A stretch of 64,000 nucleotides of DNA from an uncultured Chlorobiaceae bacterium (GCA_903824295.1 CAIJWE010000030.1:1-64000); one strand, 5' to 3'. Counted from the first letter of the stretch, positions 1-64,000 are shown. The notes: generated by a model not told the origin, from the sequence alone. A program made the numbers and translations.

Positions 1-105
1 ATATTGACAAAGAGGAAATCAAAAAAATAGCCGTCTCCTGAACCGCTGTGCCGTAATCAATCATGCCGGATTGAAGATGCTTTTAGACACAAATAGCAGG
101 CTTGA

Positions 106-333
106 TTATGCACGTAATGCACTAATAAATTTCCAATCTTTTGTGTTCTCATCTTCATATTTCCAAAGCTGCCACCCGTTGCAGGATTTCCAACCCGTGA
201 TGTGTATTCCGACTTTTGACGGTGACGTATATTCGCTTCCATTACATCGCATATCTCCCTGAGGTGATGGCTCAATATACAATGCCTTAAAAGCTGCGTG
301 TATCAATGGCAGACCAGCGCTATGACGGACCAC
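106..333 (-). pseudogene. Possible RAMA-like domain C-terminal fragment (remnant)
   Basis: Reading GDMRCNGSEYTSPSKVGIHITGWKSCNGWQLWKYEDENTKDWKFISALRA resembles the YtSPSaAAkaitg.sxNGWxfW pattern of RAMA domains. The upstream part of the frame looks non-coding. Confidence 0.35.
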
Positions 334-541
334 CAGGGGCGGCAGTCGGCAGCCCGGCGGAGCCTGCCGGAGCGTGGCTGAGCGGGTTGCTCGAGATTTG
401 AATGCGTCTCTTTGGTGACAGGGTGACTTACGTTTTTACTCACTAAAGTAGCCGGACAGTCGATTGTAATCGCGGTTTTCTTCTGCAGTTACAAAGCCAC
501 GAATAGCATTTCTATAGGCTTGTTCCCGGGGTGTCTGCTTG

Positions 542-3532
542 TTAGGCGTCGGGCGTTGCGGAGCGCGCCAGCACATCATCCAGGGAGCGGGCCACAACAT
601 ACCTTGCAGGCGTCTCGCCAACACTGAGTGCCTTGAAGTGGGCCTTGCCGCACTCAATCTTTGCACTCTCTTTGTCACGCAGGTCATCGGTGAAGAGCCC
701 GCTCTTGGTCTCGACAACAAAGTATATCCGTTCTTCTCCGTCCGTTTCGACGAGTACCGCCCAGTCTGGATTATAGGTGTCGAGAGGAGTAGGAATCCTG
801 AACCATCCCGGCAACTTGGCATAGACCTTGATAGCCAGATTTTTCTCCAACTGGTCAGCAAAAGAGGCTTCAACGTCTGAGTCATAGACCACTTTTTCAT
901 AGACCGACTTTTCGACGGGGATCAGGTTCTTGAGGTAACCAGTAAGTTCTTGTTGCTCAAAAAGCTCCTGGGCGTAAAAATGTTCGTCACCAAGGCGGTG
1001 ATACTTGATGCCATCCACAACAGCCAGTTGCTTGCACCGTTTGATAGCTTCGGCAGCCAGCTCAATGAACTGTTGCGGGTTACGCTTGAAATCATCGAGT
1101 CGCCCGGAGGCCGTCAGAATACGATGAATCGTGCGGCGGGTCAGCCGTGTGCGATCCTGCAGATCCGTAAGCAGGTCAGGCAATTCAATATCGTTTTCAT
1201 CAAGCACAACCGTTGCTGCACCACTTCGTTCAGTAGCTTCAACGCCCGATTTGCCAATCACAATATCCGCCTTGTGCCACTGCATGCGTGTCTTCAAAAT
1301 TGCCGGAGCATTTTGTAATGCCTTGATGCAACTCTCCACAAGCTTTTCATTGTCGAACTCTACGCGGTAAGTTGTTTTATGCTTGATACGCTCCCAAAGC
1401 TCTTTGAACTCCGGACTGTGCAGCACTGCCTGCCGGGTGAGTACCTGTCTCCGCTCATCCGCATTCTTGATCTCCAAACGACCGGCAAGCTTTTTCAGCA
1501 CTGCGGTAATCTGATCAAGCAGTGGCTTGAATGGCTCCGGCACACGAAGAGTCCCCTCCTTGAGCACACGCTTCAGCGAATCCTGCACCTTGCCCTTGCT
1601 GTCAATATAGTTTTGCTCTTTCAGATACTCCCACAAGAGCTTCGACTGCTCGAATCCAAGAGGAATTGAGACTCCTTCGTCAGTAGTAACGGAAATCGCC
1701 GCAAACTGGTGTTCTTCGACAATCCCGAATCGAATACCGGTTTCAGCCTCAATCTCTCTCTGAAGATTTTCGGCAAACTGCTCATAACTCTCGGTTGCAA
1801 TAACCGTCAGCGTATTGACTTCAAATCCACGCAGTCGCAGGCCATGCTGATTGACGCATAACCGCAGACCACGCCCTATCGTCTGGCGGCGTTCACGCTC
1901 TGAGCCCATTTCACGCAGTGCACAAATCTGAAAGACATTGGGGTTATCCCACCCCTCCTTGAGAGCCGAATGGGAAAAGATGAATTTCAATGGAGTCTCC
2001 AGTGAGAGCAGCTTCTCTTTCTCCTTCATGATCAGGTTGTAGGCCCGTTCAGCGCTCTCCCGATTTCCCTGATTGTTCTCCTCTGTATTGGTCCAGCCAC
2101 CTTTTTTGTCGATTGAGAAATAGCCGTTATGCACCTCTTCGGGGGCATGCGTCAGGTCAACTTCACTGAACAGCGTGAGGTAATCAGGCAGCTTTGCCGC
2201 CCGGCGGTACTCCTCCTCGAAAATGCGGGCATAATCACCCTTCACGGAGTTACCGTCAGTGTCGTAAGAGCGATATTTGGCAACCTCATCAATAAAGAAG
2301 AGCGAAAGCACCTTGATGCCCTGCGGACGCAGACGCAGCTCTTTGTCGAGGTGTTCCTTAATAGTGCGGCGGATCATTTGGCGCTGAACGGCAAGAGCAT
2401 CCACATCTCCATACGCCTCGCCAGGTTTCAGGAACTGCTCACCACCGGGGAAGCGCAACTCCATAAACTCCCTGCCCTTTTCAACACGGATTTCACCGAT
2501 AGAGCAATCTGCATAGATCGCCCGGCTGGTAACCATTTCAAGATTATCGCCATCAACCACAACAGCCTCTTTTCGCCTGACACCGCTGGCCGTCAGCTTG
2601 TCGAGTTCAACAAGTGCGGAAATTCTGCCACGCTTGTTCTCGACCTTCAAGAGACGGAGATATGGCTTGTTGAAGGCATCTTCCACTGTAGCAGCAGCAA
2701 CTTCGATCTGCTTGACCAGCCCCTTATCGTGCGCATCAACCGCATCAAGACGATAAACCATCTGGTGCTTGTCCACATGCGTAGCGGAATAACGCAGGGT
2801 ACAAAGGGGGTTCATGGCATCAAGCGCAGTTTTGCCTGCACCGGAGAGACCACCATCCACACTTTGCGGTTCATCAATAATCAGAATGGGTCGCACCGCC
2901 TTGACAAGGTCAATTGGCTTTTCCCCGCCGGTCGGCTCATTGGCTCCCTTGCCGTAAATATTATTGACATCCTTTTTGTTGATGGCACCAACCGTCATCA
3001 CCATAATCTGTATTTGCGAGCTGGTAGCAAAATTACGCACCTGCCCCAGCTTTGCGGAGTCATAGAGGAAATATTCAAAAGGCACGCCAGCATAGAGCCC
3101 CTTGAAGTGCTCTTCGGTAATCTGAAGGGTTTTGTAAACCCCCTCCTTGATTGCCACTGACGGGACGACAATGACGAATTTGGTAAAACCGTACCGCTTG
3201 TTGAGTTCAAAGATGGTACGCAGATAGACGTAGGTTTTGCCCGTTCCGGTCTCCATCTCTACCGTAAAGTCACCGGAAGCAAGTATTCCGGAAGGCGGCA
3301 AACCATTGCGAAGCTGAATATCATGCAGGCTTTTGAGCAGGTCATCATCAAGCAACGTCAGCCGGTTGCCAATGCCAAGATCACTCTCCATGCCAGGAAA
3401 CTGCATATCTTTCGTCGTCGGCATGGTAACGGTAAACTCCGTGCGGCAGATCTCCTGCCCGCGAAAAAGGTCGCAGACCGCTTCAACCGCCTGTAGTTGA
3501 TAGTCAAGGTTCGGTTCAAAGTGCAGTTTCAC
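542..3532 (-). CDS. res: Type III restriction endonuclease Res subunit (DEAD/DEAH helicase + PD-(D/E)XK nuclease)
   Basis: 996 aa; Walker A METGTGKTYVYLRTIFEL, Walker B IIDEPQS, helicase motif TIGRGLRL, C-terminal NPDWAVLVETDGEERIYFVVETKSG nuclease motif. Confidence 0.93.
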   Translation of the reverse strand: MKLHFEPNLDYQLQAVEAVCDLFRGQEICRTEFTVTMPTTKDMQFPGMESDLGIGNRLTLLDDDLLKSLHDIQLRNGLPPSGILASGDFTVEMETGTGKTYVYLRTIFELNKRYGFTKFVIVVPSVAIKEGVYKTLQITEEHFKGLYAGVPFEYFLYDSAKLGQVRNFATSSQIQIMVMTVGAINKKDVNNIYGKGANEPTGGEKPIDLVKAVRPILIIDEPQSVDGGLSGAGKTALDAMNPLCTLRYSATHVDKHQMVYRLDAVDAHDKGLVKQIEVAAATVEDAFNKPYLRLLKVENKRGRISALVELDKLTASGVRRKEAVVVDGDNLEMVTSRAIYADCSIGEIRVEKGREFMELRFPGGEQFLKPGEAYGDVDALAVQRQMIRRTIKEHLDKELRLRPQGIKVLSLFFIDEVAKYRSYDTDGNSVKGDYARIFEEEYRRAAKLPDYLTLFSEVDLTHAPEEVHNGYFSIDKKGGWTNTEENNQGNRESAERAYNLIMKEKEKLLSLETPLKFIFSHSALKEGWDNPNVFQICALREMGSERERRQTIGRGLRLCVNQHGLRLRGFEVNTLTVIATESYEQFAENLQREIEAETGIRFGIVEEHQFAAISVTTDEGVSIPLGFEQSKLLWEYLKEQNYIDSKGKVQDSLKRVLKEGTLRVPEPFKPLLDQITAVLKKLAGRLEIKNADERRQVLTRQAVLHSPEFKELWERIKHKTTYRVEFDNEKLVESCIKALQNAPAILKTRMQWHKADIVIGKSGVEATERSGAATVVLDENDIELPDLLTDLQDRTRLTRRTIHRILTASGRLDDFKRNPQQFIELAAEAIKRCKQLAVVDGIKYHRLGDEHFYAQELFEQQELTGYLKNLIPVEKSVYEKVVYDSDVEASFADQLEKNLAIKVYAKLPGWFRIPTPLDTYNPDWAVLVETDGEERIYFVVETKSGLFTDDLRDKESAKIECGKAHFKALSVGETPARYVVARSLDDVLARSATPDA

Positions 3533-4578
3533 TCCTGTTCCTCCAGTGCGCGTGCGGCTTCAATTGCATCCCGTTCACGCTCGATCTCCAGACGAAGCTC
3601 TTCCTCTGTTGGCAGCACCAGACGGTAGCGGGTCGCAAACAGTTGTTCACTCTCATGCAGCACGGAGTAGCGCACAACGGATTGATCTTTGTGTTCACAC
3701 AGCAAAATACCGACAGTCGGGTTGTCGCCTTCGCCACGCTTGAGGTCGTCATACATGCGCACATACATGTCCATCTGCCCGATATCCTGATGCACAAGCT
3801 TGCCGGTCTTCAAGTCAATCAGCACAAAGCACTTGAGCAGGTAGTTGTAAAAAACAAGGTCGATATAAAAGTCCTGTGACTCGGTACTGATGCGCTGCTG
3901 ACGGGCAACAAAAGCGAAGCCCTTGCCCAGTTCGAGCAAAAAAGCTTGCAGCTTATCCATCAATGCCTGCTCCAGCTTTGACTCCAGCAATTTACCCGTG
4001 CCGGGCAGACCAAGGAACTCCAGCATCACGGGGTCACGCACAAACTCCCGGGGGCTACGAGGCAGAGCCGCGATATTGGCATCAGCCTCACTCTCTACAC
4101 TGGCCTTGTCGCTGCTGAGCAACAACCGTTCAAAGTAGAGTGTACCAATCTGACGATCCAGTGCGCGAACATTCCAGTTGTGCGTAGCGGACTCATTCAT
4201 GTACCACATTCGGGCTTCCTTGCTCGTGACTCGCAGCAGTGTCCGATAATGCGTCCAGCTTAATTCGTGACGCAGCGCGTCACACATTGGAAAAGCCTTA
4301 TAAAAGAGTCGCATATAACGCAGATTGGAGGCATCAAATCCCTTGCCAAACTCACGGGTCAACGATTCCGCCAGTCGCGGCAAGAGCTTTTTGCCATAAG
4401 CAGCACGTGCCTCGCCACCCTGCTCAAACTCAACGATATGGCGGCCAATCTCCCAGCAGGTTTGCACCTGCACCCTGTCCACGGCACGGAGTGCATGCTG
4501 TCGTCCTTGTTGAATGAGTTCCCGCAAGGCATTCAGCAATCCTGTTAATGGAGGAGTTGTCGGTATCAGATTTGCCAT
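3529..4578 (-). CDS. DUF1016 / YhcG-family PD-(D/E)XK nuclease domain protein
   Basis: 349 aa; N-terminal ...VQTCWEIGRHIVEFEQGG..., C-terminal DFYIDLVFYNYLLKCFVLIDLKTGKLVHQDIGQMDMYV typical of DUF1016. Overlaps res by 4 bp. Confidence 0.9.
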   Translation of the reverse strand: MANLIPTTPPLTGLLNALRELIQQGRQHALRAVDRVQVQTCWEIGRHIVEFEQGGEARAAYGKKLLPRLAESLTREFGKGFDASNLRYMRLFYKAFPMCDALRHELSWTHYRTLLRVTSKEARMWYMNESATHNWNVRALDRQIGTLYFERLLLSSDKASVESEADANIAALPRSPREFVRDPVMLEFLGLPGTGKLLESKLEQALMDKLQAFLLELGKGFAFVARQQRISTESQDFYIDLVFYNYLLKCFVLIDLKTGKLVHQDIGQMDMYVRMYDDLKRGEGDNPTVGILLCEHKDQSVVRYSVLHESEQLFATRYRLVLPTEEELRLEIERERDAIEAARALEEQE

Positions 4579-4580
4579 GG

Positions 4581-6556
4581 CTACAAGCTCCTGATGATTT
4601 CGAGCCCATGCTGCTGAAGAATGGCGGCAAGGTTTGTTTTTGCAACATCGTCAGCAAAGGCACTGTCGCGGAAAACAGAGGTTGTTTCTCCTGCCGGTGC
4701 AAGCTCCTTGTGCCATGCAACAATGCCTTGGGCGAGAGGCTCAACCTCATCACGGGTGATATGAGTAGCAAGGCAGACAAGCAACACACCACCGCCGACG
4801 GAGTGAACCTCTTTACCTGCAAACGTCCGTTTCTCGATAGGAACACAGAGGTCAAGGCCAAGTTTGAGGAGCAGCTCATAGAGAATATCCGCTTCACCGC
4901 GATCAGCCTTCAGATGTTCAACGGAGTTAAAGAGTGTTGTTTCGAGATCGTTGCGATCCGGTTCCCAGGTATTGATGTTGCTTGAATCAAGCTTGAAGAC
5001 GCGGAATCCAAGGTCACCGGGGAAAAGAGGATTTTCATCCTTGATTTTCCGAGCCGCACGGCGGAGGCGCTCTTTGGTGAGTTCAGCGATGTTTCGAGGC
5101 TTGGAAATTTTATCACAAAAAGTTGCAGAGTTTTTCTGCTCCTTATTCTCTGGATCAAGTGGTTCGGGTAATTGAACAAGAATATAACGTCGGGTACCTT
5201 CATCGGATTGATTTTGTTCAAGAACAGCATGCCCTGCTGTTCCAGAACCCGCAAAAAAATCAAGTATCAGATCTGAATCGCTTGTAACGGTTTGAAAAAG
5301 TTGCGCAAGAAGATAAGGTGATTTAGGAGATTGAAAAAGTTTGGCCTTCGTGCCGAAAAGAGCATTAAATACTTTTTGGCCACGTTCTGTGTAATAGGAT
5401 TTGTCGAGTAAGATTGTTTTAAGCATCCGATCTGCACCGTTGGCGTAACTCTTTCGATAAATTTTCCAACGGCCATATACCTCTTTCGCAAATAAAAAGT
5501 CACCATCTTTCTTGGCTTTGTTACTATCCCACGTCCAGCAGCCTTCAAACCCGTCATCCCATAAAGGAGTTACCTTGTGAAAACCCTCCTCTTTTTCGAG
5601 AAATACCTCACCGTCATCGTTCACATAAAAAGGATAAAATAGATTTTTTCGATTATGCTTCCCAAATTCCCGATGTGTATTGCGCAGCTCTAAAAGACGA
5701 TATTTACCTCCATCGTCTTCTTCGGGATACTCAGCTTCGATTTGATCATCTTCTTTTGCAATAGCAAAAGCCCCTTTTGGTAATGGTCTCTTACTATAAA
5801 TCAAAATATATTCGTGGTTTGTAGCAAAATATTTGTCCTGTGACCGACCTTTCGGATTGCATAACAGTGTTATTGTTGAAATAAAGCATTCTTCACCAAA
5901 AATATCGTTACATATTATTCGAAGATTTTGAAGCTCTTTTTCATCAATCTGATAAAAATCACCCCTTCATCCCGCAGCAAATTCCTCGCCAGCGTCAGCC
6001 TTGGATACATCATGTTGAGCCAGTCGGTATGAAAGCGCCCACTGGCTTCAGTGTTGCTGCTGATCTTGCGGCCACCCTCAACCTGGCCGGTGAGTTCGAG
6101 GTAGTTTTTGATGTTGTCCTGGAAGTTGTCGGGGTAGACAAAGTCCTTGCCGGTGTTGTATGGTGGATCAATGTAGATGAGCTTCACCTTGCCGGAGTAG
6201 CTCTTCTGCAACAGCTTGAGCACTTCAAGGTTATCCCCCTCAATCATCAGATTTTTTGTGGTGTCCCAATCCACACTCTCCTCCGGGCAGGGGCGCAGGG
6301 TACCGGTGGATGGGGTAAGGGCAAGCTGCCGGGCTTTACGTTTGCCGTGCCAGTTGAGGCCGTACTTCTCTTCCTGTTCTTCCACCGAGCCACCGAGCAG
6401 TTGGCGGAGCACCTCAAAATCAATCTTGCCTTCCGTAAACGCTTCAGGGAAGAGCGTTTTCAACTGCTCAATATTGCCTGCCAGAATATCGGCGGATTGG
6501 GCTTCAGGGTCATTTGCGGTTAACGGCTTGATGGTCGCCTCTTCGTATTCGGTCAT
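4581..6556 (-). pseudogene. mod: Type III R-M DNA adenine methyltransferase (Mod), interrupted by an apparent 1-nt frameshift near 5954-5958
   Basis: ORF 5915..6556 carries DPPYNTGKDF (motif IV); ORF 4581..5804 carries LDFFAGSGTAGHAVL (motif I). Adding one base in the run at 5954-5958 yields ...GVIFYQIDEKELQNLRIICNDIFGEECFISTITLLCNPKGRSQDKYFATNHEYILIYSKRP..., a continuous Mod protein. Confidence 0.88.
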
Positions 6557-7311
6557 AATTTTTGTTTTGTTGTTGCCAGTTCTGCTTCAATCCGCTTGAG
6601 TTCCAGGTTCAGCTCCACCTGCCGGGGTATCTGCCTCTCTTTTGCCGCAAGAGTGCGCAGACGGACGATTTCCTCATGCAACACTCCACACTCCCGCAAG
6701 GCATCACATCGGGTTGCGGCATACTCTGCGCTATCTGCAAGAGCGAAACTCCCCGTCACCATTGCTGCATGCAGCGCCAACACTGAGTCAAGCCAACCCT
6801 GATAGAGATCACGGAGGTTTGTGCGTGGTTGACGGCCAAGCGGCAGTGAGTTATGGAAATCGACCAGAATGAGTGAATCAACCTCGTTTTTCCATTCGAC
6901 GGAAACAATATCGCCCTCAAGCACCGTTTTGCCAGCCTCACTCTGCGACCACCGCTTGTGGACAACAGAGAGCGATAACTGTGCACCCTGCCGGGTCAAA
7001 AGCAGAACAGGATAAGGAATCGCCCGATGCACCAGTTCCACCAGCCGCTTTATTTTGGCTCCGTCACGCAAGGTAAGCAGCAAAACGGCAATTTCCAGAT
7101 ATTCATGGCTTTCGTCCCGGAACTCAGGAACCCCGACAGTTACCGGCTTGAGTGCCGCAATCCAGATCAGCTCTTCAATCCCCTCGTTGATAGAGCGTTT
7201 GTCGGCAGCAGTGGGTGCACCGTTTTCAAGCAGCAGCTTCCTGGGTACCCGCTGGTTCACCAGGCTGCTATCCGGCAGGTCAAATGCTGCGATCAGCGCT
7301 TGACTCTTCAT
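6553..7311 (-). CDS. DUF4391 domain-containing protein
   Basis: 252 aa; MKSQALIAAFDLPDSSLVNQRVPRKLLLENGAPTAADKRSINEGIEELIWIAALKPVTVGVP... resembles DUF4391. ATGA overlaps with mod and the helicase gene. Confidence 0.8.
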   Translation of the reverse strand: MKSQALIAAFDLPDSSLVNQRVPRKLLLENGAPTAADKRSINEGIEELIWIAALKPVTVGVPEFRDESHEYLEIAVLLLTLRDGAKIKRLVELVHRAIPYPVLLLTRQGAQLSLSVVHKRWSQSEAGKTVLEGDIVSVEWKNEVDSLILVDFHNSLPLGRQPRTNLRDLYQGWLDSVLALHAAMVTGSFALADSAEYAATRCDALRECGVLHEEIVRLRTLAAKERQIPRQVELNLELKRIEAELATTKQKL

Positions 7312-10300
7312 ACGGTTGCCTCCGGCAGAATAACAAGGTATGCCATCACCTCAAAATCGTTGATGCCGGCAAATTCTCCCTTCATGGCGTGCGTACCGCC
7401 GGGAGTGAAAAGGCTTGCAACAGCTCGTTCCTGATTCTTTCCAGCTACGGAGGCTACGGCTGCGGCAAGCAGGCGTTGTGCTGCAAGCATCTCTTCCCCC
7501 TGTTTTGTCGCCTTGTCGAATCGGGCACACGCACCGGCATCGGCCATATCACGACCGAGGCAGAGACGCTTGAGCCGGTCAAGAATCTGCTTCGCTTGTG
7601 TGTAGGGCAGAATCACCGATCCATCGTCACCAACATGGACGAGGTAATGAGTGCCAAGGGGATACCCGGCGTCAGGAATTCGCCGGGCCGCTTCACCCTC
7701 CGCACGCAAACAGAAAATAATGCCCGGTGCAATATCCGCCTCTGCTGTGGTGGTAACGGCAAAGCTTCCCGGCGGCAGCGTCTCCAATACTTCGGGATTG
7801 GCTTTCAGATATTGGGCAAGGTCAAGGCGAATGTCAGTCAGGGTGAGGTCAGCGATGGAGACACCGGAGGAGAGATCCTCCAGATCGATCACGGTTTCCT
7901 GAAGCTTGAGCAGTTGCTTGCGGCGATACTCCAGATCGTTCATCTGATTGCCGGATTGCTGCTCAATAAGGTTCTCCTCACCCGTAGCGGAGATGTCGAG
8001 AAGCACCATTTTGCCGCTTACCCGCTGTTCAAGATTGATATACTCCTCAAGCTCCATATTTGGCCAGAAGTTGACAAGCTGAATGCATCGGTTTGGCGAT
8101 CCGATACGGTCAATCCTGCCAAAGCGCTGGATGATGCGCACCGGGTTCCAGTGAATATCGTAGTTGATGAGCCAGTCACAGTCCTGAAGGTTTTGCCCTT
8201 CGGAGATGCAGTCCGTTGCAATAAGCAGGTCGATATTTCCTTCGTTGGAAAGTTCTTCGGGACGCTCCTTGGAACGGGGTGCAAATGCACTGAGAAGAGT
8301 GGACTGATCCTTGCGCAATCCGGATAAGGTTGTCTGATTACTTCCGGAACCGGCAATAAGAGCGCTCTCAAGGTGAAGCTCAGACTTCGCCCACGGAGCG
8401 AGCTGATCGTAAAGGTATCGGGCTGTATCAGTAAATGCTGTAAAAACGATAACCTTGCTGTTACCGGGATTGATGGGGTTCCGGTATTTGGTGGCAATAA
8501 CGTCACGCAGGGCTGCCAGTTTGGCATCTCGCTGTGCATCAACCTGGGCCGCCGCTGCGTATAGAGTTGCCAGCCTGTTGCGATCTTCAATGAGCTCCTG
8601 CTTCCATTTGATCAGATCTACATCCTGAAGCAAGACCTTGACTTTACGACCAACAAGCAGGCTTTCAAAAGCGGGATCGTCAAGGTCAACATCGGCAATA
8701 TCAATCTCCTCAAGCTCGGTCGTTTTTGACTCAATACGTGCCAGCATTGCTTCAACATCGCGGAGTTGGCGTTGAACGGTGAGCGCAAATGATGAAACGG
8801 CACTCTCCATCCGTTTGAGCATGTTGATACGAAGCAGGTGGATCAGACTCTCTTCACGGTCAGCCTGCCGGAAAAAGCCTTCGCCTCCCCGTACACGTGT
8901 ACTGTACTTACGATCGTATGCTTCCTGCTTGTGCGGCAGTACATATCGCAAAGGAGCATAAGAGGCAAGGTTCAGACGGCGAATCTCCTGATTAATCTCC
9001 CTGATGGGCCGAAACTCACCAGCCCGGTCAACGTCAGCCTGGATGTTGATTGGTTTCAGGCGGTCAGGGAAGCGTCCTGTTTCGGAGATTCCATAATATT
9101 TTTCAACATGCTTGCGGGAACGTGCGATAGTCAGAAGATCCAGCAAGGTAAAGTAATCGAAGCCAAGCATTTCAATCAGACGAACCGGGATGCGCTCCGC
9201 CTCATCAAGATCCAGCCAGCGATTGAACTGCTTTTGTGCAAGCCGGGTGGTGCTGTCGATACTGCTGATGCCGTGGGCGAGCAAAGCCGAGTCGTTGCCT
9301 TCAGTGGCAAATGCAATCTGGTTGCGCAGATCAGCCAGCCTGTTGTTGACCGGCGTTGCCGAAAGCATGAGCACCCGGGTCTTGACCCCCTCTTTGATAA
9401 TCTTGCGCATCAGATGATCGTAGCGGGTTTCCTTTCCTTTGTTGGCTGCCTTGTTTCGGAAGTTGTGCGATTCATCGATAACGACAAGATCGTAGTTTCC
9501 CCAATTGACGTGCGAAAGATCAATATCGCCGGAGAACCCGCCGTCACGGGAAAGATCGGTGTGGTTCAGGACATCATAGTTGAAGCGGTCGGGAGCAAGA
9601 AAATTCCGACGATCATTGGCTTTATAGAGCGTCCAGTTGTCACGCAACCTCTTCGGGCAAAGGACCAGCACCCGGTCGTTTCGTAGTTCGTGATATTTGA
9701 TGATGGCAAGAGCCTCAAAGGTCTTGCCCAGCCCGACACTGTCGGCAATAATGCAGCCGCCAAAGCGGTTGAGCTTGTCAAGCGCACCAATCACACCATC
9801 ACGCTGAAAGCGGTAAAGCTTCTTCCAGACCACGGTGTTGCGAATACCTGTAGCAGACTTGACGATACGCTCTTCATCAAGATCTTCGTCACGGTCGCGG
9901 AAGATGTTATACAGGATGAGCGAGTAGACGAGGTAAGGCTCTCTGTGAGAGGCGAGTGATTGTAACAGACCAATCAACTCTGTTTTGGCCTTTGGATTCT
10001 CTGCAAGGCCCGACCACTGAGCATCAAACCACTTGCTGAGCAATAACGCCTCTTCAGGCGTTTCAGAAGCCTGAATCAAATTCAAGGGGTTACCAGGTGT
10101 CAATCCAAGACCATCAGTAGTGAATGCCAGCGAACCAAGAAGCACCTGCTCGGGCACTGCATCGCCATCACGAACAACAAAAGCGCCTTGCGGCACTGCA
10201 CCGGGAGCAAGCTTCACTTCGCTTTTGCTTTGAAGCCATTGCTGCAGGCGACTTGCAATCCAACGGTTTTGCAAACGGTTACGAGCAGCACGATCGGCTT

Positions 10301-10502
10301 CAGACCCAAGAATTGAAAGTTCTGTAGTGACTGGTGGCAAAAGAAGACGGCATGTTAAAAGTGCCGCCATTTCTTGAAGCATACCGAAAAAGGCGAACAG
10401 CGAAAAAGAGGGGGTTACCATATCAAACTGGCAACCTGCGGTGAGTTTTGATCGAAGGTAGTCGATGACTCGGTCTGTTCCACTGTTTTGAACAAGCTTC
10501 AT
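7308..10502 (-). CDS. SNF2/DEAD-family helicase with N-terminal PLD-like domain
   Basis: 1064 aa; IIADSVGLGKTFEALAIIKYHE, VVIDESHNFRN, LMLSATPVNN, RFGRIDRIGS helicase motifs; PLD-like N-terminal region. Confidence 0.9.
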   Translation of the reverse strand: MKLVQNSGTDRVIDYLRSKLTAGCQFDMVTPSFSLFAFFGMLQEMAALLTCRLLLPPVTTELSILGSEADRAARNRLQNRWIASRLQQWLQSKSEVKLAPGAVPQGAFVVRDGDAVPEQVLLGSLAFTTDGLGLTPGNPLNLIQASETPEEALLLSKWFDAQWSGLAENPKAKTELIGLLQSLASHREPYLVYSLILYNIFRDRDEDLDEERIVKSATGIRNTVVWKKLYRFQRDGVIGALDKLNRFGGCIIADSVGLGKTFEALAIIKYHELRNDRVLVLCPKRLRDNWTLYKANDRRNFLAPDRFNYDVLNHTDLSRDGGFSGDIDLSHVNWGNYDLVVIDESHNFRNKAANKGKETRYDHLMRKIIKEGVKTRVLMLSATPVNNRLADLRNQIAFATEGNDSALLAHGISSIDSTTRLAQKQFNRWLDLDEAERIPVRLIEMLGFDYFTLLDLLTIARSRKHVEKYYGISETGRFPDRLKPINIQADVDRAGEFRPIREINQEIRRLNLASYAPLRYVLPHKQEAYDRKYSTRVRGGEGFFRQADREESLIHLLRINMLKRMESAVSSFALTVQRQLRDVEAMLARIESKTTELEEIDIADVDLDDPAFESLLVGRKVKVLLQDVDLIKWKQELIEDRNRLATLYAAAAQVDAQRDAKLAALRDVIATKYRNPINPGNSKVIVFTAFTDTARYLYDQLAPWAKSELHLESALIAGSGSNQTTLSGLRKDQSTLLSAFAPRSKERPEELSNEGNIDLLIATDCISEGQNLQDCDWLINYDIHWNPVRIIQRFGRIDRIGSPNRCIQLVNFWPNMELEEYINLEQRVSGKMVLLDISATGEENLIEQQSGNQMNDLEYRRKQLLKLQETVIDLEDLSSGVSIADLTLTDIRLDLAQYLKANPEVLETLPPGSFAVTTTAEADIAPGIIFCLRAEGEAARRIPDAGYPLGTHYLVHVGDDGSVILPYTQAKQILDRLKRLCLGRDMADAGACARFDKATKQGEEMLAAQRLLAAAVASVAGKNQERAVASLFTPGGTHAMKGEFAGINDFEVMAYLVILPEATV

Positions 10503-10905
10503 AGGCGGTGACTTCCGGTTTGAATCGTAACCAATCGGTTTATAATGGAAAAGAAGAACTTAACTTCATTGGGAATGACGAGATTACACTCTGTACTCTT
10601 ATTTATCATTTATTCACATCAAACGAAAGAAATAACGTAGGTTACAGGCAAAATTATTGCCGGTTTTATGTGGAATAAAGCACAGATAAAAGAACAAATG
10701 CTGTCCGGAGGATAACAAATGCTGATTTCTTTCATAAAAGGTTTTTTATACACCATTTTTCCCCCTCATGCCATCATCCAGCAACGATTTTACTATCTCA
10801 AAAAAAAACTTCGTTTGAAGAGCTATGCTTCATCTCATCGAAGCGGGTAACTTTACCATGCCAGCATGTTATCCCCTTTTACATTCAAACCGAGCCTTGA
10901 TGCCG

Positions 10906-11586
10906 TCACTCAACCTGCTCAATACAGTTGCTGCCCTGATAGCGGGCATTGTTTACCTGTGTTGATACCGGATACATGTCCAAAATGCCGTTATCAGCGG
11001 GAACCAGCATCGTTGCAAGTGTTCTGGGATCAGCTTCAAGCCATGTTTTCCAGTTTTCGGGTTCGAGAATTACTGGCATTCGGTCATGGAGAGTTGCGAT
11101 CTGCTCATTTGCCGCAGTGGTGATGATGGTGCAGGTCGTGATTGCGGGTTCTTCGGTATTCTTTGGCTTCCAGGTGTCCCACAGTCCGGCAAATGCCATG
11201 GGCAAGCCATCCGCCCGGTGGATGTACCAGGGTTGCTTCTTTTTGCCTTCGGTGCGTTCCCACTCATAAAAGCCGCTTGCCGGAATCAGGCAGTGGTTCC
11301 GCCCAACCAGATGCCGGTAATAGGGTTTCGTGACCAAAGATTCAGCCCGTGCGTTTATTGGCCTGATTTTGGGAAGTTCCTTGGCCCAACGGGGAATCAA
11401 CCCCCATCGTGCCGAGGTGATGTTATAGGGCTCATGGCTGGCCTGCAGGATGATAATATCCGTTTCCGGAGGGATGTTGTACCGATTTGTCTTGGGGTAA
11501 TCCTGATACTCTTCAAACGGCAACTCCAGTTGGCGCAGGAGGTCAAGGAAGTACTTCAATTCGTAAAACCCGAATCGTCCGCACAT
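10906..11586 (-). CDS. SOS response-associated peptidase (SRAP; YedK/HMCES family)
   Basis: MCGRFGFYEL start with catalytic Cys2; SARWGLIPRWAKELPKIRPINARAESL..., CLIPASGFYEW motifs. Confidence 0.95.
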   Translation of the reverse strand: MCGRFGFYELKYFLDLLRQLELPFEEYQDYPKTNRYNIPPETDIIILQASHEPYNITSARWGLIPRWAKELPKIRPINARAESLVTKPYYRHLVGRNHCLIPASGFYEWERTEGKKKQPWYIHRADGLPMAFAGLWDTWKPKNTEEPAITTCTIITTAANEQIATLHDRMPVILEPENWKTWLEADPRTLATMLVPADNGILDMYPVSTQVNNARYQGSNCIEQVE

Positions 11587-11737
11587 ATTTTCGCCTTATT
11601 TTTCCGTTGACAAATATTCCTGTTCATCACACTCTCTGTACAAGAATATAGCACTACGATGACGTATATGGAGTGGTGGCCGCTTTTTTACCAACTCCCC
11701 ATCTCCTCTTCAAAATGTATATTCCGGTAATGAAAAC

Positions 11738-12202
11738 ATGCGAACGACGATGCGACTCTCCAAAATACATGCCGGCCCGGTGCTGGACTTCTTCACTCCT
11801 GACTTTACAATGCAGCTTGAACTGCCGCTTGCCGGCACGGCTATTGCTGCGGGTTTCCCTTCTCCGGCTGAAGAGTATCTGGATCTGGCCCTTGACCTGA
11901 ACAAAGAGTTGATCAAGCACCCGGCAGCCACCTTTTATGCGAGGGTGAAAGGTGGCTCGATGGTTGATGCGGGCATTCAGGATGGTGACTTGCTGGTTAT
12001 CGACAAGGCCCTTGAGCCAAGAGAGGGCGCCATTGCGGTTTGCTATCTTGACGGGGAGTTTACGGTGAAGCGACTGGCTGTGCGGGAAGAGGGCGTCTAC
12101 CTGATGCCGGCCAATGATGAATTCAGGCCGATCAGAATCACTGAAGAAAATGACTTTCTGGTGTGGGGCATCGTTGCTTATGTAATTCACAAACCGGGAT
12201 AA
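11738..12202 (+). CDS. umuD: UmuD-like S24 peptidase (translesion polymerase accessory)
   Basis: AGFPSPAEEYLDLALDLNKELIKHPAATFYARVKGGSMVDAGIQDGDLLVIDKALEP...; directly upstream of umuC. Confidence 0.93.
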   Translation: MRTTMRLSKIHAGPVLDFFTPDFTMQLELPLAGTAIAAGFPSPAEEYLDLALDLNKELIKHPAATFYARVKGGSMVDAGIQDGDLLVIDKALEPREGAIAVCYLDGEFTVKRLAVREEGVYLMPANDEFRPIRITEENDFLVWGIVAYVIHKPG

Positions 12203-12225
12203 CCCCCCTGCTGGAGATAGACCCC

Positions 12226-13500
12226 ATGTTTGCCCTTGTTGACTGCAATAACTTCTATGCTTCGTGTGAACGGGTGTTCAACCCCTATCTGCGATTGCGC
12301 CCGGTTGTTGTGTTGTCGAACAACGATGGCTGCATTATTGCCCGCTCTGAAGAGGCCAAGGCGCTTGGCATTCAGATGGGAACGCCGGAATTCAAGTGCC
12401 GCCCATTGATCAGGCAGCATGATGTGGCGGTCTTCTCCTCAAACTTTGCCCTCTATGGCGATATGTCGTCACGGGTGATGATGACGCTTGCCGCTCTTGC
12501 GCCTGAAATTGAAGTCTACTCCATTGATGAGGCTTTTCTGGATATGTCTGGCTTTGCGCGCTTTGACCTGACGGAGTACGGCAGACTGATTCGCAAGACA
12601 GTCCGGCAGCATACCGGCATTCCGGTCTGTGTGGGCATGGCGCCAACAAAAACGCTTGCGAAAATTGCCAACCGGCTGGCAAAAAAGAACCCGCACTATC
12701 AGGGTGTCTGCGTGCTCGAAACCCGTGCCGAGATCCAGGCCGCGCTTGAGCGAACGAAGGTTGAGGATATCTGGGGCATCGGGAGGCAGTGGAGCAAGGT
12801 GTTGCAGGCAAAGCGGATTGAGAGCGCCGCTGACCTGGCGGATTCTCCTGCTGCATGGGTACGCAAGCACCTGCACATCGTCGGCGCAAGAATTCAGGCT
12901 GAGCTGCAGGGCAAATCCTGCCTGCCGATGGAGCTGGTTCGGCCTGCAAAGCAAAGCATCTGCACTTCACGATCATTTGGTCGCAGCGTTACCAACCTGG
13001 AGGAGTTGCAGCAGGCCGTGGCGACGTTTGCGGGCAAGTGCGCGGTGAAGCTGCGAAAAGAGAACACTCTGGCTTCGCTGATTACCGTTTTTATCGCGAC
13101 CAGCCCGTTCGATGATTCATGCGAGCGATACTGGGGCACCAGGACGGCTTCCCTGCCCTGCCCTACAAATAACTCCATTGCCATTCTGCAGTCAGCGCAA
13201 ACAATGCTTGACGGCATCTTTCGTGCCGGGAAGAGCTACAAAAAGGCTGGTGTTCTGGTAAGCGGTATCGTGCCGCAAGCACCATGCAGCACCACGCTTT
13301 CGCTTTTTGCTGAAGAAGCGCCTGTACACAATGAGCGGGATCAGAAGATCATGCAGGTGATGGACACCATCAACAATCGCTATGGCAGTGGTGCCGTGCG
13401 GCTGGCGGCGGAGAACTCTGAGAGCTGGAAACCGCATCAGCAGCGGCTTTCTGCACGATATACGACACAGTGGGATGATATTATTGAGGTGAAGGTGTGA
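12226..13500 (+). CDS. umuC: DNA polymerase V catalytic subunit (Y-family)
   Basis: MFALVDCNNFYASCERVFNPYLRLRPVVVLSNNDGCIIARSEEAKALG...; ORF track opens earlier at 12163 but ATG 12226 fits the family start. Confidence 0.95.
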   Translation: MFALVDCNNFYASCERVFNPYLRLRPVVVLSNNDGCIIARSEEAKALGIQMGTPEFKCRPLIRQHDVAVFSSNFALYGDMSSRVMMTLAALAPEIEVYSIDEAFLDMSGFARFDLTEYGRLIRKTVRQHTGIPVCVGMAPTKTLAKIANRLAKKNPHYQGVCVLETRAEIQAALERTKVEDIWGIGRQWSKVLQAKRIESAADLADSPAAWVRKHLHIVGARIQAELQGKSCLPMELVRPAKQSICTSRSFGRSVTNLEELQQAVATFAGKCAVKLRKENTLASLITVFIATSPFDDSCERYWGTRTASLPCPTNNSIAILQSAQTMLDGIFRAGKSYKKAGVLVSGIVPQAPCSTTLSLFAEEAPVHNERDQKIMQVMDTINNRYGSGAVRLAAENSESWKPHQQRLSARYTTQWDDIIEVKV

Positions 13501-13817
13501 CTGATGCGTGGCGCCTTAACCTTTATCTGGAAACTGTCGACAGAGCTGCCCATCGGACCCCATGGCACGCACTGCGCTGTATAAAATGCTGTTCAAAAAA
13601 ACAAATCACTTCCATCCATTATTCCATTCCGCTTGTTCTCGCTTTGCTGCGAGGAGTTGATCAAAATTTTACCAGCACCACCGTACTCTCACCGGCCGAA
13701 AAAATTATTTCAGGAATTAATAAAACTCCTCCCCTATAAAATCCACGAAGAAGCTTATTTTATGCTCAGAACTCTGAGGATAAACGACCGATTTTTTTCA
13801 TAACAATATCCCATTCG

Positions 13818-14897
13818 ATGACCGAACCGCTCCATAATATAACAGACTTGTCCCTCAAGGAACTTCAGCAGGCACTAAGTGCGCTCGGAGAACCGTCATT
13901 CAGGGCGACACAGATACATCAGTGGCTGTTCAGTCACCATGCTGCAAGTTTTGACGACATGACCATACTGAGTCTTGCTTTGCGCAAAAAGCTTTCGGAG
14001 AGTTTTTCAATCCACAAGTTAAAGGCTGTTGACCATACGGAGTGCTTTGAAGAGAGTTGCGAGAGTCCTACAGAGAAAATTCTGCTTGAGCTGCAGGATA
14101 TGAACAAAGTGGAAAGTGTTCTGATTGCATCGGAAAACAGAATGACTGCCTGTGTTTCATCACAGATCGGCTGCCCGCTGCAGTGCCCTTTTTGTGCAAC
14201 GGGAAGAATGGGTTTCCGACGCAATCTCACTGCCGGAGAAATTACCGGTCAAATCTACGCACTCAACGAACTGCTTGCGGCGCGGGAGACGGGCAAAGCC
14301 ATCACCAACATTGTTTTTATGGGCATGGGTGAGCCATTGCTGAACACCGACAACGTCATTGAGGCCATTGAAACCCTCAGCACAAGAAATTACCGATTCT
14401 GCCTTTCACAGAAAAGAATCACCATTTCAACGGTCGGTGTGATCCCTGAAATTCAGCGGCTGGGAAAATCGGGGATGAAAACAAAGCTTGCCGTATCCCT
14501 CCATTCTGCCGATCAAGAGAAACGTGAGTCACTGATGCCGATTGCAGCAAGGCAATATCCACTCAAGGAGCTCGGAAAATCACTTTGTGAGTACAGCTCT
14601 TCGACTGGAATGCCTGTCACCATTGTCTATCTGCTCCTCAGGGGGATCAACGACTCACTTGATGATGCAAAGATGCTTGCCCGGTTTGCCAAAACCTTTT
14701 TATGCAAAATAAATTTGATTGATTACAATTCAATCAATAATATTAAATTCAAACCTGTTTGTAGCTCAGCCAGAGAGATATTCCAGCAGTATCTCATGAA
14801 TTCAGGACTGCATGTCACCGTCAGAAAAAGCTACGGTTCCACCATTAATGCGGCATGTGGGCAACTGGCAACAATCGGGATGCAAAACCGGCAATAA
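13818..14897 (+). CDS. rlmN: 23S rRNA (adenine(2503)-C(2))-methyltransferase
   Basis: Radical SAM CPFCATGRMGF; GMGEPLLN; family-typical N and C termini. Confidence 0.95.
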   Translation: MTEPLHNITDLSLKELQQALSALGEPSFRATQIHQWLFSHHAASFDDMTILSLALRKKLSESFSIHKLKAVDHTECFEESCESPTEKILLELQDMNKVESVLIASENRMTACVSSQIGCPLQCPFCATGRMGFRRNLTAGEITGQIYALNELLAARETGKAITNIVFMGMGEPLLNTDNVIEAIETLSTRNYRFCLSQKRITISTVGVIPEIQRLGKSGMKTKLAVSLHSADQEKRESLMPIAARQYPLKELGKSLCEYSSSTGMPVTIVYLLLRGINDSLDDAKMLARFAKTFLCKINLIDYNSINNIKFKPVCSSAREIFQQYLMNSGLHVTVRKSYGSTINAACGQLATIGMQNRQ

Positions 14898-14909
14898 TCT
14901 CTAACCGTC

Positions 14910-15698
14910 TTGATAATCATGGAGTTGATCGATCTTATTCCTTTCAAAAGTGAATTAACCAAAGCCTACCATGGTCTTACGAGTAATGCGACGCACACCT
15001 CGGAAAACCCTGTTTTCAATGAATTGAAGGTGCGCCGGTACGACCGGCCAATCGCCGACGTCTCGGAATTTATTCTCAGTAAAATTGATCACTGGATCGG
15101 CTGGAACCTGATAAGCGAAAGAACCGCGGTTGGCGGTATGGTTACCATTCGAGCCGAAGTGAGCTCCTTTATCCTTTTTGGCCTGAAAATCAATGTCACC
15201 TTCGGGCTTCTTGAGGAAACGGATCTTAATGGCCGTTTCATCACCACGGTAAATGCCAAGGCAGAAACCCACATAGAATCGAAGGGCGATCTTGGTGAAA
15301 GCCGCCGCACGATCAGAATGATGCTTGGTGCAATGGATTTTGCATTCCGGACCGAAATGATCACCGAAGAGGATTATCAGTACCGCTCACTGGACGTACA
15401 GGGCTCTGCTGCAGCCTCCCAGCAACTTTTCAATGATCTCCAGTTGCAGCATCATTCGCAGCCTGAAGGCGCTTTGAAAGGCACAACAATCGAATTCAAG
15501 AAAAAGCCTACAAAACAGACTATTCAGCTTAAACCCGCCGCTAAACCTGACGAGCCACTCCTTGCACCCTCTCCCATTTCAGGCGCTGAAGAACAGAATG
15601 GATTATCGACAAGCGCCCCCGCAGACAGTACCGCCGATGAAGAAAGAAGAGTGACAAAACCAAAAATCATGATTGTTACGACAAAAAAAACCCTATAA
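14910..15698 (+). CDS. Conserved hypothetical protein with low-complexity C-terminal tail
   Basis: 262 aa ORF in a same-strand gene run between rlmN and adk; no recognised domain. Confidence 0.6.
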
Positions 15699-15708
15699 AA
15701 TCAGTTTG

Positions 15709-16365
15709 ATGAGAATTATTCTACTGGGAGCACCGGGGGCCGGAAAAGGCACACAGTCGAACTATATATCAAAAACCCTCGGGATACCGCAGATATCGAC
15801 TGGAGACATGTTGCGTGCTGCGGTGAGCACAGGAACTCCTCTGGGTATCGCGGCAAAAAAAGTGATGGATAACGGACAACTTGTTTCCGATGAGATTATT
15901 ATCGGTCTGGTCAAAGAGCGCCTGACTGAGAGTGATTGCGTCAATGGTTGTCTTTTCGACGGCTTTCCACGTACACTCAACCAGGCCGAATCGTTGAGAA
16001 AAGACGGGATCCACATTGACCATATTGTAGAAATCAATGTTGCCGATCGAGAGATTATTGAACGCATGAGCGGACGCCGCGTACACCTTGGATCTGGCAG
16101 AACCTATCATGTAAAGTACAATCCACCAAAAAAAGCCGGCGTTGATGATGAAACCGGAGAGCTTCTGGTACAAAGAGATGATGATCATGAAAATACGGTA
16201 AAAAAACGGCTTCAGATCTATCACGCTCAAACTGCACCGCTGATCGAATACTATTTGAACCTGTCAAAGAACGGTGACCCTGATGCTCCGCGTTATTACA
16301 AAATACAGGGTACAGGAAAGGTGGAAGATATTCGTGACAGGATTCTTGAAGCTCTGAGTGTCTGA
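15709..16365 (+). CDS. adk: Adenylate kinase
   Basis: [51 protein letters not shown]. Confidence 0.96.
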
Positions 16366-16392
16366 CTCCACGAATAAAGAGTCTTCAAATAG

Positions 16393-16421
16393 AAAAGTCA
16401 GTACTTTTGTACTGGCTTTTT
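16393..16421 (+). terminator. Rho-independent terminator-like hairpin after adk
   Basis: AAAAGTCAGTAC-TTTT-GTACTGGCTTTT stem (one G:T pair) ending in T-run. Confidence 0.7.
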
Positions 16422-16434
16422 CTCTTTCATTATT

Positions 16435-18873
16435 ATGTACGCACTGATCGGGACAGAAACGTTATTCAGAGGCGAACCCTTTATCGCCATAGTGCCTGAA
16501 ATACTGGAACACGATATCCGTACGGGATGTATGGTGCTTCTTTCGGTAAAAGCGGGTAATGGGCGGATCTCAATAGGCTATATTCTGAGCCTGACGAACC
16601 AGAATAGTGGCGAAGTATCAAGCGTGGAACTGCTCGATCTGCTCTACGGCGGAGAGCCCGTGTTCAGCCCTTCCCTTTTGCGGCTGACCGAATGGATGGC
16701 TGATTATTATCTCACAAGGAGAGTTGATACCCTTATTGCCGCCCTTCCCGCGGCCGTAAGGACTACGGTGCATGATGTCGTTGAAATAACGGATTTTACG
16801 CTCAAGTCTGATGGTCAGAAAGTCATCAATACGGCACTCCGTCGCTCCATCATGCAGGTCATGATTGTAGAGAAGCGCTTGACGGTTCATCAGTTGCAGC
16901 GCCGTATCGGAAAAAAACAGCTTTACCGCACCATTGCTGCGCTTGAACGGGGAGGAGAAGTGAAACTCTCGAAAAAGTTTTCATCCACAAAAGCCCGTCA
17001 GAAACTTGCCTGGTGCCTGAGCAACTCATTGCCGGAAAATATAGACGAGATACTGAAAAGCTCTCCGAAGCAGCTTGAAGCAATCAGAAAACTGGCATCT
17101 CTGGATGAAAGCGGCGCTTTTGCTGAAACCATCGGCAGTTCAAGGGAGACGCTTAAAGCCCTTGAAAAAAAGGGATTTGTTGAAAAATTTTTAAGGGATC
17201 AAACAAGCCACTTTACGACCGGTTTTGCTGAAGTGGCACAATCACCAAAAACACCGACAGCTTTACAGCAGAAGGCGCTTGAACAGTTGATTGGTGAGTT
17301 TGACAAGGGAGAATACAGCACCTTTCTGCTTCACGGTGTGACTGGAAGCGGAAAAACCCTGATATATATCGAGCTGCTGAAAAAAGTTCTTGCGGCAGGA
17401 AAAACCGCCATTGTGCTGGTTCCTGAAATAGCTTTGACCCCACAGACAGCAGGGCGCTTTCGTGAGCATTTTCATGAGGAGATCACCATTCTTCACAGTG
17501 CCATGAGCAATCAGGAAAAATATGATGCCTGGCATAGCCTGCGACTTGGAAAAAGCAAAATTGCCCTTGGTGCTCGCTCAACCATCTTTGCTCCACTTGA
17601 AAACCTCGGCGCCATTATTGTCGATGAAGAGCACGACAGTGCCTACAAGCAGGATCGCAATCCGCGCTACCATGCTCGGGACGCTGCTGTGATGAGGGCA
17701 ATGTTCAGCAAGGCTATCTGCGTGCTCGGCTCAGCAACTCCTTCGTTTGAGTCATACAACAACGCTGTTACGGGCAAATACACGCTTGTCAAACTCCCGG
17801 ATCGGGTCGATGGTGCAACAATGCCCTCGCTCACACTGATCCGGATGAAAGAGAGTCCAAAGGCTTCTGCTTCCATTTCAGAGCTCCTTTGCCGTCAGAT
17901 AGAGATCCGTCTGGAAAAAGACGAGCAGGTTATTCTTCTGCAAAACAGGAGAGGCTTTGCCGGCAGTATATTTTGTCTTGGATGTGGTCATATCCCGCTC
18001 TGCCGTTTCTGCAATATTCCTCTGGTCTATCACTCCACCCAGAAACAGCTTCGCTGCCACTACTGCGGCCACACCACAAGATTCACGGAGTCGTGCATGA
18101 AATGCTCTTCGACCAACCTCTTTTATAAAAGCAGTGGTACCGAGCGAATTGAGGATGAGCTGAAAACCCTCTTCCCCGAAGAAAAAATCCTGCGAATGGA
18201 TGTCGATACCACCTCTACCAAAGGCTCTCATGGCCGGATTTTGAGGGAGTTTCATGACCGCAAGGCGCGGATTCTGCTCGGCACGCAAATGGTCGCCAAA
18301 GGTCTTGATTTTCCGTCGGTCACCCTTGTTGGAGTTCTCATGGCCGATATCGGGCTCAACATCCCCGACTTTCGCGCTTCAGAGAGGACTTTTTCGCTCC
18401 TCACGCAGGTTGCCGGACGTGCAGGGCGCTCTTCGATTCCTGGAGAGGTCTACTTCCAGGTTTACAACATGGAGAACGATGTTTTTCCTGCTCTTTTACT
18501 GGGAAAGGAGAGTTATGAAAAATTTTTTCTTCAGGAAACCGCCATAAGAAGAGAGCTCCACTACCCTCCGGCATCCCGGCTCATAAAATTTGAGTGCAGC
18601 GCAGAAGATGAAAAGCAGGCAGAAACTGCGGCGCTCTCTTGCAAAATGACCCTGGCACATCATCTTCCTGCTGAAAAAGGGGCCATTCTTGGACCTGCTC
18701 CAGCCTGTATTGCAAAAATAAGGGGACGATACCGCTACCAGGTGGTCGTTAAACTTTTTGATGGCAAACTCTCGCCTCTCTTTGTCCGGCAGATGAGCGA
18801 CGACATCATGGCCCGCTTCCGTTCCGCAGGGCTCTCCTTTACTGTTGACGTTGACCCCCAGAACCTCATGTAG
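16435..18873 (+). CDS. priA: Primosomal protein N' (replication restart helicase)
   Basis: HGVTGSGKTLIYIELL Walker A, DEEHDSAYKQ, Cys zinc-binding cluster CLGCGHIPLCRFCNIPL...CHYCGH. Confidence 0.95.
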   Translation: MYALIGTETLFRGEPFIAIVPEILEHDIRTGCMVLLSVKAGNGRISIGYILSLTNQNSGEVSSVELLDLLYGGEPVFSPSLLRLTEWMADYYLTRRVDTLIAALPAAVRTTVHDVVEITDFTLKSDGQKVINTALRRSIMQVMIVEKRLTVHQLQRRIGKKQLYRTIAALERGGEVKLSKKFSSTKARQKLAWCLSNSLPENIDEILKSSPKQLEAIRKLASLDESGAFAETIGSSRETLKALEKKGFVEKFLRDQTSHFTTGFAEVAQSPKTPTALQQKALEQLIGEFDKGEYSTFLLHGVTGSGKTLIYIELLKKVLAAGKTAIVLVPEIALTPQTAGRFREHFHEEITILHSAMSNQEKYDAWHSLRLGKSKIALGARSTIFAPLENLGAIIVDEEHDSAYKQDRNPRYHARDAAVMRAMFSKAICVLGSATPSFESYNNAVTGKYTLVKLPDRVDGATMPSLTLIRMKESPKASASISELLCRQIEIRLEKDEQVILLQNRRGFAGSIFCLGCGHIPLCRFCNIPLVYHSTQKQLRCHYCGHTTRFTESCMKCSSTNLFYKSSGTERIEDELKTLFPEEKILRMDVDTTSTKGSHGRILREFHDRKARILLGTQMVAKGLDFPSVTLVGVLMADIGLNIPDFRASERTFSLLTQVAGRAGRSSIPGEVYFQVYNMENDVFPALLLGKESYEKFFLQETAIRRELHYPPASRLIKFECSAEDEKQAETAALSCKMTLAHHLPAEKGAILGPAPACIAKIRGRYRYQVVVKLFDGKLSPLFVRQMSDDIMARFRSAGLSFTVDVDPQNLM

Positions 18874-19202
18874 CCGCTCCGCTCGTTTTGCCCCTTTACC
18901 TGCATTCCGGCAAAAGCCCGAAAACCTCTGCCTGACCACTTGGTGCCAGCAAAAACACTCCGTAATCAGCGCTTTTTCTCGCTCTAATAAACAGGCGACT
19001 TCTGGCGCAGAGGCTTCCGTTTATGGACATACGTGTGGTTTTTTGTCAATTCACCAAAACAGCCTTACTTTATTTACATAAATGTATTTTTTAATTAAAA
19101 AAATTCTGTTACTTTTGACCTGCGCCTTAATTATTAAAAGCGATTAATTCATAAATACAAGTTTGGCCAGAGTAAACTCTTAACCATCTAAATATCAATC
19201 GC

Positions 19203-20744
19203 ATGAAATCAGGAACCGTCAGCCTCGAAAGGAGGCACTATTTTACCCGAATGAGGGAAAATATGTCAAAACAAAAAAACTGGAAACTTGGACTGACCAT
19301 TTTTGCAGGAAAGATGATAGGGCTTTGTGTGGTCATGCTGGCGATAGCTGCCCTGCCGGGTATTGTTGGTATACCGGCGCTGGCTGCAGAGGGCTATACT
19401 CCAATGGAGATGAACATTGTCAATTCCGTTAACACACTGTGGACATTGATTGCTGCGGCCCTCGTCTTTGGAATGCAGGCTGGATTTGTAATGCTCGAAG
19501 CTGGATTTGCCAGAAAGCGGGAAACCGTCAACGTGCTTATTGAGTGCGTTCTGGATACGGCGATTTGCGGCATCTCTTTCTGGGCAATCGGCTATGCATT
19601 CATGTTCAGCGAAGGAAACGGCTTTATTGGTCAGCACTGGTTCTTTTTACAAGGTGCACCAAGCACGTACGGGGCAACTGGTGTAGCGCTTCTGGCTCAC
19701 TGGGTCTTTCAGTTTGCCTTTGCCGATACAGCATCGACAATTACGTCGGGCGCCATGATCGGACGTACCAGTTTCCGTGGCGACATCCTTTACAGCATTA
19801 TGGTAACGGCTTTCATCTACCCAATTATTGGTCACTGGGCATGGGGTCCGGACGGTTTCCTGGTCACCATGGGTAGTGCCGGAAATTTTCTGCCTGAATT
19901 GGGCAACCCTTTTCGTGATTTTGCAGGTTCTACGGTGGTGCATACCATTGGCGGTGTTGTTTCGCTGGCAGGCGCAATTGTGTTGGGGCCCCGTATCGGA
20001 CGCGTATTTCTGCGGGACGACAAAGAGAGAGGCGGTTTACCTGCGGCCCACAACTTGCCGGTTGCTGTTACAGGAGCTTTCCTCTTGTGGTTCGGTTGGT
20101 ATGGGTTTAACCCCGGAAGTACACTCTCGGCAATGGATGCCATAGGCGTAGGTCGTGTAGCTGCAAATACGACACTGGCGGCCTGTTCCGGAGCATTGAG
20201 TGCCATGTTTCTGGCCTTCTATGTTGGCTCCTTCAAAGGGAAGTTTGACGTTGGCTTTACCGTAAACGGCCTGCTTGGCGGTCTGGTTGCCATCACCGCA
20301 CCATGCTACTGGGTCTCACCGTTTGGTTCAATCATCATCGGTCTCATTGCTGGCGCAATTGTTTTTGGCGGTATTTACCTGCTTGAATATCTGCGTATTG
20401 ATGATCCTGTTGGTGCTGTACCGGTCCATGGACTGAACGGTATTTTTGGAACCTGGGCTATCGGTCTTTTTGCCAGTGGAGAGTATGGTTTTGCCACTCC
20501 TACCGGCGCCGATAACACGGCTCCTGTAACGGGACTGTTTTACGGAGGAGGCTGGAATGTTTTTCTTGCACAGTTTGTCGGAAATGCAATCGTTGCGCTG
20601 ACAACCTTTTTCGTTGCCATCATTGTCATGTGGGTAATCAACAAGTTGCCGTATCCTTTTAAATTGCGTGTTGAGCCTGAAGGTGAAACCGGAGTTGGAG
20701 GATTGGATGTTTTTGAACATGGTGCGGAAGCGTACACCAACTGA
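19203..20744 (+). CDS. amt: Ammonium transporter (Amt); likely start at 19254 or 19263
   Basis: Multi-TM; MQAGFVMLEAGFARKRETVNVLIECVLD, DDPVGAVPVHGLNGIFGTWAIGLF. Confidence 0.95.
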   Translation: MKSGTVSLERRHYFTRMRENMSKQKNWKLGLTIFAGKMIGLCVVMLAIAALPGIVGIPALAAEGYTPMEMNIVNSVNTLWTLIAAALVFGMQAGFVMLEAGFARKRETVNVLIECVLDTAICGISFWAIGYAFMFSEGNGFIGQHWFFLQGAPSTYGATGVALLAHWVFQFAFADTASTITSGAMIGRTSFRGDILYSIMVTAFIYPIIGHWAWGPDGFLVTMGSAGNFLPELGNPFRDFAGSTVVHTIGGVVSLAGAIVLGPRIGRVFLRDDKERGGLPAAHNLPVAVTGAFLLWFGWYGFNPGSTLSAMDAIGVGRVAANTTLAACSGALSAMFLAFYVGSFKGKFDVGFTVNGLLGGLVAITAPCYWVSPFGSIIIGLIAGAIVFGGIYLLEYLRIDDPVGAVPVHGLNGIFGTWAIGLFASGEYGFATPTGADNTAPVTGLFYGGGWNVFLAQFVGNAIVALTTFFVAIIVMWVINKLPYPFKLRVEPEGETGVGGLDVFEHGAEAYTN

Positions 20745-20773
20745 TTTATTAACTCATTAAATTAAAATCGATT

Positions 20774-21121
20774 ATGAAAAAAATAGAGGCAATCATACGG
20801 CGGTCCAAATTTGAAGAGGTGAAAGCGGCTTTACACGCCATTGATATCGATTTCTTTTCCTATACAGAATCTTTCGGAGTTGGAAATGAACGCAAAAAAA
20901 AGAATGTTTTCCGTGGCTCGGCCGATACTGACTATATTTCACGGTTGACGTTGTCGATTGTTGTCCGTGACATCAATCTTCAAAAAACGGTGGCCTGTCT
21001 TTTAAAGTCAGCATATACCGGTGAAGTCGGTGACGGCAAGATCTTTGTCTGGAATATTGAAGAGTCCTACCGTATCCGTACCGGAGAGAGTGGAGACGAC
21101 TCGATGTACAATAAAGATTAG
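20774..21121 (+). CDS. Nitrogen regulatory PII-family protein (divergent T-loop)
   Basis: MKKIEAIIRRSKFEEVKAALHAI...YTGEVGDGKIFVWNIEESYRIRTGESGDD; located immediately after amt. Confidence 0.9.
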   Translation: MKKIEAIIRRSKFEEVKAALHAIDIDFFSYTESFGVGNERKKKNVFRGSADTDYISRLTLSIVVRDINLQKTVACLLKSAYTGEVGDGKIFVWNIEESYRIRTGESGDDSMYNKD

Positions 21122-21167
21122 TTGAAAACGTAATCTCCGCGCCAGTATAAGACCTGGAAAAGAAACA

Positions 21168-21201
21168 CCGAAAAGCCGCCCGTCATAAGGCGGCTTTTCG
21201 G
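21168..21201. terminator. Bidirectional terminator between PII gene and pgi
   Basis: Perfect 13-bp stem CCGAAAAGCCGCC-CGTCATAA-GGCGGCTTTTCGG between convergent genes. Confidence 0.85.
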
Positions 21202-21241
21202 TTTGTAATTAACGCTCTTCACTCCCAGGCTTCGTGAAGTC

Positions 21242-22894
21242 TCAAGCCATCGTCTTCATTCGCGCTTCGCGGTAGGCATTGATGAGGGCGTTGGTTGAAC
21301 TGTCGTGACTGGAAACACGCTCATCTCCCTGGATTTCCGGAAAAATAGCTTTTGCCAGTTGCTTGCCAAGCTCAACACCCCACTGGTCAAAGGAGTTGAC
21401 CCCCCAGATAATGCCCTGCACAAAAACCTTGTGCTCATAGATGGCAATGAGGCTTCCAAGAGCAAAGGGGTTGAGTTCACCAAAAAGGAGGGTGTTGGTT
21501 GGACGGTTTCCAGGAAAAACCTTATGCGGCAACAGTGCTTCAAGCTGTGAAGGCTCAGTTCCGGCGGCTTCAAGTTCAAGACGCACCTCCTGCTCATTTT
21601 TGCCCTTCATGAGCGCTTCGGTCTGGGCAAAACAGTTGGCAAGCAGAATATCATGATGCTCCCCTGCCGGGTTTTGGGTTTTGAGCGGCACAATAAAATC
21701 GGCGGGAATAAAATTTGGGCTCTGGTGCAGCAACTGAAAAAAAGCGTGCTGTGAATTGGTACCCGGTTCGCCCCAGATGACCGGACCTGTTGCATAAGCG
21801 AGCGTCTGGCCTTGCTTGTCAACCCGCTTGCCGTTACTCTCCATATCAAGCTGCTGGAGATAAGCGGGAAAACGGTGCAGATACTGGTCGTAAGGGATGA
21901 CTGCGTGGGAGGAGACATCAAAAAAATTATTGTACCAGACGCCAAGCAGCGCAAGCAGAACGGGAATATTGCGCTCAAGAGGCTCATGACAGAAATGCTC
22001 GTCCATTGCATAAGCGCCATTAAGCAACTCCTGAAAGCGATCAAAACCGAGAAAAAGAGCTATGGAAAGCCCGATTGAAGACCACAGAGAGTAACGACCT
22101 CCAACCCACTCCCAGAACCGGAACATGTTGGCTTCATCAATACCAAACTCGACAACCTTTGCGCGGTTGGTTGAGACTGCCACAAAATGCTTTGCAATAT
22201 GCGACTGGTCAATGGCATGAGTCAAAAACCACTCTCGGGCACTCATGGCATTGGTCAAGGTCTCCTGGGTCGTAAAGGTTTTGGAAGCAATGACAAAAAG
22301 CGTCGTCTCAGGATCAAGCTTTTTCAGGGTCTCGGCAATATGGGTGCCGTCAATATTGGAGACAAAATGAACCTGAAGCTGGCCATGGGCAAAGGGGCGA
22401 AGCGCTTCCGTGACCATGCAGGGGCCGAGATCAGAACCGCCAATACCGATATTGACCACGTCGGTCATTCGCTTGCCGGTATATCCCTTCCACGAGCCCG
22501 AAATAACCCGCTCACAGCACTCCTTCATCTGTGCAAGCACATCGGCGATTTCTGCTGAAAGATCAAGGCCGTCAACTGCCAGAGCATAGCCTGGTGGGCG
22601 GCGAAGGGCCGTATGGAGTACCGCGCGCTGTTCTGTAGAGTTGATTTGTACACCGTTAAACATCTCATCACGCCTTTTTTCCAGTTCAACGCTGCGGGCG
22701 AGATCAAGAAGCAACTCCATGGTTCGCGGAGTGATCCTGTTTTTTGAATAGTCGAGCAACAACTCGCCCCACTGAATGGAGAAGCGCTTGAACCGATCGT
22801 CATCCTGCTGAAACAGTTCCCGGATATGCAGTTTTTCAATTTCCTGCTTGTGTGTTGCAAGAACACTCCAGACTGCACGTTGTGATACATCCAT
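21242..22894 (-). CDS. pgi: Glucose-6-phosphate isomerase
   Basis: [36 protein letters not shown]. Confidence 0.96.
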
Positions 22895-22958
22895 CTGTTT
22901 GTTGTTTGTTTACCTGTTTATTAATATTTGCCCGCCATGTGCATGTTACTCTGACCAT

Positions 22959-23366
22959 TCAAGAGGGATGGAAACGCAGCGTCAGCACCGATCCCTCATG
23001 GTCACGTTCAAGGGCAATGATTTCAGCAATACTGCGGATAATATAGAGCCCCCTTCCTGATAAACGGAAAAGATTCCGGGGGTCAACAGGATTGGCCTGC
23101 TCTTCGGGATTAAACCCATTGCCACAATCCCTGATGGACGCAAGAAGGGTGCCGGCAACGACACTGAGCGTACAGGAGACACTCAAGCTGTTCTGTTCGC
23201 CGTTACCATGCTTCACCGCGTTGACAAAAGCCTCTTTCATACCAAGCTGAAGCCGCTCCAAAAACAATCTGCTATACCCCTCTGACCCGGCAAACGATGC
23301 TATAAACCCTTGCAAGGCTTCATAACCGGAGTATCCGCCTTGCAGTACAATTTCTGCTCGTTTCAT
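22959..23366 (-). CDS. Anti-sigma regulatory factor / RsbW-like serine kinase (HATPase_c)
   Basis: MKEAFVNAVKHGNG N-box, IRDCGNGFNP G1 box, GRGLYIIRSIA. Confidence 0.88.
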   Translation of the reverse strand: MKRAEIVLQGGYSGYEALQGFIASFAGSEGYSRLFLERLQLGMKEAFVNAVKHGNGEQNSLSVSCTLSVVAGTLLASIRDCGNGFNPEEQANPVDPRNLFRLSGRGLYIIRSIAEIIALERDHEGSVLTLRFHPS

Positions 23367-23632
23367 GAGTATGATTCCATTTCTTTGAGTATAGGGTCAA
23401 TGTACGCCCTGAATGTAGCATGAAGCAAGCCTCGAAACAAACACTGAAAAATCGCACCACCCATCACTTTGTTAACCAAAAACACAATTTCGCCTAATTT
23501 TTATTACTTATTTGTATAATTTTATTAATTTTTTATATTATGCGAGTGGTTTTCTTAAAGAATTCAGTGTTTTTTTGACGCGGAAAAATAACTGATCAAT
23601 ACAATAAAACAAATACAAACAGGAGACGGTCA

Positions 23633-24331
23633 ATGAAAAAAACAGCAAAATTATTAACCCTTGCAGTAGCACTTTTTGCCGGATTCGGCGGTACCGCCCA
23701 GGCTGAAGGATTTAAAATCGGCGCGGACGTTGTCAGCAGTTATGTATGGAGAGGCGGTGATTTGGGTGATTCAGCCGCTATTCAGCCAGCTCTTTCCTAT
23801 ACCTTCCCGGGTATCGGCGTTGTCATCGGCACGTGGGGCTCCTATGCCGTTATCGATAATGTCGTTGATGGTGCCGGAGCTAAATCCCGCTACAAAGAAG
23901 TTGACCTGTATGTCACCGTACCAGTCGGGCCATTCAGTTTGACCTTGATCGACTATTATGTTCCTTCTGGTGACAACAACAAATCGTTTGATTTCAGCAG
24001 TGACGGTCCAAACGTGGTTGAATTCAACGTCGGTTATGCAAAAGATAATCTCAGCCTGCTTGCCGCAATCAACGTCGCTGGTAATGATGCTGCCTTCGGA
24101 TACAAAAATGCCAAGTACTGTGAAGCCAGCTACAAATTCTACGACAAGGATGGCTATACGGCCAAAGGTGTTGTTGGTTTAGGTGATGAGGATTACTATG
24201 GTGACAAAGAGGGCGACAACTTTGCTCTTGTCAACACCGGCATATCGGTTTCAAAAGATCGCTATACGGCCTCTTATGTTTACAACCCTGACACAGAAGC
24301 TTCGCACCTTGTCTTTATGGCATCATTCTGA
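23633..24331 (+). CDS. Putative outer-membrane / TorF-like porin family protein
   Basis: Signal peptide MKKTAKLLTLAVALFAGFGGTAQA, SSYVWRGGDLGDSAAIQPALSYTF, C-terminal aromatic residue (MASF). Confidence 0.65.
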   Translation: MKKTAKLLTLAVALFAGFGGTAQAEGFKIGADVVSSYVWRGGDLGDSAAIQPALSYTFPGIGVVIGTWGSYAVIDNVVDGAGAKSRYKEVDLYVTVPVGPFSLTLIDYYVPSGDNNKSFDFSSDGPNVVEFNVGYAKDNLSLLAAINVAGNDAAFGYKNAKYCEASYKFYDKDGYTAKGVVGLGDEDYYGDKEGDNFALVNTGISVSKDRYTASYVYNPDTEASHLVFMASF

Positions 24332-24371
24332 AACAGGATGCAATAACGTTTTTTGCTGAAATCAGGTAAAT

Positions 24372-24404
24372 AAAAAAAGGAGGCCTTCAAAACCTCCTTT
24401 TTTT
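24372..24404 (+). terminator. Rho-independent terminator after porin-like gene
   Basis: AAAAAAAGGAGG-CCTTCAAAA-CCTCCTTTTTTT. Confidence 0.85.
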
Positions 24405-24426
24405 ATGTTCTCAGCATTTGCCGCTG

Positions 24427-25560
24427 TCAAATATCAGCTTCGTAGATAACGTACTCCTTGTAGGGCTTCCCTCCGATTACCTTTGCGAGCTTGCTCATCG
24501 CCTCGTTCGATTTGAGCACCCAGCTCATTTCACTGGCAAAAACCCCGTGCTTTCCCCCATAATCGGCAATCTGGGTGTTGAGAATACTGTCAACTCCCTT
24601 GCTGCGGTATTCAGGAAGAACCCCCATGGTTATGGTGCGTACCATTGAAATTTTGCGACTGTACCAGAGGTATTTCAGCAGGCCGATGGGCGAAAAAGGG
24701 TTTCCATTGACATGTTTCAACGCCTGATTCACATCGGGAAGCGAGAGCGAAAAGCCGACCGTGCGCTTGTTGCGATCCTCAACAAAGTAGATGTAGTGAG
24801 GATTTGCAAGGGGTTTCAGGCTTTTGGCAAGAAAATTGAACTCCTTGTCAGTCATGGGCACAAATCCCCAGTTTTTCTCCCACGCCTTGTTATAGATGTC
24901 GCGTATACGGTCAATTTCGCGGTCAAAATCCTTCATATTCATGATCCGTACCGTCAATCCCTCCCTTTTCATCACATGCCCGGCGATTCGGCGCAGGCGT
25001 TCGATATCAATAATTTTCTGGTCGATATACCATGCAAGGAGCTCCTGCCCGACACGGTGACCGTAATTCAGAACAAGATCATTATAGTAGGGTGGGTTGT
25101 AGAGCATAAGAAAAACCGGAGCGCTGTCGAATCCCTTGGTCAACATACCGCACTGGTCATTCATGGAGGGGCTTACCGGGCCGCGCATGGCATTAAGCCC
25201 TCTTTTTTTCAACCACGCGGCGGCCGCATCGAAGAGAGCGTTGGCCACCTGAGGATCATTAACCGACTCAAAAAAGCCCCAGAAACCTACCTTGTCACCG
25301 TGAACCTGATTATGCCGCCGGTTTTCAATGGCAGCAATAGTGCCCGCCATAACCCCATCCTTCCATGCCGTAAAAAGGACAAGGTCGGCATGATCATACA
25401 ACGGGAACACTTCCGTATCAAGCGTTTTCATATAATCATCAATAACCGGCGGTACCCAGTACCTGTCGAGCTCGGGATCGTTGCGATAGATCTGCCAAGC
25501 AAAGGTGATAAACTTCTTCCGCTCTTTTTTATTCTGAACCTGACGAATCTCTATTGCCAT
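24427..25560 (-). CDS. Conserved protein, GNAT-like N-acetyltransferase fold
   Basis: 377 aa; MAIEIRQVQNKKERKKFITFAWQIYRNDPELDRYWVPP...; GNAT-like TITMGVLPEYRSKGVDSILNTQ. Confidence 0.65.
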   Translation of the reverse strand: MAIEIRQVQNKKERKKFITFAWQIYRNDPELDRYWVPPVIDDYMKTLDTEVFPLYDHADLVLFTAWKDGVMAGTIAAIENRRHNQVHGDKVGFWGFFESVNDPQVANALFDAAAAWLKKRGLNAMRGPVSPSMNDQCGMLTKGFDSAPVFLMLYNPPYYNDLVLNYGHRVGQELLAWYIDQKIIDIERLRRIAGHVMKREGLTVRIMNMKDFDREIDRIRDIYNKAWEKNWGFVPMTDKEFNFLAKSLKPLANPHYIYFVEDRNKRTVGFSLSLPDVNQALKHVNGNPFSPIGLLKYLWYSRKISMVRTITMGVLPEYRSKGVDSILNTQIADYGGKHGVFASEMSWVLKSNEAMSKLAKVIGGKPYKEYVIYEADI

Positions 25561-25689
25561 TATTACACCCCCCTGTTATGTGATGGAATCGCTCTCTTTC
25601 TTCTAAAGGCAAACGCCAAGCGCTACTGGAAATTCCCCGCAACCCCTCACACACACTGGGTCATGACGGCGCGGATGGTGTTACCATTC

Positions 25690-26742
25690 TCAGTGAAGAA
25701 GCTTGTGCATGACAGCAGCTCCTTCACGAAGCATGCGCTCGCTCTCCTCCCATGAAAGACACTCGTCGGTAATGGAGACCCCGTACCTCAGCTTGACGGG
25801 ATCCTCCGGGAAAGGTTGATTGCCGCAACAGAGATTACTTTCGATCATGACGCCGACAATACTTTTATTGCCCTCTCTTTTCTGCTTCAGTATATTTTCC
25901 CAGACGTTCACCTGCTGCTCATGTTTTTTACCTGAATTGGCATGACTGCAATCGACAAGAAGCGATTGCTCCAGTCCTGCTTTGCCAATCCATGATTCAG
26001 CAAGGGCAATGCTGGCGGCATCATAATTCGGCTTTTCACCACCACGCAGCACAAGATGCCCGAAGGGGTTTCCTTTTGTCGTAATGACACTGCTGCGTCC
26101 CTCCTGGTCAATACCGAGAAAGCTGTGAGGGTGCATTGCTGAACGGATAGCATCAACAGCAACATTAAGGCGTCCATCGGTCGAATTCTTGAAGCCGACC
26201 GGCATGGAGAGTCCGCTGGCCATCTGGCGGTGGGTCTGTGACTCGATGGTTCTTGCTCCGATTGCTGCCCAACTGACCAGATCGGCAACATACTGGGGCG
26301 ATATCGGGTCAAGAAACTCCGTTGCGGCTGGAAGCCCCATTTCGTTGATTTCAAGCAGAAGCTTGCGGGCATGAAAAATGCCATGCTCAATATCGTAGGT
26401 ATCATCAAGATGAGGATCATTGATAAATCCTTTCCAACCAATGGTCGTCCGTGGCTTTTCAAAATAAACCCGCATCATGAGGCAAAGATCACTTTGCAGT
26501 TCAGTGCGCAACACTGAAAGCCGGCTGGCATACTCACGCGCGGCATCCATATCATGAATCGAACAGGGCCCGACAATAACCAGCAACCTCAAATCCTTGC
26601 CGGTCAATATATTTTCAACTTCACGACGTCCGGCAGCAACGGTAGCCGCAATACGCTCATCCACCGGCAGCATCTCCTTGAGTGCCTTTGGGGAAGAAAG
26701 ACGGATTATTCGTGAAACTCTTAAATCATGTAACTGTTCCAT
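25690..26742 (-). CDS. 3-deoxy-7-phosphoheptulonate (DAHP) synthase, class I
   Basis: [58 protein letters not shown]; start at 26742 preferred over 26787. Confidence 0.95.
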
Positions 26743-27036
26743 TCGTTTTACGACAATAATAACTTTATGATAATTCACAAGAGGCAAGATAAAAAAAACA
26801 CCCGAATAACATGAATAACCATACTGATAAATTCAGTAAAAACGAGCATCCTGTTAAAACAGGGGCTTTTCATAATCCCATTATGAATGATTGCCTTCGC
26901 CGCCATTTTTCCTTAATAATAGTAACGGCAAAAAAAATATATTATATCAGCAAAGAATGACGGTGTCGGCAAAAGGCAGAAACCGCCTTAAAAGCCGTTG
27001 CTGGTAAAATTCCGCAAAACCAATAATAAAAAAAAC

Positions 27037-28617
27037 ATGAACGTACTGATCACTGACGGTATTGATCCTCAATGCGGTCAGATTCTCCGTCAAAACGGCT
27101 TTAGTGTGACCGAAAAGCCAAAAATCAGCAAGGAAGAACTTAAAGAGATCATTGGCGGCTTCGACAAACTGATTGTCAGAAGCGCAACAAAAGTTACAGC
27201 AGAAATTATCGAGTGCGGCACAAATCTGCAACTTATCGGAAGAGCTGGTGCCGGAGTCGACAACATCGATATTGAAGCTGCAACCAGAAACGGCATTATC
27301 GTGATGAATACTCCCGGCGGAAACACCGTTTCTGCCGCAGAGCATGCCTGCGCAATGATGCTTTCAGCCGCTCGCCGTATTCCCCAGGCAACGGCCGACT
27401 TAAAACAGGGAAACTGGAACAAGACAAAATTTTCCGGCGTGGAACTTGAGGGCAAAACCCTCTCCATTATCGGTCTTGGAAAAATCGGGCGTGAGGTGGC
27501 AAGCCGCATGCAGGCTTTCGGAATGAAAATAGTCGCTTATGACCCCATGATTCCCGACGAATACGCCTCAAAACTCAACATTGAGCTTCTCCCCTTGCAT
27601 GAAAACTTCATACGTGCCGATTTTATCACCATCCACTCATCTCTCAACGAATCAACCCGTAACCTGATTTCAAAACAGACGATTGAGCTGATGAAGCATG
27701 GCGTTATCATCGTCAATTGCGCCAGGGGGGGAATCATTAATGAGGCTGACCTTGCAGAAGCCATTCTGTCAGGCAAAGTTGCTGCGGCAGCAGTTGATGT
27801 TTTCGAGACCGAACCGGTCAAGGCGGACAATCCCCTTCTTAAACTCGAACAGGTGATTGCCACACCGCATATTGCCGCATCCACCAACGAAGCACAGGAA
27901 AAAGTTGCCATTCAAATCGCAGAACAGATTGTAGAATGGAAGCGCACAGGAAAACTTGTGGGCGCGGTCAATGCTTCGGCTGTCGAACTGGCACAGGCTC
28001 CCGGAGTGAGCTCATATCTTGCCCTGGCCGAAAAACTTGGAGCGACACTGGCTCAAATGGCGCCAACCCATGCAAACAAAATGACCGTCAGAACCTCCGG
28101 AGAGTTTCTGCATACCTTCAATGAAGTCATTACCGCCGCCGCGCTCAAGGGCTTTCTTGATGTCCAGCAGTCAAAAGATACCAACTACATCAACGCATTC
28201 ACCATGGCAAAGGAGTGCGGCATAAGCCTGGAACAGAAATTTGAAAAAGAAAATCCGGACTATACCAACCTTATCCGCATAGAACTTGAAAATGGAGTAA
28301 CAAAGCGGATGATCGGCGGAACCGTCTTTGGTGAAAAGGAGATCAGAATTGTGATGATCGACCAGTTTCTTGTGGAATTCAAGCCGGAAGGGAACATCAT
28401 CATCTACAATAATACCGACAAACCGGGTGTTATTGCCCATGTCACTCAGTTGCTTTTACAGCACAACCTGAATGTCGCTTATGTGGCACTCTCAAGAGAT
28501 GAAGAAAAAAAGGTGGCGATGACCGCAATTGTTGTTGATGGCGCTGTTACGCCTGCGCTGCTTGATGAAATAAGAAACGTGAACGGTGTTGACGTAGCAA
28601 ATCTTGTCCTGCTCTGA
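27037..28617 (+). CDS. serA: D-3-phosphoglycerate dehydrogenase
   Basis: MNVLITDGIDPQCGQIL..., RAGAGVDNIDIEAATRNGIIVMNTPGGNTVSAAEH, C-terminal ACT domain; long-form SerA. Confidence 0.95.
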   Translation: MNVLITDGIDPQCGQILRQNGFSVTEKPKISKEELKEIIGGFDKLIVRSATKVTAEIIECGTNLQLIGRAGAGVDNIDIEAATRNGIIVMNTPGGNTVSAAEHACAMMLSAARRIPQATADLKQGNWNKTKFSGVELEGKTLSIIGLGKIGREVASRMQAFGMKIVAYDPMIPDEYASKLNIELLPLHENFIRADFITIHSSLNESTRNLISKQTIELMKHGVIIVNCARGGIINEADLAEAILSGKVAAAAVDVFETEPVKADNPLLKLEQVIATPHIAASTNEAQEKVAIQIAEQIVEWKRTGKLVGAVNASAVELAQAPGVSSYLALAEKLGATLAQMAPTHANKMTVRTSGEFLHTFNEVITAAALKGFLDVQQSKDTNYINAFTMAKECGISLEQKFEKENPDYTNLIRIELENGVTKRMIGGTVFGEKEIRIVMIDQFLVEFKPEGNIIIYNNTDKPGVIAHVTQLLLQHNLNVAYVALSRDEEKKVAMTAIVVDGAVTPALLDEIRNVNGVDVANLVLL

Positions 28618-28635
28618 AAAAGAGAAAACCAGTAC

Positions 28636-28670
28636 AACAAAAAACCTGCCGGTGAGGCAGGTTTTTTGTT
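28636..28670. terminator. Rho-independent terminator after serA
   Basis: AACAAAAAACCTGCC-GGTGA-GGCAGGTTTTTTGTT, perfect 15-bp stem. Confidence 0.9.
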
Positions 28671-28703
28671 GTTATCACTTGCTGAATAAAAGCCTTGACA
28701 ACC

Positions 28704-29894
28704 TCAAGGTTTAGCCTTCTCAAAATCAATACTCAGCCACTTGTCTTCATAAGAGGCGCCTGTTGAATCCATACCTGCAAGGAAAATCGGTAAAGCCACA
28801 ATCTTCTGATAATCACCAATACGGATGGTAAGATCATCGCCGAGCTTGAGGATTTTCGGTTCCAGTCCCATATTCTCCATAAACGGCAATCTGACACGCA
28901 CCTTATAATGGCCATCAGAAACCTTTTTGATATCAATAGGATTTTCGTTAAAGAAAATATCGAGAGGATTCAAGTCACCATACACCTTCTCACCTACCCT
29001 GCGAAGCATCGCTATACCGACAACCTCATCATCAAACAACGGCACTTCAGTGATGGGGATTGGAGCAAAAGCTTCCTGAATCTGCTCAATGTACTTCTGC
29101 TGAATGGCGCGCCATTTCTGGAAGTAGGGATCAGGGCTCTGGTCAGGCATGACGCGGTTGATGGTAATACGATCAACAGTTATACCATAGAGATTAAGAT
29201 AGGTCAAGGCGCGCATCGACTCCTTGATAACCATCTTTTCAGGATTCATGACCAGACGCATGGTTGTTTTGGTGCTGTCGGCAAGCAAATCAATAATCCC
29301 TTCTGTAGAAGAGAAGAGGTTGTCGACCTTGTCATAAACCTCTACAGGAGCAACAAAATCGTCTATTTTCTTGATTTTCTTTGAAAGAGGCCTGATAACA
29401 GGCTTCACCATGAACTTTTCAACATTACGGATAAGCTTGATAAACCATCCGAATGTTTCAGGCAGGGAGAGCAGACGAAGGGTTTCGCCTGTAGGCGCAC
29501 AGTCAACAACAAGGAGGTCATACTCCTGCTGCTCATTGTAACGTTTGATATACGAGAGTGAGAAGAGCTCTTCCATACCAGGAAGCACACCCATTTCTTC
29601 GGCATAAACACCTTCAATACCCCGGGATTCCATCAAATGGGCAAAATGTTCCCTGACGACATCCCAGTTCAGATTGAGATCACCAAAAACGCTGACTTCC
29701 TGACCCCAGAGGTTCTCAGCAACTTTAACCGGGGAAGGTCCTAATTGAACATCGAGTGAGTCACCCAGACTGTGGGCCGGATCGGTAGACATAATGAGGG
29801 TCTTGTACCCCATATCTGCTGCTCTGAGCGCTGTTGCAGCGGCTACAGAAGTTTTACCAACTCCACCTTTTCCGGTAAAAATGATATTACGCAT
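28704..29894 (-). CDS. ArsA/Get3-like ATPase with C-terminal HSP20-like region
   Basis: [43 protein letters not shown]-terminal [41 protein letters not shown]. Confidence 0.92.
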
Positions 29895-30066
29895 ACGTTT
29901 TAATGATTCTCATTTAAAGAATTATTGAATAAAGCGGCTTCAAACCAACAATTATTCTCCGTCAGTTGACCAACTTGTAAAAGGCTAAAGATAATAAAAT
30001 TATCCTTTATAGAACACGACGAAAAACAATTCACATCGTAAAAAAAATCCCGGCTCATCCTCACTC

Positions 30067-31746
30067 TCACCGCCGGTGCTTACGGGCATGAGCAGCGGCC
30101 CTCTTGTTATGATGTTTTACCGCAGAGGCCTTTCTTGATGAGGAACGGCTTTTTTTAACAGTTTGCCTGAAATGTTTTACAACAGAAACAGTTTTCGAGG
30201 GTGAACTGCTATTACTGATGGAAACCTCCCCGTCAACCTTTATACGCTGACCAGGAACAATCTTCATACTGCGACCAAGATTGTTCAGCAGTATCAGGCG
30301 CTGAAGAGTGGTGTTGTACTTCCTCGCAATAAAGGTAAGCGTTTCACCTCTTTTTACTCTGTGACGGGCTATCGTCTTCACTGCCTCATGATCAGCCTTT
30401 TTCGACTGTGGTTGCGCCGAAGATGACGAGGCACTGTCAGGTGCTCCAAAAACGATAAGCTTCTGACCAGGAGTAACATTTGCATCTGTAAGGTTGTTCC
30501 ATGCTATAAGCTGACTGATATAGGCACGGTACATCCTTGCAATCGAACCAAGACTCTCCCCCGGCTGCACAATATGAAACTTCTCTGCCCTTTCCGGCAA
30601 GCCAGGCGCCGGAGCCTGAATACGAGATCCGGCATTGATACTTTCAAGACGTGCGTAAAGCCCCTCGCGTTCGGTCGTTGCCGCTGATTTATAGGCATAA
30701 ATCTCCTCTTCACGCTTCTGGAACTGCGCAATATATTTTTTCGGCAGCCGTAATACGTTTGGCGATGAAGAGCTTGTTGAAGGAATAATGCCAAGCTTGT
30801 ACTGCGGATTGAGAAAATGAAGATCACTCATTGGCACACCAATAGTTTCATTGATCTGCTCAAACGACAACAAGCGGGATGTTTGAAGTGTATCAATATC
30901 CTGATACAGAAATCCAGGTTCAATCGGACGGATATTATGCTCTCTATAATAGTTCATAATATAGTTGACGGCAATAAAAGCAGGAACATAGCCTCTGGTT
31001 TCGGCTGGCAGGTAATCCCATATTGCCCAGTAATCCTTTATTCCACCAGCCCTTCTGATCGCCTTGTTGACATTTCCCGGACCTGAATTGTACGCAGCAA
31101 GAGCGAGAAACCAGTCGCCATAGAGGTTATAGAGACTCCGCAAATATCGGCTTGCAGCAACTGACGCCTTGTAAGGGTCATAGCGATCCTCAATAAAAGA
31201 GGAAGATTGCAAACCGTACATTTTGCCGGTTCCGTACATAAACTGCCACAATCCTCTGGCTCCGGCTGAAGAGACTGCTGTCGGGTTCAGGGCGGATTCG
31301 ACAATAGCAAGATATTTTATTTCAAGGGGAACATTATACGCATCAAGTTTTTCCTCAAACAGAGGAAAATAGAGTTTGGTCAGTCCAAGAATTTTTGCAG
31401 TAGACCCTCTCTTGTCGACAGCGTACAGTCTGATAAATCCACGAACATGCTTATTATAGACAAGGGGAATCGCTGTTTTGCGTCGGAGCACCGCAATTCT
31501 TGCGGCATAGAGTGAATCACTGAACTGAGGGACAAAGGTAGAGGGAAATCCAAACTTTTCACCCTCTTTAAAGGGAGCTGAAAAGTGTTCGTCCTTGAAA
31601 TAGGTTGCATTCACCAAGCTGTCAAGAATCTCGGCAACAGAGGAATTGGCAAATAAATCCCTGTTTTTTGTCATGGAATCCGCGGCACACAGAGGTATCG
31701 CCAGAAACTGGCAAAAAAGTGCCCATAGCAACACCTTGGTAATCAT
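30067..31746 (-). CDS. Lytic transglycosylase with two LysM domains (MltD-like)
   Basis: [31 protein letters not shown] motif; two LysM segments ([16 protein letters not shown]..., [17 protein letters not shown]...). Confidence 0.93.
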
Positions 31747-31920
31747 GGAAAAGAAACTGATTTTCACAAGCGGCAGTTTGAATTTAGAGGAGTGGTTGTT
31801 AAACGATCCGTGCTGCAACAGCAAAAATCCTCATTGAACTATCAAAATAACATAAAAACAGTTCCTGACTATTACAATAATCGTGTACGTTTCTTTCAAT
31901 AAAAAGAAGTAAATCCGCCC

Positions 31921-32652
31921 TCAGTAGCTCACCTTCCACAGAAAAAGACCACCCGGAAATACAGGATTGAGCTGACTCGTCATAACGCCGCTTTCAAGCA
32001 TCCGGCTGAACTCTTCAGTGGAAAGCATCCCCTTTCCAGCACGTATCATGGCATCAACGAGGTAGCGCACCATACTTCGCAAAAAGCGATCGGCTGAAAT
32101 GCGCAACACAAGATAATTTTTATGCTGATACCATCTACAGGCCGTTACGGTACAGATTCGTCCGGGATTATCCCTGTTCTCCCTGGAAAATGCAGAAAAA
32201 TCGTGCGTTCCGACCAATTGATCGGCCAGTTGCTGCATAGGTGCAAGATCAAGCTTGCCGAAAGAACAGCCCGCAAACCTGCCATAAATCGCCGACGGCT
32301 CCTCAAGAAGAAAATAGCGGTACTGCCGCTCTCGGGCACTATGTCGGGCATGAAAATCAAGAGCAACCTCCGCCGGGTCGCTTATCCTGATAGTTTTTGG
32401 CAGAAGCGCATTCAGTGAATGGGCCATTCTGGCTGGCTCCATCAGTGACTCTGTAAAAAAGTTGGCCATCTGGGCTCTGGCATGAACCCCCTTGTCAGTT
32501 CTTCCTGCAGCCGCAAGAGAGACCTGTTCCTGCAAAATTCTGGAAAGAGCCGCCTCAATCACACCCTGAACAGTTACAAAATTACCTGACTGTCGTTGCC
32601 ATCCGGCGAAAGAGGTTCCATCATATTCCACCGTAATCCGTATGTTCTTCAT
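31921..32652 (-). CDS. truA: tRNA pseudouridine(38-40) synthase
   Basis: MKNIRITVEYDGTSFAGWQRQ, AAGRTDKGVHARAQ. Confidence 0.95.
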   Translation of the reverse strand: MKNIRITVEYDGTSFAGWQRQSGNFVTVQGVIEAALSRILQEQVSLAAAGRTDKGVHARAQMANFFTESLMEPARMAHSLNALLPKTIRISDPAEVALDFHARHSARERQYRYFLLEEPSAIYGRFAGCSFGKLDLAPMQQLADQLVGTHDFSAFSRENRDNPGRICTVTACRWYQHKNYLVLRISADRFLRSMVRYLVDAMIRAGKGMLSTEEFSRMLESGVMTSQLNPVFPGGLFLWKVSY

Positions 32653-32724
32653 AAAGAGAAATAAAATCTTTAGTACATTGCCTTTCAAATAACAATCACA
32701 TCCCCGAAAAACAAAAGAATCACG

Positions 32725-34635
32725 TTGCAGAAAACCCACCTTGCATCACTCCTTCATACGCTGAAAAGCAGTCAGTGCACAAAAGCCGGAAGCGGCTACA
32801 GCGTCCCCGGCATCTGGAGCGGAAAAGAGAACGGCACCGAACAGGTCGAGCCCGCCACATACTTTGCCCGGATCATCGAGACCATCATGAGTAACTTGAG
32901 CAGTGCGCCGAAACAAAAAGAGGGTGACTGGAGAACCAGCGCGGTAGTCTACAACCTCTTTGTCCGACTCTCAACCGCTTTTGACCATAACGGCGACGGT
33001 TCCATCAGCCCTGAACCACTTTCGTGCGGCTTCAGAGAGACCGGCACCCTCCTGAAAGCCATCGCGCTCCTGCCGTATATAAAAAATCTCGGCGCAAATA
33101 CCATCTACCTTCTTCCGCTTACCGAAATAGGCATAACAAGCAGAAAAGGCTCTCTCGGCTCCCCCTATGCCGTTAAAAACCCAAGGAAACTCGATCCCCT
33201 GCTCGCTGAACCGGCACTCGGGCTTTCAGCAGAACTTCTTCTCAAAGCCTTTGTTGAAGCGGCTCATATTCTTGACATGCACGTTGTTCTGGAGTTTGTT
33301 TTCAGAACGACATCTGTTGACAGCAGTTGGATAAAAGAACATCCTGAATGGTTTTACTGGCTGAAAGATAATGAGCGTACCCGCAACTACGGACCACCCC
33401 ATTTTGACCAGCAAACACTCAACCGCATTTATGAGGTTGTTGATCGCCATGAGCTGCACAATCTTCCCTGCCCCCCGCAAGAATACCGTGAGCAGTTCGT
33501 TGAGCAGCCGGTAACTCTTTCCAGTGAGGACGACACCCTGCAGGGTATTGCTCAAGACGGCACACCCTGCCGTATTGCAAGTGCCTTTTCCGACTGGCCC
33601 CCTGACGACCAGCAGCCAGCATGGAGTGACGTCACCTACCTGAAAATGCACACCCATGAGGCATTCAACTACATTGCCTACAACACCATCAGGATGTACG
33701 ACCGTGCACTCGACAATCCGGAAACCTTCAATACCACTCTCTGGGACGAGATTTCAGCTATCATCCCCAGTTTTCAGGAGGAGTACCTGATTGACGGTGC
33801 TATGATTGACATGGGTCACGCGCTGCCAACGCTTCTCAAACAGAGGATTGTTTGCAAGGCGCGCGAAAAAAGGGCAGATTTTGCCTTCTGGGATGAAAAT
33901 TTCAATCCGACTCCTGAAATTCGCGACGAAGGGTTCAATGCCGTCTTCGGCTCTCTGCCTTTTGTCATCCACGATGTTGTCTTTATTCGGGGGTTGCTGA
34001 ACCACCTGAACAAAACCGGTGTCGCACTGCCCTTTTTCGGAACGGGAGAAAATCATAACACCCCGCGCGTCTGTTTCCGCTATCCACGCCAGGAAGCAGG
34101 GCGCAACCACTCGATCTTTATCTTTACCCTCAGCGCCATACTGCCTGCCATCCCTTTTCTCCAGTCCGGGATGGAGCTCTGTGAATGGTATCCGGTAAAC
34201 CTCGGACTGAATTTCAACGATGAAGACCGGACGCTCTATCCTCCTGAAAAACTGCCGCTTTTCAGTGCATTCAGTTTCGACTGGGAAAAGAGCAACGGCC
34301 TCGTTCCTCTGAACAGCTATATCCGCAAAATTCTTGCTATACGCGCACGCTACCTCAACCTGGTACTCTCAGGCGAAACCGGCTCAATCGCCATCCCCTA
34401 TACCAGCGAGCCAGAGCTTTTTGCCGTCATGAGGAGCGTGGCTGGTCGCTCACTTCTTTTTATTGGAAACAGCAACACCAGCGACACCAGGTGCGGCTTT
34501 CTTGAATTCAGCATGGAAAACGGCTCTTTCTTTGAACTGATCAGTGAAACAGAGTTTCCGATAAAAGAGCATCGGCTTGAGGTAAGCTGTAAACCGGGCG
34601 AGTGCCTGCTCTTTGAGCTGCCGCCTGAGGGGTAA
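32725..34635 (+). CDS. Alpha-amylase (GH13)-family protein with altered catalytic motifs
   Basis: GH13-like N-terminus [21 protein letters not shown]...[43 protein letters not shown]. Confidence 0.85.
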
Positions 34636-34701
34636 AAAATGCACCGCAAAAAACGTATCTTGTAAACTTTTTCTTTATCCGTTAACAAAATCCATTTTTT
34701 T

Positions 34702-35613
34702 ATGTCAATTCTCATTGTCGGCTCCCTTGCCTTTGACGACATCGAAACCCCTTTTGGACGCTCCGACAACACCCTTGGCGGTTCATCAACCTACATTGCC
34801 CTCTCGGCAAGTTATTTTACCGATGAGATTCAGATGGTCGGCGTCGTCGGATCCGACTTTGAGGAGAAACATTTTAAGCTGCTGCACTCCAGAAACATCG
34901 ACACCAAAGGGGTTCAGATGGTTGAGGAGGGAAAAACCTTTCGCTGGGCAGGCCGTTACCACTACGATATGAACACCCGCGACACGCTCGACACCCAGTT
35001 GAACGTTTTTGCCGATTTCGATCCCGTTGTTCCCCATCAGTATCGCGATGCGGAATTTGTCTGTCTCGGCAATATCGATCCCGAACTGCAACTCAAGGTG
35101 CTCGACCAGATCAACAAGCCAAAACTGGTCATCCTCGATACCATGAACTTCTGGATCGAAGGCAAACCCGAAGAGCTGAAAAAAACGCTTGAACGGGTTG
35201 ATATTTTCATTTTGAACGACAGTGAGGCGCGACTGCTCAGCGGCGACCCGAACCTTGTCAAATCGGCAAGAATCATCCGACAGATGGGGCCAAAAACCCT
35301 GATCATTAAAAAAGGAGAACACGGCGCCCTTCTCTTTACCGATAACGGCATCTTTGCTGCCCCGGCTTTTCCGCTCGAATCCATTTATGATCCAACCGGC
35401 GCTGGCGACACCTTTGCCGGAGGCTTTATCGGCCACCTCTCCCGTTGCGAAACCATCACCGATACGGAAATGCGCCGGGCGGTGCTCTACGGCAGCGCCA
35501 TGGCAAGTTTCTGCGTAGAAAAATTCGGTACCGAAAAAATTGCCGCACTTGATCTGCTCGAAATTGAAGACCGCTTCCAGAGCTTCCGCGAGCTTTCAAG
35601 AACCGACGAATAA
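34702..35613 (+). CDS. PfkB-family carbohydrate kinase
   Basis: MSILIVGSLAFDDIETPFGRSDNTLGGSSTYIALSASYF; DPTGAGDTFAGGFIG. Confidence 0.92.
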   Translation: MSILIVGSLAFDDIETPFGRSDNTLGGSSTYIALSASYFTDEIQMVGVVGSDFEEKHFKLLHSRNIDTKGVQMVEEGKTFRWAGRYHYDMNTRDTLDTQLNVFADFDPVVPHQYRDAEFVCLGNIDPELQLKVLDQINKPKLVILDTMNFWIEGKPEELKKTLERVDIFILNDSEARLLSGDPNLVKSARIIRQMGPKTLIIKKGEHGALLFTDNGIFAAPAFPLESIYDPTGAGDTFAGGFIGHLSRCETITDTEMRRAVLYGSAMASFCVEKFGTEKIAALDLLEIEDRFQSFRELSRTDE

Positions 35614-35650
35614 GAGGGCACGCAGCAACAATAATTTCAAAAAAAGAACG

Positions 35651-37408
35651 ATGGAATCGCTCAACCTCCTCGACTACAGTTTCATCGTCGGCTACCTTTT
35701 GCTGACGCTTGTTATCGGCCTCTGGTTCTCCAAACGCGCCTCGGAAAATGTTGACGAATTTTTTCTTTCCGGGCGCCAGCTTCCCTGGTGGATTGCCGGT
35801 ACCGGCATGGTAGCAACAACCTTTGCTGCCGACACTCCCCTTGCTGTGGCCGGATTTGTAGCCAAAAACGGTATTGCCGGTAACTGGGTCTGGTGGACTT
35901 TTGTTTCAGGCGGAATGCTGACCGTCTTCTTTTTTGCCCGGCTCTGGCGAAGGGCCGAAATTTTAACCGACCTTGAGTTTATCGAGTTGCGCTACAGCGG
36001 TGCGGCAGCCCGCTTTTTGCGCGGCTTCAAGGCGATCTATTTCGGCCTCTTCATCAATGCGGTCATTATCGGCTGGGTCAACCTCGCCATGTTCAAGATC
36101 ATCAGAATCATGGTGCCTGAGCTCAACCCCGAGCTGACCATTATTGCCCTTGTCCTTCTAACCACCTTTTACTCCGGCCTCTCAGGGCTCTGGGGTGTCT
36201 CCATTACCGATGCCGTACAGTTTGTCATCGCCATGGCGGGCTGTATCATTCTTGCCGTCCTTGCCGTCCAATCGCCCGCAGTCGTCTCTGCCGGAGGCCT
36301 GACCAAAGCCCTTCCTGCCTGGATGTTCGACTTTTTCCCCACTTTCAGCTCATCAGGAAAAAGCATTACCGGAGCTGTCGCCCTTCCCTTTATCTCCTTT
36401 GCTGCCATGGCCTTTGTTCAGTGGTGGTCATCGTGGTACCCCGGCTCGGAACCCGGCGGCGGCGGCTACATCGCCCAGCGCATGATGAGCGCCAAAAACG
36501 AAAAACACTCACTCCTTGCAACGCTCTGGTTTACCGTAGCCCATTACTGCCTGAGGCCGTGGCCATGGATTATTGTCGGCCTGGTCAGCCTTGTGATGTT
36601 TCCCGACTTGCCCATGAACCAGAAAGAGGATGGCTTCGTCTACGTCATGAAAGCAGTGCTTCCCCCCGGACTCAAAGGACTGCTGATAGCCGCTTTCCTT
36701 GCCGCCTACATGTCAACGCTCTCAACCCACCTGAACTGGGGAACGAGCTACCTCATCAACGACTGCTACAAGCGCTTTCTGAAAACTGACGGTGATGAGA
36801 AACACTACGTCACCATTTCAAAACTCACAACATTTCTTACCGCAGCTTTTGCCCTCTACATCACCTTCTTTGTGCTCGACACCATAACGGGTGCATGGGA
36901 GTTCATTATCCAGTGTGGTGCAGGCACAGGCTTTGTGCTGATTCTCCGCTGGTTCTGGTGGAGACTGAATGCCTGGTCGGAAATCACCTCCATGGTGGCA
37001 CCCTTTATCGCCTTCACCTGCTTGCAGCTCTTTACCAGCATTACCTTCCCCTTCTCGATTTTCATCATCGTTGCCTTTACCATAACGGCAACCCTCATCG
37101 TCACCTTTCTGACGCCTCCAACCGAGACCGCCCAGTTGGAGACCTTCTACAGAACTACACGGGTCGGGGGCTGGCTCTGGAAAAAAATCTCAAAAAATAT
37201 GCCCGATGTAGAGTCCGATACCGGCTTTGTCATGCTCTTTGTTGACTGGGCACTCGGCATCATCATGATCTATGCAATCCTTTTCGGTACCGGAAAATTT
37301 ATCTTTGGCGACACGCTCCAGGGAGCACTCTATCTTGGCGCAGGAATCATTGCCGGATCACTCATCTTTGCTGACCTGAACCGCAGGGGCTGGAACAACC
37401 TGAATTGA
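35651..37408 (+). CDS. Sodium:solute symporter family protein
   Basis: MESLNLLDYSFIVGYLLLTLVIGLWFSKRASENVDEFFLSGRQLPWWIAGTGMVATTFAADTPLAVAGFV. Confidence 0.92.
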   Translation: MESLNLLDYSFIVGYLLLTLVIGLWFSKRASENVDEFFLSGRQLPWWIAGTGMVATTFAADTPLAVAGFVAKNGIAGNWVWWTFVSGGMLTVFFFARLWRRAEILTDLEFIELRYSGAAARFLRGFKAIYFGLFINAVIIGWVNLAMFKIIRIMVPELNPELTIIALVLLTTFYSGLSGLWGVSITDAVQFVIAMAGCIILAVLAVQSPAVVSAGGLTKALPAWMFDFFPTFSSSGKSITGAVALPFISFAAMAFVQWWSSWYPGSEPGGGGYIAQRMMSAKNEKHSLLATLWFTVAHYCLRPWPWIIVGLVSLVMFPDLPMNQKEDGFVYVMKAVLPPGLKGLLIAAFLAAYMSTLSTHLNWGTSYLINDCYKRFLKTDGDEKHYVTISKLTTFLTAAFALYITFFVLDTITGAWEFIIQCGAGTGFVLILRWFWWRLNAWSEITSMVAPFIAFTCLQLFTSITFPFSIFIIVAFTITATLIVTFLTPPTETAQLETFYRTTRVGGWLWKKISKNMPDVESDTGFVMLFVDWALGIIMIYAILFGTGKFIFGDTLQGALYLGAGIIAGSLIFADLNRRGWNNLN

Positions 37409-37418
37409 CGACATCATC

Positions 37419-37997
37419 ATGGCCAAACCGACCCTTATTCTTGCATCGCAGTCACCAAGACGGCGCGACATCCTCTCGTTGACGCTCCTCCTTTTTGAAA
37501 CCATGGCGGTCGAGACTCCAGAAGTGCTCGACCCCTTGCGCTCAATCGAAGAAAATGTTACCCGAATTGCGCTTGAAAAAGCAGAAGCCGCCCTGCTGCT
37601 TCTGCCGGACAAAGAAAAAAAGAGCATCATCCTTGCAGCCGATACCGTCGTGGCAAAGGGGAACCGGATTTATGGCAAACCGGCAGGATTTGATGAGGCA
37701 TTCGATATGCTCAAAAGTCTCCAGAACCGTTCGCACCGGGTCTACACCGGTTTTGTGCTCCTCTGCTGCAAAAAAATCTACACTGAATGTGCGACCACCA
37801 CTGTTGAGTTTGACCCCATGTCGGACAACGAGATCAAGCGCTACCTTATGTCGGAAAAACCCTACGACAAGGCTGGATCCTACGGCATTCAGGATCCCCT
37901 GATGGCCTGCCACGTCCGGCGAATTGAGGGGTGCTACTACAACGTTGTCGGTCTCCCTCTCTCAAGGGTCTGCAAGGCACTCAAAACCTTCTTGTAA
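37419..37997 (+). CDS. maf: Maf-like nucleoside triphosphate pyrophosphatase
   Basis: PTLILASQSPRRRDILS, ILAADTVVA, DKAGSYGIQD. Confidence 0.94.
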   Translation: MAKPTLILASQSPRRRDILSLTLLLFETMAVETPEVLDPLRSIEENVTRIALEKAEAALLLLPDKEKKSIILAADTVVAKGNRIYGKPAGFDEAFDMLKSLQNRSHRVYTGFVLLCCKKIYTECATTTVEFDPMSDNEIKRYLMSEKPYDKAGSYGIQDPLMACHVRRIEGCYYNVVGLPLSRVCKALKTFL

Positions 37998-38140
37998 AAC
38001 ATTTCCGTCTTGCGGCACCGTGGTAATTGCGGAGGCAACTATTTTATTGGGATCGCTCTCTAAATTCTTAATTTCAGGCAACCAATTCCTGTACAGCATT
38101 CCGAAACCCGAAAACCATTCGCGCCACGAAAAAACTGATA

Positions 38141-39592
38141 TTGCTCTCGTTGCTGTTTGTGATGCACGCACTGACAGCTTTTTCAATGCCTGCATTGCGC
38201 TGGGGCGGCGATCCAAGCGGCGGCGCGCCCTATGTGTATGCTGACCCGGCCAATCCGCAGTCCTATACAGGATTCGACTATGAATTTGCCGAGGCGCTCG
38301 CCCGGGAAATGAAAATGAAGGCGGAATTTGTTCCGACTGACTGGGAGAGCATTGTTGCCTCGCTTCAGCGAAAAGAGTTCGATGTGATTATTGATGGATT
38401 CGAACCAACCGAAGATCGCGCGCGCGAAGTGCTTTTCAGCAAACCATACTATCTTTTCAGACTGCAATTGAGCGTCAAACGCACGGACAAGCTGATATCC
38501 ACTCTGGAGGAGTGCAAAAAGCATGGACGAACGGTAGGCACACTGGTCAACTGCGCCGCTTCGCGCCTGCTTGATGAGGGCGGATACAAATCAAAGGGCT
38601 ATCAGGATCCCGTAGCAGCCTATCAGGATCTGGAACTTGGGCGTGTCGATGCTGTCCTGATGGATGTGGCCGGAGAGATGTTCTATGCGCGGCAGAATCC
38701 GAAACTCAAGGCGGTTGGCAAACCGTTCAAGAGTGGCGCCTATATTGTCGGCATCCGCAAAGAAGATTCCCTGCTGCTTGCAAAAGTCAATGCCGCCATA
38801 GAGAGGCTTATCAACAATGGCACCGTCGAAAGGATTTTTAGAAAATGGCAGTTGTGGGACGAAGAGCAGCTCAAGCTTCGCAGCCAGCAGCAGCCCGTTT
38901 TTGAGATGACCAACACAAAACTCAACTGGAGCGAGGGGTTGATCAAGCTTTTCAAGGCCGCATCGGTCACCGTTCTTCTTGCCTTCGGCGCCATGATGAT
39001 TGCCGTCACTCTCGGCCTCCCCCTTGCTTTTGGCCAGTCGAACGGCGGCCCCTTCACAAGGGTGGCATGTACGGTCTATATTGAATTTTTCAGGGGCACA
39101 CCGGTTCTTGTCCAGTTGCTCTTCCTCTATTTCGGTCTTCCGGTCATCGGCATCACCCTCCCCGGATGGTTGACCGCCATTGTCGGGCTCGGTTTGAATT
39201 ATGCCGCTTATGAATCCCAAATATACCGCACGGCGTTCAAGGCTGTGCCTGACCGGCAGTGGCAGGTCGCCTACTCTCTTGGTATGCGCCCTTTTCTCGC
39301 ATTCAGGCGCATCATTTTTCCCCAGGCATTCCGCATTGCCCTGCCGCCAATGACCAATGATTTTGTCGCACTCTTCAAGGACACCTCGACCGCCTTCGCC
39401 ATAGCCGTCTGGGAACTGGCTACCGCCTACCGGGAACTGGCCAATGCAACACAGAGCTATCTCGGTATTGGCCTCGTTGTCTGCTGCTACTATCTGGCCA
39501 TGAGCCTCCCCCTTGCCCATTATGCCCACAAACTGGAACAGAGGCTGCAAAGAAAATCAACAGGCATTCTTTCATCAGGAGCAGACAAATGA
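38141..39592 (+). CDS. Polar amino-acid ABC transporter: fused substrate-binding + permease protein
   Basis: N-terminal SBP bac_3 (YTGFDYEFAEALAREMKMKAEFVPTDWESIVASLQ) followed by a permease domain (YIEFFRGTPVLVQLLFLYFGLP). Confidence 0.92.
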   Translation: MLSLLFVMHALTAFSMPALRWGGDPSGGAPYVYADPANPQSYTGFDYEFAEALAREMKMKAEFVPTDWESIVASLQRKEFDVIIDGFEPTEDRAREVLFSKPYYLFRLQLSVKRTDKLISTLEECKKHGRTVGTLVNCAASRLLDEGGYKSKGYQDPVAAYQDLELGRVDAVLMDVAGEMFYARQNPKLKAVGKPFKSGAYIVGIRKEDSLLLAKVNAAIERLINNGTVERIFRKWQLWDEEQLKLRSQQQPVFEMTNTKLNWSEGLIKLFKAASVTVLLAFGAMMIAVTLGLPLAFGQSNGGPFTRVACTVYIEFFRGTPVLVQLLFLYFGLPVIGITLPGWLTAIVGLGLNYAAYESQIYRTAFKAVPDRQWQVAYSLGMRPFLAFRRIIFPQAFRIALPPMTNDFVALFKDTSTAFAIAVWELATAYRELANATQSYLGIGLVVCCYYLAMSLPLAHYAHKLEQRLQRKSTGILSSGADK

Positions 39593-40332
39593 TCAGAATA
39601 ACAGGATTGTGCAAGAACATGCAGAACACCACACTCCTCCGCAACGTCAACCTTGAACTGGAGTCAGGCAAGATACTTGGAATCATCGGCCCTTCAGGCA
39701 ATGGCAAAACCACCCTTCTGCTCTCACTCTGTGGACTCTTGCCCTTTGATCAGGGAGAAATCACTGTCGGCAACAAAAGCATCAGTGCAAGAGAGAGCGG
39801 GATTAACTCTGAAGCGCTGTGGGAGTTCAGGAAAAAATCAGGGATTGTTTTTCAGCATCTCCACCTTTTCCCCCACCTGACCGTCCTCGGCAATATCATC
39901 GAAGCACCGATGCAGGTGAACCACAAAACAAAAACAGAGGCCGAACAGGAAGCCACACAGCTTCTCGAAAAGCTCGGGATTACGCAGCACAGGAACAAAT
40001 ATCCCGAAGAGCTTTCCGGTGGTGAGCAACAGCGCGTAGCAATCCTTCGAGCCCTGGCCATGAACCCTGAAGTGCTCCTGCTCGATGAACCCACCAGCGC
40101 CCTTGACCCGATGAGAAGCGGTGACGTACGAAACCTGCTGCGCCAGTTTGCCCACTCCGGCCATACCGTTGTTATCGTCTCGCACTCCGTACGCTTTCTC
40201 AAAGGCATTGCCGATTATCTGGCATTCATGGGAAAATCGGAACTGATTGAGATGAATACAACCGAGAAGCTGATGAACTACCCGGATGATCCACGGACAA
40301 AGGAGTTCCTGCTCTACAGTGAGCTGAACTGA
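39589..40332 (+). CDS. Amino-acid ABC transporter ATP-binding protein
   Basis: GIIGPSGNGKTTLLLSLCG Walker A, LSGGEQQRVAILRAL signature, VLLLDEPTSALDP. Confidence 0.95.
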   Translation: MIRITGLCKNMQNTTLLRNVNLELESGKILGIIGPSGNGKTTLLLSLCGLLPFDQGEITVGNKSISARESGINSEALWEFRKKSGIVFQHLHLFPHLTVLGNIIEAPMQVNHKTKTEAEQEATQLLEKLGITQHRNKYPEELSGGEQQRVAILRALAMNPEVLLLDEPTSALDPMRSGDVRNLLRQFAHSGHTVVIVSHSVRFLKGIADYLAFMGKSELIEMNTTEKLMNYPDDPRTKEFLLYSELN

Positions 40333-40397
40333 AGCACGACTCCAGAGCAACAGGAACGGCTCCGGTTTCAGCCATGAGCTGTTCACGACAAAGCCCG

Positions 40398-43133
40398 TTA
40401 CGATATGACAGGCTCACCACCAAACACCGTAAAGCAATTTTTCCCGCCGCTCTTCGACTGGTACATGGCATCATCAGCATGTTTTATAAGCGTCAGCTCA
40501 TCCTCTCCATGAAGGGGATAGATGGCTATACCGATGCTGCACGAAATATTGATGGTATGACCTTCAATTTCAAACGGCTTGCCGAGAGCATGAAGAATCA
40601 TTTCAGCCACGGTCGCAGCATTTGAAATGGCAACAATTTGCGGCAGCAAAACAACAAACTCATCGCCCCCAAGTCGTGCCAGCGTATCGCCACTCCTTCG
40701 CAATGCGTCGAGAGCACGGCTTGCCACCTGCTGAAGCAGCACGTCACCAATCCCGTGACCAAAGGTGTCGTTGACCGGTTTGAATTTATCAAGATCAAAG
40801 AGCATGATGGCGGCCATCAAACTACTCCGTTGACACTGGGCAATGGCCTGGCCGATACGGTCTGAGAGAAGACGGCGATTCGGGAGAGCGGTCAAATAGT
40901 CATGCATGGCCATATTTTCAATAACATACTTTTGTGCCTGAAGTATCTCCTGTTTCTGCTCCGCATTTTTTTTTGCCACAATATCCCATGCGATATCAGC
41001 CAGAATACCAATCCATTTTACATCAAAATCATCATAGTTTATCCTTTTGTTGCCGACACCAAGAATCGCAACGACCTTTTCATTGCGCAAGACCGGAACA
41101 ACCGCCTCACGCCTTATTTCAGCATGACCTTCCGGCATCCCTTTGCGATCCTTGAGTGCCGAATAATCGTTGTGGATAATGGCTCTCTTTTCGCGTGCAG
41201 CATCGGCCCACACCCCTGCCTGATCGAGCGCATAGTGCTGCCCCTCGCCCTGGGCATTGCACATCTTCCTGACCGTATTGGTTGACCACGCCTCCAGTGA
41301 AAGTGTTATCTGATCCTCTGCAACAAAGTGAAAAAAGCCGATAGAGCTTTCGGTCAAGCGCTCAGTTTCATCCAGCGTCAATTGAAGCAACTCCTTTATC
41401 GAATGAGTTCTTTCCATCTCAAGAAGAGCGATATGGAGTGCTGTGGAAACTTCGTAGTGTCTGCGCTCGGTGACGTCATGAACGATGACATAAAGAAAGG
41501 ATTTGCCATTCGACTCAATCGTTCTGCTGTAGACTTCAACATCGCGGATGGAGCCATCAGCCCGACGGTGGCGAAATAAAAAGCTGGTTTTTTCTCCAGA
41601 ACGGGTTTGCGCTATCGCAACCTCTATCTCCTCAGAATTGAGGGTATTGATCTCATGGATACGAATCCTGCGAAATTCATCAATCGTCCACCCATAAAAC
41701 TTCTGGGCAGCAGCGTTGGCATCAATGATAAATCCGGTATCAGGATTAATGATAAGCATGATGGCCGAATGGCCATCAAACATTCTTTTGAAACGCAGCT
41801 CGCTTTGGTGGAGTTCCTCTTCCGTTTGACGGTGCACCAATTCCGACTGCAGGGTATCGAGTGCAAAGGAGATATCCCCTCCAATCTCTTCCAGCAGTGC
41901 AATTTCCGCTTCGGTAAAAAATTCAGCTTCGACGACATAAAGATTCAGAACTGCAACTATCGCGCCATTGAGTCGAATGGGCACTGATGCGCCAGCATGA
42001 AAACCGCCAGCGACCGCCATCTCCTGCCACTGCTGCGGAGCGGGGTCTGTCTGGATATTTTTACTGTAAACGACCTTTCCTCTCTCCAGGGCAGAAGCGA
42101 TGATCCCCTGGCGGAAGGGCTCCATCTTTATATTGATCAAGGTAGACGGGAGAGCCGTTTCCCTGCCGCCATACACCGCTTTTGGTGTAACAAGAGCGGT
42201 ATCATGGTCAAACTCACCGATCCATGCCAGACTGAATTTACCAGACTCCACAGCTACGCGGCAAATAGCCTGAAATAATAGCCCTTTCTCCTTGACTTGC
42301 AAAATGGCTTGATTCACCTGACTGAGCGTCGCATAAAGGCGCGAAAGATTGTTGATTTTCAACTCATGTTGCCTGCGAAGCTCCAGTTCAGCAAGCAGGT
42401 TTTCGCTGGTGCTGTTCAATGCTGCCGTTCGCACTTTGACGCGCTCTTCCAGTTCGCTGTTGAGCTCTTGCAGCCACTCTTCAGCACGCTTTCGCCTCCC
42501 CACTTCACGGTTGATAATGACAACGAAGAGGAGTATGATGCAAAGAGCCGAACCCATTCCTGCTATCATGAAAAAACTCATCTGCTCCATGCTCTTGTCA
42601 GCCAACTCTGCGCGCTGCTGCAGGAGCAGCTCCTCTCTTTTTTGAAGCTTGCCAATGATAAGGCGAACATCATCCATCACCTTCCGGCCGACGTCGGTGG
42701 CTATAAGTTGCTTCGCAGCCTCAAACCCGGCACCTCTCCTTACCTCAACAACTTTTTTCATAAAGGCCAGTTTCTCCCCGACAAGCGGCTCGAGCACCCC
42801 AAGTTGCTCTTTCTGCAGGGGGTCACTGATCAATTGATGCAGCTCCTGCAAATGCCAACCAATCCCCCTTTTTGATGAAACCGCCTCATAATAGGGTCCA
42901 AGAAATTTTTCATTTCCCATGATAACGTAGCCGCGCGGAGCTGTTTCTGAGTCGATAAGCAGAGAGAGCAGTTCATTAAGTCGAGTCTGTATCACCAGCG
43001 TTCGATAGAGCGACCGATTATTCTCGATAAGCATCTGGAGATGGTTTACGATATAGATGTTCAGTCCGACAATCATGGAGAAGGCGAGCACAATCAGTAT
43101 TTTTGAATTGCGGCCAATAGGGTTGGGTTTCAT
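40398..43133 (-). CDS. Diguanylate cyclase with CHASE3-like, GAF, PAS, GAF and GGDEF domains
   Basis: C-terminal LARLGGDEFVVLLPQ with I-site-like RSGD five residues upstream of GGDEF; PAS SELRFKRMFDGHSAIMLIINPDTGFI. Confidence 0.92.
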   Translation of the reverse strand: MKPNPIGRNSKILIVLAFSMIVGLNIYIVNHLQMLIENNRSLYRTLVIQTRLNELLSLLIDSETAPRGYVIMGNEKFLGPYYEAVSSKRGIGWHLQELHQLISDPLQKEQLGVLEPLVGEKLAFMKKVVEVRRGAGFEAAKQLIATDVGRKVMDDVRLIIGKLQKREELLLQQRAELADKSMEQMSFFMIAGMGSALCIILLFVVIINREVGRRKRAEEWLQELNSELEERVKVRTAALNSTSENLLAELELRRQHELKINNLSRLYATLSQVNQAILQVKEKGLLFQAICRVAVESGKFSLAWIGEFDHDTALVTPKAVYGGRETALPSTLINIKMEPFRQGIIASALERGKVVYSKNIQTDPAPQQWQEMAVAGGFHAGASVPIRLNGAIVAVLNLYVVEAEFFTEAEIALLEEIGGDISFALDTLQSELVHRQTEEELHQSELRFKRMFDGHSAIMLIINPDTGFIIDANAAAQKFYGWTIDEFRRIRIHEINTLNSEEIEVAIAQTRSGEKTSFLFRHRRADGSIRDVEVYSRTIESNGKSFLYVIVHDVTERRHYEVSTALHIALLEMERTHSIKELLQLTLDETERLTESSIGFFHFVAEDQITLSLEAWSTNTVRKMCNAQGEGQHYALDQAGVWADAAREKRAIIHNDYSALKDRKGMPEGHAEIRREAVVPVLRNEKVVAILGVGNKRINYDDFDVKWIGILADIAWDIVAKKNAEQKQEILQAQKYVIENMAMHDYLTALPNRRLLSDRIGQAIAQCQRSSLMAAIMLFDLDKFKPVNDTFGHGIGDVLLQQVASRALDALRRSGDTLARLGGDEFVVLLPQIVAISNAATVAEMILHALGKPFEIEGHTINISCSIGIAIYPLHGEDELTLIKHADDAMYQSKSGGKNCFTVFGGEPVIS

Positions 43134-43225
43134 GATAGATTGTTGTTATCGCCTCCAGACGAAAAAACCATCTGTTTTGCTGTTCAATAAGGCTGTTGTA
43201 ATCAAAAAGGCAATCATCTCTGCGA

Positions 43226-44653
43226 TTATGGTGCCGGTGGGGCCCTGTACTCTGTTCGCTCACGGTAACCATAAGCTAACTTGCCTTTTACCAGCAGATC
43301 ATACATTCCCACAAGCCGGCAGAGCACGTGAAATTGATGGAAACCGAAATGCTCAATAAATCCGGCCGACAACATGCGAATGATGTCGCGGGTTTTTTCC
43401 TGCCGCATTCTGGTCGTTGCCTGCAGCAGTACAGCGGAAATCGAGACAAGCGTGCCAAGCAGAACTCCGAAAATAAAGAGCAGCATCAGTATGGCCGGAC
43501 TGTCTATCCTGAAGAAGAGTACCAGGACGGCGATAATGTATGCGCCAGCCTCGACCACGGCAGAGAGCGCTTCAAAAATGAAATAGAAAGGAACACCAAA
43601 CATTCCAGCCATCCCGTAACGGCTATTGAATGCCATGTCTCGATTCCATATCAGCGACTGAAGAATGGCCCGCTGCCAGAAATTGCGTTGTGAACAGAAG
43701 GCTTTAAGGGTTTCGGGTACCTGACTGTAACATCCGGGATCAGGGATGTAGGTAATCTCAAAATCCTTTGCCTCCTCGTGCTCATGGATATAACGGTGAA
43801 GAGAGACGGTAAGTTCAAAATCATCAACAACCGCGCCAACATTTGCCCCGCCGACAGCAATAAAAATCTCTTTTCTGATAATCGTAAAGGCTCCCGACAT
43901 GCAGAGCATGCTCTTCAGTCGGGTGAGCCCCAGTCGGGCCCACTGGAATGAACGGAGATATTCAACAGCCTGAAAGAGCGGAAGCCAGGTTTCAGGCAGA
44001 TTACGCTTGATAATCCGCCCGTTTTCGACGATAAGCCCGTTTGAGGGACGTATGATTGCCGCCGCCGCCACCACATTGCGGTTATAGAGGAAAGGGCGGA
44101 TCATATAGAGCAGGGCATCCTCTTCAAGCACACAATCGGCATCGATCTGACAGATTATCGGATAGCGCGCATGATCAACTCCCGAATTATTGGCGTCGGC
44201 CCGCCGACCGTTCTCCTTGTCGACAACAATCAGGTTCTTGTGAAGCGCCGATTGGTAAACCGCACGAACAGGCTTTGAGGGAAGCTGCTTCTTGAATACC
44301 TTGTCGAGGGGCTCCAGTTTAAACCGCTCAATAAGGAGTTTCAGCGTGCCATCTTCTGAGCCGTCATTGACAACAATAACCTCAAACTGCGGGTAGCGGA
44401 GCTGCAAGACATTGAGAAGCGTGTGGACAATCACCTTCTCTTCGTTATAGGCCGAAATGACAATCGAGACGGGAGGCGTCAAGGGGGACTGACTGATACG
44501 TTTGAATTCCAGAAACTGAATACCCTGGTGGTAGCGTTTTTGCTCAATAGAACCGAGCAGAATGAGAAAAAAATAGATGCCGTGCATCATCAGATAGTAG
44601 ATGAGGATGATCCTGATAAGGATCTCGAGAACCGCCATCATATCCGGGCTCAT
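43226..44653 (-). CDS. Processive-type glycosyltransferase family 2, membrane-anchored
   Basis: FEVIVVNDGSEDGT, ICQIDADCVLEEDALL, CSQRNFWQRA; flanking TM segments. Confidence 0.92.
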   Translation of the reverse strand: MSPDMMAVLEILIRIILIYYLMMHGIYFFLILLGSIEQKRYHQGIQFLEFKRISQSPLTPPVSIVISAYNEEKVIVHTLLNVLQLRYPQFEVIVVNDGSEDGTLKLLIERFKLEPLDKVFKKQLPSKPVRAVYQSALHKNLIVVDKENGRRADANNSGVDHARYPIICQIDADCVLEEDALLYMIRPFLYNRNVVAAAAIIRPSNGLIVENGRIIKRNLPETWLPLFQAVEYLRSFQWARLGLTRLKSMLCMSGAFTIIRKEIFIAVGGANVGAVVDDFELTVSLHRYIHEHEEAKDFEITYIPDPGCYSQVPETLKAFCSQRNFWQRAILQSLIWNRDMAFNSRYGMAGMFGVPFYFIFEALSAVVEAGAYIIAVLVLFFRIDSPAILMLLFIFGVLLGTLVSISAVLLQATTRMRQEKTRDIIRMLSAGFIEHFGFHQFHVLCRLVGMYDLLVKGKLAYGYRERTEYRAPPAP

Positions 44654-45735
44654 GGTAGTGAAGTAACGGGACTGCTTTTCAGTAGACTTCGTTCCTGCAT
44701 CACCAGACGACTCACTTCGGCAGCAAACCGGTCTTCATGGGTGAGGGCATCTCTCAAGGCGGCAACGCCCTTCTGGCCAAGTTCGGCCAGCGAGTCGGCG
44801 GTGTTATAACGAACCCACCAGACAGAATCGCCAAGAGCGCCAGCAAGCGCAGAAACTGCCCGATCGGCTTTCAACAGGCCCAAAGAGCTGGCTGCGAGAG
44901 CCCTGACCTCCCAGGCGCTGTCATGCATGGAGTTGCACAAGGGTGTTACGGCTTCGGGAGCTCCAATATTGCCAAGGGCTTTTGCGCTCTGTATGCGAAG
45001 CTCTTTGTCGGGACTGGAGAGATAGGTGAGTATGAGGGGAATCGCCTGACGTGCACGCTGCAGGCCAAGTGCTCTGATGGCAAACACCTTGCCTTCACTC
45101 TTTGGAGATGGTTGCGCAAGGTAGCGCAAAAGAATCGGGACCGCTTCAACACCCATCTCGTTGATGATCTCAATTGTCCGTTCAGCAGGCCATTCAGCCG
45201 GTGCAGAGAGCTGTTCAAGAATGGGAATAGTGGCCTCAACAGCCTTTATCTTTGCCAAGGCATGGGCGGCTGAAAACCTGACCATCAGTGACTTGTCTGC
45301 AAGCGCATGAAGCAACGGCGGAATAACGGCATGACGATTTGCGATATAGGGCAGATAGGTTGCTGCCCGCTGGCGCGTCCGCCAGTTTCTTGAGTGCGAA
45401 AGCCGCCGGAGTTCCTGTTGCACCAGAAAATGTGTGCCCGTTGTCTCAAAAATATAGAGCAGCTTCTTTTGTGCAGCCTCTCCCATCTCTTCGGCAAGCT
45501 GGGCAACAAGTCCAACGAGAAACTTCTCTTCGCCATGAGGGGTACTGAAGACCGACACATGGATCTCTCCCCTGAGATAGCCCTCAAGCGCTTCGCGCAA
45601 GGCTGAACGACCTTTTTTAGCCCGAGCCTCCCGCCGAATGGCAATATTGTTGAACAAAACAACCCGTATCGACAGAAGAATGACTATGGCGGTCAAAAAC
45701 ACAATGGCTTTTGCAAAGAAAAAAAAAACGGTCAT
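44650..45735 (-). CDS. HEAT-repeat domain membrane protein
   Basis: N-terminal TM; repeated RIQSAKALGNIGAPEAVTPLCNSMHDSAWEVRALAASSLGLLKADRAVSALAGAL units. Confidence 0.88.
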   Translation of the reverse strand: MTVFFFFAKAIVFLTAIVILLSIRVVLFNNIAIRREARAKKGRSALREALEGYLRGEIHVSVFSTPHGEEKFLVGLVAQLAEEMGEAAQKKLLYIFETTGTHFLVQQELRRLSHSRNWRTRQRAATYLPYIANRHAVIPPLLHALADKSLMVRFSAAHALAKIKAVEATIPILEQLSAPAEWPAERTIEIINEMGVEAVPILLRYLAQPSPKSEGKVFAIRALGLQRARQAIPLILTYLSSPDKELRIQSAKALGNIGAPEAVTPLCNSMHDSAWEVRALAASSLGLLKADRAVSALAGALGDSVWWVRYNTADSLAELGQKGVAALRDALTHEDRFAAEVSRLVMQERSLLKSSPVTSLP

Positions 45736-46712
45736 GCTGTCTCAAGCCTTCTCCGTTCAAGAGAGATCAGGTTGTCAAGAGTATCCGGCAATACCCATTT
45801 CGCTGTAAATCCCGTCAATTCATGCAATTTGTCGAGAATCGGGCGGCGGTGGGTAATTTCATCAATTTCCATCCCGTAAGCCTCTTTACAGGAAAGAAAT
45901 GCAAACGGGGAACTGCTTCCGGCCCGTTTCGAAACAAGCGCAGCCAATTCAAGGATAGATATCTCCTGATCGTTACCGACATTGACAATCTCACCATTTG
46001 CAGCGGGTGATGATGCCAACAGCTCCAATGCAACAACCGTGTCACGGACATCACAAAACGAGCGGGTCTGCAATCCATCGCCATAAATGGTAAGAGGCAG
46101 ATTATTGACTGCCTGATAAACGAAATTGGGCACCACCATACCATATTTACCGGTTTGGCGAGGACCTATGGTATTGAACAGACGCGCAATGACAACCCTG
46201 ATGGTGGACTTGTACATGAATGAGTAGGCAAGAAATTCGTCAGCAAGTTTTGTAACCGCATAACACCATCGTAATCGGGCACCTGAACGAAGCACGATAT
46301 CGTCTGTTTCTGAAAACCCGCCTTTTGAATTAAAACCGTAAACCTCTGAGCTGGAGGCAACAATGACCTGTGCATCCGGCCGCACCTCGGCAACTGCCCG
46401 AAAAACCCGCTCCGTTGCAGCGATGTTGGTAGCCATAACCGCCCGGGGATCCTCCAATACCTTTTTAACTCCCACAATGGCAGCCATGTGATAAATGCGC
46501 TCAACCTGGCTGACCACCTCTTTCAATCGATCCCAGACAAGGATATCGGCCTGGTGAAATTGAAAGGCAGGGTTATGGAGGAACGCCTGGATATTATTGA
46601 TCGACCCGGTCGAAAGATTGTCGACAACCGAGACCCGGTCGCCCCGTTCCAGATGAAAGGCAACGAGATGAGAACCGATAAAGCCCGCACCACCCGTGAC
46701 AAGTACATGCAT
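45732..46712 (-). CDS. NAD-dependent epimerase/dehydratase (SDR, nucleotide-sugar)
   Basis: MHVLVTGGAGFIGSHLVAFHLERGDRVSVVDNLSTGS; WCYAVTKLADEFL YxxxK motif. Confidence 0.93.
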   Translation of the reverse strand: MHVLVTGGAGFIGSHLVAFHLERGDRVSVVDNLSTGSINNIQAFLHNPAFQFHQADILVWDRLKEVVSQVERIYHMAAIVGVKKVLEDPRAVMATNIAATERVFRAVAEVRPDAQVIVASSSEVYGFNSKGGFSETDDIVLRSGARLRWCYAVTKLADEFLAYSFMYKSTIRVVIARLFNTIGPRQTGKYGMVVPNFVYQAVNNLPLTIYGDGLQTRSFCDVRDTVVALELLASSPAANGEIVNVGNDQEISILELAALVSKRAGSSSPFAFLSCKEAYGMEIDEITHRRPILDKLHELTGFTAKWVLPDTLDNLISLERRRLETA

Positions 46713-46771
46713 AACCAACTCCGTTTTTACTGAAAAAAAAATTTATAAATCCACAATGGTCCCCCCACCGT

Positions 46772-48984
46772 TCATGGTAACTCCCCGTTGGCTATCATCT
46801 TCAAAAACAGGGCAACTATTTCCGGGTCAAAATGTGTCCCGGAAAGGGATTTGATATGCTCAATCAATTCGGCCGTTGGCAAACCCTTACGATAGGGCCG
46901 GTCAGATTGCATGGCATCCCATACATCAACAACGGCAAACAGACGCGCGGCCAGGGGAATTTGCGTCCCTTTTAATCCGCGGGGATAACCACTCCCATCC
47001 CATTTTTCATGATGACAATAGGGGATATCGATTGCGCAACGCAAGAAGGTGATCGGCGAAAGCAGTGCAAAGGCTAACGCTGGATGCGTGCGCATGAGAG
47101 CCCACTCATCCTTTGTCAACTGATCAACCTTGAAAAGAATCGTATCGGGGAGAGCCATCTTGCCAATGTCATGCAAAAGGGCTCCACGACGTATGTCAGC
47201 CATTGCCTCCTCAGGAATTTCTGCAGCTCGGGCAAGCTTCAAGGTCATCTCTGTTACGCGATGTGAGTGACCTTCGGTCGCTTCATCCCGTAAATCAAGT
47301 GCGTTTGACCATCCCTCAATGGTGGCATCATAGGCATGCAAGAGTTCCTGATTGGCTACGCGCAATTTTCTGACTGATTGATAATCTTCAATCGCCATAG
47401 CAGCCTGCCCAGCCAAGGTATGCAAAAAATCAAGCAAATCAGAGTTGTCAACCATTTTTTTCGTTGAAAAAACTCAAAGATCCCGCTCAAATTCCCCTTG
47501 ACTATCAACGGTATAGAGTAACAGGTAACAAAACCTTCACTTGCTGTAAGCGAACGAGAAACAAAACAACTCTCTGTCTCGGCCAGATTGGTTATACTGA
47601 AAAACTTTTGTTCCAGTAACCGGGCTTCATCGCCATCACGCAATTTAATCTCCTGGCGCTCTATTTCCGTTGAGCGAAAGCCCCGTCCGACCATAAACCG
47701 CAAGGTGTTGCTATGCGGGTCAAGTAAAAGAATGTCAGCCGCATCAACCTGTAACTCTGAAATGGTACCCTCCAACACGTTTTTCAGTGCAAGATAGATA
47801 TCGGTAGTCCCTCTGATAGCAAAGTCAATCTCCCGTAAAACATGCAAGCGCTGTAATTGACGATGCAGCTTATTCTCTGCCAGTTTCCGGTCTGTAATAT
47901 CAAAGCCAATGCCGTTGATGCTTACCGGAACATGATGTTTATCGAAGGAAATGGATTTTCGATCAAAAATCCATCGAATAGCTCCATCAGGTTTCACAAT
48001 ACGGTACTCAGACTCGGCTCGCCCATTTTTATGAAGTTCTTCATTACTTGCTTGTGCAAGCTCTCGGTCTTCAGGATGCACCATTTGAATCCACAGCTCC
48101 GGTTTGGCATAAAACTCCTCAATAGATATACCATAGATCTTTTCAAGAGCATTGTTAACGTCTAACAGACAAGAACCATCCAAAGAAGCTGACCAGACAA
48201 CATCATCCATCTGGGAAATCACTTGATCGAGCCTTTCCTTGCTCTGGAGCAAATCTTCTTCCGCTTGCTTGCGTTCGGAAATATCTATACCTACGCCGAC
48301 AAGAAATGGATTACTGTCAATCATCATTCGGCTGCCGGTCATCAGGAATCTCTTGCATTCCGGGCCGCCATGAAGCAGTACCCTGACTTCAGTAATCAAC
48401 TCTTCGCCGTTCTTCATAATCCGTTCTACTTTTTCAGCCATCATCGCCCGATCATCCGGGTGGATGCACTCTATACCGATAATGTCAGCCATTTCGATTT
48501 CGGCTGCATCAAAAATTTGATCACGGACGTAACGATTCCACGCACTCAATTTTCCGTCTGCATCAAGCACATAAAAGGAGCCGGGAATGGCTGCAATAAT
48601 CGACCGACTAAGGAGTCTCTCATTTTTCAGCAATTGCCCGATATCGGTAATATCTCGGGCGATGATCAACAGTTGATCAATTTCACCCTGCGCTGATTGA
48701 GAGGGATATACGGCATAGCGCAGAAGTCGCCCCTCACCTTCGTCGTCCCAAGTGAGGGTTTTCCGGCTTCGCAACACCTCCTGCATCAGAGCCTGCCACT
48801 GCTCCGCTGCTTCAGGTAAAAGCAACCCGTCATATCCTTTTCCCCGGCATTCCGGCTCACTCAAGCTAAACCCGGAGCAAAACGCGTTATTGGCTTCAAG
48901 GATGATTCCCTCCCGGTCCACAAGAAAGACTGGTTCTGAAACTGAAGAAAAGAGAGCGGAAAATGACAATTCAGAGCTTTTCAT
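46772..48984 (-). pseudogene. PAS-GAF-HD-GYP sensor/phosphodiesterase gene split by an apparent frameshift in an A7 tract at 47455-47461
   Basis: ORF 47356..49164 (PAS/PAS/GAF) ends shortly after FEFFQRKK; ORF 46772..47455 (MVDNSDLLDFLHTLAGQAAMAIED..., HD-GYP motifs LLHDIGK, HHEKWDGSGYPRGL) continues the same GAF domain. One extra A in the tract restores one protein. Confidence 0.85.
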
Positions 48985-49058
48985 TTCGTCACTCCTGAGC
49001 CGTTGGTTGCATAAGGCAGCATAGAGCACCTTCTGATTTTGAGAGTGTCCAGGTATGA

Positions 49059-49892
49059 TCACAAGATGATACGAAGTCCAAGTTGCCCTCCATTTCGTTG
49101 GTAATAATCGCCTGCCATGCCATGCCAGTAAGCAGCAACCACCCCGACTCTCTTGAGGGGCCAAAAGAGAGCGTCAAGCTGAAGGAAGTTTGTCGTTATT
49201 GATGAAAGGCTGTTTTGGTAGACGACCTCCGGCTCAATACCAAACGCGTAAGTAACCCCAAGCCGGCTATTACCGGCAGAGACCCATTGTACCTGCACTC
49301 TGTGTGCGAGCTCCCCGCGACTATGATCAATTGATGAAACCAGAGCGGTATAGGCAAAGCGAAACTCCCCTGCATTTTTTTCAACACCGACACTCTCAAT
49401 ATTCGTTATTGCATCAAAGTATTGCCGCTGTTCTGCTCCAAGCGTATATCCAAATCCGTCGGGAAGCTTTCCATTCCACACCAATCCGACGGTATTCTTT
49501 GCCAGAAAATCCGGATTGGCGGCATAACTGCCACTGAGCGTGATAACACCAATTGGAAAAGAGTAGGCGTAGGAGGCTCCGATAGTCTGGTCTGATAACC
49601 CGAATCGAAAAACATCTTCACCCTGAACCGTGAGGAGCCCGAAAGCTTTGAGCGGCAAACAGGCTTTGACATACTTACTGTTCCAGTCAGGAGCGTTATC
49701 GGTCAGATAGTCTGCGGTATAGCCTGCCTCAAGGTATGGTGCGGCATCAAAAGCTGATGGCCTTGTTGCCGCACTCTCCTCTGCCACAGCCGGAGTGGCT
49801 TGCAGCAAGAGTGACAGGGCAATTGCTGCTCCCGTAAAGAAAAGAACTCTTTTTTTAAAGGGCAACACCGGTGTCTCTGTAACATTCTTCAT
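49059..49892 (-). CDS. YaiO-like outer membrane beta-barrel protein
   Basis: Signal peptide; C-terminal beta-barrel pattern YEAGYTADYLTD..., ending GQLGLRIIL. Confidence 0.65.
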   Translation of the reverse strand: MKNVTETPVLPFKKRVLFFTGAAIALSLLLQATPAVAEESAATRPSAFDAAPYLEAGYTADYLTDNAPDWNSKYVKACLPLKAFGLLTVQGEDVFRFGLSDQTIGASYAYSFPIGVITLSGSYAANPDFLAKNTVGLVWNGKLPDGFGYTLGAEQRQYFDAITNIESVGVEKNAGEFRFAYTALVSSIDHSRGELAHRVQVQWVSAGNSRLGVTYAFGIEPEVVYQNSLSSITTNFLQLDALFWPLKRVGVVAAYWHGMAGDYYQRNGGQLGLRIIL

Positions 49893-50365
49893 AGTTTTTT
49901 GACAATGAACGTTGTTGGCAATTGATTCTGCGATTAATGTTTAAAGGCCGCGCCGGATGAAAGCGGTACGCTTGTTCTGGAAGAGTTCCAATGCCTCAAG
50001 GCTACTGGCTGAAGCAGTCAACCGCTTCCATCCCCTGGAGAAACTTTTTGTACGCATATTTCTCCACCCCGCATTGGCTATTCATCCATTGCTGCAATAC
50101 TATGGGGGTTTGCCGACTCCCGAAAGGGCGATATCGACGACAACGCCTTGCAGGGCCAAGCCCTGACTTCAGAAATAAATATAGCGTAATTATCCAATAT
50201 AAATGAACACCCGGGGTTGATTGCCAAAAATCAGCCTTCAGAAAATAAGGAGAGAGACACCGGGTTTTGAGCGTCTCTATGGAAAAAGCTTTTTTTACCG
50301 TAAATTCATCATCAGAGTGATAGAAATGCGGGTTTTTCGCTTCATAAGAACATGACACAGCGAAC

Positions 50366-51580
50366 ATGAGCGCAGCCGGAAACATTATCGTCGAACGTGC
50401 TGGTGGCGCACCTGCCGGTGCCCGCAGGGTCGAGTTGGTGGAGCGGAAAGGAAAAGGACATCCCGATACCATCTGCGACTCGGTCATGGAGGCGGTCTGT
50501 ATCAGCCTCTGCCGGGAGTACCTTGCCTTGACCGGGCGAATTCTGCATCACAACATCGACAAGGGATTGCTGGTTGCCGGAAGAAGCGCCGTGAAACCGG
50601 GTGGCGGCAGGATACTGGAGCCGATGAAGATCATTTTCGGCGACAGGGCAACCTTCCACTACGAGGGTGTACAAATCCCTGTAGCCGAAATTGCAGAAGC
50701 CGCAGCATCAAGGTGGCTGAAAGAGAATCTCCGTTTTGTCGACCCGGCTCGGCATATCATCTTCCAGAACGAAATCAAGCCCGGTTCAGCGGAGCTGACT
50801 GATCTTTTTTCGAGAACGATTGTCGGAGCCAACGACACCTCCGTCGGCGTCGGCTATGCACCGCTCAGTACGGCGGAGTCCCTTGTACTCGACATTGAAC
50901 ACCATCTCAACTCCCCCGCCTTCAAGCTCGCATTCCCGGAAACAGGCGAAGATGTAAAGGTGATGGCATTCCGCGACCATGACAGCCTTACCCTGACCAT
51001 TGCCATTGCCTTTGTGGATCGCTATATACCCGATACCGCCACCTATTTCAGGCGCAAGGAGGCGGTGCGGGAGGCTTTGCTTGCCTTTGTCTCCACCGAG
51101 CGCCATCCCTTCAAAAAGGTCACCATAGAACTCAACATGCTCGATGACCAGACGCGGGGTGAAGGTGGCATCTACCTCACCGTTCTCGGTACCTCGGCTG
51201 AAGGGGCTGACGGAGGTGAAGTGGGAAGGGGCAACAGGGTCAACGGCCTTATTGCATTCCAGCGACCGCTCAGCCTGGAGGCTGCTGCCGGCAAAAACCC
51301 TGTCCGCCACGTCGGCAAAATCTATAATGTGCTGGCACATGAGACAGCCACCCGCATCTGCGGAGAGGTTGAGGGAGTTGCGGAGGTTTCGCTCTTTCTC
51401 TGCAGCCAGATCGGCCAACCCATCAACCGGCCGCTCTCAGCTTCAGCCCAAATCATACCGGCTGACGGAGTATCGATCAACGATCTCCGCAAACCGGTCA
51501 CGGCAATCATTGAGGCTGAACTGGCCGATATCGGCCACTTTACGGAACGCCTCGCCCGGGGTGAGTTCAGTATCTGCTGA
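50366..51580 (+). CDS. mat: Methionine adenosyltransferase, archaeal-type (AdoMet_Synthase family)
   Basis: VELVERKGKGHPDTICDSVMEAVCISLCREYLALTGRILHHNIDKGLLVAG matches archaeal MAT rather than bacterial MetK; ~404 aa. Confidence 0.93.
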   Translation: MSAAGNIIVERAGGAPAGARRVELVERKGKGHPDTICDSVMEAVCISLCREYLALTGRILHHNIDKGLLVAGRSAVKPGGGRILEPMKIIFGDRATFHYEGVQIPVAEIAEAAASRWLKENLRFVDPARHIIFQNEIKPGSAELTDLFSRTIVGANDTSVGVGYAPLSTAESLVLDIEHHLNSPAFKLAFPETGEDVKVMAFRDHDSLTLTIAIAFVDRYIPDTATYFRRKEAVREALLAFVSTERHPFKKVTIELNMLDDQTRGEGGIYLTVLGTSAEGADGGEVGRGNRVNGLIAFQRPLSLEAAAGKNPVRHVGKIYNVLAHETATRICGEVEGVAEVSLFLCSQIGQPINRPLSASAQIIPADGVSINDLRKPVTAIIEAELADIGHFTERLARGEFSIC

Positions 51581-51699
51581 AAAACCGAAAGGGTGAGATG
51601 CGGATCGGTGGCGTTCTGGACGAAGGAACCTGCTTGGCAAGAGGATTTTATCTCCTTGCTGGCAACGGTTGTTGGATGGATTGTTTTGCATTATCTTGG

Positions 51700-51818
51700 C
51701 GGATTGTGACGGGATTGGTGAAATTTCGGATTGTGACGGGATTGTGGGGATTTATAATTTGCGGATTGGGCGGAATTGTGACGGGATTGGTGGGGATTTG
51801 CGGATTGGGCGGGATGAC
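51700..51818 (+). repeat. Degenerate G-rich tandem repeats (GGATTGTGACGGGATTG-like) upstream of miaA
   Basis: Visible repeats: cggattgtgacgggattggtg / cggattgtgacgggattgtgggg / gcggattgggcggaattgtgacgggattggtgggg / gcggattgggcggg. Confidence 0.85.
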
Positions 51819-51839
51819 CCCGCCCGTACGGGTTTGGAT

Positions 51840-52823
51840 ATGATAAAAAATATGGGTGTTAGGGAAACGCAACGGCCACCGGTTATGGTTATTCTTGGCC
51901 CTACGGCTTCGGGGAAATCGGCGCTTGCTCTGGCTGTGGCAAAAAGGATCGGAGGGGAGATTATCTCGGCTGACTCGCGACAAGTTTACCGTGAGCTTGA
52001 TATCGGTGCAGCAAAGCCTTCAAAGGAGAGGCTTGGGGAGGTGAAGCACCATTTTGTTGATGAAAAAAATATTGGTGACCCCTTCACGGCTGGTGACTTT
52101 GCAACTGAAGCTCTTGAGCGGATTGGCGACATTCACCGGCGGGGAAAACGCGCGGTTGTAGCCGGTGGCTCAACACTCTATCTTGAGGGATTGATTGAAG
52201 GATTTGCTGATCTGCCTCCGGCAAACCCTGAAATACGGGCGCGACTGCTTGAGGAACTTGAACGCGATGGAAAAGAGCGGCTCTATGCGAAACTGCTCGA
52301 AAGAGACCCGGTACAGGCTGCAACCCTTGACTGCACCAAAAGCCAGCGGCTTATCCGAAGCCTTGAAATTATTGAGATCACCGGCTTGAGCGTTACGGAA
52401 CTACAGGCAAGGGGAAAGGTGCGGCAGAAGGGCCTCAGCTTTATCACGACTGGACTTGCCATGCCCCGCCCCTCGCTCTACGAGCGCATCAACCGTCGTA
52501 CCGACGAGATGGTTGATGCGGGGCTCTGCGGCGAAGCTGAAGGGCTCTATCACAACTACTGCACCCTCCTTCGTGAGGGAAAAACATCCGCGCTGCAATC
52601 GGTGGGATATCAGGAGCTTTTTCAATACTTCGACGGAGAGATCGACTTTGGTGCTGCAATTTCCCTGGTAAAACAGCATACGCGCAACTACGCAAAACGG
52701 CAGTTGACTTTTTTCAGCAACCGGCTTACCGTTAACTGGGTAGCAGCCCCTTTCGGAAGCAATGAGCTTGAAATGCTGGCTGATCGGCTTGCGCACTGCT
52801 GGCCAGAAAATGCTGAAGAGTGA
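51840..52823 (+). CDS. miaA: tRNA dimethylallyltransferase
   Basis: VMVILGPTASGKSALALAVAKRIGGEIISADSRQVYRELDIGAAKPS; start placed after the repeat-encoded N-terminal extension of the ORF-track call (51669). Confidence 0.94.
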   Translation: MIKNMGVRETQRPPVMVILGPTASGKSALALAVAKRIGGEIISADSRQVYRELDIGAAKPSKERLGEVKHHFVDEKNIGDPFTAGDFATEALERIGDIHRRGKRAVVAGGSTLYLEGLIEGFADLPPANPEIRARLLEELERDGKERLYAKLLERDPVQAATLDCTKSQRLIRSLEIIEITGLSVTELQARGKVRQKGLSFITTGLAMPRPSLYERINRRTDEMVDAGLCGEAEGLYHNYCTLLREGKTSALQSVGYQELFQYFDGEIDFGAAISLVKQHTRNYAKRQLTFFSNRLTVNWVAAPFGSNELEMLADRLAHCWPENAEE

Positions 52824-53075
52824 TGCACTCGATTTACCGGCTCCAAGCAGAAAGAGATGCACTCTCCCTCCCCTGCTGCTCCATGAGGAAAAAGATTATT
52901 TTCAAAAAAAGCTTTATAATGGCGCTTACAGGGCGCAAACAGGTGCTTGTATAAATTTTGCCAGAGTGACCGATCAACACCGATGAGTTGTATTATTTTC
53001 GGAATGGTTTTTATTGATACCTGTCTGTTTCCAGTGAATTAATTCCTGCAACTGTTGTTATCATAAAATCCTTTT

Positions 53076-55355
53076 ATGCCGTTCGATCAGAGAGTGTACA
53101 GTGAAATAATCGAAAAACAGAGCGACGCGACACTTCTTTCCTTGCTTCATTCCTTTCCGGATGTGGTTTTTGTTATTTCTCCTGAAGGCACTCTTCTTGA
53201 TGCCAATGCGACTTTTTTTTTCAGGTATACAGGCAATGAAAAACGGCTTGGTATCAATGTGTTCGATCTGTTGCCGCCGGAGCTTGCAGCCGAGCGTCGG
53301 AAAATGGTGCAAAAGTCCGTGCATACCGACAGGCTTGTTGCCTTTGATGATGAGGTTGATGGAAAACTCTTCCGCAGTACCATCTACCCCTATAAATCTG
53401 CAGAAGGCAACGTCAACCGGTTGCTTATCCTTGCGCAGGATATCACCGAACGAAAGCTGGCCGAAGCTGAACTGCACAAACTGAATCGCCTCCTTCTGGT
53501 GATCGACCAGTGCAACAAAGCGCTGATTCATGCTGATAATGAGAACGAACTACTGCAAAAAATTTGCAGCATCATCGTCGAATCCAATGGCTTTCTGATG
53601 GCCTGGGTTGGCTATAAGCTGGATGATGAGGCAAAAAGTTTGCACACCGCTGCCTGCGCCGGTCATACTGGTGATTATTTTGAGACGACGGTCATATCCT
53701 GGGCTGATGACCAGTATGGGCAGGGGCCTGCCGGGACGGCAATACGTAGGGGCCAACCAGTTTCTGTCAATCATATTCTCACCGATCCACAGTTCAACCT
53801 TTGGCGGACCCAGGCAATAAAGAACGGTTATGAGGCCGTTCTCAGTTTACCCTTATCAGTCGACAAGACGGTGATTGGGGCATTGACCATTTATTCTGGA
53901 CTGCCAGATGCCTTTAATCGTGCCGAGATCATACAGCTCACGTCACTCGCGGACAATCTTGCCTTTGGCATCAAGATGCAGCGAAGCCGTGATGAGCTGA
54001 AAAAAAGTGAGCAAATCAATGCATTTCGGTTCCGCATACTCCAGATGGCTGATACGCAGTCGATAGAGGAGTTACTGATGACAACGCTTGATGAAGCCGA
54101 AAGGATGACGGAAAGTGAAATGGGCTTTTTCTTTTTTGTTGCTGAAGATCAGAATACACTGTTGCTGCAGGCCGTTTCAAGCAACACGCTTATAAATATC
54201 TGCACGGCAGAAGAAAAGGGGCAGCACTATCCTCTCGACAAGGACTGTGTATGGGCAGATGCCCTGCGGAAAAGAAAAGCCATTATCCATAATGATTACA
54301 CAGCCCTCAAGCATTGCAAGGGAATGCCGGACGGCCTTGCTTCGGTCAAACGCGAACTGATGGTTCCGGTTTGCCGTGAAGGGAAAATCGTGGCGATCAT
54401 GGCAGTGGGCAACAGGCCGAGGAACTATGATGATCGTGATATTCGACACGTGGAGTTGATTGCCAGTCATACCTGGGATATTGTTGCCAAAAAAATTGCT
54501 GATGATGAAAAGAAGACGCTTGCGGCCCAGCTTCAGCAAGCTATGAAAATGGAGATGATTGGCCAGCTTGCCGCTGGAATTGCACACGAAATCAACAACC
54601 CGCTCAACTTCATAACACTCAATGCACATGCTCTCCTTGAAGATTTTAACGATCTTGGAGCATTTATGCATCAGTACCGGCCTATCATTGAAAAAGCAGA
54701 GCGATTCCCTGCCATTTTCGAAGAGGTAGAGCAACTCCGTGAAGAAGCCGGACGGCTTGACATTGACGAGCTTCTCAACAGTATCCCTGAAGCTCTTGAA
54801 AAATTACGGATTGGGGTCGAACGCATTTCGACCATCACCCACAGCATGAGAAGCTACTCTTTCAAAAATGGCAGCGAGCAATTATTCGCGTTTGATCTCA
54901 ACAAGGCAATTCATGAAGCCCTTGTCATCGCGAAACATGAATACAGCCAGATTGCCACGATTGCCTTAATGCTTGAAGAGCTTCCGCAGCTCTTTTGCGA
55001 TCCGGCCAAAATCAGTCAGGTGATTCTGAACCTGATTATCAACAGCAGTCATGCCATCAAGTCACAAAACAGAAGCGCTCCAGGAAAGATTGAGATTAAG
55101 ACATGGGTAAGCGGTGAGAGCATCTCTTGCTCCATTACTGATGATGGCCCGGGAATCCCTGAAACGGTGATCGGGCGGATATTTGAACCGTTCTTTACGA
55201 CCAAGGAGCCGGGGAAAGGAACCGGGCTTGGGTTAAGTATCTGCTATGACATCATTGTCAAGAAACATCAGGGAAACCTCTCTGCGACTTGTCTGGAGGA
55301 AGGTGGTACCGCCTTTACCTTTACACTGCCGATGCAAACAGTGCCGAGCGCTTGA
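53076..55355 (+). CDS. PAS/GAF/GAF sensor histidine kinase
   Basis: HEINNPLNFITLNAHALLEDF H-box; NLIINSSHAIKSQ N-box; DDGPGIPETVIGRIFEPFFTTKEPGKGTGLGLSICYDI. Confidence 0.93.
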   Translation: MPFDQRVYSEIIEKQSDATLLSLLHSFPDVVFVISPEGTLLDANATFFFRYTGNEKRLGINVFDLLPPELAAERRKMVQKSVHTDRLVAFDDEVDGKLFRSTIYPYKSAEGNVNRLLILAQDITERKLAEAELHKLNRLLLVIDQCNKALIHADNENELLQKICSIIVESNGFLMAWVGYKLDDEAKSLHTAACAGHTGDYFETTVISWADDQYGQGPAGTAIRRGQPVSVNHILTDPQFNLWRTQAIKNGYEAVLSLPLSVDKTVIGALTIYSGLPDAFNRAEIIQLTSLADNLAFGIKMQRSRDELKKSEQINAFRFRILQMADTQSIEELLMTTLDEAERMTESEMGFFFFVAEDQNTLLLQAVSSNTLINICTAEEKGQHYPLDKDCVWADALRKRKAIIHNDYTALKHCKGMPDGLASVKRELMVPVCREGKIVAIMAVGNRPRNYDDRDIRHVELIASHTWDIVAKKIADDEKKTLAAQLQQAMKMEMIGQLAAGIAHEINNPLNFITLNAHALLEDFNDLGAFMHQYRPIIEKAERFPAIFEEVEQLREEAGRLDIDELLNSIPEALEKLRIGVERISTITHSMRSYSFKNGSEQLFAFDLNKAIHEALVIAKHEYSQIATIALMLEELPQLFCDPAKISQVILNLIINSSHAIKSQNRSAPGKIEIKTWVSGESISCSITDDGPGIPETVIGRIFEPFFTTKEPGKGTGLGLSICYDIIVKKHQGNLSATCLEEGGTAFTFTLPMQTVPSA

Positions 55356-55421
55356 AGGTGTGCGGCAACAAAAACAAGACGATAATGCCCCCGGCAGGAA
55401 AAAGATGCCAGGCATCGAGCG

Positions 55422-55838
55422 TTACCGTGTACCTGTTTTCGTGTTGTGGTAACAATCGATAGCGTCGATTATGGTTTTTTTGAAAACCGGCACATCGAGA
55501 GGTTTGGTAAGTGTTGTATAAATATGGCTGGCATCAACTTCTTTGACAAGCTCATACACATTATTGGCTCCAGAGACCAACATGCAGATGGTATCAGGAA
55601 AGCGGATCTTCACCCTCCGAACCAATTCTATGCCATTTACACCCGGCATGTGAATATCCGAAGCAATGACAACCACAGGAGCATTGCTGTTACTCTCCTC
55701 CAGCAAATTGAGAGCTTGTTCAGCAGATTCTGCAAACAGTTTCACATAGGGCTCCCTCCGAAAACAACTTTTCAGGGCGCTGAGGATTTCGACTTCATCA
55801 TCAACAAAGAGAACAGCGATATCAGCAAGATTTCTCAT
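55422..55838 (-). CDS. Single-domain response regulator (CheY-like receiver)
   Basis: VLFVDDEVEILSALKSCFRREPY..., VVIASDIHMPGVNGIELVRRVK, LTKPLD. Confidence 0.92.
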   Translation of the reverse strand: MRNLADIAVLFVDDEVEILSALKSCFRREPYVKLFAESAEQALNLLEESNSNAPVVVIASDIHMPGVNGIELVRRVKIRFPDTICMLVSGANNVYELVKEVDASHIYTTLTKPLDVPVFKKTIIDAIDCYHNTKTGTR

Positions 55839-56061
55839 ATTCCTTTAAAAAATCCTTTAAAAAAAGAGATAAATTTCTTCACCTAAACGGCAATATAAAA
55901 AGGGCAGATTGTAAGTTGCAAAGAAATATTTTGACCGGTGGTTCAGCAAGAGTCTGCGCCTGAAGCTTGTTTATGGAGTATGAGTGGTAACTCCCCCCAA
56001 CCGAAACAGTAATGAGCTTGATGCGCCATCTGACTGGCTTGAAAAAAATTCAGTCGGGGCA

Positions 56062-56469
56062 TTACGCTCTGATTGCATGGCGCAGCTTATTGACTGATGT
56101 AACAATCGCACCCGGATTCCTGTCAATAATGGAGGTGGCGAGATTGACAAGAGCAGAAACACAGCTCATAACACTGGAAATTTTAGTCAGAGTCTTGATC
56201 TTTTGATTAGCCTCCTCTATGACACCTTTCAATTCAACGACAGGAACAGCCAGTGCATCGAGAGAAAGGCCGACGGCAGCGGTGGTTGCATCGTTTGATA
56301 AACATAAAAGTGTCTGGCAAAATTCGTAAAGAGAATCATATTCAGCGCGACTTATTTTATGTTGATCCTGATTATAATTTTCATCCATATAATGCTTTAC
56401 GCTGTGCTCAGCAGCGCGTAACGCATCAGCAACAGTTCGTGCGTCATCTGGAGTCAAGGCTAATGGCAT
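56062..56469 (-). CDS. Uncharacterised protein, predicted helical with hydrophobic C-terminal region
   Basis: 135 aa; 20 bp downstream of the lipoprotein gene on the same strand; no recognised domain. Confidence 0.6.
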   Translation of the reverse strand: MPLALTPDDARTVADALRAAEHSVKHYMDENYNQDQHKISRAEYDSLYEFCQTLLCLSNDATTAAVGLSLDALAVPVVELKGVIEEANQKIKTLTKISSVMSCVSALVNLATSIIDRNPGAIVTSVNKLRHAIRA

Positions 56470-56489
56470 GTGTATTCTCTCCTTTTTTA

Positions 56490-57401
56490 TCAGGCTTTAG
56501 CGAGTATGGCAATCTGCTTGCGAAGGTCAAGAACAAGAGCGTAGAGATCTGTAACTAAACTTTTGTCATCAAGTTTGTTTCTGTGGTCATAGAGTTTTTG
56601 ATGCCCTTTTGAAAGATTGTCAAGTACGGTCAGATAGGCCGTCACAGCATGCAAGCGCGCGCTGTTTTGCTCTCGACGCACCTCTCTCCATTCCGTCACG
56701 GCATCTTTGGCTGCACTGGAAGGGTGGCCATCAATAAGGAGGGCATCGTAATACAAATCAATATTATCGCTTTCCGCCTTCAAATCATCCTGAAAATCAT
56801 TGGCAACTATCTCGCGGAGCTCCCCGGCAAGAATTGCTTGCAGTGGAGCATTGGCCTGCTCGATAATATTTTTCACCTGCCTTGCCTGGTAGGGCTTAAT
56901 GAGCATTTGAACTATCGAACCAACAGCACCAAGCGTACTGGTGGAAATTCCTTTACCTGCGTGAAGCTTTGCATTCAGTGTACAGATTTCCGTATTCAGG
57001 GCATTGAAGTTTTTGCTGTAGACTATTGTACCGTCAGCAGAGAGTGTCGATAAAGCTCCCATATAATCAGAGACAACAGATAATACCTTTGTCAGCGCTT
57101 CAGCCTGAATCTGGCGCTCAATTGCGTTCGTACCATAAACCTTCTGGCGCAACGCAAACATTTTCTTCTGTTCCTCGGTTGGTTTCCTGTATTGCCTGAA
57201 ATGCATCGCATCATACCGCTTCAGCCTCACCGGAGTATCCGCATAGGTCGCAACAATTCCATTAAACTGCGAAGCTTCGAGGGAGCTCTTTGACCACTCC
57301 TGCACCGCGGTCAAATTGGTGCACGATGTGGCCAGCACAACCATGCACAAACAGGCGAGAGCAAACAGCCCCCGTTTTTTGCGTATCTGGAATTTCATCA
57401 A
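56490..57401 (-). CDS. Uncharacterised lipoprotein
   Basis: N-terminal signal with lipobox-like VLATSC (Cys27); 303 aa, mostly helical composition; no recognised family. Confidence 0.7.
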   Translation of the reverse strand: MMKFQIRKKRGLFALACLCMVVLATSCTNLTAVQEWSKSSLEASQFNGIVATYADTPVRLKRYDAMHFRQYRKPTEEQKKMFALRQKVYGTNAIERQIQAEALTKVLSVVSDYMGALSTLSADGTIVYSKNFNALNTEICTLNAKLHAGKGISTSTLGAVGSIVQMLIKPYQARQVKNIIEQANAPLQAILAGELREIVANDFQDDLKAESDNIDLYYDALLIDGHPSSAAKDAVTEWREVRREQNSARLHAVTAYLTVLDNLSKGHQKLYDHRNKLDDKSLVTDLYALVLDLRKQIAILAKA

Positions 57402-57827
57402 CTCTCCTTGTTATTTTGGAGCAGGATTGAACCGTAAAAAGTATATTCCAAATTAATGTAAAAAAATCACAGTAATACCAACTTTTTTTGAACTATTCTC
57501 AAGGTTTTGCTCAAATCGTCATCAATGTAAAAGAGTACCATACCAGAGAAGAGCTCCGGCTTTTTTTTACCGATACCGAGTCACTTGCCGAACTGCTGAA
57601 AGCCATCCACAAAAAAATCCGGGTAAGTCCACATCGCATGGTACACCTTAATGCTGCAAAAAACGGCTTTGAGGTTTTCTATTCGCCCGCTTCGAGCAGC
57701 GCAACGATGCAAACCGACCTCAACTTCAGCAAAACAGCTTGCGAAACCGCGTTGCGCTCATCAACTCCGCAACGCTGTAAACCGACAAGAACAAACAACT
57801 GGCAAGAGTTGCCCTGCATTAAGCGGC

Positions 57828-57845
57828 GTGCTGGTGCACCAGCAC
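57828..57845. repeat. Perfect 18-bp palindrome GTGCTGGTGCACCAGCAC
   Basis: Direct reading; sequence equals its reverse complement. Confidence 0.9.
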
Positions 57846-58187
57846 CTGAACGCCATGAAGGGATGGCCGCCCCCAGCTTCCGGTTATGCGGCTTGTACGC
57901 CGAAAAGCTGCTGGCGTGGGGCCTGGGGGCATCGGCGGACTCTGCGGCAATTATATTTTTGCCAGTGGTGGTTTATTTGCTTACCATTTGACGGATAGTG
58001 TTTGTTCATCAACGATGTGGAAGCTAAACCGGTTTTAGCTGTCAGCTTTTTTTCTCAGTTACTGAACGTATCCGGTATTTGAAGCGTTTCGTAGATTCCT
58101 CGTAAATACCGCAGTGCACTGCCAGCCAAACAATCCTTTAGACACTTGAATGACAATGTTTTACAGTTATTAAAGTATAGGTTTATC

Positions 58188-58814
58188 ATGAAATACTCCG
58201 TATCAGCCCGTAAAGAATTAACCATCCTGAAAATTGAAGAGGATGTTTTCGATTTTCGCCACAGTGAAGCTTTCAAGTTGGCAATTGAAGGAATGGTGGA
58301 CAAGGAGAACGCCAAAAACCTGGTCATCGATTTTTCTCAGGTAAAAGCCATTGATTCGTGCGGGATCAGCTCAATGCTGCTTGCTCACCAACTCTCGAAC
58401 CAGTCACAGGGGCTGGCCATTTTCGTCTCTCTCTGTAAACAGATCAAGGATCTTCTGAAGCTGACCAATCTTGATAAACAGCTCTATATTTTTTCTTCGA
58501 TCAATGAGGTGGTGACCCTGATCGAACCGGCCATGAAAAACAAGCGGGGTACAAGAGGAAAAGCACAGGCTCCAGTAGACGAAATCATTGATGAACTCCT
58601 GTGCGAAGACCTTGATCTTATCCCTCCACCTGACATTCATGACGAAGATCTCGACGAGCAACTTGTTGAATCTGATGAAATATCCCTTGAATCTGAACTC
58701 TCCGATCCCGTAACCGAAAAAGAGAGCAATTCAAAAAAACGGGGCCGTCCCAAAAAAACGGAATCTGATACAACACCGAAATCCAAAAAACACAAGGAAG
58801 AGCCTGAGTCCTGA
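58188..58814 (+). CDS. STAS-domain protein (anti-anti-sigma factor-like) with charged, AT-hook-like C-terminal tail
   Basis: NLVIDFSQVKAIDSCGISSMLLAHQLS STAS core; tail SNSKKRGRPKKTESDTTPKSKKHKEE. Confidence 0.85.
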   Translation: MKYSVSARKELTILKIEEDVFDFRHSEAFKLAIEGMVDKENAKNLVIDFSQVKAIDSCGISSMLLAHQLSNQSQGLAIFVSLCKQIKDLLKLTNLDKQLYIFSSINEVVTLIEPAMKNKRGTRGKAQAPVDEIIDELLCEDLDLIPPPDIHDEDLDEQLVESDEISLESELSDPVTEKESNSKKRGRPKKTESDTTPKSKKHKEEPES

Positions 58815-59049
58815 ATTGCATCCTCTCTCTTTACCCCCTTGCCACCCTATTCCCGTCCTGAACTCCGGATATGGGCAACGTAACCCCGGGAAATGGGTCG
58901 GTAACCCTTTTTTTCCAGTTCCGGGGCTGCAAATTCTGTTCGTGATGCTGCAGACAAACTTGCAGGAAACTTTGCAAACACCGCAATAATACATACATTG
59001 CACAGGTTAAACTCTCGTCTCAGAACAGAAACCATAACGATTTTTCACT

Positions 59050-59331
59050 ATGGGGAATTTCTTTTTCCGACGCAGGGTGGAACAACTGCTGGGTGATGCC
59101 AGTATTACCGTTGGAGGCGACAATCCCTGGGATATCGTGGTACACGATGACCGTTTTTACCGCATACTGAAGGCCGGAGTCGACAAAAAAGTTTCCGGAC
59201 TGCTGCGGGCTCTTTCCGGGCACGGCATGTCCAGCTCTGGCAGCTTTTGTATTCGAACCACGGAGCAGAAGGAAGATTCAGGGTACCTCGATAGTTTTCA
59301 TCCAACAAAACTGACTCTCAGAACATGTTGA
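59050..59331 (+). pseudogene. Truncated N-terminal duplicate of cyclopropane-fatty-acyl-phospholipid synthase
   Basis: RRRVEQLLGDASITVGGDNPWDIVVHDDRFYRILKAG aligns with KKQLERLFEPADISINGQRRWDMQIHQPLVFRRTITEG of the adjacent intact Cfa; similarity lost after ~59166. Confidence 0.7.
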
Positions 59332-60443
59332 ACAACTATTGCAAAAAACAGTTGGAGCGCCTCTTTGAGCCGGCAGATATCAGCATCAATGGCCAACGTC
59401 GGTGGGACATGCAAATCCACCAGCCGCTCGTTTTTCGTCGTACCATCACCGAAGGAAACCTTGGTCTCGGTGAGGCCTATATGGATGGATGGTGGGACTG
59501 CGCTGACCTTGAGGAGTTTTTTTTCCGACTTCTCAGTACAAAAGCTGATGAAAAAATAGTGACACCGGTAAACCTCATCGGTAAATGGATTGGCAAAACC
59601 GTCAACCTGCAACATCCTTCACGGGCATTTACCGTCGGGGAAAAACATTACAATACCGGTAACGACCTTTTTGAGACCATGCTCGACAAGCGCATGATCT
59701 ACAGTTGCGGCTACTGGAAAGAGACCGACAGCCTTGAGGAAGCGCAGGAGAAAAAACTTCGTCTGGTCTTCGACAAACTCCAGCTTCAGCCTGGAATGAG
59801 GGTGCTCGATATCGGTTGCGGCTGGGGCGGAGCTGCCCGCTTTGCGGCTGAACACTATGGCGTGTCGGTAACAGCCATAACCGTTTCAACCGAACAGGCC
59901 AAAATTGCAAAAGAAGAGTGCGCGGGTCTGCCGGTCACCATCAACGTGACCGATTACCGTACCATGCAGGGCTCTTTCGACCGGATTTATTCGATCGGCA
60001 TGTTCGAGCATGTCGGTCATAAAAATTATCGCAACTATTTCAAAATGGTCAGCAACTGCCTGAAACCGGACGGGTTGACCCTTCTGCACACCATTGGCAT
60101 CAACGAGCCCTGCACCAATGGCGATCCATGGAGCTGCAAGTACATCTTTCCAAACTCCATGCTTCCTGCCGCCAGTCAGATCACAAAAAACTACGAAGGG
60201 CTTTTCACACTCGAAGACTGGCATGTCTTTACCTATGACTACTCTTTGACACTCAAGGCATGGCATGAAAACTTTGAAAAACAGTGGCCGAAGCTGCAAT
60301 CCCGATATGACGAAAAATTTTACCGTATGTGGAGCTACTATCTCTTGAGCTTCTCAGGCTCTTTCCGGGCTCGCTCCATTCAGCTCTGGCAAGTGCTGCT
60401 CTCAAAAAACGGCCTGCCGGGCAGAACCAGCATTCCCCGGTAA
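59325..60443 (+). CDS. cfa: Cyclopropane-fatty-acyl-phospholipid synthase
   Basis: GLGEAYMDGWWDCADLEEFFF, LDIGCGWGGAARFAAEHYGVSVTAITVSTEQ, SIGMFEHVGHKNY. Confidence 0.95.
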   Translation: MLNNYCKKQLERLFEPADISINGQRRWDMQIHQPLVFRRTITEGNLGLGEAYMDGWWDCADLEEFFFRLLSTKADEKIVTPVNLIGKWIGKTVNLQHPSRAFTVGEKHYNTGNDLFETMLDKRMIYSCGYWKETDSLEEAQEKKLRLVFDKLQLQPGMRVLDIGCGWGGAARFAAEHYGVSVTAITVSTEQAKIAKEECAGLPVTINVTDYRTMQGSFDRIYSIGMFEHVGHKNYRNYFKMVSNCLKPDGLTLLHTIGINEPCTNGDPWSCKYIFPNSMLPAASQITKNYEGLFTLEDWHVFTYDYSLTLKAWHENFEKQWPKLQSRYDEKFYRMWSYYLLSFSGSFRARSIQLWQVLLSKNGLPGRTSIPR

Positions 60444-60452
60444 CCCGGTTAC

Positions 60453-61724
60453 TCAGGGGTAGAGAGTGGGGCGTGCGGGAGTTCTCCGGTTGAACAGCTC
60501 AATTTGCTTGCGGCTCTCCTTCATAATCGTTTCAAGAGGCAACTGCTTTTTGATCATTTCCCGAAAAAGAGGGGTTCCTGCAAGCTGGTCAAAAAACGCC
60601 CCTCTTTTGTCGAGGCCGATCTCTCGGGGATAGAGGCGCTGAAGCTCAAGCAGCAGTGCTGCTGCCGTTCGGAAGGGGCTGAACGCTTTCCGGTCGGAGA
60701 GCGAGAGCTTCAAGCCATAGCAACGCTCTTTATTGAACTTTCCTGAGCTGGGCTGAAAAACAACGGGAGTAAACGAGACTCCCTCCAGGCGATATTTACC
60801 GAGAGCATCAACCAACGCTCCGCTTTTGATGAATGGGGCTCCGAACTGCATGAAGGGGGCATCAGTACCCCGCCCTTCGCTGAGGGTTGTCGCTTCAAGA
60901 AAGACGGTGGCAGGATAGAGTATGGCGGTCTCAACACTTCTGATATTGGGTGAAGGGCTTTTGAATCGAAACCCCTCGTACTCATCGCCAAACTTCCGGC
61001 GCCCGTACCCCTGCATTGCAATCACCCTGAGATCCAGTTGCTTAAAGCTCCTTTGTTTCAGCAACTGGGCAATTTCGCCAACCGTCATAGAGTGAAGAAA
61101 AGGGATATTGATCGCTCCGACAAAGGATTCATATCCGGGCTTCAGCATGAAACCTTGAGGAGGCAGAGGAATGACCGGATTGGGGCGATCAAGCACCATG
61201 AAGGGTATGGCAGCCTCTTCACAGGCCTCCATGGCGCTCTTCATGGTTGAAATATAGGTATAGCAGCGGGTACCGACATCCTGAAGGTCAAAAACGAGCA
61301 GGTCGATTTGGCGCAACTGGCCGATATCAGGTTTTCTGGAAACTCCGTAGAGCGAAACGACCTGCAGGGTATCCGAAACCACGCTGCTGCCAACTTTTTT
61401 TCCAGCTTCAACCTCAGCCGAAAAACCGTGCTCCGGAGCCATGAGAAACTTCAGTTTGACGCCAGCTCGAAGCATGAGGAGATAGTTCGGCTCCCCTGTT
61501 CGGCTGAGGCTTGCCGCATTGGTAATAAGCCCGACCCTCAAGCCGGAGAGTTCCCGGAATTTTGAGGCTTCAAGTCGATCGATACCGCAGAGGAGGGGTT
61601 CTGCCGAGGCAGGAAAGGCTGCAAGAGAGAACGCAATGGCAACAAAAAGAGGGGCGAGAAGCTGTTGTAAGCCCTTTTTTCTGAAATGGAAGAGCTGGGT
61701 AAAACCCTGATTGTTCATGCTCAT
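60453..61724 (-). CDS. DUF1343 family protein (YbbC/NamZ-like)
   Basis: GLRVGLITNAASLSRTGEPN, FLMAPEHGFSAEVEAGKKV, VFDLQDVGTRCYTYISTM, LDRPNPVI. Confidence 0.92.
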   Translation of the reverse strand: MSMNNQGFTQLFHFRKKGLQQLLAPLFVAIAFSLAAFPASAEPLLCGIDRLEASKFRELSGLRVGLITNAASLSRTGEPNYLLMLRAGVKLKFLMAPEHGFSAEVEAGKKVGSSVVSDTLQVVSLYGVSRKPDIGQLRQIDLLVFDLQDVGTRCYTYISTMKSAMEACEEAAIPFMVLDRPNPVIPLPPQGFMLKPGYESFVGAINIPFLHSMTVGEIAQLLKQRSFKQLDLRVIAMQGYGRRKFGDEYEGFRFKSPSPNIRSVETAILYPATVFLEATTLSEGRGTDAPFMQFGAPFIKSGALVDALGKYRLEGVSFTPVVFQPSSGKFNKERCYGLKLSLSDRKAFSPFRTAAALLLELQRLYPREIGLDKRGAFFDQLAGTPLFREMIKKQLPLETIMKESRKQIELFNRRTPARPTLYP

Positions 61725-61763
61725 AAGTGCCTCTGAACGGAAGGAGGTTAATCTCAAAACAAA

Positions 61764-61791
61764 AAAGCCGCCCTTTTGAGGAGGCGGCTTT
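61764..61791 (-). terminator. Rho-independent terminator downstream of tRNA-fMet
   Basis: Minus strand AAAGCCGCC...GGCGGCTTT stem followed by T-rich TTTGTTTTG. Confidence 0.75.
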
Positions 61792-61793
61792 AC

Positions 61794-61869
<76 letters not shown>

Positions 61870-61915
61870 ATGTTTGTGCTATCAATGTAAGCAATAAATA
61901 TTGATTTGCAAACTA

Positions 61916-64000
61916 TTATTGTATCTGTCTGCCATTTATTTCATTTCCTTGCGGTTCAATCAGAAAAAGCTTCCCCTCTGAGCCCTCTACGGCAAGAATC
62001 ATCCCCTCTGAAACCTCATCACGGATGGTGCGATCGGCAAGATTGGCCACAATAACCACATTTTTGCCTACCATCTCTTCAGGAGTATAGTATTTGGCAA
62101 TCCCGGCAAGCACCTGTTTTGTCACTGAACCAACCTGCAACTGAAGTTTCAGGAGTTTCGCCGCTTTATGAACTTTTTCGGCAGAGATGACGCGTGCAAT
62201 CCTCAGGTCAACCTTGAGAAAGTCATCAAAGCTGATGACCGGTTTAAACTCCATCTTTTGCTGTTCCTCTCCAGTCTCACGCTTCAGGGCGTCAGCCAGC
62301 AACCCCTCAATTTTTGCAAGTTCCGGCGCAATATCGCTCGCCTCTATTTTTGTATAAAGAATCTCGGACTTCTCCCTGATTTTGTGTCCCTGGTGAAGCC
62401 CCGGCAAAAGAAGTTCGGCAACAAGAGATTTTCCGGCCGTTACCAGCTCTTCAATGCGCCCGTCAAAGCCGAGCATGGCATGAATGCGGTTGCAGGTTTC
62501 GGGAATAACCGGAAAGAGGGCTATGGAGAGCGCATGACAAAGATTGAGCGAAAGAGCCATCGTTCTTGCAGCAGCCTCGCGGTCGATTTTGATCACTTTC
62601 CACGGCTCTGACACGGTAAGGAAGCGGTTAGCTGCCCTCGCAATATCCATGCCGAGAGAGGCGGCCTCCCTGAAGTGAAACCCTTCATAAGCCGAATCAA
62701 GCTGCTCAAGGCTTTCGGCCCAGTTGATTCCGAGCCCATTCCACTCTTCAGCAGTAGAGAGACAAGGTACCTCGCCACCAAAGCGGCTGTTGGTAAAATC
62801 AACCGACCTCTTGATAAAGTTTCCCAAAGTATCGGCCAGTTCACCATTGGTTCGGTTCTGAAAGTCCTGCCAACTGAAATCAGAATCCTTGTTTTCAGGA
62901 TAATTCATCGCAATGCTGTAACGGAGAGTATCTGCCGGGAATTTTTCAAGAAACTCGCCAAGATAGACGGCATAGTTCCTCGACTTCGAAAACTTTCGTC
63001 CTTCAAAGTTCATGAACTCCGAGGCTGGGACATTGTCGGCAAGATTATAGCGACCATCTTGACGTCCCTCATTCCATGCCATCAGGATTGCGGGCAGCAT
63101 CAGCGTATGGAAGACAACATTATCTTTGCCGATAAATTGAACGAGGCGGCACTCGGGGTTCTGCCAGTACTCTTTCCATCGCTCACGACGCCCCTGCTGC
63201 TCGGCCCACGCCTTTGTAAAGGAGATATAGCCAAGCACCGCATCAAACCAGACATAGAGCACCTTGCCCAAAGCCTCTTCATTCTCAAGAGGCACCTTGA
63301 TCCCCCACCCGAGATCACGGGTTATCGCCCGATCTTTCAGCCCCTGGTTCAACCACGTATGGGTGTAATTAACCACATTCTGCCGCCACGTTTCCTCATG
63401 CTCCTGCACATAGTTCTCAAGCTGATTCTGAAAACGACCGAGCGGGAAATACCAGTGCATGGTCTCGCGAAGTTCCGGTGTTGCATCCGAGAGCTTGCTT
63501 TTCGGGTTGATGAGCTCAAGCGGGCTTAAATGAGTACCGCACTGTTCGCACTGATCGCCGTTGGCCTCCGTATTGTTGCAGATCGGGCAGGTACCGGTCA
63601 CATAGCGATCCGAAAGAAAGCGGTCGGCCTTGCGGTCAAAAAAAAGCTTTTCGCTCTTTTTGATAAAAATTCCCTTCTCTTCAATGTCAAGAAAAAATTC
63701 CTGGGCTGTCTGGTGATGAAGCTCTGAGGTTGTTCTTCCATAATAATCAAAAGAGATGCCGCACTTCGAAAATGCCGCCATGTTCATCTGATGATAGCGG
63801 TCAACAACATCTCGGGGTGAAATACCCTCTTTTTCGGCTGTAATGGTAATGGGTACGCCGTGTTCATCCGAACCGCCGATATGAATGATATCCTCACCCT
63901 TGAGCCGTTTATAGCGGACATATAGATCAGCAGGAAGATAGACGCCTGCCAGATGACCAAGATGAACCGGGCCGTTGGCATAGGGAAGTGCTGTGGTGAC
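61916..64000 (-). CDS. metG: Methionyl-tRNA synthetase (5' end cut by window edge)
   Basis: Frame continues upstream of 63787 to the window end as VTTALPYANGPVHLGHLAGVYLPADLYVRYKRLKGEDIIHIGGSDEHG; KFSKSRN (KMSKS-like); C-terminal tRNA-binding domain. Confidence 0.96.
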   Translation of the reverse strand, partial: VTTALPYANGPVHLGHLAGVYLPADLYVRYKRLKGEDIIHIGGSDEHGVPITITAEKEGISPRDVVDRYHQMNMAAFSKCGISFDYYGRTTSELHHQTAQEFFLDIEEKGIFIKKSEKLFFDRKADRFLSDRYVTGTCPICNNTEANGDQCEQCGTHLSPLELINPKSKLSDATPELRETMHWYFPLGRFQNQLENYVQEHEETWRQNVVNYTHTWLNQGLKDRAITRDLGWGIKVPLENEEALGKVLYVWFDAVLGYISFTKAWAEQQGRRERWKEYWQNPECRLVQFIGKDNVVFHTLMLPAILMAWNEGRQDGRYNLADNVPASEFMNFEGRKFSKSRNYAVYLGEFLEKFPADTLRYSIAMNYPENKDSDFSWQDFQNRTNGELADTLGNFIKRSVDFTNSRFGGEVPCLSTAEEWNGLGINWAESLEQLDSAYEGFHFREAASLGMDIARAANRFLTVSEPWKVIKIDREAAARTMALSLNLCHALSIALFPVIPETCNRIHAMLGFDGRIEELVTAGKSLVAELLLPGLHQGHKIREKSEILYTKIEASDIAPELAKIEGLLADALKRETGEEQQKMEFKPVISFDDFLKVDLRIARVISAEKVHKAAKLLKLQLQVGSVTKQVLAGIAKYYTPEEMVGKNVVIVANLADRTIRDEVSEGMILAVEGSEGKLFLIEPQGNEINGRQIQ

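What the first reader, a model, noticed from the sequence alone, without database searches (positions are those of the whole stretch)
542..10502. Compact composite defense operon: PLD/SNF2 helicase - DUF4391 - type III Mod - DUF1016 nuclease - type III Res
Seen: five consecutive minus-strand genes. Three junctions overlap by 4 bp (7311/7308, 6556/6553, 3532/3529) and one is separated by 2 bp, implying one translationally coupled unit. Known: Mod/Res is a type III R-M pair, DUF1016 carries a PD-(D/E)XK nuclease fold, and helicases with PLD-like domains occur in multigene anti-phage systems. Inference: the helicase and DUF4391 are functional partners of the type III R-M core, not bystanders, making an extended R-M system distinct from canonical two-gene type III. 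I cannot tell from sequence alone whether this arrangement has already been named.
Basis: partly seen in the sequence, partly recalled or inferred. Interest (0 to 1): 0.75.

Follow-up and report, generated by a model that had tools for sequence, protein, structure and literature searches.

The report
Extended type III restriction operon
This is a bacterial DNA-cutting defence operon (a type III restriction system) that carries two extra, widely conserved partner genes, a motor protein and a small probable adaptor, although the copy in this genome has a broken methyltransferase gene.

Summary
The operon is real. The main inference holds. Helicase-DUF4391-Mod-Res is a conserved four-gene order, seen in Chlorobiota and relatives, Nitrospirota, Tectomicrobia, Pseudomonadota (including E. 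coli plasmids and CFT073), Thermodesulfobacteriota and an archaeon. DUF1016 is not core: elsewhere its place is empty or holds RhuM, Fic, GmrSD or Schlafen-type genes. The helicase-DUF4391 pair behaves as a removable unit: in at least two lineages it was deleted while Mod-DUF1016-Res stayed intact. The same helicase family also precedes Eco57I-type methyltransferases whose N-terminus contains a DUF4391-like domain. There the helicase keeps its PLD nuclease motif; in all 32 type III-linked helicases it is lost. Best reading: a nuclease-dead SNF2 motor, tied by the DUF4391 adaptor to the methyltransferase, assists a type III enzyme. Murray et al. 2021 reported a different (DrmD-like) helicase beside type III genes, without DUF4391. 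Verdict: new variant of a known kind; function untested.

The parts
7308..10502 (-). SNF2-family helicase with degenerate N-terminal PLD-like domain (1064 aa; PADLOC C3a139 'HKD+Snf2')
   Evidence: intact Walker A (ADSVGLGKT 253-261) and DESH; PLD HxK motif absent; dN/dS 0.07 against L022
6553..7311 (-). DUF4391 protein (252 aa), probable helicase-methyltransferase adaptor
   Evidence: PF14335 E 2e-73; tight junction with helicase conserved across phyla; confident model without PDB match
5915..6556 (-). type III Mod, N-terminal piece (213 aa, motif IV DPPY), ends at the frameshift stop
5948..5949 (-). site of the one-base loss that breaks Mod (AG|ATT; relatives AGCATT or AGTATT)
4581..5951 (-). 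type III Mod, remainder in the shifted frame (TRD region and FAGSGT motif), no further stop; the ORF list gives 4581-5804 from its first TTG
3529..4578 (-). DUF1016/YhcG PD-(D/E)XK nuclease (349 aa), passenger between Mod and Res
   Evidence: PF17761, PF06250, PADLOC PDC-S02; absent from type III loci outside Chlorobiaceae in this sample
542..3532 (-). type III Res: SF2 ATPase with C-terminal endonuclease domain (996 aa)
   Evidence: PADLOC REase_III 1327 bits; PF04851, PF19778; EcoP15I Res 4zcf_C E 1e-67

Best explanation
The locus is a type III R-M operon with a conserved two-gene accessory module placed 5' of mod. Shown by sequence: Mod and Res are EcoP15I-like; Mod is frameshifted in this genome; the helicase is an SNF2-family motor whose PLD nuclease motif is missing in the type III-linked family; DUF4391 is encoded tightly after the helicase and has a relative fused to the N-terminus of Eco57I-type methyltransferases that follow the same helicase family. 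Inferred: Mod2Res recognises an asymmetric site, methylates one strand and cuts unmethylated DNA after ATP-driven sliding, as EcoP15I does. DUF4391 docks the SNF2 motor onto Mod, and the motor moves along dsDNA to help in vivo restriction (clearing bound proteins or phage inhibitors, or bringing distant sites together), while Res supplies the nuclease. DUF1016 is an exchangeable backup nuclease. In this genome the frameshift should leave Res without its recognition subunit, so the system is probably off, or the frameshift is an assembly error.
For: Four-gene order in Bacteria and Archaea. Helicase-DUF4391 junction between an 11-bp overlap and an 11-bp gap in 18 of 19 loci, while DUF4391-Mod varies from -4 to 1075 bp. 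Pairwise divergences correlate: helicase-DUF4391 r 0.95, helicase-Res 0.93, helicase-Mod 0.86, 0 of 2000 permutations as high. DUF4391 relative inside Eco57I MTases after the same helicase: hhalign E 2e-7, probability 94%; 5 of 7 hit PF14335. PLD HxK..GS motif in all 7 helicases beside Eco57I MTases with a complete N-terminus, in 0 of 32 type III-linked ones. Purifying selection on helicase, Mod, DUF1016 and Res, dN/dS 0.05-0.07; DUF4391 0.25-0.30. Helicase and DUF4391 deleted together at least twice with Mod and Res open. An unrelated type III-linked helicase was dispensable for methylation and for cleavage by a partly purified enzyme (PMC8259958).
Against: No protein-protein contact has been shown; the helicase model failed (pLDDT 34.5) and DUF4391 has no fold match. 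Some lineages keep Mod-DUF1016-Res without the module, so its contribution is conditional. dS is lower in helicase/DUF4391 (0.11-0.23) than in Mod/DUF1016/Res (0.33-0.43) between close relatives, so the two blocks can recombine apart. The correlation of distances is partly what any co-inherited operon would show.
Confidence: 0.6

Rival explanations
1. Helicase+DUF4391 form an independent defence system that only travels with type III genes (side-by-side island), with no shared mechanism.
For: The pair is lost as a block with Mod-DUF1016-Res intact; dS differs between the two blocks; the same helicase family sits beside an unrelated methyltransferase.
Against: No full-length DUF4391 was found away from a type III Mod in the 18 sample loci where the contig allows a look, nor in 14 plasmid loci; divergences of all four genes correlate; the order is the same across phyla; the type III-linked helicase lacks its own nuclease motif.
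Confidence: 0.2
2. The module regulates or protects rather than restricts: the SNF2 motor strips stalled Mod-Res from host DNA (for example at replication forks), limiting self-damage.
For: SNF2 proteins commonly remodel protein-DNA complexes (general knowledge); the nuclease motif is absent; the best PDB relative by sequence is RapA, a remodeller.
Against: Lineages that lost the pair keep Mod-DUF1016-Res under purifying selection, so it is not needed to tolerate the nuclease.
Confidence: 0.2
3. In this genome the locus is a decaying remnant: the Mod frameshift has switched the system off and the other genes are on their way out. (This concerns this copy and can be true together with the best explanation.)
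For: Single-base loss in Mod, only copy in the genome; other Chlorobiaceae copies are degraded (L021/L084 helicase remnant, stop in DUF4391, damaged Res in L021).
Against: Everything else is intact with low dN/dS, so the lesion is recent or an assembly error; intact copies exist in relatives (L022, L078).
Confidence: 0.45

Closest known systems
Classical type III R-M (EcoP15I, EcoP1I)
   Same: Mod with DPPY before FxGxGT and a variable middle region; Res with SF2 motor and C-terminal endonuclease; sequence match to 4zcf
   Different: Two extra conserved genes 5' of mod, DUF1016 between mod and res, and Mod broken in this genome
Helicase-bearing m4C type III systems Eco86II and BspHIV (Murray et al. 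2021, PMC8259958)
   Same: An extra SF2 helicase gene 5' of mod and res, common in many genomes
   Different: The Eco86II helicase (963 aa, DrmD-like) shares only the SF2 core (~29%) and forms a separate clade; no DUF4391 there; its Mod is 1040 aa. BspHIV has ~140 bp of non-coding DNA between helicase and mod (paper)
Helicase (C3a139) + Eco57I-type MTase operons (L079-L081, L091-L093, L096, L099, L101)
   Same: Same helicase family, sometimes with DUF1016; DUF4391-like domain at the MTase N-terminus
   Different: No type III Mod/Res; helicase keeps the PLD motif
DISARM (DrmD) and BREX-related helicases
   Same: SNF2 helicase beside a DNA methyltransferase
   Different: Helicase far below the DrmD cut-off; none of the five genes is DrmA, DrmB, PglZ or BrxC

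Membership tests
Type III R-M | Mod: DPPY motif IV followed by FxGxGT motif I with TRD between | tested here: met
   DPPYNTG in the N piece, FAGSGTAGH in the C piece, flanking a variable middle; EcoP15I Mod match for the intact relative
Type III R-M | Intact mod gene in this genome | tested here: not met
   One-base frameshift at 5948/5949, no second copy found
Type III R-M | Res with SF2 ATPase and C-terminal PD-(D/E)XK | tested here: met
   ResIII, DEAD, RE_endonuc; METGTGKT and PDW..VETK seen
Type III R-M | One-strand methylation of an asymmetric site; ATP-dependent cleavage about 25 bp away | not testable with these tools
   needs methylome and biochemistry
Eco86II-like helicase type III group | Same helicase family directly 5' of mod | tested here: not met
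   only SF2-core similarity, separate clade, DUF4391 in between
DISARM | DrmD above model cut-off | tested here: not met
   NF038317 154 bits against cut-off 610
DISARM | DrmA and DrmB genes in the operon | tested here: not met
   none of the five genes matches them as best family
PLD anti-phage helicase (NF042964) | above model cut-off | tested here: not met
   119.7 bits against 1100
PLD (HKD) nuclease | HxK...GSS motif | tested here: not met
   absent in the window and all 32 type III-linked helicases
DUF1016/YhcG (PDC-S02) | DUF1016_N plus YhcG_C nuclease domain | tested here: met
   E 1e-43 and 3e-56, PDC-S02 477 bits

The most novel reading that the evidence does not exclude
Helicase+DUF4391 is a portable motor-adaptor module of restriction systems: DUF4391 is the stand-alone form of a methyltransferase domain that couples an SNF2 motor to modification enzymes. 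The module has been plugged into two unrelated chemistries, as a nuclease-bearing motor with Eco57I-type methyltransferases and as a nuclease-dead motor with type III Mod-Res.
Probability: 0.45. Interest if true: 0.65.

Novelty: new variant of a known kind. Interest (0 to 1): 0.5.

Why it matters
Type III enzymes are taught as two-gene systems. A four-gene form that crosses phyla and reaches archaea, on plasmids and chromosomes, suggests that a share of annotated type III systems work with a second motor that in vitro studies of Mod-Res have not included. The DUF4391 link to Eco57I methyltransferases gives a first testable role to a domain of unknown function.

Tried and rejected
Programmed frameshift in Mod: rejected, because relatives read straight through with one more base and there is no repeat tract or standard slippery heptamer. 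DISARM or BREX membership: rejected on cut-offs and missing partners. Identity with the Murray 2021 helicase: rejected after locating the Eco86II operon in E. coli NCTC86. Helicase structure from a shallow alignment failed. Fold matches for DUF4391: none significant in PDB or viral models. DUF4391 in phage records: none. Upstream HTH gene as in several plasmid loci: no convincing small ORF in 10503-10905. A weak DUF4391 hit in ~1300-aa ORFs first looked like a helicase-DUF4391 fusion; it proved to be the N-terminus of an Eco57I methyltransferase. Literature: only one paper in the held open-licence library mentions DUF4391, once, in a paper on another subject; subscription papers were not searchable.

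Full report
WHAT IS THERE. Pfam and PADLOC confirm an SNF2 helicase (best PADLOC model C3a139 'HKD+Snf2', 369 bits), DUF4391 (E 2e-73), a type III methyltransferase, a DUF1016/YhcG nuclease (PDC-S02) and a type III Res (1327 bits). The genome has 2.85 Mb in 131 contigs and its closest named relatives at this locus are Chlorobiaceae metagenome assemblies.

Mod is not one gene. The first frame (5915-6556, 213 aa, with DPPYNTG) loses the Mod reading at 5948/5949 and stops at 5915; the rest, with FAGSGTAGH, is open in another frame down to 4581 without a further stop. In L013 and L019-L023 the site reads ATCAGCATT or ATCAGTATT; the window reads ATCAGATT. L024 and L025 differ in codons but keep the frame. 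The lesion is not in a repeat tract, so it is not a classical phase-variation switch. The genome search found no second copy. The last 170 codons of Mod still show dN/dS 0.07 against L022, so the lesion is recent or an assembly error.

THE CONSERVED CORE. Every full-length DUF4391 examined sits in the order helicase-DUF4391-Mod(-Res), apart from contig ends. In a sample of 395 genomes of the phylum, 20 full-length DUF4391 matches were found. 18 have a full-length helicase next door and two a remnant; Mod follows in all 18 whose contig continues. Outside: Nitrospira (L024), Tectomicrobia (L025), two IMG/VR contigs with the complete set (L088, L089), and 29 plasmid records with DUF4391. Of the plasmid loci, 14 were opened: Paraburkholderia, Acetobacter, Desulforapulum, Methanomethylovorans (an archaeon), Acinetobacter, Vibrio, Aeromonas, Shewanella, Providencia, Persicobacter, two E. 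coli, Methylotuvimicrobium and Neotabrizicola. All 14 have helicase and Mod; 11 have full-length Res, and in the other three Res is split (next to an IS element), truncated or beyond the record end. Chromosomal E. coli examples include CFT073 at leuX and NCTC11023. The helicase-DUF4391 junction lies between an 11-bp overlap and an 11-bp gap in 18 of 19 loci, most often a 4-bp overlap, whereas the DUF4391-Mod spacing runs from -4 to 1075 bp. Pairwise divergences of the four proteins correlate over 23-24 loci (helicase-DUF4391 r 0.95, helicase-Res 0.93, helicase-Mod 0.86; 0 of 2000 permutations as high).

WHAT IS NOT CORE. In type III loci of this sample DUF1016 occurs between Mod and Res only in Chlorobiaceae. 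Other loci have nothing there, or RhuM (L025), Fic plus an unnamed gene (L073), GmrSD (L030), Schlafen-AlbA_2 (L071, L067) or an ATPase-like gene (L060). Other insertions lie before Mod, such as a 1135-aa RNase H/AAA protein (L024) and ORF6N (L071). DUF1016 is best seen as a replaceable passenger. Conversely, many type III Res of this kind in the sample have no helicase/DUF4391: 65 genomes have Res at E<=1e-60, 26 the helicase.

NATURAL DELETIONS. In L078 the helicase start is fused to the DUF4391 end by one deletion; Mod, DUF1016 and Res are open. In L102, L103 and L104 only the last 31 residues of DUF4391 remain, immediately before an intact Mod-DUF1016-Res; Mod and Res have dN/dS 0.07-0.08 against the window (measured for L102 and L103; in L104 the contig starts just upstream). 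In L021/L084 the helicase is reduced to 65 aa, DUF4391 has a stop, and Res is damaged where it is covered (L021). So the pair tends to go together, and Mod-DUF1016-Res can outlive it. Between close relatives dS is 0.11-0.23 for helicase and DUF4391 but 0.33-0.43 for Mod, DUF1016 and Res, which suggests the two blocks are also exchanged separately; this is inference from two pairs of genomes.

THE HELICASE FAMILY AND DUF4391. Helicases of the same family without a DUF4391 gene lie mostly before a large Eco57I-type methyltransferase, sometimes with DUF1016 between (L079-L081, L091-L093, L096, L099, L101). Exceptions are L094, L095 and L097, where none of the modelled methyltransferases was seen; L098 and L100 end at the contig edge. 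The N-terminal region of these methyltransferases matches PF14335 in 5 of 7 members, and profile-profile comparison gives probability 94%, E 2e-7 over 104 columns. DUF4391 is thus the stand-alone relative of a methyltransferase domain found next to this helicase. The PLD motif HxK...GSS is present in all seven such helicases with a complete N-terminus that were compared and in none of 32 type III-linked helicases. The simplest reading is that the helicase supplies the nuclease where no Res exists, and is a pure motor where Res does the cutting. The AlphaFold model of DUF4391 is confident (pLDDT 87.5, pTM 0.83: a small alpha/beta core followed by long helices), but no solved or viral structure matches it.

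HOW IT PROBABLY WORKS. Established for the family: Mod2Res reads an asymmetric site, methylates one strand and cuts about 25 bp away after ATP-driven sliding (PMC8259958 and references there). Inferred: DUF4391 bridges Mod and the SNF2 motor, which helps restriction in the cell. What it helps with (clearing proteins or inhibitors, pairing sites, handling modified DNA) cannot be told from sequence. In this genome the Mod frameshift should leave Res idle.

COMPARISON WITH WHAT IS KNOWN. Murray et al. 2021 (PMC8259958) reported an extra SF2 helicase 5' of mod in Eco86II and BspHIV and in more than 500 genomes. It was not needed for methylation and was not detected in a partly purified enzyme that cut DNA. 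I located the Eco86II operon in the NCTC86 record (L087 11031-20448): its 963-aa helicase is DrmD-like (663 bits), shares only the SF2 core with the window's helicase, and no DUF4391 gene is present. Similar DrmD-like type III loci also occur in this phylum (L108-L110). So at least two helicase families have joined type III systems; the form studied here adds DUF4391. DISARM, BREX and BREX-related systems (PMC12839542) share an SNF2 helicase with a methyltransferase but not the defining partners. No paper naming the helicase-DUF4391-Mod-Res arrangement was found in the open-licence library; closed literature and REBASE could not be searched.

LIMITS. Calls of function rest on homology and neighbourhood. 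Sampling outside the home phylum is by plasmids and a few contigs, so frequencies there are not estimates. The tree is a quick one, with the Eco57I-linked clade and the two type III-linked clades unresolved relative to each other.

Noticed in passing
window 10906-13500: SRAP peptidase (minus strand) followed by UmuD-like S24 peptidase and UmuC (plus strand) flank the operon; the same neighbours flank it in L022 (1250-3804), suggesting a shared chromosomal site.
   Followed up: partly
L019 1719-4499: A 926-aa protein that looks like trypsin-like protease plus NTPase plus pentapeptide repeats lies near the helicase in a close relative; possible separate defence gene.
   Followed up: no
L024 9656-12726: Res of the Nitrospira locus is split between two frames (291 and 773 aa).
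   Followed up: no
L087 11031-20448: Location of the Eco86II operon (DrmD-like helicase, 1040-aa Mod, Res) in E. coli NCTC86 near fimB.
   Followed up: yes
L057 9096-10001; L058 9172-9336: Upstream regulators differ: a WYL/HTH protein in CFT073, a 55-aa HTH annotated MAD1 in NCTC11023, small HTH or hypothetical ORFs in several plasmids; none found in the window.
   Followed up: partly
L094 1-4044: A Res fragment directly upstream of a helicase of this family on a short contig (unusual order); G157:C110 also has Res on the far side of the helicase.
   Followed up: no
L067 5867-6047: Mod of a second Chlorobium locus (G224:C6) is also interrupted by a stop near its N-terminus.
   Followed up: no
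window 4581-5951: The middle of Mod differs from relatives while both ends are about 94-95% identical to L022, as expected for swapped target-recognition domains.
   Followed up: partly
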